Below are positions 1 to 34,867 of a stretch of 34,867 nt of DNA, one piece after another. Every line of letters begins with the position of its first letter. Within the stretch, counting starts at the first letter, position 1. This DNA comes from Desulfobaccales bacterium. Its GTDB lineage: Bacteria > Desulfobacterota > Desulfobaccia > Desulfobaccales > 0-14-0-80-60-11. Made by a program: the position numbers and the translations under genes. The DNA lies in the NCBI GenBank assembly GCA_037481655.1, contig JBBFLF010000027.1, positions 1 to 34,867 on the forward strand, written 5' to 3'. The notes below the pieces were generated by a model. It did no database searches. It worked only from the letters and a program-made list of their open reading frames with translations, and was not told the origin of the DNA.

Positions 1-4
1 GGGG

Positions 5-23
5 CAGGGGTCTGCGACCCCTG
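5..23. other. Perfect 8-bp dyad at the window edge
   Basis: Bases 5-12 and 16-23 are perfectly complementary around a 3-base loop. No U-tract follows, and the rest of 24-72 shows nothing recognisable. It may belong to the 3' end of a gene outside the window, but this cannot be judged from here. Confidence 0.3.
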
Positions 24-72
24 GCACCTTCCCCCAAAGACACATTTTAGCAGGGGTGCCCGGCCGGGGCCG

Positions 73-101
73 AAAGAAAAACGCCCCGGCAGGCCGGGGC
101 G
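73..101 (-). terminator. Rho-independent terminator of the Cys-rich pair
   Basis: Bases 82-90 and 93-101 form a perfect 9-bp GC stem. On the minus strand it is followed by TTTTTC (complement of 76-81). It lies about 60 bases past the stop of the 53-residue gene, as expected for the end of the minus-strand transcript that starts near 770. Confidence 0.85.
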
Positions 102-162
102 GGATATGGGGTGTAGAGGGCGGGGCCGGCCGGTCCTCCCGGCCCGCCCCGGGAAAGGGAGA

Positions 163-324
163 TTAATCCATCTCCTGCATCTTCTTGTTGCAGCAGTCCG
201 GCACCGGGGCGTCAGCGGGCACGGATTTGAAGGTGTTGCACTGAATGCAGACGTAAGTCTTGTTTTCCTGCTGGGCCTCGCACTTGTGGGTGCTGCTGGC
301 ACAACCGCACGAACAACCGCTCAT
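163..324 (-). CDS. Desulforedoxin-like Cys-rich miniprotein, 53 aa
   Basis: A 53-residue protein. The C-terminal half carries Tyr-x-Cys-x-x-Cys (C26, C29), a 14-residue spacer, Cys-Cys (C44, C45) and a Met a few residues later. That is the layout of desulforedoxin and of the desulforedoxin domain of desulfoferrodoxin, which bind one iron by four Cys. A zinc-ribbon reading is also possible. The N-terminus adds a Cys-x-Cys-x-Cys cluster (C4, C6, C8) plus H13 and C15, which desulforedoxin lacks and which could hold a second metal. AGGAGG lies 6 bases before the ATG at 324; the ATG at 330 directly abuts it and is unlikely to be used. The gene follows the 119-residue gene by 43 bases, probably as one operon. 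The fold assignment is inferred from Cys spacing only. Confidence 0.7.
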   Translation of the reverse strand: MSGCSCGCASSTHKCEAQQENKTYVCIQCNTFKSVPADAPVPDCCNKKMQEMD

Positions 325-367
325 GTACATCCTCCTGTGGTGGTTTTGGAAAAGTCCTGGTTATTAC

Positions 368-727
368 TTACTCCGCGCCGGCGGGCAGGGGCCGCTCGTA
401 CTGCTCCTCCACCGTCCAGCCCTTGGCCACCAGGTCGGCCAGAGGGGGCGGGTCGTAGCCGGCGTAGTAATCCCGGTTGCCATGGGTGTCCACCATGTGC
501 ACCTCCACCACGGTGTCATCTTTGCGCACCCGGTAGCCCCAGGCGTAGTTGTCGGTGGAGGAGGGGCAGGTGGCCTTGCCTTCGAAGACCAGGGTGTTTT
601 TGTCCGCCTTGACCTTGGAGAAGGTGAAGCAGCAGTCCTGGCCGCCGCCGCCGCAGCCGCACTTGCCCCGGCGGAAAGCAAAGCCGTCCACCTCATAGCC
701 GCCAGGGATTTTGTTGATCAGCGCCAT
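368..727 (-). CDS. Small Cys-rich hypothetical protein, 119 aa
   Basis: A 119-residue soluble protein with no signal peptide or membrane segment. Near residues 23-33 it has a compact cluster, Cys-Gly-Cys-Gly4-Gln-Asp-Cys-Cys, and one more Cys near residue 54, a plausible metal-binding or redox site. The rest is rich in charged and aromatic residues, with no family I recognise. GAGGAG precedes the ATG by about 9 bases and an AT-rich promoter-like block lies just upstream. It is followed after 43 bases by the desulforedoxin-like gene, and both end at one terminator, so a shared metal or redox role is likely. The coding frame is supported by the Shine-Dalgarno site and the operon layout; the function is unknown. 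Confidence 0.7.
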   Translation of the reverse strand: MALINKIPGGYEVDGFAFRRGKCGCGGGGQDCCFTFSKVKADKNTLVFEGKATCPSSTDNYAWGYRVRKDDTVVEVHMVDTHGNRDYYAGYDPPPLADLVAKGWTVEEQYERPLPAGAE

Positions 728-731
728 TAAA

Positions 732-775
732 GTGGCTCCTCTTTAAAATTTCTTATTCAATATTAATTATTCAAC
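732..775 (-). promoter_or_regulatory. AT-rich promoter region with TTGAATAA direct repeats
   Basis: This is an AT-rich island in a GC-rich setting, directly upstream of the 119-residue gene. Read on the minus strand it contains TTGAATAA twice, 14 bases apart start to start, then an A/T-rich stretch and the GAGGAG ribosome-binding site. The first TTGAAT could be a -35 box, but the -10 box is poor. The direct repeat could be a regulator site. Confidence 0.4.
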
Positions 776-1065
776 CGCCCCTGGCAACCCCCCTGGCGGA
801 TTTTTTTCGCCATGGGCGCCGAAGGGCCCGCCTGGCGGGGTTTATCTGCTCAAAGGCCCGAGGAGACAAAAAGAGTCTAAATTCATTTGACGACGCCCGG
901 CGTCCGAATTATTTTTATGTGATAAATTATTGACAGGGGAAAGTCGGAGTCCGGCTTCCCCAGGGATTCCCGGGAGGTGCCGATTTAAGCCCGGCACCGC
1001 TCTTTGGCGCGCCTGCCATGAGGGGGTGAGCCCATGGAGAGACCGCCTCGGGATGGGACCAAACG
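776..1065. other. Divergent intergenic region upstream of the HpnN-like gene
   Basis: I find no gene here. The spacer holds promoter sequences for the minus-strand Cys-rich pair (below 775) and for the plus-strand exporter (887-915). It also has a GC dyad followed by seven T on the plus strand near 775-800, and a second short GC dyad near 830-840. The stretch 930-1065 shows no convincing feature other than the leader of the exporter gene. Confidence 0.5.
887..915 (+). promoter_or_regulatory. Candidate sigma-70 promoter for the exporter operon
   Basis: TTGACG at 887-892 and TATTTT at 910-915 are separated by 17 bases. The spacer includes the short palindrome GACGC-ccg-GCGTC, which overlaps the -35 box and could be an operator. 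The -10 match is only 4 of 6. The leader to the GTG start would be about 145 bases. Confidence 0.4.
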
Positions 1066-3825
1066 GTGGCCAAGATTACCTCGCCTGCACCTGACGGCCG
1101 GTGGACGGCGCTCATCAAGCGCCTGGCCTGGCCCATCATCATCGTCAGCCTGATCCTCACCGGGCTGTCGGTTTACTATTCCCTCACCCACCTGCACTTT
1201 TCCCTCAGCCGCACCGAGCTGGTGGCCAGCGACCTGCATCTCATCCGCCTCACCCAGGAGCTGGAGCGGGAATTCGGGGAGCGGGACCAGTTCGTGGTGG
1301 TGGTGGAAAACCGGGACAAAGCCCAATCCATCGCCTTTGCCGAAGCGCTGGCGGCCCGGCTGCGCCAGCATCAGGTCCGTTTTCCGGAAATCTTCTATCG
1401 CGTCGATCCCCAGCCTTTTCGAAAATGGGCCCTGCAGTATCTGGACCGCCCGGACCTGCAGGAGCTTAAGACCAAGCTCACCGAGCACCGGCATATCTTG
1501 GAGGCCATCGCCGCCGAGCCCACCCTGACCCGGTTCTTCCAGGAAGTGAACCAGGAAATCACCCGGGCCATGATCAGCGAGGTCTTCACCTCCTTCCTGG
1601 AGGAGAAGGAGGAGGAGCCCATCCCGGATCTCACCCTGTTCAACGCCACCCTGCGGGAGCTGGAGCGCAGCCTCACCGGCCAAGGGGCGTACCGCACCCC
1701 CTTAAAGACCCTGCTCCCCGGGGACCTGGGGGATATCAGCCAGGAAGGCTACTTTTTCACTGACAACGACAAGTATCTCCTCTTTCTGGTGACCACCCGG
1801 CAGGACGGCTTCACCAATACCCATGAGGACTTGGAGTTTCTGCGCGCTGAGGTGGCGGCGGTCAAGGCCCAGTTCCCCGACGCCGTGGTGGGGGTCACCG
1901 GGCCCGCGGCCCTGTCTGCGGATGAAATGGCGGGGGCCTTCGCCGACATCAACCTGGCCTCCTGGCTCTCCTTCTTCCTCCAGGTGGCCGTCATGGTGCT
2001 CTTCTTCCGGAGCCTTAAAAGGCCCCTGGTGCAGGGCATCGTCCTGGCGGTGGGCATCGCCTGGACCATGGGGGTGGCCACCCTGGTGGTGGGCCGCCTC
2101 AACATCCTGTCCATCGTCTTTGCCCCCCTGATGCTGGGCATCTGTGTGGATTTCGGCATCCACTGGTATTCCCGCCTGGAGGAGGAGCAGGGGAGCCTGC
2201 CGTATTGCCATGATCTGATCTTCGAGCGCACCGTCAAGGGCGCCAATCCGGGGAACTTTTACGCCGCCTTGGCGGCCCTGTTCTCCATCCTGCCCCTGGC
2301 CTTCACCGGCTTTCAGGGGTTGGCGGAGCTGGGTATCATCGTCTCTTTGGGGATTCTGGTCTATCTAGTGGCCATCTTTGTGCTGCTCCCCGCCCTGGCC
2401 TATGTCACCGAAGGCTGCCGGCGTCGCCAGGACCGCACCGAACCCCCGCCCCCCTCCGCCCCGGAGCCGTTTTTCTCTTTGAACTGGGCCAAGCCGGAAG
2501 TGGTGGTCGCCTTAGGGCTGATCGTCACCGTTTTGGGAAGCATCAGCCTCTGGTACGTGCCCTTCGACCTCAACCCCTTACGCCTGCAGAACCAGCGCAC
2601 CGAATCGGTGGTCTGGGAGATGAAGATCCTGCAGGAGTCCCGCTACTCCAGCTCGTATGGCACCATGGTCTCCACCGACCTGGCGGACCTGCCCCGGAAG
2701 GTGGAGGAGCTGAAGGCCAAGCCCACGGTCTCCCATGTGGAGTCCATCCTTTCCTTTTTGCCCAAGGAGCCGGAGAGCAAACTCCCCCTCATCCAGGAGC
2801 TGGCCCCCATCCTCACCCGGGTGAGCTTTGCCCCGGAGGCGGTGAGCGACCGGCCGGTGGACCTGACGGAGCTGGGCGCAATCCTGGGCCGCATCCGCTT
2901 CAAACTCAGCCAGGCCAAGGAGAGCGACTGGAAGCCCGAGGCCAAGCCTGCCCAGGAGCAACTGGATGAGGCCAACCTGCTCCTGGCCCGGCTGGTGCCC
3001 CTCATTCAGGCCGGCGGTCCGGACCTCCCCGCCCGGGCCCTGGATTTTCAGCGGCATCTCTTCGCCGACTTCCGGGACAAGTGGGACCTCCTGGTGAGCA
3101 ATCTGGGCTCCGGCACCCCCACCATCGCCGACCTGCCCCAGGCGGTACGGCAGCGCTTCGTCAGCCCCCAGAACCACTATCTCATCCGCATCTTCCCGTC
3201 CATCGACATCTGGGACCCTGAACCTTTGGGCCGCTTCGTGGCCGACCTCCAGAGCGTGGATCCCAATGTGGTGGGTGATCCGGTGCTGCTCTACGTCTTC
3301 AATTTCGCCTTTAAAAACGCCTGTTTGTGGGCCGCGGGGGTGGCTCTGCTGGCCATCTTCTTGTTGCTTTGGTTTCTCCTCCGGAGTCTCAGCTTTGCCC
3401 TGCTGGCCCTCATCCCCCTGTTTGTGGGCACGGCCCTCACTCTTTGCCTCATGTGGCTTCTGGGCCTGACCTTCAATCAGGCCAATGTGCTCTTTTTGCC
3501 CTTGATCCTGGGGGAAGGCATCGAATACGGCATCATCATCCTGGTGCGCTGGAAGCTGGAGGCTTCTGCCCGGGCCATCACCCTGCCCCGCAGCACCGCC
3601 AAGGGTGTGGCCCTGGCCGCCCTCACCACCGCCTTCGGGTTCGGGAGCATGATGATTTCCGGGCACCGTGGGACCTTCAGCCTGGGCCTCCTTTCCACCG
3701 TAGGCAGCTTGAGCGTCCTGGTGGCGGCCCTGACGGTCCTGCCGGCTTTCTTGCGGGTCCTGGAGCGGGTGCTGGTGCCGAGGCCGGTGCCTTGCCCCCG
3801 GGCCTTGGCCTCCACAGACGATTAA
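1066..3825 (+). CDS. hpnN: HpnN-like RND/MMPL lipid exporter
   Basis: A 919-residue RND-superfamily membrane transporter of the MMPL/HpnN type, thought to move hopanoids or related lipids from the inner towards the outer membrane. The layout is the RND duplication: TM1 near residues 20-42, a large periplasmic domain to about 285, a cluster of membrane helices to about 445, another helix near 478-500, a second periplasmic domain to about 745, and a final helix cluster to about 895. Acidic and Gly-rich motifs in the helices (GICVDFGIHWYSRL, LGEGIEYGIIILVRW) match the proton-relay region of MMPL proteins. The start is a GTG with a weak ribosome-binding site. The MlaC/HpnM-like gene follows after 16 bases, which supports the HpnN assignment. 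No squalene-hopene cyclase gene is in the window, so the cargo is inferred. Confidence 0.8.
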   Translation: MAKITSPAPDGRWTALIKRLAWPIIIVSLILTGLSVYYSLTHLHFSLSRTELVASDLHLIRLTQELEREFGERDQFVVVVENRDKAQSIAFAEALAARLRQHQVRFPEIFYRVDPQPFRKWALQYLDRPDLQELKTKLTEHRHILEAIAAEPTLTRFFQEVNQEITRAMISEVFTSFLEEKEEEPIPDLTLFNATLRELERSLTGQGAYRTPLKTLLPGDLGDISQEGYFFTDNDKYLLFLVTTRQDGFTNTHEDLEFLRAEVAAVKAQFPDAVVGVTGPAALSADEMAGAFADINLASWLSFFLQVAVMVLFFRSLKRPLVQGIVLAVGIAWTMGVATLVVGRLNILSIVFAPLMLGICVDFGIHWYSRLEEEQGSLPYCHDLIFERTVKGANPGNFYAALAALFSILPLAFTGFQGLAELGIIVSLGILVYLVAIFVLLPALAYVTEGCRRRQDRTEPPPPSAPEPFFSLNWAKPEVVVALGLIVTVLGSISLWYVPFDLNPLRLQNQRTESVVWEMKILQESRYSSSYGTMVSTDLADLPRKVEELKAKPTVSHVESILSFLPKEPESKLPLIQELAPILTRVSFAPEAVSDRPVDLTELGAILGRIRFKLSQAKESDWKPEAKPAQEQLDEANLLLARLVPLIQAGGPDLPARALDFQRHLFADFRDKWDLLVSNLGSGTPTIADLPQAVRQRFVSPQNHYLIRIFPSIDIWDPEPLGRFVADLQSVDPNVVGDPVLLYVFNFAFKNACLWAAGVALLAIFLLLWFLLRSLSFALLALIPLFVGTALTLCLMWLLGLTFNQANVLFLPLILGEGIEYGIIILVRWKLEASARAITLPRSTAKGVALAALTTAFGFGSMMISGHRGTFSLGLLSTVGSLSVLVAALTVLPAFLRVLERVLVPRPVPCPRALASTDD

Positions 3826-3841
3826 TGTTGAGGAGAAGGAA

Positions 3842-4432
3842 ATGACCATGAAATTTCGGGGGAAAACCCTGCTCATCGCCCTGCTGGTCCTGGCTGTGGC
3901 CCTGCCCGCCTGGGCCGGCCCGCCCACCGACTACGTCCGGGGTATTCTGGAGGAGGTCATCCGCATCCAGAACGACCCGGCCATGGAAAAGACCCGGGCC
4001 GAGGCCATCCGCCGCATCATCCAGAAAAACTTTGACTTCCCCCGCATGGCCCAGGACTCCCTGGGAGCCGCCTACGGCCGCCTGAGTCCCGGCCAGCGCC
4101 AGGAGTTTGAGCGCCTCTTCGCCGCCCTCTTTCAAGATTCTTACACCCGCCTGGTGCTCAATTTCCTGAAGCGGGAAACCGTCACCTACCACCGGGAGAC
4201 CGTGGAGGGCAACCGGGCCAAGGTCTTCACCACCCTGGTGCGCACCAACGAGACCATCCCGGTGGATTACCTCATGCACACCCGCAGCAGCTCTTTTGTT
4301 CTCTATGACGTCATCGTGGACGGGGTGAGCATCCTGGACAACTACAAGCGCCAGTTTGCCCAGGTGATCAGCACCAAGTCCTTCGATTTTCTCCTGGAGC
4401 GGATGCGCACCCAGTACAAGGCCATCCAGTGA
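3842..4432 (+). CDS. MlaC/Ttg2D-family periplasmic lipid-binding protein (HpnM-like)
   Basis: A 196-residue exported protein with a clear signal peptide (residues 1-25, ending Ala-Trp-Ala). The mature part matches the MlaC/Ttg2D toluene-tolerance family: an N-terminal helical region with repeated Arg-Arg-Ile-Ile and Phe-Pro-Arg-Met-Ala motifs, then the segment with TYHRETVEGNRAKVFTTL and a Tyr-Asp-Val-Ile-Val-Asp-Gly-Val-Ser turn. MlaC proteins carry phospholipids across the periplasm; HpnM members accompany HpnN. AGGAG sits 6 bases before the ATG, and the gene lies 16 bases after the exporter, so co-transcription is very likely. The pair probably forms an export route from inner membrane to periplasmic carrier. 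No Mla ATPase or permease genes are nearby. Confidence 0.85.
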   Translation: MTMKFRGKTLLIALLVLAVALPAWAGPPTDYVRGILEEVIRIQNDPAMEKTRAEAIRRIIQKNFDFPRMAQDSLGAAYGRLSPGQRQEFERLFAALFQDSYTRLVLNFLKRETVTYHRETVEGNRAKVFTTLVRTNETIPVDYLMHTRSSSFVLYDVIVDGVSILDNYKRQFAQVISTKSFDFLLERMRTQYKAIQ

Positions 4433-4487
4433 GGCTCCCGGGCTCAAGGCGTTCCCTGTGAGTCCCCCTCAGATTCAGGCCCGGTGA

Positions 4488-4523
4488 CCGGAAAATCCCT
4501 TTCCGGCGCCGGGCCGGCTTTTT
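4488..4523 (+). terminator. Possible terminator after the exporter pair
   Basis: A 7-bp stem (4488-4494 with 4500-4506, 5-base loop) is followed by a short GC palindrome and then TTTTT at 4519-4523. The U-tract is separated from the main stem by the second palindrome, so efficiency is uncertain. Confidence 0.4.
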
Positions 4524-4622
4524 CCCCACCTTGCCAGACCCTGAAGGAATGGTTATCTGCTAAGACAAGAGTCTCGGGCCCCCTGGGCCTGAAGCCGGGA
4601 AAGACTGCCAGGGAGGCAAGCG

Positions 4623-4910
4623 ATGATCGTCATTTGCACTGATTCGGACCGGCGGGAACTGATGGAGGTGCTCACTGCGGAGGGGGTGACCCACGAGGTC
4701 TCCACCCGGGCCAGCACCCGGGAGCTGGGCACCGGCAGTTATGAGCTGTACACCATCCGGGCCAACCTGCCGGAAGTCAAGGTGCCGCCGGAGTACTCCC
4801 AGGGCGAGGCCTTCAATCTGAGGGCCTGGCGGCTGCCCTCCGGACGCCTCATCATCACCGATCTGGAAGGCAACCTGGAGCAGATCACCATCCCGCCGCC
4901 GGGGAAGTGA
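4623..4910 (+). CDS. Hypothetical protein, 95 aa
   Basis: A 95-residue cytosolic protein with no signal peptide or membrane segment and one Cys. The N-terminus (MIVICTDSDRRELMEVL) looks like a beta-alpha start, as in a small alpha/beta sandwich. The C-terminus is strand-rich with Gly turns. I do not recognise the family. A good GGGAGG site precedes the ATG by about 7 bases and codon use resembles its neighbours, so it is probably a real gene. It is 190 bases after the MlaC-like gene, with a possible terminator between them, so it may be transcribed alone. It is convergent with the CpsB-like gene. Confidence 0.6.
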   Translation: MIVICTDSDRRELMEVLTAEGVTHEVSTRASTRELGTGSYELYTIRANLPEVKVPPEYSQGEAFNLRAWRLPSGRLIITDLEGNLEQITIPPPGK

Positions 4911-4972
4911 TTTAGGGACAGCTTGGGGGCAAAGGGGGCAGGGACCGGCGGCTTCTGCCCTCTCTCCCACGC

Positions 4973-5018
4973 CCTCTCCCCCACCCCTTGTCGGGGAGAA
5001 AAGGGGGCGGGTGAGAGG
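4973..5018. repeat. G/C-rich palindromic element (diverged copy)
   Basis: CT-rich bases 4973-4989 and AG-rich bases 5001-5018 form an imperfect hairpin of about 17 bp between two convergent genes. Composition and form resemble the elements at 17500-17590 and 23903-23957, but the core sequence is not identical. It may serve as a weak bidirectional terminator; neither side has a U-tract. Confidence 0.4.
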
Positions 5019-5035
5019 CCCTCCTCCCCTCAAGC

Positions 5036-5773
5036 TCAGGTCAGCGGCTCGCCGGCCAGAATCTTGCGGGGGTTGTCGAGGACCAGAGCTTGAGCCTGGG
5101 CCTCCCCCAGCCAGCGCCGGAGTGTGGCCGCCGCCCGGGAGAGCTTCGGCGGCCGCCGGCGGCTGTCGTGGGCATCGCTGGCCACCACCGCCACCCGCCC
5201 CGCCTTGAGCAGCTTCTTGGTAAACCGGGACACCCACCAGCCAAAATCCCCGGTGATGCTCCCGGCGGTCACCTGGGCCAGGCAGCCCTGGTTAAGCAAC
5301 CTGAGGAGGCGCTCCGGCTTTTCCCGGAACAGGGGATGGCGCTCCGGATGGGCGAGAATGGGGGTGAGCCCCCGGGAGAGGAGCTCGAAGCAGATGTCCT
5401 CGGTGGCCGGCGGGATGGCGGTATCCGGCATCTCCAGGCAGAGGTAGCGCCCCTGATCGTTCACCGTCAGCAGCCGCCCATCCCGAAGGAGCTCCAGCAT
5501 CTCCGGGCATAAGGGCGCCTCGCAGCCCACCGCCACTTCCAAAGGGATTTCGGCTTCCTTAAGCCGGGTGCGCAATTCCTCCGCCTTGGCCAGGATGCGC
5601 GCCGCCGGGTTGAGGCGGTCCATCTCCACCAGCCGCCGGGCAAAGAGGTGCGGGGTGGCGGTCACCGTGGTGATGCCGTCCGCCACCGCCAGCCGGGCCA
5701 TCTCCAGGGCCCCCTCCCAACTGGCGGGGCCGTCGTCCAGCCCGGGGAGGATGTGCACATGCAGATCAATCAT
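5036..5773 (-). CDS. CpsB/YwqE-type PHP-domain tyrosine phosphatase
   Basis: A 245-residue PHP-fold metalloenzyme. It shows the family motifs in order: HVHILPGLDDGP at the N-terminus (metal-binding His-x-His and the characteristic Leu-Asp-Asp-Gly), Ala-Thr-Pro-His near residue 42, His-Pro-Glu-Arg-His in the middle and ASDAHD near the C-terminus. Family members (CpsB, CapC, YwqE, Wzb-independent) are manganese-dependent protein-tyrosine phosphatases that dephosphorylate the tyrosine kinases controlling capsule or exopolysaccharide synthesis. No such kinase or polysaccharide gene is in the window, so its target here is unknown. The gene lies 80 bases downstream of the O-methyltransferase on the same strand and may be co-transcribed. 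The Shine-Dalgarno site is weak. Confidence 0.85.
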   Translation of the reverse strand: MIDLHVHILPGLDDGPASWEGALEMARLAVADGITTVTATPHLFARRLVEMDRLNPAARILAKAEELRTRLKEAEIPLEVAVGCEAPLCPEMLELLRDGRLLTVNDQGRYLCLEMPDTAIPPATEDICFELLSRGLTPILAHPERHPLFREKPERLLRLLNQGCLAQVTAGSITGDFGWWVSRFTKKLLKAGRVAVVASDAHDSRRRPPKLSRAAATLRRWLGEAQAQALVLDNPRKILAGEPLT

Positions 5774-5853
5774 GGCCCAAGGGGTCGGGGAAAAGGCTGT
5801 GGGCGGAGCAGGAGTAAATAAGCTCCGGCTCCTTCTCCCGCTGATTCACGGCC

Positions 5854-6483
5854 TCAGCCCGAGCGGTCGCCCTCCACCTTGACGGCGAAGGCCAGGCCGT
5901 CCCGCTCCGGGGAATGCTGGGGCAGGAGGCAGAGCAACGGCACGCTGCGCCACCCCGGGGAGAGGAAAAGCTCCCGGTTGAAATCCGCCGCCGCGGCAAA
6001 GCCCACGTTGTCGGCCACCAACAACCCCCCGGGCCGGAGCAGCCGATGGCAGTGGGGCAAAGCCGGCAGATACCCCTCCTTGTCAATATCCAGGAAAATG
6101 AAGTCAAAGGGGCCGGTGAGCTCGGCCAGGATTTTCAGGGCCTCCCCGGTGCGCACTTCCACCCGGTCCGCCACTCCGGCCCGGGACAGGTTGGCTTGCG
6201 CCCGGGCGGCCATGACGGGGTCCCGTTCCAGAGTGAGAAGATGGCCGTCGGTCACGGCCAGGGCCCGGGCCAGGTAGATGGCGGAATAGCCGGTGGCGGT
6301 CCCCAGCTCCAGGACCTGGCGGGCGCCCATGGCCACCACCAGCAGGGCCAAAAGCTCCGCCACCACCGGCCCGACGATGGGGATGCGTTCAAAGACGGCC
6401 TCTTCCTCCAGGCGCTTCAAAAATTCGTCCCGCGGGGGCACGAAACGGCGGAAATAGCCTTCCAGATCCGGGAGCATGCTCAT
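5854..6483 (-). CDS. Class I SAM-dependent O-methyltransferase (family 3)
   Basis: A 209-residue enzyme of the O-methyltransferase family 3 group (caffeoyl-CoA OMT/TrmR-like). The SAM-binding motif I is VLELGTATGYSAIYLA. The following acidic residue is in the Leu-Glu-Arg-Asp loop, and the FIFLDIDKEGY segment carries the Asp that binds a divalent metal in this family. The length is normal. Members methylate catechol-type small molecules or, in TrmR, a tRNA wobble uridine; the substrate here cannot be told. An AAAGG-like site precedes the ATG at 6483. A second ATG two codons on is possible. It is divergent from the first dikinase-like gene and upstream of the CpsB-like gene. Confidence 0.85.
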   Translation of the reverse strand: MSMLPDLEGYFRRFVPPRDEFLKRLEEEAVFERIPIVGPVVAELLALLVVAMGARQVLELGTATGYSAIYLARALAVTDGHLLTLERDPVMAARAQANLSRAGVADRVEVRTGEALKILAELTGPFDFIFLDIDKEGYLPALPHCHRLLRPGGLLVADNVGFAAAADFNRELFLSPGWRSVPLLCLLPQHSPERDGLAFAVKVEGDRSG

Positions 6484-6591
6484 GGATTGACCTTTGAGGA
6501 GAATGGCACTATTGCTAACGGGCGATTGAGACCGGCATCCTGATAGCTTACAATAACATGTATCAAACGTGAGGGTGAAAGAAAAGCCGCC

Positions 6592-9096
6592 GTGGCCGTC
6601 CTGGACCGACTGAAAGCCTGGCTCACCCGCCGGCGGCAGGCCGCCGGAGCCGGACCTGCGCCCTCACTTCTGGAACGTTACCAGCACTACAAGCGTCTCC
6701 TGGCCGCCAACGGCGCCATCCTGGCCATTCTGGCCGACCTGCAGACCAAGCAGGCCGAAGACTATGTCTTTGACATGGCCTACGTGCGCAACGCGGTCAG
6801 CCGCCTCAACCGGGAGGTGGAAATCCTGGTGGAGGCCCTCATCGCCCTCTCCGGCGGCCGTTATCAGGGCCTACGGGAGGCCCGGGAACGGGTGGCCGCC
6901 AGGCTCCTGGAGGAGCTGGCCCCGCCGGAGATCCGTCCCGGCCCCCTGGCCCTGCCTTTAAGCAAAGTCACCGAGGGCCACTTCTTCGGCGGCAAGGCGG
7001 AAAAGCTGGGGGAACTGAAGCGCCTGGGTTTTCCGGTCCCCCGGGGCTTTGCGGTGAGCGCCTACGCCCAGAAAGTCTTCTTCCAGCAAGGCGGCCTGGA
7101 AGACTTCATCCGGGAGACCATCCAGGAGGCCGACATCCGCAATCTGGCCAGCCTGGAGCGGGCCGGGGAGACCATCCGGGAGCGCCTCCTGGCCACGCCG
7201 CTGCCGGGGGACCTGTCTCAGGCCCTCACCGCCCAAACGCGCCGCCTGGACGTCCCCCGGGTGGCGGTACGCAGCTCCGCCCTGCAGGAGGACGGCTTCC
7301 ACAGCTTCGCCGGCCAGTTTGAGAGCCTGCTCAACGTGCCCGCCCCCGAGCTGGAAGAGCGCTACAAGGAGGTGCTGGCCAGCCAGTTCACCCCCCGGGT
7401 GCTGTATTACTGCCACGCCCGGGGCTTCACCTATCAGGACCTGGCCATGGGGGTGCTGGTGATGGAGATGGTGCCGGCGAAGGCCGCCGGGGTGCTCTAT
7501 ACCGCCGACCCCAAAACCGGGGAGAAGGCTGTGCTCATCAACGCCGTCTTTGGCCTGGGCACCGCGGCGGTGGGCGGCCACGCCGAGCCGGATGTCTACC
7601 GGGTGGAGGAGGGGCGCCTGGCGTCGCTGCGGCTGGGCCGGAAAGCCCAGCGCCACCGGCTCCGGCCGGAAGGGGGCGTGGCGGAAGAGGAGGTGCCGGA
7701 GGCGGAGCAGCCCTGCCTCACTGAAGCCCAGGTCCTGGAGCTGGCGGCCTTAGGAGAGCGAATTGCCGCCCATTTCGGGGTCCCCCAGGATGTGGAGTGG
7801 GCCATAGATGAGGCAGGGGGCTTCCATATCCTTCAGGCCCGGCCGCTTAAGATCAGCCGGCCTTCCCGGGGGGCCTATCTGCCGCCCCGCCTCAAGGAGG
7901 TGCCCCTGCTGGCGGAAGCCGGCATCATTGCCTCCCGGGGGGCCGCCGCCGGGCCGGTGTTCCGCCTGGAAGATCCGGACGTCAGCCTCGTTCCCGAAGG
8001 CGCGGTGCTGGTGGTGCGCCGGGCTCTCCCCGAATACGGCCTGGCGGTGGGCCGGGTGGCGGCGGTGGTCTCCGAAGGCGGCAGCGCCACCAGCCACCTG
8101 GCCACGGTGCTGCGGGAGGCCGGGGTACCGGCGCTCTTCGGCGTCCGGGAGGCCTGGCAACGCCTCACCCCGGGGGACGTGGTGACGGTGGACGCCTATT
8201 ACGGCAACATCTACGCCGGCCGCCAAGAGGGGCTCCTGAAAGCGCCCCCTGCCGACCCCATCCTGCACCAGAGCCGGGCCCGCCAAGCCCTGGAACGGGT
8301 GATGAAACACATCATCCCCCTGAATCTCCTGGACCCCCGGGATCCCGGCTTCCGGCCCCGCAACTGCCGCACCTACCACGACATCACCCGCTTTGCCCAC
8401 GAAAAGGCCATGGCGGAGCTCTTTCAGGTCTCCCGCCACGGCTCCCGGGAGTTTGCCCGGCGGCTGGTCTCCTCCCTGCCCCTGGAGATTTATGTGGTGG
8501 ATGTGGGCGGGGGCCTGAGGCCCGAAGCCCGGGAAGCCCCGGAGGTCACTCCCGAGGATATCACTTCCCGGCCCATGCAGGCCTACTGGCGGGGGGTGGC
8601 GGCCATCGGCTGGCAGGGTCCCCGGCCCCTGGATCTGGCCGGCTTCATGAGCGTGGTCATGGGGGCCGCCTCGGACACCCAGGCCATGGATCGCCTGCAG
8701 GAGGACAACTACGCCATCCTGGCGGCGGATTATCTGAACTTCTCCAGCCGCCTGGGGTATCATTTCACCACTGTGGACGCCTATTTCGGCGAGCCGGAGC
8801 AGAGCTACGTCACCCTGGTGTTTTACGGCGGCGGCGCCGATGTGAGCCGGCGGGTGCGCCGGGCCCAGTTCCTGGCCCGAGTGCTCACCCACCTGGATTT
8901 CCGGGTGGAGGTGAAGGGCGATTCCCTCACCGCCCGCCTGGACGGCGTCAGTCTGGAGGTATTGGAAGAGCGGCTGGAGGTCCTGGGCCGCCTCATCATG
9001 GCCAGCAAGCAGCTGGATGTCGCCATGGCGGACGACAGCCTCATCGAGCAGTACTTCGAGGAATTCATCAATTCCGGCTATCGCCTGGCCCGCTGA
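6592..9096 (+). CDS. PEP-synthase-like ATP-grasp/phosphohistidine protein with novel C-terminus (paralogue 1)
   Basis: An 834-residue protein. Residues 1-123 are helical and unassigned. Residues about 124-420 match the ATP-binding half of PEP synthase/PPDK: FGGKAEKLGELKRLGFPVPRG, AVRSSALQEDGFHSFAGQFE, AAGVLYTADP and DVEWAIDE...LQARPLK. Residues about 440-545 are the swivelling phosphohistidine domain, with His502 in GGSATSHLATVLREAGVPA. The expected C-terminal PEP/pyruvate TIM barrel is missing. Residues about 560-834 instead carry NCRTYHDITRFAHEKAM (Cys592, His596), RLGYHFTTVDAY and a GGGADVSRRVRRAQF motif, shared with the paralogue at 11001. It should take phosphate from ATP onto His502, but the acceptor is unknown; calling it pyruvate, water dikinase would be wrong. 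The start is GTG, with GAGGG 15 bases upstream. A related case is rifampin phosphotransferase, which uses the same two domains on another acceptor. Confidence 0.85.
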   Translation: MAVLDRLKAWLTRRRQAAGAGPAPSLLERYQHYKRLLAANGAILAILADLQTKQAEDYVFDMAYVRNAVSRLNREVEILVEALIALSGGRYQGLREARERVAARLLEELAPPEIRPGPLALPLSKVTEGHFFGGKAEKLGELKRLGFPVPRGFAVSAYAQKVFFQQGGLEDFIRETIQEADIRNLASLERAGETIRERLLATPLPGDLSQALTAQTRRLDVPRVAVRSSALQEDGFHSFAGQFESLLNVPAPELEERYKEVLASQFTPRVLYYCHARGFTYQDLAMGVLVMEMVPAKAAGVLYTADPKTGEKAVLINAVFGLGTAAVGGHAEPDVYRVEEGRLASLRLGRKAQRHRLRPEGGVAEEEVPEAEQPCLTEAQVLELAALGERIAAHFGVPQDVEWAIDEAGGFHILQARPLKISRPSRGAYLPPRLKEVPLLAEAGIIASRGAAAGPVFRLEDPDVSLVPEGAVLVVRRALPEYGLAVGRVAAVVSEGGSATSHLATVLREAGVPALFGVREAWQRLTPGDVVTVDAYYGNIYAGRQEGLLKAPPADPILHQSRARQALERVMKHIIPLNLLDPRDPGFRPRNCRTYHDITRFAHEKAMAELFQVSRHGSREFARRLVSSLPLEIYVVDVGGGLRPEAREAPEVTPEDITSRPMQAYWRGVAAIGWQGPRPLDLAGFMSVVMGAASDTQAMDRLQEDNYAILAADYLNFSSRLGYHFTTVDAYFGEPEQSYVTLVFYGGGADVSRRVRRAQFLARVLTHLDFRVEVKGDSLTARLDGVSLEVLEERLEVLGRLIMASKQLDVAMADDSLIEQYFEEFINSGYRLAR

Positions 9097-9186
9097 CCCG
9101 AGCCTCAGGGAGCCAGGACTTTCCTGGCCGGTTCTGGTCAACGGCTTGCCCTGTATTGCCCTCGGCGCCTGTGACTGAGGGATCCC

Positions 9187-9210
9187 CGCCGGCACCCTCT
9201 TGTGCCGGCG
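9187..9210 (+). other. Strong hairpin before the 21-residue peptide gene
   Basis: Bases 9187-9195 and 9202-9210 make a perfect 9-bp GC stem with a 6-base loop (CCTCTT). There is no U-tract after it. It lies 19 bases before the ATG of the small membrane peptide. It could be a 3' stabiliser of the upstream mRNA, a weak terminator, or a structure controlling translation of the peptide. Confidence 0.55.
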
Positions 9211-9228
9211 ATCAATTGAGAGGTGCAT

Positions 9229-9294
9229 ATGGAATGGCTGTGGCTGCTCCTGCTGGTGGCAGCGATCCTGCTCCTGGCCCGAGGGGGCTGCTGA
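9229..9294 (+). CDS. Single-span membrane miniprotein, 21 aa
   Basis: A 21-codon reading frame preceded by GAGAGG about 6 bases before the ATG. The product is almost one hydrophobic helix (Leu, Val, Ala, Ile and two Trp) ending in Ala-Arg-Gly-Gly-Cys. This is the profile of bacterial membrane miniproteins that bind and tune larger membrane proteins. It lies between the first dikinase-like protein and the convergent TSUP transporter gene, which is a possible partner. The evidence is the Shine-Dalgarno site, the hydrophobicity and the well-formed hairpin before it; chance cannot be excluded for so short a frame. Confidence 0.45.
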   Translation: MEWLWLLLLVAAILLLARGGC

Positions 9295-9325
9295 GGCAGG
9301 TGATTCCCGGCTTCGGGTAAGCTGG

Positions 9326-9358
9326 AAAAAAAAATTAAGGGCGGCCCCGCGGCCGCCC
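9326..9358 (-). terminator. Rho-independent terminator of the TSUP operon
   Basis: Bases 9339-9346 and 9351-9358 form a perfect 8-bp GC stem with a 4-base loop. On the minus strand it is followed by TTAA and nine T (complement of 9326-9334). A second 9-bp dyad (9375-9383 with 9400-9408) lies between it and the TSUP stop codon. Confidence 0.9.
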
Positions 9359-9419
9359 GGCAGCAATCAAAGAAGGGGGCTCCAGACCATACGTGCTCCG
9401 GAGCCCCCGACGGTTCTGA

Positions 9420-10439
9420 TCAGTGACCCAGACCCAGCTTTTCCGCCTGCTCCTTTTTGAAGCCGATCCACAGGCGGACCATGATGACCACGCACATCCC
9501 CAGGGCGGCGCACATCACCACCCAGGCGGCGGCCACGGAGAAGTTGAACTGCTTCAAGGCCACGGAAAGGCCCGCCAGGATGATCATGATGGCGAAAAGC
9601 AGCCGGATGCCGTAGCCCCTGACGTATTTCACCGCAGTGACGCCGATCTGGGCGCCCACCGAGGCCCCCACCAGCATGTAGATGGCGGCCACGATGTCCA
9701 CCGCGCCCTTGATGCCGTAGGTCCAGCAGCCGTAGGCGCCGGCGAAGAGCACGGAGAAGAGGTCGGTGCCCACCGCAATGGCCGTGGGGCAGCCGATGAG
9801 ATAGATCAAGGCCGGCATGCGGATGAAGCCGCCGCCCACGCCCAGGAAGCCGGAGAGGTAGCCGGTGAAGAAGAACACCCCCATCACCGTCCAGAAGGAG
9901 ATGGTGATGCCGGAGGTGGGGAAGTGCATCATGGGGGGCAGGTTCCAGGCCTTGCGGGGCGGAGCCGTGCCCGCGGCCCGGGCCGCCGCCTTGGCTGCCG
10001 CGGCCGCAGCCCGCTGCTCTTTGGTGGCGTAGTCATAGATCATGTAAATGCCCAGGCCGAAGAGCAGGGCCATGTACGTATAGCGTACTACCGGGCCGGC
10101 CAGCCCCAGGCGGGTGAGAAACATGACGCTCTGGGCGCCGGCCTCCACCCCGATGACCGAGCCGATGATGGACCAGATGCCCAGCTTGAAGTCCACGTTC
10201 CCCATCTTGCGGTGCTTGGCGGTGGCCACGATGGACTTGCCGAAGATGTGGGCCAGGTCGGTGCCGATGGCATAGGCCATGGGGAAGCCGAAGATGTTCA
10301 GGGCCGGGGTCACCACCCAGGCGCCGCCGACGCCGAAGAAGCCGCCCAGCACGCCCACGGAGAAGCCGATGGCCACGAGGATAAGGGCGTTGAAATCCCG
10401 TTCCGCAATGGGCAGATAAACATTGAAGAAATCCAGCAT
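9420..10439 (-). CDS. TSUP family (TauE/SafE) sulfite/organosulfonate exporter-like permease
   Basis: A 339-residue polytopic membrane protein of the TSUP family. Both halves carry the family's Gly-rich motif after the first helix (GGFFGVGGAWVVTPAL near residue 33 and SGFLGVGGGFIRMPAL in the second half), each followed by a Gly-Thr-Asp-Leu turn. An Ala-rich cytoplasmic linker near residues 145-165 joins the halves. Family members move sulfite, sulfonates or other small anions; in sulfur-metabolising bacteria they are often assigned to sulfite or sulfate, but the substrate here is not proven. GGAGG is 9 bases before the ATG. The small membrane protein at 10458-10754 is 18 bases upstream in the same operon. 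It sits between two dikinase-like paralogues. Confidence 0.9.
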   Translation of the reverse strand: MLDFFNVYLPIAERDFNALILVAIGFSVGVLGGFFGVGGAWVVTPALNIFGFPMAYAIGTDLAHIFGKSIVATAKHRKMGNVDFKLGIWSIIGSVIGVEAGAQSVMFLTRLGLAGPVVRYTYMALLFGLGIYMIYDYATKEQRAAAAAAKAAARAAGTAPPRKAWNLPPMMHFPTSGITISFWTVMGVFFFTGYLSGFLGVGGGFIRMPALIYLIGCPTAIAVGTDLFSVLFAGAYGCWTYGIKGAVDIVAAIYMLVGASVGAQIGVTAVKYVRGYGIRLLFAIMIILAGLSVALKQFNFSVAAAWVVMCAALGMCVVIMVRLWIGFKKEQAEKLGLGH

Positions 10440-10457
10440 GTGCCTTATCCTCCCCCC

Positions 10458-10754
10458 TTACTCGTGGTGCTCGATCTTGCTGACTTCCATGCCGATGGCC
10501 TTGAGGATGACGTCGGTCACCACCGCGATGGCCGCCCCCACCACTCCCATGACAATCGTCACCAGGATGGCAAAGACAAACTTGTTGCTATTATACCAGG
10601 AGGCGAAAAAGTAATTGATGGCGCCCAGGCCCTCCACCCGCACCGTCCGGGTGGCCATGTCCGGGACGTCCTTGTCCCCCGGGCCGGCGGCCAGGGCCAG
10701 GACCGGGAGGGCCAGAAGGACAAAGTTGACGAACATGATTTTCAGTTTCTTCAT
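10458..10754 (-). CDS. Small exported/membrane protein upstream of TSUP, 98 aa
   Basis: A 98-residue protein with an N-terminal signal sequence (about residues 1-23, ending Leu-Ala-Leu-Ala-Ala), a short polar segment, and a C-terminal membrane helix near residues 58-85. The tail is charged with two His (IEHHE). I know no function. It precedes the TSUP gene by 18 bases, so it is probably an accessory subunit. GGAGG lies 6 bases before the ATG at 10754; the in-frame GTG at 10760 abuts the Shine-Dalgarno site and is unlikely. It is divergent from the sigma-54-driven gene at 11001. Confidence 0.75.
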   Translation of the reverse strand: MKKLKIMFVNFVLLALPVLALAAGPGDKDVPDMATRTVRVEGLGAINYFFASWYNSNKFVFAILVTIVMGVVGAAIAVVTDVILKAIGMEVSKIEHHE

Positions 10755-10849
10755 TCTCACCCTCCAAAAAAGTTTATAATTGCACTTCAGGAGCGGACAG
10801 TGCCGGACCTGAATCCACTTCCCGGTCAGAATTGTTTACAGGCCGTCAA

Positions 10850-10873
10850 AGAGCCGGGGTGTGAGTCGGCTCT
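10850..10873 (+). promoter_or_regulatory. Dyad upstream of the sigma-54 promoter (candidate activator site)
   Basis: AGAGCCG (10850-10856) and CGGCTCT (10867-10873) form a perfect 7-bp inverted repeat with a 10-base spacer. Its centre is about 65 bases before the predicted start site of the sigma-54 promoter. Enhancer-binding activators use such dyads, usually somewhat further upstream, so this is a candidate only. Confidence 0.4.
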
Positions 10874-10898
10874 GGCGGGGTGGAAACAAGAAAAAAAC

Positions 10899-10915
10899 CT
10901 GGCACATATTTTGCT
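10899..10915 (+). promoter_or_regulatory. Sigma-54 (RpoN) promoter
   Basis: CTGGCAC-ATATT-TTGCT matches the -24/-12 consensus TGGCAC-N5-TTGC(A/T), with the GG and GC elements exactly 12 bases apart. The start site would be near 10926, giving a leader of about 75 bases to the ATG at 11001. It should make transcription of the second dikinase-like gene and the universal stress protein depend on an enhancer-binding activator. Confidence 0.8.
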
Positions 10916-10941
10916 AAATTAAAATTTTTTAGCTGGAAATC

Positions 10942-10955
10942 GTGAATTAATTCAC
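10942..10955 (+). promoter_or_regulatory. Perfect 14-bp palindrome in the leader (possible operator)
   Basis: GTGAATTAATTCAC is a perfect palindrome placed about 16-29 bases after the predicted sigma-54 start site and 45 bases before the ATG at 11001. The position suits a repressor operator or a site shared with the divergent TSUP operon. No regulator gene is nearby to name. Confidence 0.5.
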
Positions 10956-11000
10956 ATTATCTTCCCCTGCTTGTCAAGAGATTTTTCATCAACGGACCTT

Positions 11001-13577
11001 ATGGGGTGGCGGGATTTTTTCCGATGGCGCCGCAAGCCGGCCCAACGTCTCGGGCTGAGGGAAATCTTCCAGGGTTTCCAGCAGGTTCTGGCGGCCAATA
11101 ATGAAGTCCTGGCCCTGATGGGCGACCTGGAGGAGAAGCTCTCCGGCCGCCTCAGCCTGGACCTGCCGGAGCTGCGCCGGGTGATCCACACTCTGGATGA
11201 GCACCTCACCCGGCTGGTGGCCGCCCTGGCCCGTATGTCCGGCAACCGCTGGCCGGAGCTGGAGCAGACTCGCCGCCGGCTCCAGGTCCTCATCCAGATG
11301 CGGCTGGCGGAGCATCCTCCCGTCCCGGAGACGCCGTTCGTTCTCTTTCTCCGCCAAGCCAAACCGGAGGAGCTGGCCGCCCTGGGAGGCAAGGCCGCCA
11401 ATTTGGCCCGCCTGGCCCAGGCCGGGTTGGCGGTGCCCGAGGGCTTTGTGGCCACCGCCCGGGCTTACCGCCGGTTCATGAGTCAAAGGCTCCCCGGCAA
11501 GACCACGGTGCTGGAGGAGGTGATTCAGGCGCGGCTGGCCCGGCTGGATTTTGCCGATCCGGCGGCGGTGGCCCAGGCGGCCCGGGAGATCCAGGCCCTC
11601 ATCCTGGCCCAGCCCCTGCCCGACGACCTTTCTCAGGAGCTCCTGAACGCCGCCCGCCGCCTGGCCCCCAACGGCACCCGCCTGGTGGTGCGCTCCAGCG
11701 GCTCCCGGGAGGAGGTGACTGCCACCTTTGCCGGGGTCTATGACAGTTTCCTCAACGTCTCTCCGGAGGAGGTCCCCGAGCGCTGGCGCCAGGTGGTGGC
11801 CAGCCACTTCTCCCACCGGGCCCTGCAATATTTCCGGGACCTGGGCCTGGAGGTGGCCGAGGCCTTCATGGCGGTGCTGGTGCAGCGCCTCATCCCGGCC
11901 CGGGCCGCCGGCGTGCTTTTCACCACCGACCCCGAGAGCTTCCGCTTTGACCGGCTGCTGGTGAGCGCCTCCTGGGGGTTGGGGCCGGAGCTGGTGATGA
12001 GCGAAAGCAACCCGGACCTTTATGTGGTGGACAAGCAAAGCGGCCGGGTGGTCTCCTCCCAGGTGGGGCACAAAGCCCGGCAGCTCATCCTCCAGGGCGA
12101 CCGGCTGGCGGCCCAGATCCTCCCCGCCGAAGTGGCCCAGACCCCGGTCTTGACCCCCCGGGACCTGGAGGAGCTGGCCAGGGTGGCCCTGGACCTGGAA
12201 GATCTCCTGGCCGGGCCCCAGGACGTGGAGTGGGTCCAGGACTGGCAGGGGCGTTGCCACCTGGTGCAGTGCCGGCCCCTGCGCATCTCCCGGGCCCAGG
12301 CCCGCCGCTTCCTGGAGGAGGTCGGCCGGGAGTGCCGGGCCGAAGTGCTCCTGGAGGCCGGCATCCCCGGCTCCTGGGGGGTGGGCGCCGGACCGGTGTT
12401 CATCCTCACCCCGGAGAGAAGTCAGGAAGAGGTGCCCGCCGGCGCGGTGCTGGTCATCCCCCGCACCTCCCCGCAGCTCACCCCGGTGCTCTCCCGGGTG
12501 GCCGCCCTGGTGGCGGATGTGGGCTCCGCCACGGGTCACATGGCCCTGGTGGCCCGGGAGTACGGCATCCCCGCCCTGGTGGACACCTTCCAGGCCACCA
12601 AGCTCCTCAAGCCGGGGGAGGTGGTGACGGTGGATGCCTACAACGCCCGCATCTACCGGGGCCGGGTGGAGGAGCTGGTGCGCTTTGAGGAGCGCCAGCG
12701 GCCGCATCTCTTGCGCTCCCCGGGGCTGGAGCGCCTCCGGGCCGTCCTGGATCTGATCGTGCCCCTCACCCTGGTGGACTTTAAAAGCCCCAAATTTCGG
12801 CCGGAGAACTGCCGCACCTACCACGACATCGCCTTTTTCGCCCATGAAAAGGCCATGCAGGTGATGTTCGGCCTCATGGACGAGGTGGCCGCCGGGCGGG
12901 TGCCGGCCCTGCGCCTTTTGAAACTGGACACCCGCCTGCCCCTGAACCTGCACCTGGTGGATGTGGGGGACGGCCTGGCCAGCCACGAAAATCCGGTGCC
13001 GCCGGAGGACATCCTGTCGGTGCCCTTCAAGGCCCTGTGGCGGGGCATCAGCCATCCGGACATCTCCTGGGCCGGCCCGGTACCGGTGAGCGTGGGCGGC
13101 TTCCTCCACGTCCTGGGCCAGTCCGCCATCCGCCCGCCGGAGCAGTTCTGGGACAAGACCTACGCCATCGTCTCCCGGCATTATGTCAACTACGCCTGCC
13201 GCCTGGGCTACCATTACCAGAGTGTGGACAGCTATTGCGGCCCCACCGCGGCGGACAACTACATCAATTTCAACTTCAAGGGCGGCGCGGCGGATGAACT
13301 GCGGCGTATCCGCCGGGCCAAGTTCATTGCCCTGGTGGTGGCGGCCTTGGGCTTTGAGGTGGAGCAGCACCTGGATGTCATCCGGGCCCGTTTCCGCAAA
13401 CGCCCCCTGGAGGAAACGGAGGAGCGCCTGGATCTGGTGGGCCGCCTCATGGCCTACGTCCGCCAGATGGACATGCTCATGTCCCACGACGGCATGATCA
13501 CCTTCCTGGCGGAGCGCTTCCTCGCCGGTCATTATGAGCGGCCCCAGGGAACAGAGGGCTTCTCCGGGCCCTCGTGA
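11001..13577 (+). CDS. PEP-synthase-like ATP-grasp/phosphohistidine protein with novel C-terminus (paralogue 2)
   Basis: An 858-residue paralogue of the 6592 gene with the same order of domains: a helical N-terminus (about 1-115), an ATP-binding half (LGGKAANLARLAQAGLAVPEG, LVVRSSGSREEVTATFAGVY, AAGVLFTTDPESF, DVEWVQDWQ...QCRPLRI), and a swivelling domain with His513 in GSATGHMALVAREYGIPA. It is followed by the shared C-terminal domain (NCRTYHDIAFFAHEKAM with Cys604 and His608; RLGYHYQSVDSYCG; GGAADELRRIRRAKF). No PEP-binding barrel is present. I chose the ATG at 11001 because its N-terminus then lines up with the paralogue; a TTG at 10971 is in frame but has no ribosome-binding site. A sigma-54 promoter lies at 10899-10915. 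The universal stress protein follows after 43 bases. The phosphate acceptor is unknown. Confidence 0.85.
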   Translation: MGWRDFFRWRRKPAQRLGLREIFQGFQQVLAANNEVLALMGDLEEKLSGRLSLDLPELRRVIHTLDEHLTRLVAALARMSGNRWPELEQTRRRLQVLIQMRLAEHPPVPETPFVLFLRQAKPEELAALGGKAANLARLAQAGLAVPEGFVATARAYRRFMSQRLPGKTTVLEEVIQARLARLDFADPAAVAQAAREIQALILAQPLPDDLSQELLNAARRLAPNGTRLVVRSSGSREEVTATFAGVYDSFLNVSPEEVPERWRQVVASHFSHRALQYFRDLGLEVAEAFMAVLVQRLIPARAAGVLFTTDPESFRFDRLLVSASWGLGPELVMSESNPDLYVVDKQSGRVVSSQVGHKARQLILQGDRLAAQILPAEVAQTPVLTPRDLEELARVALDLEDLLAGPQDVEWVQDWQGRCHLVQCRPLRISRAQARRFLEEVGRECRAEVLLEAGIPGSWGVGAGPVFILTPERSQEEVPAGAVLVIPRTSPQLTPVLSRVAALVADVGSATGHMALVAREYGIPALVDTFQATKLLKPGEVVTVDAYNARIYRGRVEELVRFEERQRPHLLRSPGLERLRAVLDLIVPLTLVDFKSPKFRPENCRTYHDIAFFAHEKAMQVMFGLMDEVAAGRVPALRLLKLDTRLPLNLHLVDVGDGLASHENPVPPEDILSVPFKALWRGISHPDISWAGPVPVSVGGFLHVLGQSAIRPPEQFWDKTYAIVSRHYVNYACRLGYHYQSVDSYCGPTAADNYINFNFKGGAADELRRIRRAKFIALVVAALGFEVEQHLDVIRARFRKRPLEETEERLDLVGRLMAYVRQMDMLMSHDGMITFLAERFLAGHYERPQGTEGFSGPS

Positions 13578-13620
13578 CCCTCATTGCCGGATGGGGACCT
13601 GCAAAACCAGCGGAGGGATG

Positions 13621-14454
13621 ATGGCGGCGGCTTTTCAGCGGCTTCTGGTATGCACCGACAGCTCCCCGGCCAGCGAGGGGGCCTTCCAGGCGGCCCTCAG
13701 CCTGGCCCGCGCCTTTGGCTGCGAGGTTTTTCTCCTCCAGGTGCTGGAAGTGAGCCCGGCCATGGCCGCCTTGGCGCCGGAGGCCCTGGTGAGCTGGGAG
13801 CGGGAGGTGCGCTCCCATCTTGAGGGCCTGAGGGAGCGGGCGCTGTCCCATGGAGTGGACCTCACCCCCGTGGTCCAATCAGCCGAGGCCGCCTATGCCG
13901 GCATCGTGGCGGAGGCCCGGCGCCTGAAGGCGGACCTCATCCTCATGGGCCGCCTGGGCAAAACCGGCCTGGCCCGCCTGCTTCTGGGGAGCACCGCCGC
14001 CCGCACCATCGGCTTGAGCCCGGTGAGCGTGCTCATTGTGCCCACGGAAACCCCCCTGGCCTGGGAGCGGCTGCTCATCGCCAGCGACGGCTCCCCGTAT
14101 AGTGAGGCCGCCTTTGCCGAGGCCCTGCGCCTGACCCGCCTGTGGGGCAGCCGTCTTTATGGCGTCAGCGTCGCCCGGGAGGAAGGGGAACTGCCGGAGG
14201 CCGAGGCCATCGCCGGGGAGATGCTCACCCGGGCCAATGCCCTGGGCCTGCCTTTGGAAACCCTGGTCACGGTGGGCGTGCCCGATGACGCCATCGTGCG
14301 GCTGGCCCGGGAGCTGGCCGCGGACCTCATCATCCTGGGGAGCCACGGCCGCACCGGCTTCACCCGCCTGCTTCTGGGGAGCGTGGCCGAACGGGTCATC
14401 GGCACCGCCCCCTGTCCCGTCCTGGTGGTGAAAAAGCCCGGCAAAGAAGAGTGA
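13621..14454 (+). CDS. Tandem-domain universal stress protein
   Basis: A 277-residue protein made of two UspA domains (about 2-143 and 146-275). Both keep the ATP-binding signature Gly-x2-Gly-x9-Gly-Ser: GRLGKTGLARLLLGST in the first half and GSHGRTGFTRLLLGSV in the second. It therefore belongs to the ATP-binding class and is cytosolic. Such proteins respond to starvation, redox or energy stress; their exact biochemical role is usually unknown. The start is the second of two adjacent ATGs, 4 bases after GGAGG; 13618 is the alternative. Since it is 43 bases downstream of the second dikinase-like gene with no terminator between, it is probably in the same sigma-54-controlled operon. Confidence 0.9.
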   Translation: MAAAFQRLLVCTDSSPASEGAFQAALSLARAFGCEVFLLQVLEVSPAMAALAPEALVSWEREVRSHLEGLRERALSHGVDLTPVVQSAEAAYAGIVAEARRLKADLILMGRLGKTGLARLLLGSTAARTIGLSPVSVLIVPTETPLAWERLLIASDGSPYSEAAFAEALRLTRLWGSRLYGVSVAREEGELPEAEAIAGEMLTRANALGLPLETLVTVGVPDDAIVRLARELAADLIILGSHGRTGFTRLLLGSVAERVIGTAPCPVLVVKKPGKEE

Positions 14455-14496
14455 GCGCCTGGGAAAGTCTGTGAAGGAAGGTGTAAGGGCCCGGAC

Positions 14497-14582
14497 AAAA
14501 AGGAAGGCCACTCAGGTCACGGCCCGTCTGCAGACGGCCGGATGCCTTCGTGGCCCCGTTCCTTTCAGGTGAGCGGCCTTCC
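14497..14582 (-). terminator. Large branched terminator-like structure after the His-rich gene
   Basis: GGAAGGCCACTCA (14502-14514) pairs with TGAGCGGCCTTCC (14570-14582) at 12 of 13 positions. Between them is a perfect 14-bp palindrome (14524-14537). On the minus strand TTTTT follows (complement of 14497-14501). It probably ends the His-rich transcript and may also stop transcripts from the convergent stress-protein operon. Confidence 0.5.
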
Positions 14583-14583
14583 C

Positions 14584-14745
14584 TCAGTGACAGCAGGTGT
14601 GCTCGTGGTGGTGATGCCCGTCATTGTGGGCATGCTCGTGGGTGTGCACCACCGCTTCGTGGCTGTGCTCATGCCCGTCATGGCTGTGGGTCACCGCCTC
14701 ATGCCGGTGCTCATGCTCATGCTTGTCCTTGGTATGGCAGCACAT
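14584..14745 (-). CDS. His-rich metal-binding miniprotein, 53 aa
   Basis: A 53-residue peptide with 20 His, framed by Cys pairs at both ends (C2-C3 and C51-C52), plus many Glu and Asp. It has an internal repeat of the form His-Glu-Ala-Val-x-His-x-His (twice) and ends in a His4 run. It has no hydrophobic segment. Such composition implies binding of nickel, zinc, cobalt or copper, as in Hpn-like storage peptides or the His-rich loops of HypB, SlyD and ZIP/CDF transporters. The ribosome-binding site is very strong: AAGGAGGTGA, with AGGAGG 9 bases before the ATG, implying high expression. An AT-rich promoter block lies upstream. No metal transporter or hydrogenase maturation gene is next to it. 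Confidence 0.8.
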   Translation of the reverse strand: MCCHTKDKHEHEHRHEAVTHSHDGHEHSHEAVVHTHEHAHNDGHHHHEHTCCH

Positions 14746-14779
14746 GCTCCTTCACCTCCTTCCTGCCCTCAATGGCGCT

Positions 14780-14816
14780 TATTTTTTTAAATAAACATTA
14801 TTGCCATTATTTCAAT
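14780..14816 (-). promoter_or_regulatory. AT-rich promoter/operator of the His-rich gene
   Basis: This island of almost pure A/T lies 35-70 bases before the His-rich ATG. On the minus strand it starts with TTGAAA (a -35-like box) and contains AAATAATG and AATAATG as near-direct repeats, plus AAATAA...TTATTT inverted repeats. It loosely resembles Fur/Zur-type boxes built from ATAAT units. The match is partial, and the -10 box is not obvious. Confidence 0.4.
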
Positions 14817-14954
14817 AACCCGGGCGCCGGCGGGTGCATCGTTTCTCAGGCCTAAGGGCTCAGGCTACCGCCCTGCCGCCGGGAACTTAAACGGGAGCTT
14901 CCCCTGCCCGCCTGGGAGGCGGCCTGCGGTTGGGAACCTCCGCCCCTCCTTACG
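14817..14954. other. GC-rich spacer between thioesterase and His-rich genes
   Basis: No reading frame or known RNA motif is visible. It contains several short GC dyads (for example CCGCCT-ccc-AGGCGG read on the minus strand), but no U-tract. It is probably the 3' region of the thioesterase transcript. Confidence 0.4.
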
Positions 14955-15386
14955 TCATCTGCACGGGGGCCCCTGCAAGGCCTGGCGCACCCGCTCCGGC
15001 AGTTCTCTCGCCCGCCAGTCCCGGGTGATGGCCACCAGGGTGGCGGTGCCTTCGGCCAACAGCTCCTGGCCGTGTTCCGGAAAGAACTCGAAATGGAAGA
15101 TGACCGCCCGTTCCCTCAGTTCCTTCACCTTGGTGCGGATGGTGAGGCGGTCGCCGTAGCGGGCCGGTCGCCGGAAGCGGCACCAGGCCTCCACCACCGG
15201 CAGACCGAAGCCTTCCTCCACGTTTCGGAAGGTGCCCTCGGGTTTCAGGCCCACCGCCCGCAGGAACTCCTCAATGGCCCGGTGGCACCAGCGAAAATAG
15301 GTGACAAAGTAGACAATCCCATAAGGATCGGTATCCCCGAAGCGCACCCTCACCTGGGTGGCATGGGAGAATTCCTCCGCGGCCAT
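14955..15386 (-). CDS. YbgC/FadM-type acyl-CoA thioesterase (hotdog fold)
   Basis: A 143-residue 4HBT hotdog-fold protein. The N-terminal motif VRFGDTDPYGIVYFVTYFRW contains the catalytic Asp typical of YbgC/FadM thioesterases (Asp-x-Asp-x-x-Gly-x-Val-x-x-x-x-Tyr). The central region (PARYGDRLTIRTKVKEL) and the strand with FHFEFF also fit. It should hydrolyse acyl-CoA or acyl-ACP thioesters in the cytosol; chain length is not predictable. GGAGGG precedes the ATG by 5-6 bases. It diverges from the carboxyltransferase operon, so a link with CoA-ester metabolism is plausible. Confidence 0.9.
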   Translation of the reverse strand: MAAEEFSHATQVRVRFGDTDPYGIVYFVTYFRWCHRAIEEFLRAVGLKPEGTFRNVEEGFGLPVVEAWCRFRRPARYGDRLTIRTKVKELRERAVIFHFEFFPEHGQELLAEGTATLVAITRDWRARELPERVRQALQGPPCR

Positions 15387-15469
15387 GGAATCCCTCCTGG
15401 CCTCCTCCTCCGGCGGGAGGCCTCTGTCCGATTGCGCGGGTAAAAGAGATTTCCTTCACAAAAAGTGGA

Positions 15470-15537
15470 TTGACAGCCGGACAAAAAGAAAATACCTTTA
15501 CCTATTCGTATACCAATCCCCCGCGCACACGGTAAAG
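15470..15537 (+). promoter_or_regulatory. Promoter region of the carboxyltransferase operon
   Basis: A perfect -35 box TTGACA (15470-15475) is followed after 17 bases by a weak TACCTT (15493-15498). The inverted repeat CTTTACC (15496-15502) and GGTAAAG (15531-15537) overlaps the presumed start site and could be an operator. The block is AT-rich against its surroundings. The rest of the 210-base divergent spacer shows only a GGCCTCC/GGAGGCC hairpin in the thioesterase leader. Confidence 0.45.
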
Positions 15538-15596
15538 AAAATTTGCGTCTGCGCGCCTTGGGGCTCCGGCCTCTGGCGCGGGACAAGGAGTCGCCT

Positions 15597-17150
15597 ATGA
15601 AAACTGTGGCCGAGCGGATCCAGGAGCTGAAGGAGAAAGAGGCTCAGATCAAGGCCATGGGCGGGCCGGAGGCCGTCGCCAAGCAGCACAAATCCGGCAA
15701 GCTCACGGCCCGGGAGCGCCTGGATCTCTTCTTCGACCCCGGCACCTTCCGGGAAACCGACATCTTCGTCAAACACCGCTGCGTCAACTTCGGCATGGAA
15801 AAGGTGGACATCCCCGCCGACGGCGTCATCACCGGCTTCGGCCGGGTGAACGGCCGGCCGGTCTTCGCCTTCGCCCAGGACTTCACCAGCCGGGCCGGCT
15901 CCTTGGGAGAGATGCACTCCAAGAAGATCTGCAAGGTCATGGATCTGGCCCTGAAGGCCGGGGTGCCCTTCGTGGGCTTCAACGACTCCGGCGGAGCCCG
16001 TATCCAGGAGGGGGTGGATTCCCTCTCCGCCTACGGCCAGATCTTCTACCGCAACGCCATCGCCAGCGGCGTCATCCCGCAGATCTCCGCCATCATGGGG
16101 CCCACCGCCGGGGGCGCGGTCTATTCCCCCGCCATGACCGACTTCATCTTCATGGTGAAGAAGACCAGCTACATGTTCATCACCGGCCCGGACGTCATCA
16201 AAAGCGTCACCGGCGAGGAGATCAGCTTCGAGGACCTGGGCGGCGCCATGGCCCACAATATAAAAAGCGGCGTGGCCCACTTCGCCTGTGAGTCCGATGA
16301 GGACTGCATCAACCAGATCAAGCGCCTGCTGTCGTTTCTCCCCAACAACAACCTGGAGGACCCGCCCATCGCCCCCTGCTCCGACCCGGTGGGGCGGGAG
16401 GAGCCGGCCCTGGACCGCATCGTGCCGGACAACCCCCGGGCTTCCTATGACATGAAGGACGTCATCCGGGCCATCGTGGATGACGGGGATTTCTTTGAGC
16501 CCCACGAGCTCTACGCCCAGAACATCATCGTGGCCTTCGCCCGCCTCAACGGCCGGCCGGTGGGCATCATCGCCAACCAGCCCCAGGTGCTGGCCGGCTG
16601 CCTGGACGTGGACGCAGCGGACAAGGCCACCCGCTTCATCCGTTTCTGCGACGCCTTCAACATCCCGCTCCTCACCATCGCCGACGTGCCCGGGTATCTG
16701 CCGGGAAGCGATCAGGAGCACCGGGGCATCATCCGCCACGGCGCCAAGCTCCTGTGGTGCTACTCCGAGGCCACCGTGCCCAAGATCACCCTCATCACCC
16801 GCAAGGACTACGGCGGCAGTTACCTGGCCATGTGCTCCCGGGACCTGGGCGCAGACGTGGTCCTGGCCTGGCCCACCGCCGAGATCGCCGTCATGGGCGC
16901 CGAGGGCGCGGCCAACGTCATCTTTCGCCGGGAGATCCAGTCGGCCCCGGACCCCGAGGCCAAGCGCCAGGAACTCATCCAGCACTATCAGGAACTGCTC
17001 TACAACCCCTACATCGCCGCCTCCCGGGGGTTTGTGGATCTGGTCATCGTGCCCCGGGAGACCCGGCCCCGGATCATCGAGGCCCTGGAGGTCATGAGCA
17101 CCAAGCGGGAGTCCCTGCCGCCCAAAAAGCACGGCAACATCCCGGTGTGA
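15597..17150 (+). CDS. Acyl-CoA carboxyltransferase, transcarboxylase 12S/PccB/MmdA type
   Basis: A 517-residue carboxyltransferase with two crotonase-like halves, as in propionyl-CoA carboxylase beta, MmdA and the 12S subunit of transcarboxylase. Family motifs include the N-terminal LTARERLDLFFDPGTF, NDSGGARIQEGVDSL with the oxyanion Gly-Gly pair, MGPTAGGAVYSPAMTDF, and in the second half DVPGYLPGSDQEHRGIIRHG and ITRKDYGGSYLAM. It transfers CO2 between a biotin carrier and methylmalonyl-CoA/propionyl-CoA. AAGGAG is 6 bases before the ATG chosen here. It is followed by a small OadG-like subunit and a 5S-like protein with a biotin domain, which points to a transcarboxylase or decarboxylase complex. 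Acyl-CoA choice is inferred from the family and neighbours. Confidence 0.92.
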   Translation: MKTVAERIQELKEKEAQIKAMGGPEAVAKQHKSGKLTARERLDLFFDPGTFRETDIFVKHRCVNFGMEKVDIPADGVITGFGRVNGRPVFAFAQDFTSRAGSLGEMHSKKICKVMDLALKAGVPFVGFNDSGGARIQEGVDSLSAYGQIFYRNAIASGVIPQISAIMGPTAGGAVYSPAMTDFIFMVKKTSYMFITGPDVIKSVTGEEISFEDLGGAMAHNIKSGVAHFACESDEDCINQIKRLLSFLPNNNLEDPPIAPCSDPVGREEPALDRIVPDNPRASYDMKDVIRAIVDDGDFFEPHELYAQNIIVAFARLNGRPVGIIANQPQVLAGCLDVDAADKATRFIRFCDAFNIPLLTIADVPGYLPGSDQEHRGIIRHGAKLLWCYSEATVPKITLITRKDYGGSYLAMCSRDLGADVVLAWPTAEIAVMGAEGAANVIFRREIQSAPDPEAKRQELIQHYQELLYNPYIAASRGFVDLVIVPRETRPRIIEALEVMSTKRESLPPKKHGNIPV

Positions 17151-17153
17151 GAT

Positions 17154-17210
17154 AAGTCCAAAGTCCAAAGTCCAAAGTCTTGGGAGTCCAAGGTCCAAAG
17201 TCCAAGGCCA
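17154..17210. repeat. Degenerate heptamer repeat (AAGTCCA)
   Basis: Three exact AAGTCCA units (17154-17174) begin 3 bases after the carboxyltransferase stop codon. They continue as diverged copies (AGTCCA, AGGTCCA, AAGTCCA, AGGCCA) to about 17210. It lies in the intergenic gap before the small subunit gene. The cause may be replication slippage. Confidence 0.8.
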
Positions 17211-17253
17211 GGAAATAACTTTGAACCTGGAACCGCTGCCACGAGGAGAAGAT

Positions 17254-17454
17254 ATGCCCGTCAAACCGCAGATCCTGGCCGCCATCAGCGCCGCCATCCA
17301 GGCCTACCTGCAGGACGAGGAGGCCCTGATGGCCCAGGCCGCCGCGGCCCCGGCCCCGGCTCTGCCTGCGCCGCCCGCCAACCTGTGGGGCATCAGCGGC
17401 CGCCAGTGGGTCATGCAGACGCGGCAGCTCATCCAGCGCCGCGCCTTGAAATAG
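17254..17454 (+). CDS. Small subunit resembling OadG/MmdE C-terminus, 66 aa
   Basis: A 66-residue protein placed between the carboxyltransferase and the 5S/biotin protein. It has an N-terminal amphipathic helix (ILAAISAAIQAYLQDEE), an Ala/Pro linker, and a C-terminal Trp-Gly-x-x-Gly-Arg-Gln-x-x-Met segment with a basic tail. That resembles the soluble C-terminal part of OadG/MmdD and the MmdE subunit of sodium-pumping decarboxylases, which hold the complex together. There is no membrane helix. GAGGAG is 5 bases before the ATG. A scaffold role between the two catalytic subunits is my inference; the resemblance is from memory of the family pattern. Confidence 0.6.
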   Translation: MPVKPQILAAISAAIQAYLQDEEALMAQAAAAPAPALPAPPANLWGISGRQWVMQTRQLIQRRALK

Positions 17455-17499
17455 CGAGAGCGGGGGGAGGGCCAGGGGAGCATGGCTCCCCCGGTCTCC

Positions 17500-17590
17500 C
17501 CTCACCCTCCCCTCCCAACCCCCTTTACGGGGTCGGGGGTGGGGGCTTGGGGGAGGGGGTAAGGCCTGTGGCCCTTAGCCTCCTCCCCCA
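17500..17590. repeat. G-rich palindromic element with quadruplex motif
   Basis: A C-rich then G-rich block upstream of the 5S-like gene. It shares TTGGGGGAGGGGGTAAGG (17547-17564) and a matching CCCTTAGCC...CTCCCC arm with 23903-23957. The two arms form a hairpin ending at 17589. The plus strand also has four runs of five G (17535-17559, loops of 1, 3 and 1), a strong G-quadruplex motif. It ends about 27 bases before the ATG. Confidence 0.75.
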
Positions 17591-17616
17591 AACACCACAC
17601 AAGGAGTTGACAGATC

Positions 17617-19584
17617 ATGGCCGGAAAAAACCCCATCAAGTTTACTGACACCACTTTCCGAGACGGGCACCAGTCGCTGTTGGCCACCCGCATGCGCACC
17701 GAGGACATCATCCCCTTCATGGAGCGCATGGATGAAATGGGCTACTTCGCCCTGGAGGTCTGGGGCGGCGCCACCTTCGACACCACCCACCGCTTTCTGG
17801 GGGATGATCCTTGGGACCGCATCCGTCTCATCAAAAGAATTCTCAAAAAAACCCCCACCATGATGTTGCTGCGGGGCCAGAACCTGGTGGGCTATCGCAA
17901 CTACGCCGACGATGTCACCTACCGCTTCGTGCGCTACGCCGCGGAGCAGGGGGTGGACATCTTCCGGGTCTTTGACGCCTTGAACGACATGCGCAACTGG
18001 GAGACCTCGGTCAAGGCTCTCATGGACGCCAAGAAGGAGGGCCTCATGGCCCACTTCCAGGCGGCGGTGTGCTACAGCCTCACCCAGCGGCGCATGGGCG
18101 GCCCCATCTTCAACCTGGAATACTATGTGGACTTCGCCAAGCGGGCCGAGGACATGGGGGCCGACTCTTTCTGCCTCAAGGACATGGCGGGCATGTGCTC
18201 CCCCTATGATGCCTACCAGATCATCAAGGCCCTGAAAGAGACCATCAAGATCCCGGTGGAGTTCCACACCCACTATACCTCGGGCTCCGGCTCCATGAGC
18301 TACCTCAAGGCCATTGAAGCCGGGGTGGATATCGTGGACACCTGTCTGTCGCCCTTTGCGCTGAGGACCTCCCAGCCGGCCATCGAGCCCCTCATCGTGG
18401 CGGTGGAGGGCACCGACCGGGAAACCGACATGGATCTGGCCAAGCTCATTGAGATCGGCTACGACCTGGAGAAGGTGGCGGTGAAATACCGCGATCTCCT
18501 GGACACCAGCAAGATGGCCCAGATCGACACCGGCGTGCTCCTGCACCAGATTCCCGGCGGCATGTATTCCAACCTGGTGAACCAGCTCAAGGAGCTCAAC
18601 GCCCTGGACCGCATCCACGAGGTGATGGCGGAGCTCCCCAACACCCGCCGGGAGCTGGGCTACCCGCCGCTGGTCACCCCCACCAGCCAGATCGTGGGCA
18701 TTCAGGCGGTGCTGAACGTGCTCTTCGGCCGCTATCAGCAGGTCACCGCCGAGACCAAGGGCCTGGTCTACGGCTTGTATGGCAAGACCCCGGCCCCGGT
18801 GGACCCGGAGGTGCAGAAGATTGTGCTCAAGGGCTACGAGCGGGGCGAGACCCCCACCGACAAGCGCCCCGGCGACATCCTGGAGCCCGAATGGGAGAAA
18901 GCGGTGGAGGAGACCAAGGGGCTGGCCAAAGACGAAGGCGACATCCTCATCTACGCCCTCTACCCCACCACCGGCAAGCGCTTCCTGCGCTGGAAGTATG
19001 GTCTGGAGCCCATCCCCGAAGAGGTCAAGGGCAAGAGCCTGGAGCAGATCAAGCTGGAGGACGAGGTCCTCAATACCATCAAGAAGAAAAACCTCTTTGC
19101 CAAAGTCAAGGAATATCTGGACGGCCTGGAGAAGCCGGTGCCGGAAAAGGGCCCGGGCCTCCGGACCTTCAACGTCTTTGTGGACGGCCAGTACTACCAG
19201 GTGGAGGTGGAGTGCACCTCCGGCGCGCCGGTGATCACCGGCATTGCCCCCGCGGCCATGCCGGCGGCGGCACCCAGGCCGGCGGCCGCTCCTGCCGCGG
19301 CCCCGGCGCCGGCAGCCAAACCTGCGGCGGCCCCGGCAGCCGCGCCCGCCGAAGCCCTGGCCGAAGGCGAGGTGCCCTTGCGGGCCCCCATGCCCGGCAT
19401 GATCATCAGCTACAACGTCAAGGTGGGCGACAAAGTGGAGACCGGGGACCTGGTCTGCGTGCTCGAAGCCATGAAGATGCAGAACTCGCTCCCCGCGCCC
19501 GCCAGCGGCACGGTCAAGGCCATCAACTTCGAGCCCGGCGCCAGCGTCGCCAAGGACGCGGTGATCATGGTCATCGCCAAGTAA
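17617..19584 (+). CDS. Transcarboxylase 5S/OadA/PycB-like subunit fused to a biotin carrier domain
   Basis: A 655-residue protein. Residues 1-300 are a TIM-barrel carboxyltransferase of the pyruvate carboxylase/oxaloacetate decarboxylase family: FTDTTFRDGHQSL at the N-terminus, the likely carbamylated Lys188 in FCLKDMAG, and metal-binding His217 and His219 in FHTHYTSG. Residues about 300-470 are the conserved carboxylase domain. An Ala/Pro-rich flexible linker (about 545-585) joins a biotinyl domain with Glu-Ala-Met-Lys-Met, biotin site Lys620. It exchanges CO2 between biotin and pyruvate/oxaloacetate. Next to a PccB-type subunit and no biotin carboxylase or OadB/MmdB gene, the best fit is methylmalonyl-CoA:pyruvate transcarboxylase (5S plus 1.3S fused). 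A PycB role or a decarboxylase alpha chain with partners elsewhere is possible. An AAGGAG site precedes the ATG. Confidence 0.9.
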   Translation: MAGKNPIKFTDTTFRDGHQSLLATRMRTEDIIPFMERMDEMGYFALEVWGGATFDTTHRFLGDDPWDRIRLIKRILKKTPTMMLLRGQNLVGYRNYADDVTYRFVRYAAEQGVDIFRVFDALNDMRNWETSVKALMDAKKEGLMAHFQAAVCYSLTQRRMGGPIFNLEYYVDFAKRAEDMGADSFCLKDMAGMCSPYDAYQIIKALKETIKIPVEFHTHYTSGSGSMSYLKAIEAGVDIVDTCLSPFALRTSQPAIEPLIVAVEGTDRETDMDLAKLIEIGYDLEKVAVKYRDLLDTSKMAQIDTGVLLHQIPGGMYSNLVNQLKELNALDRIHEVMAELPNTRRELGYPPLVTPTSQIVGIQAVLNVLFGRYQQVTAETKGLVYGLYGKTPAPVDPEVQKIVLKGYERGETPTDKRPGDILEPEWEKAVEETKGLAKDEGDILIYALYPTTGKRFLRWKYGLEPIPEEVKGKSLEQIKLEDEVLNTIKKKNLFAKVKEYLDGLEKPVPEKGPGLRTFNVFVDGQYYQVEVECTSGAPVITGIAPAAMPAAAPRPAAAPAAAPAPAAKPAAAPAAAPAEALAEGEVPLRAPMPGMIISYNVKVGDKVETGDLVCVLEAMKMQNSLPAPASGTVKAINFEPGASVAKDAVIMVIAK

Positions 19585-19611
19585 CCACCCGGCTGATGTG
19601 AACCTGACATG

Positions 19612-19638
19612 AAAGGGGCGGTCGCGGCCGCCCCTTTT
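19612..19638 (+). terminator. Terminator of the carboxyltransferase operon
   Basis: Bases 19612-19621 and 19628-19637 form a perfect 10-bp stem (AAAGGGGCGG/CCGCCCCTTT) with a 6-base loop, followed by T and GCTTTATG. It starts 28 bases after the stop codon. The U-tract is short, partly built into the stem. Confidence 0.75.
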
Positions 19639-19745
19639 GCTTTATGATGCAAAGGTCATCGGGGAGCGGGATGCAGGCGGCACCTCGCCCGAGGACTGCC
19701 TCCCCCTGCCCTCTGGAAAAAATTTTCCCTTTCCTCACTTTCCCT

Positions 19746-19775
19746 TTAACATTCCTCACCTCTCCCCCTTCTAAT
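19746..19775 (+). promoter_or_regulatory. Candidate sigma-70 promoter for the lipoprotein pair
   Basis: TTAACA (19746-19751) and TCTAAT (19770-19775) each match the consensus at 5 of 6 positions, with an 18-base spacer. The start site would be near 19782, about 34 bases before the ATG at 19816. Confidence 0.5.
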
Positions 19776-19815
19776 TCAGCGACGACAGACACATTCCTTG
19801 GGGAGGAAGGAACCG

Positions 19816-20193
19816 ATGGTGTCCTGGCGGAAAGCGATCGTTTTAGGGATCATCGCCGGCTGGCTGTGGGGCTGCAGCGGCACGCACCCTTACACCTACA
19901 CCGGCGCCGCTCTGGGTGGAGGCGTGGGGGCCCTCACCGGCGCGGCGGTGGACCACAACAACCGCTGGCGGGGCGCAGCCATCGGCGGTCTGATGGGCGG
20001 CGTCCTTGGCGGGGTGGCCGGCGAGCTGGCCCGGCAGAATCAGGCCTATCAGGGCGGCTACTCCGGCGGGCAGCGCTACGGCTACAACTACTATCAGGAC
20101 CAGTATTCCGGCTACTATGACGGCGATTCCTGTCCGCCCTCCGGTTTCCAGGCCGCCCGGCCGCCGGTGCAGAGGCCATATTACAACTATTAA
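19816..20193 (+). CDS. Glycine-zipper lipoprotein, 125 aa
   Basis: A 125-residue lipoprotein. The signal peptide ends in the lipobox Leu-Trp-Gly-Cys (Cys near residue 21). The mature part has a glycine-zipper segment (GAALGGGVGALTGAAV and GAAIGGLMGGVLGGVAGELA), as in the Gly-zipper/SlyB-like outer-membrane lipoproteins, followed by a Tyr/Gly/Gln-rich tail ending in Tyr-Tyr-Asn-Tyr. It probably sits in the outer membrane with the zipper inserted or oligomerised; the function is unknown. GGAGGAAGG precedes the ATG. A second lipoprotein gene follows after about 100 bases, with a 7-bp GC hairpin (20203-20223) between them. Confidence 0.85.
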   Translation: MVSWRKAIVLGIIAGWLWGCSGTHPYTYTGAALGGGVGALTGAAVDHNNRWRGAAIGGLMGGVLGGVAGELARQNQAYQGGYSGGQRYGYNYYQDQYSGYYDGDSCPPSGFQAARPPVQRPYYNY

Positions 20194-20294
20194 CCGCGGA
20201 TGAGGCGGGCTTCTCCGGCCCGCCGGCCCACCAGACGGGGGAGGATGACGTGGGAGCACCTCAGCCGCCGGCAGAGCGGCAAAAGGAGCAGGTC

Positions 20295-21347
20295 ATGAAG
20301 ACATGGCGAGGTCTGGCTTTGGCAGTGCTGCTGGCGGCGGCTTCCGGCTGCGCCGCCTATCCCAACGTCTACTACCCCGGCGGCTATGGTGGCTATGGCG
20401 GCTACAGCGGCTATGGCGGTTACCCCTATGGGAGCGCCGCCCCGTACGGCGGTTACGGGGGCTATGGCTATGAGGCCTACCCCTACAGCGCCTCGCCTTA
20501 TGCTTACGGCGGCTCCCCCTATTACGGCTCCGGCGGGGTGGCGGTGCCGGTGCCGGTACCCGTGCCCCAGCCGGTGCCGGACTCCGGCTACTACTCCGGT
20601 AATTACCACAGCGGCAGCAATTACGGCACCTATCCCCGGAGATACAGCCGGCGCTATCCAGGTGAGGTGACCCCGCCGGCGGAGACTGACGGCACCACCC
20701 CCTCCTCCGACCAGCAGGCCCGGGAGCGCTGGCGGGAGCGGTGGCAGCGCCAGCACGACAATGCCACCCCCGGCACTACCCCTAGCCCAGGGAGCGGCAG
20801 CAACACTCCGGGAACTTCCCAGCAGCCGCCGTCTTCCCCGCAGATGCAGGCCCTTAGGGAGCGTTTTCAGCAGCAGCAACAGCAGCGCCTCAACGCCGGC
20901 GATAGCTCCCAGAATCTGCCCGGCAGCACCCCGGGAGGAACCCTAAGCCGCCAGTTCCCGTCCGGCTCCTCGGGTTTTCAGCCCCCGACGTCCGGTCAGA
21001 ACCGCTCCACCCTGGGGCCGACCCCGCCATCCGGCCTCACCGGCCCGGGGATGCGCTCCGGCGGCATGATGCCCGGCAGCATGCCGCGGCCCAGCACCAT
21101 GCCACCCACCGGCGGCCTGAGGTCCGGGGGGAGTGCCCCCATGATGGGGAGTGCCCCCATGATGCGGACCGCCCCGTCGGCGCCGTCCCCCATGCGGGCG
21201 CCTTCGTCGGCCCCGGTAATGCGGGCCCCGGCTCCCACAGCGCCCAGAACCATGGCGGCTCCCTCCGGCGCCGCGCCCCGGACCGCCGCTCCGGCCCCCT
21301 CCGGCAGCAACCGGGGCACTGCCCGGTGGGGAGGACAGCCGCAATAG
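20295..21347 (+). CDS. Low-complexity lipoprotein, 350 aa
   Basis: A 350-residue protein with a signal peptide ending in Ala-Ala-Ser-Gly-Cys (Cys near residue 19), so it is predicted to be lipidated. The mature protein is almost entirely low complexity: Tyr-Gly-Gly repeats (about 25-85), a Val/Pro stretch, a short charged segment with Arg-Trp-Arg-Glu-Arg-Trp, a Gln-rich run, and a Pro/Ser/Ala/Met-rich tail with repeated Ala-Pro-Met-Met. It has no catalytic domain. Such sequences are likely disordered surface or matrix material. AAGGAG is 6 bases before the ATG at 20295. It probably shares a transcript with the Gly-zipper lipoprotein and ends at 21405-21444. I do not recognise a family. Confidence 0.8.
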   Translation: MKTWRGLALAVLLAAASGCAAYPNVYYPGGYGGYGGYSGYGGYPYGSAAPYGGYGGYGYEAYPYSASPYAYGGSPYYGSGGVAVPVPVPVPQPVPDSGYYSGNYHSGSNYGTYPRRYSRRYPGEVTPPAETDGTTPSSDQQARERWRERWQRQHDNATPGTTPSPGSGSNTPGTSQQPPSSPQMQALRERFQQQQQQRLNAGDSSQNLPGSTPGGTLSRQFPSGSSGFQPPTSGQNRSTLGPTPPSGLTGPGMRSGGMMPGSMPRPSTMPPTGGLRSGGSAPMMGSAPMMRTAPSAPSPMRAPSSAPVMRAPAPTAPRTMAAPSGAAPRTAAPAPSGSNRGTARWGGQPQ

Positions 21348-21404
21348 CACGAGGTGAGCCTGGGGACCAGAAACCGGATTTCTGATCCCAGCCAAACCGA
21401 CAAG

Positions 21405-21444
21405 AACCCGGTGCCGCCATACAGGCGGTGCCGGGTTTTTCTTT
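21405..21444 (+). terminator. Rho-independent terminator after the lipoproteins
   Basis: AACCCGG-TG-CCGCC (21405-21418) pairs with GGCGG-TG-CCGGGTT (21424-21437), with tandem G-U pairs in the middle and a 5-base loop. It is followed by TTTCTTT. This is a 14-bp stem and one of the clearest terminators in the window. Confidence 0.95.
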
Positions 21445-21509
21445 GGCAATTGCCGCAGAATCGTTTAGGCTGGGGAAAATGTCCCTGGCATCCCTTGAGG
21501 GGGAGCGGC

Positions 21510-22499
21510 ATGGGAGGTTCAGCAGTACAGCCTGAGGCCCACCGGCGCCTGGAAGAGATTCCCTTGGCTGCGGTGGACTTAAGAGGCCACCCCTTCAGCC
21601 CCGGCCTGCCCCGGGACCTCGAGGCCCTGAAGGCCTCCCTCCTGACCGTGGGCCTGCTGGCGCCGCCTTATCTGCGAACGCAGGAAGACGGAGGATTTCA
21701 GGTGGTGACGGGCCTGAAACGCCTTACAGCCGCCCGGGAGCTGGGCTGGCAGACGATGCCGGCCTTTGTCCTGCCGGCCGGGACACCGGAGTTCACCTGC
21801 CTCCTCCTCTCCCTCTACGATAACGCCGCCCGCCCCCTCGACCCTTGGGAGCAGGCCTTTTATGCCGCCTGCTTGTGCCGGCACCTGCCCCAGGAGGAGG
21901 TGGTCCGCCGTTACCTCCCCGTGCTGGGGCTGGCGCCGGCTCCCCGCCTGCTCCAGCGCCTCCTAAAGGTGGCAGAGCTTCAGGACCCCTGGCCGCCTCT
22001 TATCGCCACCGGCCGCCTCTCCGTGAACGCCGCCGCCCTCCTGTCGGGCTGGCCGCCTGAGGCCCAGGCCGCCGCCTGGCCTTACTTCAGCACCCTCCCC
22101 TTGAGCCACCGCACCCAGGAGGAGTTCCTGGAAGGGGTGGAGATTCTGGCCCGGCGGCGGGGCGTGGCCCTTGCCCACCTCCTGGCGGACCCGGAGCTGG
22201 CCGGGCCGCTCACCGCCCCGGACCTGTCTCCCGCGTCCCGGGCCGAGGCGGTGCGCCGGCGCCTTAAGGAGCTGGTCTTCCCGGAGTTCAGCCGGGCAAA
22301 GCGGGCTTTTCAGGAGGGCCTGAAAGCCCTGGGCCTGGCCGGCCACCCGAAAATCCGCCTGGAGCCGCCCCCGGCCTTCGAAGGCCCGGATTTCCGGCTC
22401 ACCCTGACCTTCACCGATGCCGCCGAGCTGCAGATGCTTTTGAGCGAGGTGCAGCGCCTGGCCGCCAGCCAGGAGTTCAGCCGCCTGACCCATCTCTGA
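21510..22499 (+). CDS. Orphan ParB/Spo0J N-terminal-like protein
   Basis: A 329-residue protein. Residues about 12-85 fit the ParB/Srx N-terminal fold: a start of the form Ile-Pro-Leu-x-x-Val-Asp-Leu, then LKASLLTVGLLAPPYLR and VVTGLKRLTAARELGW, matching the ParB pattern Gly-x-Arg-Arg-x-x-Ala. The Gly-Glu-Arg-Arg nucleotide motif is Gly-Leu-Lys-Arg here, so CTP binding is doubtful. The middle is helical, as in the ParB DNA-binding region; the C-terminus is a separate alpha/beta segment. There is no ParA gene or visible parS site. GAGGGGGAGCGGC precedes the ATG, which lies past the lipoprotein terminator. It is more likely a chromosomal ParB-like regulator than a partition protein. Confidence 0.7.
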   Translation: MGGSAVQPEAHRRLEEIPLAAVDLRGHPFSPGLPRDLEALKASLLTVGLLAPPYLRTQEDGGFQVVTGLKRLTAARELGWQTMPAFVLPAGTPEFTCLLLSLYDNAARPLDPWEQAFYAACLCRHLPQEEVVRRYLPVLGLAPAPRLLQRLLKVAELQDPWPPLIATGRLSVNAAALLSGWPPEAQAAAWPYFSTLPLSHRTQEEFLEGVEILARRRGVALAHLLADPELAGPLTAPDLSPASRAEAVRRRLKELVFPEFSRAKRAFQEGLKALGLAGHPKIRLEPPPAFEGPDFRLTLTFTDAAELQMLLSEVQRLAASQEFSRLTHL

Positions 22500-22564
22500 A
22501 CCGGGGGTCCGCAGGCCGGGCCCGTCAGTGACCGGCTTCCCCCACCGCCACGGAGGGCAAAAGC

Positions 22565-23842
22565 ATGTTGGTCTTCATCAGCGATCTCCATTTTACCGAC
22601 GGCACCGCCGGCGAGCACAACCTCACCCCCCGGGCCTTTGACTATTTCTTTGATGACCTGGAAGGCATCATCAAAGACCCCCGCAACCGGGTACGGGAGC
22701 TGCACCTGGTCTTTCTGGGGGACATCTTCGACCTCCTGCGCACCACCGGCTGGTTCGGCTATCCGGAGAATGAGCGGCCCTGGGGCCAAAACCCCACCGC
22801 CATGGAGGTGCACGCCGCCACCCTCTTCGATGAGCTCACCGCCCACCCCAAAAACCGGGAGAGCTTCGCCAAGATCAGAGGGCGGCTGGCCACCCTAAAG
22901 ACGCTGGTGGACCAGGTAAGAGTGCTCTATGTGCCGGGCAACCACGACCGCCTGGTCAATCTCTCCCGGCGCCTCAGGGACAAGGCGGTTCAGGCCCTGG
23001 GGCTGACCCAGGACCCGCAAAACCGCTTCCCCCATTGGCTGGAATATCCCGACTACGGCGTCTTTGCCCGCCACGGCCATGAATACGACTATTACAACTA
23101 CGAAGGCGGCCCCGCCCAGGCCGAGGCGGATTACGATCAGGTGCCCATCGGCGATCCCATCACCACCGAGCTGGTCTCCCGCCTGCCCTTTGAGCTGGAG
23201 CGGCGTCTGCAGCTCCCCGCCCCAGACAAACAGCGCCTGGTGGCCAACTTCCAGGACATTGACAACGTGCGCCCCTTGAGCGCGGTGGTGGAGTGGCTGC
23301 TCTACCAGGTGGAGCAGCAGCCCGCCTGGCTCAAAGAGCTCATCGAGGACGTGGTGGACGACTGCATCCGGGCCTTCTACCGGCTGGACTTTGTGAAAAG
23401 GTGGTTCGACCGCCACGACAAGTGGCTGGACCCCTTCGACAAGGCGGACCAGATCCAGATGGCCCTCTTCATTCTCGAGAAATTCAAGGTCTTTTCCCTG
23501 GACAAACTCTGGTCTCTGGCCAGCCGGGCCAAAGGGGCGCTCATGAAGGACGACCTCCTGGCGGCGGCCCCCGAGGAGGCGGCTCTGAGGGACCCCCGCT
23601 TCCGCTTCGTGGTTTACGGCCATACCCATGACCCCCTGGTGGTCCCTCTCCGACGGCGCTTCCAGCAGGAGCAGCTCTATCTCAATACCGGCACCTGGCG
23701 GGCCCGCCACCAGAAAGCCATGCTGGACGCCAGCTTCGTCAGTTGGAAAAACCTCACCTACGTCATCTTCTTCCGGCCGGAGGAACGCCCCGGACGCCAG
23801 GCCCTCTTCGAGACCTGGACCGGCACCCTGAAGGAGGTTTGA
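22565..23842 (+). CDS. Calcineurin-like metallophosphoesterase
   Basis: A 425-residue phosphoesterase. It shows all the metal-binding motifs in order: SDLHFTDG at residues 6-13, [10 protein letters not shown] near 50, VPGNHDRL near 122, RHGHEYDY near 168, and VYGHTHDP near 355. It has no signal peptide. A long helical insert (about 185-340) separates the fourth and fifth motifs, making it longer than the usual 250-300 residues of LpxH-type enzymes. The substrate is unknown; LpxH-like or nucleotide substrates are both possible. GGAGGG lies about 8 bases before the ATG, 65 bases after the ParB-like gene. Co-transcription with that gene is likely. Confidence 0.85.
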
Positions 23843-23902
23843 AATAAGGGAATGGAATGCGACGACTCTCCGGAGTATCCGTGAAATGCCTTTCCCTAAT
23901 AA

Positions 23903-23957
23903 GGGATTGGGGGAGGGGGTAAGGGGCCACCGCCCCTTAGCCCCCTCCCCAACCCCG
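23903..23957. repeat. G-rich palindromic element, second copy
   Basis: GGGATTGGGGGAGGGGG-TAAGGGG is followed by a near-complementary arm ending near 23957, giving an almost perfect 23-bp hairpin with a CACC loop. The sequence TTGGGGGAGGGGGTAAGG (23907-23924) is identical to the element at 17547. Four G runs at 23903-23926 also make a G-quadruplex motif. It lies 67 bases before the DUF255 start. Confidence 0.75.
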
Positions 23958-24023
23958 ATCTGCCTTGACTTGATGGGGAAACAGTTTAACTTGGAAGAAA
24001 TTGGTTCCATAAAGGATGCGATC

Positions 24024-26114
24024 ATGAGCACTCCCCGGCAGCCCAACCGTTTGGCCCAGGCCACCAGCCCGTATTTGCGGCAGCACATGTACAACCCGGT
24101 GGATTGGTACCCCTGGGGCGAGGAGGCCCTGGAGCGGGCCCGGCGGGAGGACAAGCCCATCTTTCTCTCCATCGGCTATTCCACCTGCCATTGGTGCCAC
24201 GTCATGGCCCACGAATGCTTCGAGAACCCGGAGATCGCCGCCCTGATGAACGAGCATTTCATCAACATCAAGGTGGACCGGGAGGAGCGCCCGGATCTGG
24301 ACGAGACCTATATGACCGCGGTGCAGCTCCTCACCGGCCGGGGCGGCTGGCCCATGAGCGTCTTCCTCACCCCGGACCTCAAGCCTTTCTATGCCGGCAC
24401 CTATTTCCCGCCGGAGGACCGCCCGGGCCTGCCCGCTTTCCCTCGGCTTTTGCAGGCCCTGGCCAAGAGCTACCGGGAAAACCGCCAGGTGGTGGACAAG
24501 CTCACCACCGAGGTGACGGAGCGCCTGAAATTGGTGGCCACCCTCCCCGGGGAGACCCGGGAAGCGGAGGTGGGGGCGCTCACAGAGGCCGCCCATCGGC
24601 TCCTGCAGGAGTTTGACCCCGATTATGGCGGTTTCGGCGGGGCCCCCAAATTCCCCCGACCCCTGGAGCTGGGCTATCTCTTGACTTTTGCCCGGCTCTA
24701 CGGTGATGAGGCCGCCCGGCAGGTGGTGTCCGTGAGCCTCACCCACATGGCCCGAGGCGGCCTCTATGACCAGGTGGGGGGCGGCTTCCACCGCTACTGC
24801 GTGGACCGGGAGTGGGTGGTGCCCCATTTCGAGAAGATGCTCTATGACAATGCCCTGCTTGCGCCTTTGTATCTGGCGGATTACCAACTGAGCGGCAGTC
24901 TCTTCTCCCGGCGCATCGCCCAGGAGACCCTGGAGTGGGTGCTCCGGGACTGCCTGGCCCCCGAAGGCGCCTTTTATGCCGCCTGGGACGCGGACAGCGA
25001 GGGGGTGGAGGGCAAGTTCTACGTCTTTTCCTGGGAGGAGTTCCGTCAGGCCATGGGCCCGGAGCTCCTGGATCTGGCCGCCACCGCCTTCGGGGTCACC
25101 CGGAAGGGGAATTTCGAGGGGAAAAATGTCCTCACCCGGCCCGTGAGCGACGCCGAGCTGGCGGAGGGCTTCGGGCTCACGGAAGAGGAGGTGGGCCGCC
25201 GCCTGGAGGAAGCCCGGGCCCGGCTGCTGGCCTTCCGGGAGGCCCGGGTGAAACCCCATCGGGACGAGAAGATCATCGCCGCCTGGAACGGCCTGATGAT
25301 CAGCGCCCTGTGCGCCGGCGCCCAGGTTCTGGGCGAGCCGGCCTATGCTGGCCAGGCCCGGCGGGCGGCCCAGTTCCTCCTTACGGAGATGACCCGGGAA
25401 GGGCGTCTCTATCGCATTTATGCCGACGGCCGGCTGAGCGTTCCGGGGTTTCTGGATGATTACGCCGCCCTGCTCACGGCCCTTCTCGACCTCTACGAGA
25501 CGGATTTCGACCCCGCCTGGCTCAGGGAGGCCATGGAGCTGGCGGCGCGGCTGGAAGCCCTCTTTCTCGACCCGGAAGACGGCGCCTACTTCTATGTGGG
25601 GGCCGATCAGGAGTCGGTCCTGGTGCGGAGCAAAAGCGCTTACGATCAGGCGGTGCCCGGGGGCAATTCCCTGGCGGCCTTAGGCTTGTGGCGTCTGTAT
25701 CGTCTCACGGAGGAGGAGCGCTTCCTCAGCCGCTCTCAGGCCATCGTGCGGCGCTTTGTGGGAAATGCCCTGCAAAACCCCTGGGGCTTTGCGCATTTTC
25801 TCCTCACCCCCCTCCTCTCCCTGGCGCCGCCCCTGGATCTTACCCTGACAGGCCGGGGGAATGACCCCCGCACCCAGGCCCTGGTGAAGACGGTGCATGC
25901 CGCCTACCTCCCCGGCCGCCGGCTGGTGCTCAAGGACCCCCGCACGGCGGCGGAGCTCATGGCCTTGGTGCCCGCGGCCCGGTATTATGAAGAGCCCCTG
26001 GAAGGCCCGGCGGTGTACTTATGCCACCGTTACACCTGCCAGCCGCCCCTCACCGATCCCCAGGAGCTGGCGGCCCGCCTCAAGGAGCTCTTCCCCCTGC
26101 CGGAGGGCGGATGA
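24024..26114 (+). CDS. DUF255/YyaL thioredoxin-domain protein
   Basis: A 696-residue protein of the DUF255/YyaL family (relatives of human SPATA20). The N-terminal part begins [15 protein letters not shown] and is followed by [14 protein letters not shown] and a thioredoxin-like active site [10 protein letters not shown]. The central and C-terminal part is an alpha/alpha-barrel of the N-acylglucosamine 2-epimerase type, with conserved [19 protein letters not shown] and [15 protein letters not shown]. Catalytic activity of the family is not established. The ATG at 24024 fits the family's usual start; the open frame extends 46 codons upstream into the G-rich palindrome, which is not protein-like. 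AAGGA is about 8 bases before the ATG. The stop overlaps the start of the M28 peptidase gene. Confidence 0.9.
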
Positions 26115-27037
26115 GCCGGCAGGTCACCCCTCACGGAAGCCCTGAGCCGCCCCTGCCGGAGACCCCGGAGCGGCAGGCCATCCGGGCCCGGCTATTGCAG
26201 CACCTCACCTATCTCAGCGTCACCCTGGGGGAGCGCTCCATCTACCGGCCCAAAAACCTCCGGGCCGCCGAGGACTACGTCTTTCGTGCCTTTCAGGAGC
26301 TGGGCTATCCGGTCACCCGCCAGGTGTTCCTCTGCCAGAAGCAGGAGGTGGCCAACGTCATTGCCGGGATGGTGAAGCCTGCCGGCTACTACATCCTGGG
26401 GGCCCACTTCGACACCGTGGCCGGTTCCCCCGGGGCCGACGACAACGCCAGCGGCGTGGCGGTGATGCTGGAGGTGGCCCGCCTGGTGAAGGACATCCCC
26501 CTGCCCCGCCCTTGGGTCTTCATCGGCTTCACCACCGAGGAGCCGCCGGTCTTCGGCAGCCTGTACATGGGCTCCGACATCTATGCCCGCCGGGCCCGCC
26601 GGGAGGGCCACCGCATCCTGGGCATGCTCTGTCTGGAGAGCGTGGGCTATTTCCGCCCGGAGCCGGACACCCAGGTCATTCCGCTGCCCCTGAAATTTCT
26701 GGGCTACCCCACCACCGGCAACTTCCTGGGGCTCATCAGCGACCGGCGCTCCAAGGCCCTGATGGAGCGCCTCAAGGCGGCCCTCACCGCGGAGGGCACC
26801 CTGCCGGTGGAGACCCTGGCCGTGCCCCTGGGGGGGTATCTGGTGCCGGAGACCAGGCTGAGCGACCACGCCAATTTCTGGGACCAGGGCTACCCGGCGG
26901 TGATGCTCACCGACACCGCTTTCCTGCGCAACCCCAATTACCACACGGAGCGGGACCGCCTGGAGACCCTGAATCTCACTGCCATGGTGGAGCTCACCCT
27001 GGGCCTGGCCCGGTTTTTGCGGCAGGAGGCGGGCTGA
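26111..27037 (+). CDS. M28-family zinc aminopeptidase
   Basis: A 308-residue M28 peptidase. The five metal ligands are visible in order: His in [10 protein letters not shown], Asp in PGADDNASG, Glu-Glu in FTTEEPP, Glu in LCLESVGY, and His in NYHTERD. These bind two zinc ions and cleave the N-terminal residue from peptides. There is no signal peptide, so it acts in the cytosol unless processed otherwise. Its ATG overlaps the stop codon of the DUF255 gene (ATGA), with GGAGGGCGG just before it; the two are translationally coupled. The open frame extends upstream, but that part overlaps the previous gene. Confidence 0.9.
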
Positions 27038-27170
27038 TCCTGGCCCTTGGGGAATCCGTGCTTTTCCGGTAAGCTAAGGGAAACAGAGACGGGCGTCTGC
27101 CGGGGCTATGGATGCCTAGGGAAGGTCACGACACCCCACGCCTTCCTGGCGGCGCATCGTGAGGAGTGAG

Positions 27171-28118
27171 ATGACTCAAAGGAAATTTACCGGTAAGATC
27201 CGCACCGACCCCTGGGAGAGCCTGGCCGTGGGGCCGCCCGAAGTCATGGTGGCGTTGTGGGAGGAGTTTTTGCAGGAAAAGCTCCGGGCCGGCAAGAAGA
27301 GCGGCCGTTTCCGGGTGATCCGCCGGCGCATCGAAGACGCCGCCGGTTTTCCCCGGGCGGTGCAGGGGTGGCGGGAGATGCCGCCGGAAGAGCGGGGCCG
27401 GTTCTGGCGCGGGCTTATGGAGAGCTGCGCGCAGGTCCTGGAAGAGACCCGGGAGGTCTGCGTGCGCTGCGGCGAATGTTGCGAGAAGAGCAGCCCCACC
27501 CTGCTTTTGGAGGACCTGCCCCTTCTCAGGCAGGAAGTCCTGGGTTGGGAGGAGATCATCACCCTCCCCCGGGGGGAGCAGGGCCTCTCCCGGGAGGAAA
27601 AACCCACTTTCCTGGCGGAGGAACGCCTAAAGATCCGGGAGATCCCCGGCACCCGGCAGTGCTGGTTTTACCTGGCCGCCACCCGGAGCTGCCGCATCTA
27701 CGAGCACCGGCCGGCCCAGTGCCGGCGCCAGCAGTGCTGGCAGGAGCCGCCGCCCCCCGCCTCCGAGGACTTCCTCAACCGCAGCCATCTCTTCGCGGGC
27801 GTGCCGGAGGTCTGGGAGCTCATCACCGCCCATGAGGAGCGCTGCCACCGGGAGAAGGTGCGCCGGGCGGTGGCAGCGCTGCAGCAGGGGGATGAGACGG
27901 CCGCCGAGAGCCTCTTTGAGGCCCTGCACTTCGACCATTACCTCCGGGAGATGCTGACCAGGGAATGGGGGCTTTCTCCAGCGGCCACGGAACTTCTCTT
28001 GGGCCGGCCCCTCACCACCTTCTTGAGCGGGCTCGGCATCCGGGCCACCCTGACCCCGGAGGGCGTCTTCCGCCTGGAGCCCAAAGAAAGCCGCTGTCAG
28101 GCAGACATCGTGCTCTGA
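27171..28118 (+). CDS. YkgJ-family Cys-cluster protein
   Basis: A 315-residue protein with the YkgJ/CxxCxxCC zinc- or iron-chelating domain: CVRCGECCEKSSP near residues 102-114, a following Leu-rich loop, and CRIYEHRPAQCRRQQC near 180-195. Both clusters match the family pattern Cys-x2-Cys-x2-Cys-Cys...Cys-x-Ile-Tyr-x-x-Arg-Pro-x-x-Cys-Arg. An N-terminal helical segment (about 1-100) and a C-terminal helical region flank it, so it is longer than stand-alone YkgJ proteins. The function is not established; it is probably a metal- or Fe-S-binding protein. GAGGAG precedes the ATG by 4 bases. It is convergent with EngB. Confidence 0.85.
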   Translation: MTQRKFTGKIRTDPWESLAVGPPEVMVALWEEFLQEKLRAGKKSGRFRVIRRRIEDAAGFPRAVQGWREMPPEERGRFWRGLMESCAQVLEETREVCVRCGECCEKSSPTLLLEDLPLLRQEVLGWEEIITLPRGEQGLSREEKPTFLAEERLKIREIPGTRQCWFYLAATRSCRIYEHRPAQCRRQQCWQEPPPPASEDFLNRSHLFAGVPEVWELITAHEERCHREKVRRAVAALQQGDETAAESLFEALHFDHYLREMLTREWGLSPAATELLLGRPLTTFLSGLGIRATLTPEGVFRLEPKESRCQADIVL

Positions 28119-28142
28119 GGCCGAGGCGGCTTAGGCCGCCCC

Positions 28143-28745
28143 TCAGGAGCGCAGAGCCGTAAGCAGTCGGTTCCAGAGGCGGTCCCGGCCCTCCCGGCTG
28201 AGGGCGGAAAACCACACCAGCTCCGCCGCCGTCACCCCGAAGGGGCTCAAGGCCTGGGCGATCTCCCGGGCGGCCTGGGCCCGTTCCCCGGCCTTGAGCT
28301 TGTCCGCCTTGGTGAGCACCGGGATGACGGTGCGGCCCCAGCCGGTGAGCCTCTCCCAGAGAAACATCTCCTCCGCCTCCGGCCGCCGCCGGGGATCCTG
28401 CAAAAAGACCACCGCTTTCAGGCTGCGCCGGGTCTGGAAGTACGTCAGGATCAGCTCCCCCCAGCGGGCCTGCTGCGCCCGGGAGACCTGGGCGTAGCCG
28501 TAGCCCGGCAGGTCCACGAAATACCAGGCGTCGTTCACCCGGTAAAAGTTGAGGGCCTGGGTGCAGCCCGGCCGCCGGCTCACCCTGACCAGCCCCTTGC
28601 GGCCCAGGAGGCAGTTGATGAGGGAGGACTTGCCCACATTGGAGCGCCCCAGGAAGGCCGCCTCCGGGAGCGACGGGCCGGGGAGCTGCTCCGGCCGATG
28701 CACGCTTAAGACAAACTCCGCCTGGGTGATCTTGGGAATGGCCAT
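28143..28745 (-). CDS. engB: EngB/YsxC ribosome-biogenesis GTPase
   Basis: A 200-residue TRAFAC GTPase. The G motifs are clear: G1 GRSNVGKSSLIN near residue 32, G3 DLPGYGYAQVSR near 78, G4 TKADK near 145, and the Ser-Ala-Leu G5 segment. The length is normal for EngB (about 200 residues). It assists late assembly of the large ribosomal subunit. Its neighbour PlsC begins about 130 bases away on the other strand. A short GC dyad of about 6 bp lies at the junction with the convergent Cys-cluster gene but has no U-tract. Confidence 0.95.
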   Translation of the reverse strand: MAIPKITQAEFVLSVHRPEQLPGPSLPEAAFLGRSNVGKSSLINCLLGRKGLVRVSRRPGCTQALNFYRVNDAWYFVDLPGYGYAQVSRAQQARWGELILTYFQTRRSLKAVVFLQDPRRRPEAEEMFLWERLTGWGRTVIPVLTKADKLKAGERAQAAREIAQALSPFGVTAAELVWFSALSREGRDRLWNRLLTALRS

Positions 28746-28873
28746 AAGGGCTTCCCCTCCCCTTTCCCTCCTTGACTCCTGCCGGGAAATGGCCGCCGGA
28801 AACCGGGAGCCGGCTCGCCGCCATCCCCTTTCTGCCGCTTGACGCCCCCGGATTTTCCAGGTAATGATAACCC

Positions 28874-29629
28874 ATGCGGGACGAGCGGCGCAGCTACTAC
28901 CGGGCCTTGAGCCTCTGGTTCCATTTCTGGCAGGTCTTTCTGGGGTTCTTCCTCTCCCTCGCCGCCATCTTCATGACCTATCTGGACCCCAGCCGGCGGC
29001 TGGCCCACCGCATCCCCCGGTTCTGGTCCATCTTTCTTCTGAAGACGGCCCGCTGTCCTATCACGGTGGAGGGCCTGGAGCATCTCAAACCCGGGGAGAA
29101 TTACGTCTTTGTGGCCAATCACCGCAGCGCCTTTGACATCTATGCCGTGTTGGCCGCCATCCCCTTCCAGTTCCTCTTCGTCGCCAAGGCCTCCCTCTTC
29201 CAGATCCCCCTCTTCGGCCAGGCCCTGGCCCGCATGGGCTATGTGGCCATCGAACGGGGCCGCCGCCAGGAGGCCATCCGCAGCCTGAATGAGGCCACCG
29301 CCAAGGTGCAGGCTGGCGCCTCCATGCTCATCTTCCCCGAGGGCACCCGGGGGACCTCCCGGGAGCTTCTGCCCTTCAAGAAGGGCGTCTTCATCATGGC
29401 CCTCAGGGCAGGCAAGCCGGTGGTGCCCATGGTCATCAACGGCACCATGCGCATCCAGCCCCCGGGGAGCTTCTTCATCCGCCCCAACCCCATCCAGGTG
29501 ATCTTCTGCCCGCCCATCGACCCCACCCGTTTCCGGCGCAAGGAAGAGCTCATGGAGGCGGTGCGCCAGGCCATCGCCGCCCGCTTCAACCCCGACTACC
29601 CCCATGCCCCCGGAAGCCTCGCCGACTGA
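28874..29629 (+). CDS. plsC: 1-acyl-sn-glycerol-3-phosphate acyltransferase
   Basis: A 251-residue PlsC-family acyltransferase. A hydrophobic N-terminal segment (about residues 16-36) anchors it in the inner membrane. The four family motifs are present: NHRSAFDIY (His-x4-Asp), a following Gly-rich block with FVAKASLFQIPLFGQALARMG, FPEGTRG, and VVPMVINGT. It adds the second acyl chain to lysophosphatidic acid in phospholipid synthesis. The 3' end overlaps the RNase J start by 26 bases, so the two are probably one operon. The ribosome-binding site is weak (AGGT). Confidence 0.93.
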   Translation: MRDERRSYYRALSLWFHFWQVFLGFFLSLAAIFMTYLDPSRRLAHRIPRFWSIFLLKTARCPITVEGLEHLKPGENYVFVANHRSAFDIYAVLAAIPFQFLFVAKASLFQIPLFGQALARMGYVAIERGRRQEAIRSLNEATAKVQAGASMLIFPEGTRGTSRELLPFKKGVFIMALRAGKPVVPMVINGTMRIQPPGSFFIRPNPIQVIFCPPIDPTRFRRKEELMEAVRQAIAARFNPDYPHAPGSLAD

Positions 29630-31280
29630 CTGGGTGGACCTGACGTTTTTGGGCGGGCTGGGGGAGATCGGCCTCAACTGCCTCACCCTGGAGACGGCGG
29701 ATACCCTGGTGGTGGTGGACCTGGGGCTCATGTTCCCGGAAGACCCCCTCCTGGGCATCGACATCGTCATTCCCGATTTCAGCTATCTTCGGGAGCGCCG
29801 GGAGAAAATCGCCGGAGTCATCCTCACCCACGGCCACGAAGACCACATCGGCGCAGTGCCCTTTTTCCTCCGGGAATTCGCCGTGCCCCTCTATGGCACC
29901 CCCTTCACCCTGGCCCTGGTGCGGGAAAAGCTCAAAGAGCACGGGCTCCTTGCCGGGGCGGACTTGAGGGAGATTCATCCCCGGGAGACCCTCGCCCTGG
30001 GCCCCTTCACCTTTGAGTTCATCGGCGTTTCCCACTCCATCGTGGACGGGGTGGGGCTGGCCGTCACCACCCCCCAGGGAGTGATGGTGCACTCCGGGGA
30101 TTTCAAGATCGACCCCACGCCGGTGGCCGGCCGGCGCATGGACTTAAACCGCTTCGCCCACTGGGGCGAGCAGGGCGTCCTGGCCTTGCTCTCCGATTCC
30201 ACCAACGCCGAGCGGCCGGGCTACACCCTCTCGGAGCGGGAGATCGGCCTCACCCTGGAAGATCTCATCCGGGAGGCGGAGGGTCGGGTCATCGTGGCGG
30301 TCTTCGCCAGCCACATCCACCGCCTGCAGCAGCTGGTGGACATCGCCAAAAAATGCGGCCGCCGGGTGCTTTTCAGCGGCAAATCCATGGTGGTGAACGC
30401 CCGCCTGGCCCAGGAGCTGGGCTATCTCAAGCTGCCGGCGGGGCTGGAGCTGACGGTGAGCGAGCTGGAGCACCTGCCGCCGGAGCAGACCCTCATCATC
30501 ACCACCGGGAGCCAGGGGGAGCCCTTGAGCGCCCTGGCCCGCATGGCCCTCGAGGCCCACAAGCATATCCGCATCCAGAAGGGGGACCTGGTCATCCTGT
30601 CCTCCAAGTTCATCCCCGGCAATGAACGGGCCATCTCCACGGTAATCAACAACCTCTACCGCCTGGGGGCCCAGGTGGTCTATGAGCGGGTGGCCGCCAT
30701 CCACGTCTCCGGACACGCCTCCCAGGAGGAGCTGAAGCTGCTGCTCACCCTCACCCGGCCCCGCTACTTCATCCCCATCCACGGGGAACTGAGGCACCTG
30801 GTGAAGCACGCCCAGCTGGCCAAAGCTGTGGGCCTGCCGGAAGAAAGGGTCCTGGTGGTGGAGGACGGCTGCCGGGTGCGCTTTGAGGCCGGCGAGGCCC
30901 GGCTTCTGGAGCCGGTGGAGACCGGCCGGGTCTTTGTGGACGGCAAGGGGGTGGGGGATGTCTCCCGCATTGTGCTCCGAGACCGGCGCCATCTGGCCAG
31001 CGACGGCCTGGTCATCGCGGTGGCGGCGGTGGACCCCCGGCTCCGCCGGCTGGTCACCGAGCCGGACCTCATCACCCGGGGCTTTGCCCTGGAGGAGGAG
31101 CACGGTCGCCTGCTCACCCTGGCCCGCCGGGTCATGCAGGAGATTCTGCTCAGGGGCCTGGAGGAACCCAACCAGGACTGGCTGGAGATTCAGGCCCAGG
31201 TGGGCAAGGCCCTGCGCAAGCTCTTCTTCAAGACCCTGGAGCGCCGCCCCATGATTTTGCCCCTCATCCTCACTTTGTGA
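29604..31280 (+). CDS. rnj: Ribonuclease J
   Basis: A 558-residue metallo-beta-lactamase/beta-CASP ribonuclease. LGGLGEIGLNCLTLE at the start, the zinc motif HGHEDHIGA, HSIVDGVG, HSGDFKIDPTP, and the beta-CASP motifs STNAERPG, HVSGHAS and IPIHGELRHL all fit RNase J. It has both endo- and 5'-3' exonuclease activity in mRNA decay and rRNA processing. The length is normal (about 550-560). The ATG at 29604 overlaps the end of plsC; a GTG at 29634, just after the plsC stop, would also give a complete core. Neither has a clear Shine-Dalgarno site, so coupled translation is likely. RNase J is common in Desulfobacterota. Confidence 0.95.
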   Translation: MPPEASPTDWVDLTFLGGLGEIGLNCLTLETADTLVVVDLGLMFPEDPLLGIDIVIPDFSYLRERREKIAGVILTHGHEDHIGAVPFFLREFAVPLYGTPFTLALVREKLKEHGLLAGADLREIHPRETLALGPFTFEFIGVSHSIVDGVGLAVTTPQGVMVHSGDFKIDPTPVAGRRMDLNRFAHWGEQGVLALLSDSTNAERPGYTLSEREIGLTLEDLIREAEGRVIVAVFASHIHRLQQLVDIAKKCGRRVLFSGKSMVVNARLAQELGYLKLPAGLELTVSELEHLPPEQTLIITTGSQGEPLSALARMALEAHKHIRIQKGDLVILSSKFIPGNERAISTVINNLYRLGAQVVYERVAAIHVSGHASQEELKLLLTLTRPRYFIPIHGELRHLVKHAQLAKAVGLPEERVLVVEDGCRVRFEAGEARLLEPVETGRVFVDGKGVGDVSRIVLRDRRHLASDGLVIAVAAVDPRLRRLVTEPDLITRGFALEEEHGRLLTLARRVMQEILLRGLEEPNQDWLEIQAQVGKALRKLFFKTLERRPMILPLILTL

Positions 31281-31316
31281 AAACCCCTCCCCCAAATTAA
31301 CCGAGAAAAAAAGTTC

Positions 31317-31350
31317 TTTTGACCATTGCATAATAGAGACCTCCTATAAC
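31317..31350 (+). promoter_or_regulatory. AT-rich promoter-like block before the PHP protein gene
   Basis: TTGACC lies near the start and TATAAC near 31345, but the spacer is 20 bases, longer than usual. A nearby CATAAT is another -10 candidate without a good -35. This AT-rich block follows the RNase J stop, so a promoter is likely here, but I cannot place it exactly. Confidence 0.3.
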
Positions 31351-31357
31351 GGGGGCA

Positions 31358-31389
31358 GGTACGGGTCCGGAAGAACCGGAACCCTTACC
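31358..31389 (+). other. 12-bp stem-loop in the leader of the PHP protein gene
   Basis: GGTA-c-GGGT-CCGG, loop aagaa, CCGG-a-ACCC-t-TACC: three 4-bp helices with one mismatch and one bulge. It lies 40 bases before the ATG at 31430 and is not followed by a U-tract, so it is not a terminator. Confidence 0.5.
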
Positions 31390-31429
31390 TGGCCGCAGGA
31401 GCGGCCCACCGCACTATGGGAGGTTGAGG

Positions 31430-33112
31430 ATGAAGTTTGCCAGACAGATCCTGAAACGGCTGGGGTTCTGGACCCTGGCCCTGGTCCTGGCGCTGGCCGT
31501 CGCCGGCAGCGCCGCCGCCCAGCTGGGGCCCAAGCCCGCCGGCAAGTGGCTGGCCGGGGATTTCCACCAGCACACCTTTTACACCGACGGCTCCACTTCC
31601 TTTGATTTCGTCATGCAGAAAAACGAGGACTTCGGCCTGGACTTTTGGGCCAACTCGGAACACGGCGGCTCCCGCAACCGCAACGGCGACGGCCTGTTCT
31701 GGGATACCCTCCCGGTGACCATTCTGGGGGCTTACGAGCTGAGCGGCGGCCGCCGGGTCATGTGGCGCTGGCAGAGCCTGAGGGACTTTGTCTTCCCGGA
31801 TGTCCTGGAGGCCCGCAGCCTCTACCCCCACCGGCGCATCTTCTCCGGGGTGGAATGGAACGTTCCGGGACATGAGCACTGCAGCGTGGGCGTGGTGGAT
31901 GCCGACGGCACCGCCATCAGCGCCTTTGAGTATCAGTTCGACGCCTCCGACCGGGATTTCACTGCCGACATCATGCTGGACCCCCGCATGGCCAAATTCG
32001 GAACCTTAACCAAACAAAACGGCCGCTACAATTATTCCCAGGGGACCACCTCCGTCATTTCCACCAGCAAAAGCTATCCTGACCGCCACAAAGATGCCGT
32101 GGCGGCCTGCGCCTGGATGCAGGACATGTATAACAAAAAGCTCATTGATAATGCCTGGATCATCTTCGCCCACCCCGAGCGTCAGGGCCCCTGGAATTCC
32201 ACCACTGGCGGCGGCTACAATGTGGAGCATTTCCGGGATTTCAACAATGCGGCGCCGGACATCTGCTTCGGCTTTGAGGGCGCGCCGGGACACCAGACCG
32301 AGTATTACCGGGGCTTTGGCAATACCTATTTCGGCGGCAGCTATGGCGGCGTGGGCTACTACACCGCCAAGGTGGGGGGCCTGTGGGATGCCCTCCTGGG
32401 CGAAGGCCGGCGCTGGTTCAACTTCGCCAACTCCGACTATCACGCCCATCATAGCGTCGGGGGCGATGACTTTTACCCCGGCGAATACCAGAAGACCTGG
32501 GTCTTCGTGAAAGATGAGGACGGCGACGGGGAATACTCCCTGAATGAAATCGCCAACGCCCTGCGGTCCGGGAACAGCTTCTTCGTCCACGGCGACCTCA
32601 TTGACGCCCTGGAGTTCAAGGCCCAGTACGCCAACCAGGCGGCCACCATGGGGGAGACCCTGCAGGTGGAAAAGAAGGGCAAAGGCACCCCGGTGAAGAT
32701 CACCATCAAGTTCCGCAGCCCCGGCTTCAACAATAACGGTGATGTTACCATGGTGGATCACATCGATCTCATCGCCGGGGAGATCACGGGGAAGATCTCT
32801 CCGGACAGCCCGGATTACACCAAGGCCACCAACGAGACCGCCCGGGTGATCGCCACCTTCTCCCGGCCGGACTTTAAGGTGGACAAGGAGGGCTGGACCG
32901 TCATCCAGCACATGGTGCACGTGGAGAAGGACATGTACTTCCGCCTCAGGGGCACCAATCTCGCCCCCAACACCCCCTTTGAGACCGATGCCGACGGGAA
33001 CCCCCTGCCGGATCATCTGGTGACCGACAACCTGGGGATTGACGGCGCCGAGGAGGCCTGGCGGGACCTGTGGTTCTACTCCAACCCCATCTTTGTCAAG
33101 GTGGCGAAATAA
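31430..33112 (+). CDS. Exported PHP-type metallophosphoesterase
   Basis: A 560-residue exported protein. The signal peptide (about 1-29) ends Ala-Ala-Ala-Gln. The mature part starts with the PHP motif DFHQHTFYTDGSTSFD, then SEHGG (metal-binding), FAHPERQGPW and a later NSDYHAHHS. These fit a secreted PHP-domain phosphoesterase with three metal ions. Near residue 365 it has DEDGDGEYSLNEI, an EF-hand/dockerin-like calcium loop. The start is the ATG 6 bases after GGGAGG; an in-frame TTG two codons upstream is not used. The alkaline phosphatase gene follows 169 bases later. Substrate unknown; organic phosphate scavenging is likely. Confidence 0.8.
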   Translation: MKFARQILKRLGFWTLALVLALAVAGSAAAQLGPKPAGKWLAGDFHQHTFYTDGSTSFDFVMQKNEDFGLDFWANSEHGGSRNRNGDGLFWDTLPVTILGAYELSGGRRVMWRWQSLRDFVFPDVLEARSLYPHRRIFSGVEWNVPGHEHCSVGVVDADGTAISAFEYQFDASDRDFTADIMLDPRMAKFGTLTKQNGRYNYSQGTTSVISTSKSYPDRHKDAVAACAWMQDMYNKKLIDNAWIIFAHPERQGPWNSTTGGGYNVEHFRDFNNAAPDICFGFEGAPGHQTEYYRGFGNTYFGGSYGGVGYYTAKVGGLWDALLGEGRRWFNFANSDYHAHHSVGGDDFYPGEYQKTWVFVKDEDGDGEYSLNEIANALRSGNSFFVHGDLIDALEFKAQYANQAATMGETLQVEKKGKGTPVKITIKFRSPGFNNNGDVTMVDHIDLIAGEITGKISPDSPDYTKATNETARVIATFSRPDFKVDKEGWTVIQHMVHVEKDMYFRLRGTNLAPNTPFETDADGNPLPDHLVTDNLGIDGAEEAWRDLWFYSNPIFVKVAK

Positions 33113-33130
33113 CTTGCTGATTTCCCCGCT

Positions 33131-33161
33131 GGCAGGGGCCCCTGACCCCCGGGCCCCTGCC
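33131..33161 (+). terminator. Stem-loop after the PHP protein gene
   Basis: GGCAGGGGCCC (33131-33141) pairs perfectly with GGGCCCCTGCC (33151-33161), an 11-bp stem. The following pyrimidine-rich tract (cttcccctttcctc) lacks a long U run, so termination may be partial. It lies between two exported phosphatase genes. Confidence 0.5.
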
Positions 33162-33176
33162 CTTCCCCTTTCCTCA

Positions 33177-33204
33177 TTGATAAAAAATTCACCCCGGCTA
33201 TATT
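33177..33204 (+). promoter_or_regulatory. Sigma-70-like promoter of the alkaline phosphatase gene
   Basis: TTGATA (33177-33182) and TATATT (33199-33204) are separated by 16 bases, in an AT-rich patch after the stem-loop. The start site would be near 33211 and the leader about 70 bases. I see no clear pho box. Confidence 0.55.
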
Positions 33205-33281
33205 CTCTCCTAAGATCCCCCCTGACATCCTGGGGAAGTCGCCCCAGAGGGACACGAGGATCACATCAGAGGCTGAGGCGC

Positions 33282-34799
33282 ATGAGATCAAGGTGGGCAG
33301 TCCTGCTGCTGGCTCTGGCGCTGCAGGTGGCGCTGGCGGTCTGCGCGGCCGTCGCCCAGCCGGTGAAACACATCATCCTCTTCATCGGCGACGGCATGCA
33401 GCTGGAGCACGAAATCGCCGCCAGCCGCTACCTCACCGGCGAAGACCGCCACCTGGCCTTCCACGACTTCGACTACCGTTGCTATGTGAGCACCTGGGAC
33501 GTCACCACCTACAACCTTTACGCCCAGGCGGCGGGCAAGCCTTTGTATGACCCGAAGAATTTCGATCCCCGCCTCGGGTATGACCCGGCCCGGGGCGGCA
33601 TGGCCCCCTATCCGGATGATCCCGACAGCGACGACTCGTACTTCCTCACCAAGATAAGGGGTCGCTATCCGGGCACCGACTCCGCCTCGGCGGGCACCGC
33701 CTGGGCCACCGGTTGCAAGACCGACGACGGCAACCTCTCATGGCTGCCCGGAGACCCGAAAAACGGAGCCCTGGAGACCATCGCCGAGAAACTGCGCCGC
33801 CAGCGGGACTTCGCCATCGGGGTGGTCTCCACCGTGCCCTTCAGCCATGCCACCCCGGCGGTGCATGTCAGCCACAACGTCAGCCGCAACAACTACCACG
33901 CCATCGCCGAGAAGATTCTCACCCGGGTGAAGCCGGAGGTGGTCATCGGCGGCGGCCACCCCGCCTGGGCCAAGCTCCCCTCCGGGGAAGGCCGCTACCT
34001 CACCTTCGCCACCCTCAACGCGGTGAAAGCCGATCCGGAATATGTAGTGGTGGAGCGGCAGGTGGGCCAGGACGGCAATACCACCCTCCGGGCCGGAGTC
34101 TCCCAGGCCGTCAGCCAGGGGAAGAAGCTCTTCGGGCTTTTCGGCGGCCCCGCAGGCAATTTTGAGCCGCCGGTGCCCACCAACAACGGCTCCGGGGTGG
34201 TGAACCGGGCCACCATCGAGAACCCCACCCTCAAGGCGGCCACCCTGGCGGCCCTGGAGGTCCTGAAGCAGGACCCTGACGGCTTCTTTGTCATGATTGA
34301 GCAGGGGGACATCGACTGGGCCAACCACGCCAACGACTTTCCCTGGATGATCGGCGCCATGTGGGACCTCAACGAAGCCGTCAAGGCGGCGGTGGAATTC
34401 GTGGAGAACCCCTTCGACGACCTCGACTGGAAGAACACCCTGCTCCTCGTGGCCTCGGACCACGGCAACAGCTACATGCGCCACCGCCAGAAGATGGGGA
34501 AGGGGGAGCTCCCGGCGGCCGGTGAGGTCCAGAAGAACTTTGTCCCCGGCACCACTCCCCTCAATCCGAGCACCAAGATTACCTACTCCACCGGCGAGCA
34601 CACCAATGAGCTGGTGAACCTCTATGCCCTGGGGCACCACGCCCAGCGGCTGTTCCGTAAATATGAAGGCAATTGGTATCCCGGCACCCGCATCCTCGAC
34701 AACACCCAGCTTTACAACGTACTGGCGGAGGCCGCTAATGTAGATGAGGTGCAGGTGGCGCCGCCGGCCCGGCTGCCGGTGAGGGCTTTGCCCCGGTAA
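33282..34799 (+). CDS. PhoA-type alkaline phosphatase
   Basis: A 505-residue exported enzyme. The signal peptide (about 1-25) is followed by VKHIILFIGDGMQ, with the first metal-binding Asp, and by GTDSASAGTAWATG with the catalytic Ser. Later metal ligands are in IEQGDIDWANHANDF, VASDHGNS and TGEHTNELVNLYALG, matching the Asp/His ligands of the E. coli PhoA family. It hydrolyses phosphomonoesters in the periplasm or outside the cell. The ATG was chosen because it gives a proper signal peptide; the open frame upstream of it is not protein-like. It ends at a terminator (34821-34850). Together with the exported PHP protein it forms a phosphate-scavenging neighbourhood. Confidence 0.93.
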   Translation: MRSRWAVLLLALALQVALAVCAAVAQPVKHIILFIGDGMQLEHEIAASRYLTGEDRHLAFHDFDYRCYVSTWDVTTYNLYAQAAGKPLYDPKNFDPRLGYDPARGGMAPYPDDPDSDDSYFLTKIRGRYPGTDSASAGTAWATGCKTDDGNLSWLPGDPKNGALETIAEKLRRQRDFAIGVVSTVPFSHATPAVHVSHNVSRNNYHAIAEKILTRVKPEVVIGGGHPAWAKLPSGEGRYLTFATLNAVKADPEYVVVERQVGQDGNTTLRAGVSQAVSQGKKLFGLFGGPAGNFEPPVPTNNGSGVVNRATIENPTLKAATLAALEVLKQDPDGFFVMIEQGDIDWANHANDFPWMIGAMWDLNEAVKAAVEFVENPFDDLDWKNTLLLVASDHGNSYMRHRQKMGKGELPAAGEVQKNFVPGTTPLNPSTKITYSTGEHTNELVNLYALGHHAQRLFRKYEGNWYPGTRILDNTQLYNVLAEAANVDEVQVAPPARLPVRALPR

Positions 34800-34820
34800 G
34801 GGGTAATGGAATCCGGGTGC

Positions 34821-34850
34821 AAGGCTCCTCTCTTCCGGGAGGGGCCTTTT
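34821..34850 (+). terminator. Rho-independent terminator after alkaline phosphatase
   Basis: AAGGCTCCTC (34821-34830) pairs with GAGGGGCCTT (34839-34848), a 10-bp stem with one G-U pair. It is followed by TT, CA and TTTTT. It lies 21 bases after the stop codon. Confidence 0.85.
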
Positions 34851-34867
34851 CATTTTTCAGCCGCAGC

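Follow-up and report, generated by a model that had tools for sequence, protein, structure and literature searches.

Among the described enzymes closest to the two proteins reported here, PEP synthase (PpsA; PDB 2ols and 8a8e) has an ATP-grasp domain followed by a swivel histidine, together with a PEP/pyruvate barrel. RPH (5hv3) is a small-molecule dikinase without a PEP barrel, in which the swivel is C-terminal and comes after the rifampin-binding domain. The phenolic dikinases PpsAB, CreHI and HpeHI (9goj) likewise rely on ATP-driven phosphohistidine transfer; they need two partner proteins, with the ATP-grasp and the swivel carried on separate subunits (PMC12167813). The known relatives act on small molecules (PMC12167813). 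A similar phosphohistidine swivel-type domain is found in enzyme I of the PTS (2wqd, Z 16 with the full-length model described below), which has no ATP-grasp and is charged by PEP via its barrel.

The closest described gene cluster is the “nitrate cluster” of Desulfovibrio vulgaris and D. alaskensis (DVU0251-DVU0245/Dde_0597-Dde_0605), in which transposon insertions lead to nitrate resistance (Korte et al., 2014; PMC4001038). This cluster codes for the TSUP carrier DVU0251, the hypothetical protein DVU0250, a periplasmic binding protein, a histidine kinase, the stand-alone receiver DVU0247, the dikinase DVU0246, listed with an ATP-grasp and a mobile domain and no barrel, and a phosphatase (PMC4001038). 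Isolated mutants of DVU0246, DVU0247, DVU0250 and DVU0251 grew alike with and without nitrate, which the authors tentatively put down to a carrier that leaks and normally handles thiosulfate, citing mild sickness on thiosulfate from unpublished data; mutants of the phosphatase (DVU0245/Dde_0605) had effects of opposite sign in the two species (PMC4001038). TSUP carriers are numerous in sulfate reducers and their substrates are unassigned (PMC5840216).

This report concerns two dikinase-like proteins, P1 and P2, encoded in a window of 34,867 nucleotides, the whole stretch of DNA that was analysed, from a Desulfobaccales bacterium (contig JBBFLF010000027.1). Unlike PEP synthase, P1 and P2 have no PEP/pyruvate barrel and bear instead another C-terminal domain as well as additional N-terminal helices. 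Unlike RPH, their swivel precedes the C-terminal domain, which has no sequence relation to RPH, and unlike the phenolic dikinases, copies of their family normally have both the ATP-grasp and the swivel. Whereas enzyme I depends on PEP, they possess an ATP-grasp, the expected charger. As in the nitrate cluster, TSUP carriers and stand-alone receivers are encoded together with dikinases of the family, but the window has no periplasmic binding protein, histidine kinase or phosphatase.

Domain architecture of P1 and P2

Both open reading frames are intact where the first-pass annotation had placed them (Table 1), and orthologs of P1 within the same genus are 91-93% identical to it. Pfam recognizes only PPDK_N and PEP-utilizers (the mobile domain) in the two proteins, both on a single chain in each case, and finds nothing past residue 538 or 558, respectively; it finds no HisKA/DHp or HATPase_c domain in either protein. 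In the family alignment of 121 members, K135, R227, E402, Q415 and R417 are each present in no fewer than 120 and H502 in every one, so that the machinery appears active as judged from sequence. The domain matches and conserved residues confirm that both proteins have the dikinase ATP-grasp and swivel histidine, as had been proposed from the sequence, and the number His513 given then for P2 is correct when counted from the ATG start.

Table 1. Features of the P1/P2 locus, with positions in the window
Feature	Position	Strand	Remarks
P1, dikinase-like protein	6592..9096	+	834 aa, start GTG 6592
P1 N-terminal helical region (residues 26-109)	6667..6918	+	no Pfam match; common to family
P1 ATP-grasp (residues 116-423)	6937..7860	+	PPDK_N E 4e-77; 5hv6 Z 36, rmsd 2.3; K135, R227, E402, Q415, R417
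P1 swivel (mobile) domain (residues 436-545)	7897..8226	+	PEP-utilizers E 5e-16; 2e28 Z 17.8, rmsd 1.6
P1 His502 codon, predicted phosphoryl carrier	8095..8097	+	same in 121/121 members
P1 undescribed C-terminal domain (residues 546-834)	8227..9093	+	near-invariant C592, H596, D597, H603, E604, H724, R757, D809
TSUP (TauE/SafE) anion carrier between P1 and P2	9420..10439	-	PF01925 E 1.3e-43
Small membrane protein	10461..10760	-	~100 aa; first gene of TSUP operon in 44 loci
Sigma54-like -24/-12 site upstream of P2	10899..10915	+	CTGGCACATATTTTGCT; 12/13 consensus positions
P2, dikinase-like protein	10971..13577	+	868 aa from TTG 10971; 858 aa if ATG 11001
P2 ATP-grasp	11379..12299	+	PPDK_N E 3e-70
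P2 swivel domain	12435..12644	+	PEP-utilizers E 8e-20
P2 swivel His codon	12537..12539	+	His523 from TTG 10971; His513 from ATG 11001
P2 undescribed C-terminal domain	12669..13574	+	41% identity with P1 C-terminal domain, E 3e-67
Double universal stress protein after P2	13534..14454	+	PF00582 E 2e-55; recurrent family neighbour

The first two domains are also recovered in the predicted structure. For residues 116-543 of the full-length model, RPH is the best match (Z 42, 415 residues, rmsd 2.9), followed by PEP synthase 2ols (Z 38 over 362 residues), and the model has no structural match past about residue 570. Neither protein comes near acceptance as an RPH (227 and 214 bits against an NCBIfam cut-off of 999), and both Pfam and the full-length model place the swivel ahead of the C-terminal domain. 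A 713-aa RPH-like dikinase with a C-terminal swivel and no PEP barrel is encoded elsewhere in the host genome (L024:6836-8980).

The C-terminal regions of P1 and P2 align over 283 residues (41% identity, E 3e-67), so the common region claimed by the first-pass annotation is real, at about 280 residues. The claimed loss of the barrel is likewise borne out. The PEP/pyruvate barrel PF02896 is absent from both proteins in Pfam searches, and the prediction of a TIM barrel, which had been set beforehand as the outcome that would refute the claim, did not materialize: AF2 models the C-terminal region with confidence (mean pLDDT 84.7) as helices followed by a four-strand meander and a ferredoxin-like alpha/beta unit, with no (beta-alpha)8 barrel. 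A profile search of the region, proposed at the same time, gave no significant sequence relative, neither in Pfam, against which the C-terminal regions of 31 family members were compared, nor among PDB sequences, where nothing fell below E 0.09. When the C-terminal model was searched with Foldseek and VIA-align, the best matches were 2plg (E 2e-3) and 4h5b (E 2e-2), with TM-scores <0.4, and ferredoxin-like units reached a Z of at most 7.4. We take 4h5b to be YbjN-like. The rifampin-binding domain fold was not among the matches, all of which were partial and weak. A fold assignment from 2plg, 4h5b or the ferredoxin-like units was dropped, as these matches reflect common arrangements only, and novelty of the fold is not claimed either.

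These results also bear on one alternative, namely that P1 and P2 are divergent PEP synthases or PPDKs whose barrel has become unrecognizable. The first two domains do come in the same order, and generic annotation supports such a reading (e.g., Ddes_1644, “pyruvate phosphate dikinase”). Yet, besides the missing PF02896 and the non-barrel prediction, the proteins score only 277-306 bits against NCBIfam cut-offs of 598-740, and thus neither is accepted as PEP synthase. PF02896 matches in the host genome are confined to two other loci, a genuine PPDK (1310 bits against a cut-off of 843) and PTS enzyme I, which argues that P1 and P2 are not the PEP enzymes of their host. This alternative is strongly disfavoured, to the point of being very improbable, and we are nearly certain of the architecture itself, i.e., a dikinase front end without a barrel and with a different C-terminal domain.

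Within that domain, C592, H596, D597, H603, E604, H724, R757 and D809 are each kept in 113-121 of the 121 members. Near-invariant polar residues of this kind would suit a metabolic kinase, in which the C-terminal domain binds and phosphorylates a small sulfur or carbon metabolite, with the carrier bringing in the substrate or releasing the product; that known relatives such as RPH and HpeHI are small-molecule dikinases (PMC12167813) points the same way.

Distribution, pairing and degenerate copies

The family is present in seven copies in the 2.87-Mb host genome and in 107 of the 297 sampled genomes of the phylum, from which it follows that the C-terminal region does not belong to a chance open reading frame. 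The gene dsrA was detected above the cut-off in 102 of the 107 carriers versus 41 of the 190 non-carriers, the five carriers without it being MAGs that are 62-80% complete, and aprA in 98 of 107 versus 18 of 190. The sampled genomes are mutually related, so that Fisher p values for these tallies overstate independence. Even so, the association runs almost entirely one way: the genomes with the family are those of sulfate reducers, and some sulfate reducers do not have it. Given the 18 aprA-positive genomes without it, the family is not essential for sulfate reduction. In a scan of GTDB contigs, the named carriers are Desulfobacterota, except for one Schekmanbacteria MAG (L152), whose member is likely a contamination as it lies on a 3-kb contig and is missing from 8 relatives. 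P1 and P2 belong to a large branch of the dikinase superfamily that has no name and occurs in sulfate-reducing Desulfobacterota. PADLOC revealed no association with anti-phage systems, and no plasmid match was found.

Several family members depart from the common gene structure. In the L157-L160 subfamily, about 195 additional C-terminal residues weakly resemble 3-keto-disaccharide hydrolase/lectin domains (Pfam E 0.0035 for L158); these fusions were considered as a Rosetta stone and rejected, since such a weak lectin-like resemblance does not name the acceptor. At L064:2457-4926, L118:6257-8864 and L128:6257-8873, family genes appear as two open reading frames split near residue 300, by either a sequencing frameshift or a natural split.

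A tree of 112 family copies included 24 pairs encoded at the same locus. None of them joins close paralogs; all 24 bring together distant subfamilies, with 13 pairs of class I and class II, 10 pairs of distant class III lines, among them P1/P2, and one pair with a degenerate copy. The absence of close-paralog pairs indicates that pairing is old and heterotypic. The first-pass annotation had recognized the pairing of the two genes, which stands, but had missed its heterotypic nature across the family, as well as the links to sulfate reduction and to anion carriers. Degenerate copies have lost different parts of the machinery. Two of them (L200:9473-11974 and L213:3-2177) have lost most of the ATP residues and kept the histidine and the C-terminal set, another (L210:13057-15627) has kept the ATP residues and the histidine and lost much of the C-terminal set, and a fourth (L204:1993-4728) has lost both the ATP site and the swivel histidine and retains a well-conserved C-terminal region (E 5e-78). 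These residue calls depend on the alignment, and the first copy at L213 begins at a contig end. Where the ATP site is dead and the histidine intact, a copy can function only after some other protein has charged it, an argument for action in trans. One locus (L200:6015-14614) contains three consecutive dikinase genes with a receiver and a TSUP gene, the middle copy being ATP-dead with its histidine and C-terminal set intact.

Gene neighbourhood and relation to the nitrate cluster

Over 105 loci, the family is accompanied by receivers (67 loci), TSUP carriers (63), histidine kinases (58) and universal stress proteins (33), and in 17 of the 105, in Desulfovibrionales and relatives, by a membrane sigma54 activator. 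Pfam families among the neighbours comprise TauE, the Na+/sulfate symporter (DASS), dCache-PAS histidine kinases, stand-alone receivers, the sigma54 activator, CBS and carbonic anhydrase. Intervals between the dikinase and the receiver or activator gene are often shorter than 50 bp or negative, i.e., the genes overlap. As the loci were selected via the dikinase, the context counts are partly ascertained, and the fair comparison is that of near versus far genes, in which TSUP genes were 4 times more common near the dikinase (p 0.009) and receivers about 1.9 times (p 0.07). In the host genome, 3 of the 9 TSUP genes adjoin family members.

A good sigma54 site accompanies the operon formed by the small membrane protein and TSUP genes at 15 of its 44 loci, versus about 1% of random windows, in agreement with the prediction in D. 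vulgaris that DVU0151 controls DVU0150-0146 (PMC4641369). DVU2956 and DVU2960 were weighed as sigma54 activators for this locus and set aside, since DVU0151, of the GAFSEA type, is a better fit to the activator of the family. The site upstream of P2 reaches a level of agreement with the consensus that is met by 0.3% of random 320-bp windows; it was not seen at the closest orthologs of P2 and may be a chance or local occurrence. In D. desulfuricans, the sigma54 activator Ddes_1643 and the adjacent Ddes_1644 both fall under NO (PMC5701242).

Other arrangements were noted in passing. A family member of the host genome (L022:7118-16743) is found with a carbonic anhydrase, a receiver, a dCache kinase, a CBS protein, a Na+/sulfate symporter and CbiK. 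It resembles a sulfate-uptake cluster of Desulfosarcina in which a Na+/sulfate symporter is encoded with two-component and CBS genes, and for which the text names no dikinase (PMC11887813). A DUF4881 lipoprotein gene adjoins the TSUP gene at L067:1774-2391 and at 26 more loci in sulfate reducers, with two more small membrane proteins that have no Pfam names.

The nitrate cluster can be connected to the family through its relatives. A Pseudodesulfovibrio locus (L196) reproduces its gene order (TSUP, a 203-aa protein, Phosphonate-bd, histidine kinase, 119-aa receiver, dikinase and DSP phosphatase) and another (L208) does so in part. The dikinases of both carry the C-terminal domain (E 1e-77 and 4e-71, respectively), and that of L208 aligns with P1 end to end (32%, E 1e-119). 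By synteny and gene sizes, DVU0246/Dde_0604 very probably belong to the family, although the sequence of DVU0246 itself was not compared and the gene is annotated as shorter (2235 bp). The published mutants of this syntenic relative suggest, on genetic grounds, that the module is needed for the entry of anions, with the reservation that polar effects of the transposons could account for the common phenotypes. The phosphatase of the cluster could reverse a phosphorylation, a suggestion that carries little weight because of the opposite signs of its mutants in the two species.

Neighbours and mutants together allow two further readings to be weighed. Carriers adjoining the dikinase favour the metabolic kinase introduced above, but seven paralogs accompanied by sensors speak against it, as does the lack of recurring catabolic enzymes in the clusters, and the dikinase mutant phenocopies loss of the carrier rather than a metabolic block; we regard this reading as unlikely, albeit still a serious contender. 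Alternatively, the module could be a signal relay, in which a phosphoryl group passes between the histidine of the dikinase and the aspartate of the adjacent stand-alone receiver, with the dikinase as an ATP-driven phosphorelay protein or as the output of the receiver. In its favour, receivers without an output domain stand alone beside the dikinase gene, often overlapping it, and receiver and dikinase mutants have a common phenotype (PMC4001038). This second reading nevertheless appears rather improbable, given that the cluster of the window and many others have no receiver, that a normal histidine kinase is usually there to charge one, and that the Cys, His, Arg and Asp residues that hardly vary in the C-terminal domain look more like a substrate site.

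Proposed function and significance

The explanation that we favour, at even confidence and with no chemistry shown, is that P1, P2 and their relatives are ATP-driven phosphohistidine transferases, working partly as heterotypic pairs, that are needed for TSUP-type transport of sulfur oxyanions. From the intact residues and the fold, the phosphoryl group of ATP would be transferred in P1 and P2 to the swivel histidine, which would then presumably hand it on to an acceptor located at the C-terminal domain, and not to pyruvate. That these proteins use ATP and become phosphorylated on the histidine is an inference, in the absence of biochemistry, from what PEP synthase, PPDK, RPH and HpeHI are known to do (PMC12167813), and the undescribed acceptor proposed by the first-pass annotation stands as an inference too; confidence in any particular acceptor, be it a metabolite, a receiver or a carrier, is low. 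Judging from the pairing and the degenerate copies, family members would act at least in part as heterotypic pairs, some of them charged only by their partner. The module would permit or regulate the passage of sulfur oxyanions, be it thiosulfate, sulfite or sulfate, through the co-encoded TSUP-type carrier, and would itself be governed by Cache histidine kinases, stand-alone receivers or sigma54 activators. A bolder version, which we consider improbable, is an ATP-driven, PTS-like uptake of sulfur oxyanions specific to sulfate reducers, in which one member of a heterotypic pair can charge the histidine of the other in trans and phosphate, via the C-terminal domain or the receiver, switches or drives TSUP-type carriers.

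Automatic annotation and metabolic models currently treat these genes as coding for PEP-forming enzymes, and the first-pass annotation was right that generic names conceal the architecture: up to eight or more such enzymes per genome are hidden as “PEP synthase” and “pyruvate phosphate dikinase.” The finding also bears on the nitrate resistance of oil-field souring bacteria, for which mutants in one such cluster exist. This family would supply one of the missing pieces in a poorly understood process, the uptake and metering of sulfate, thiosulfate and sulfite by sulfate reducers.
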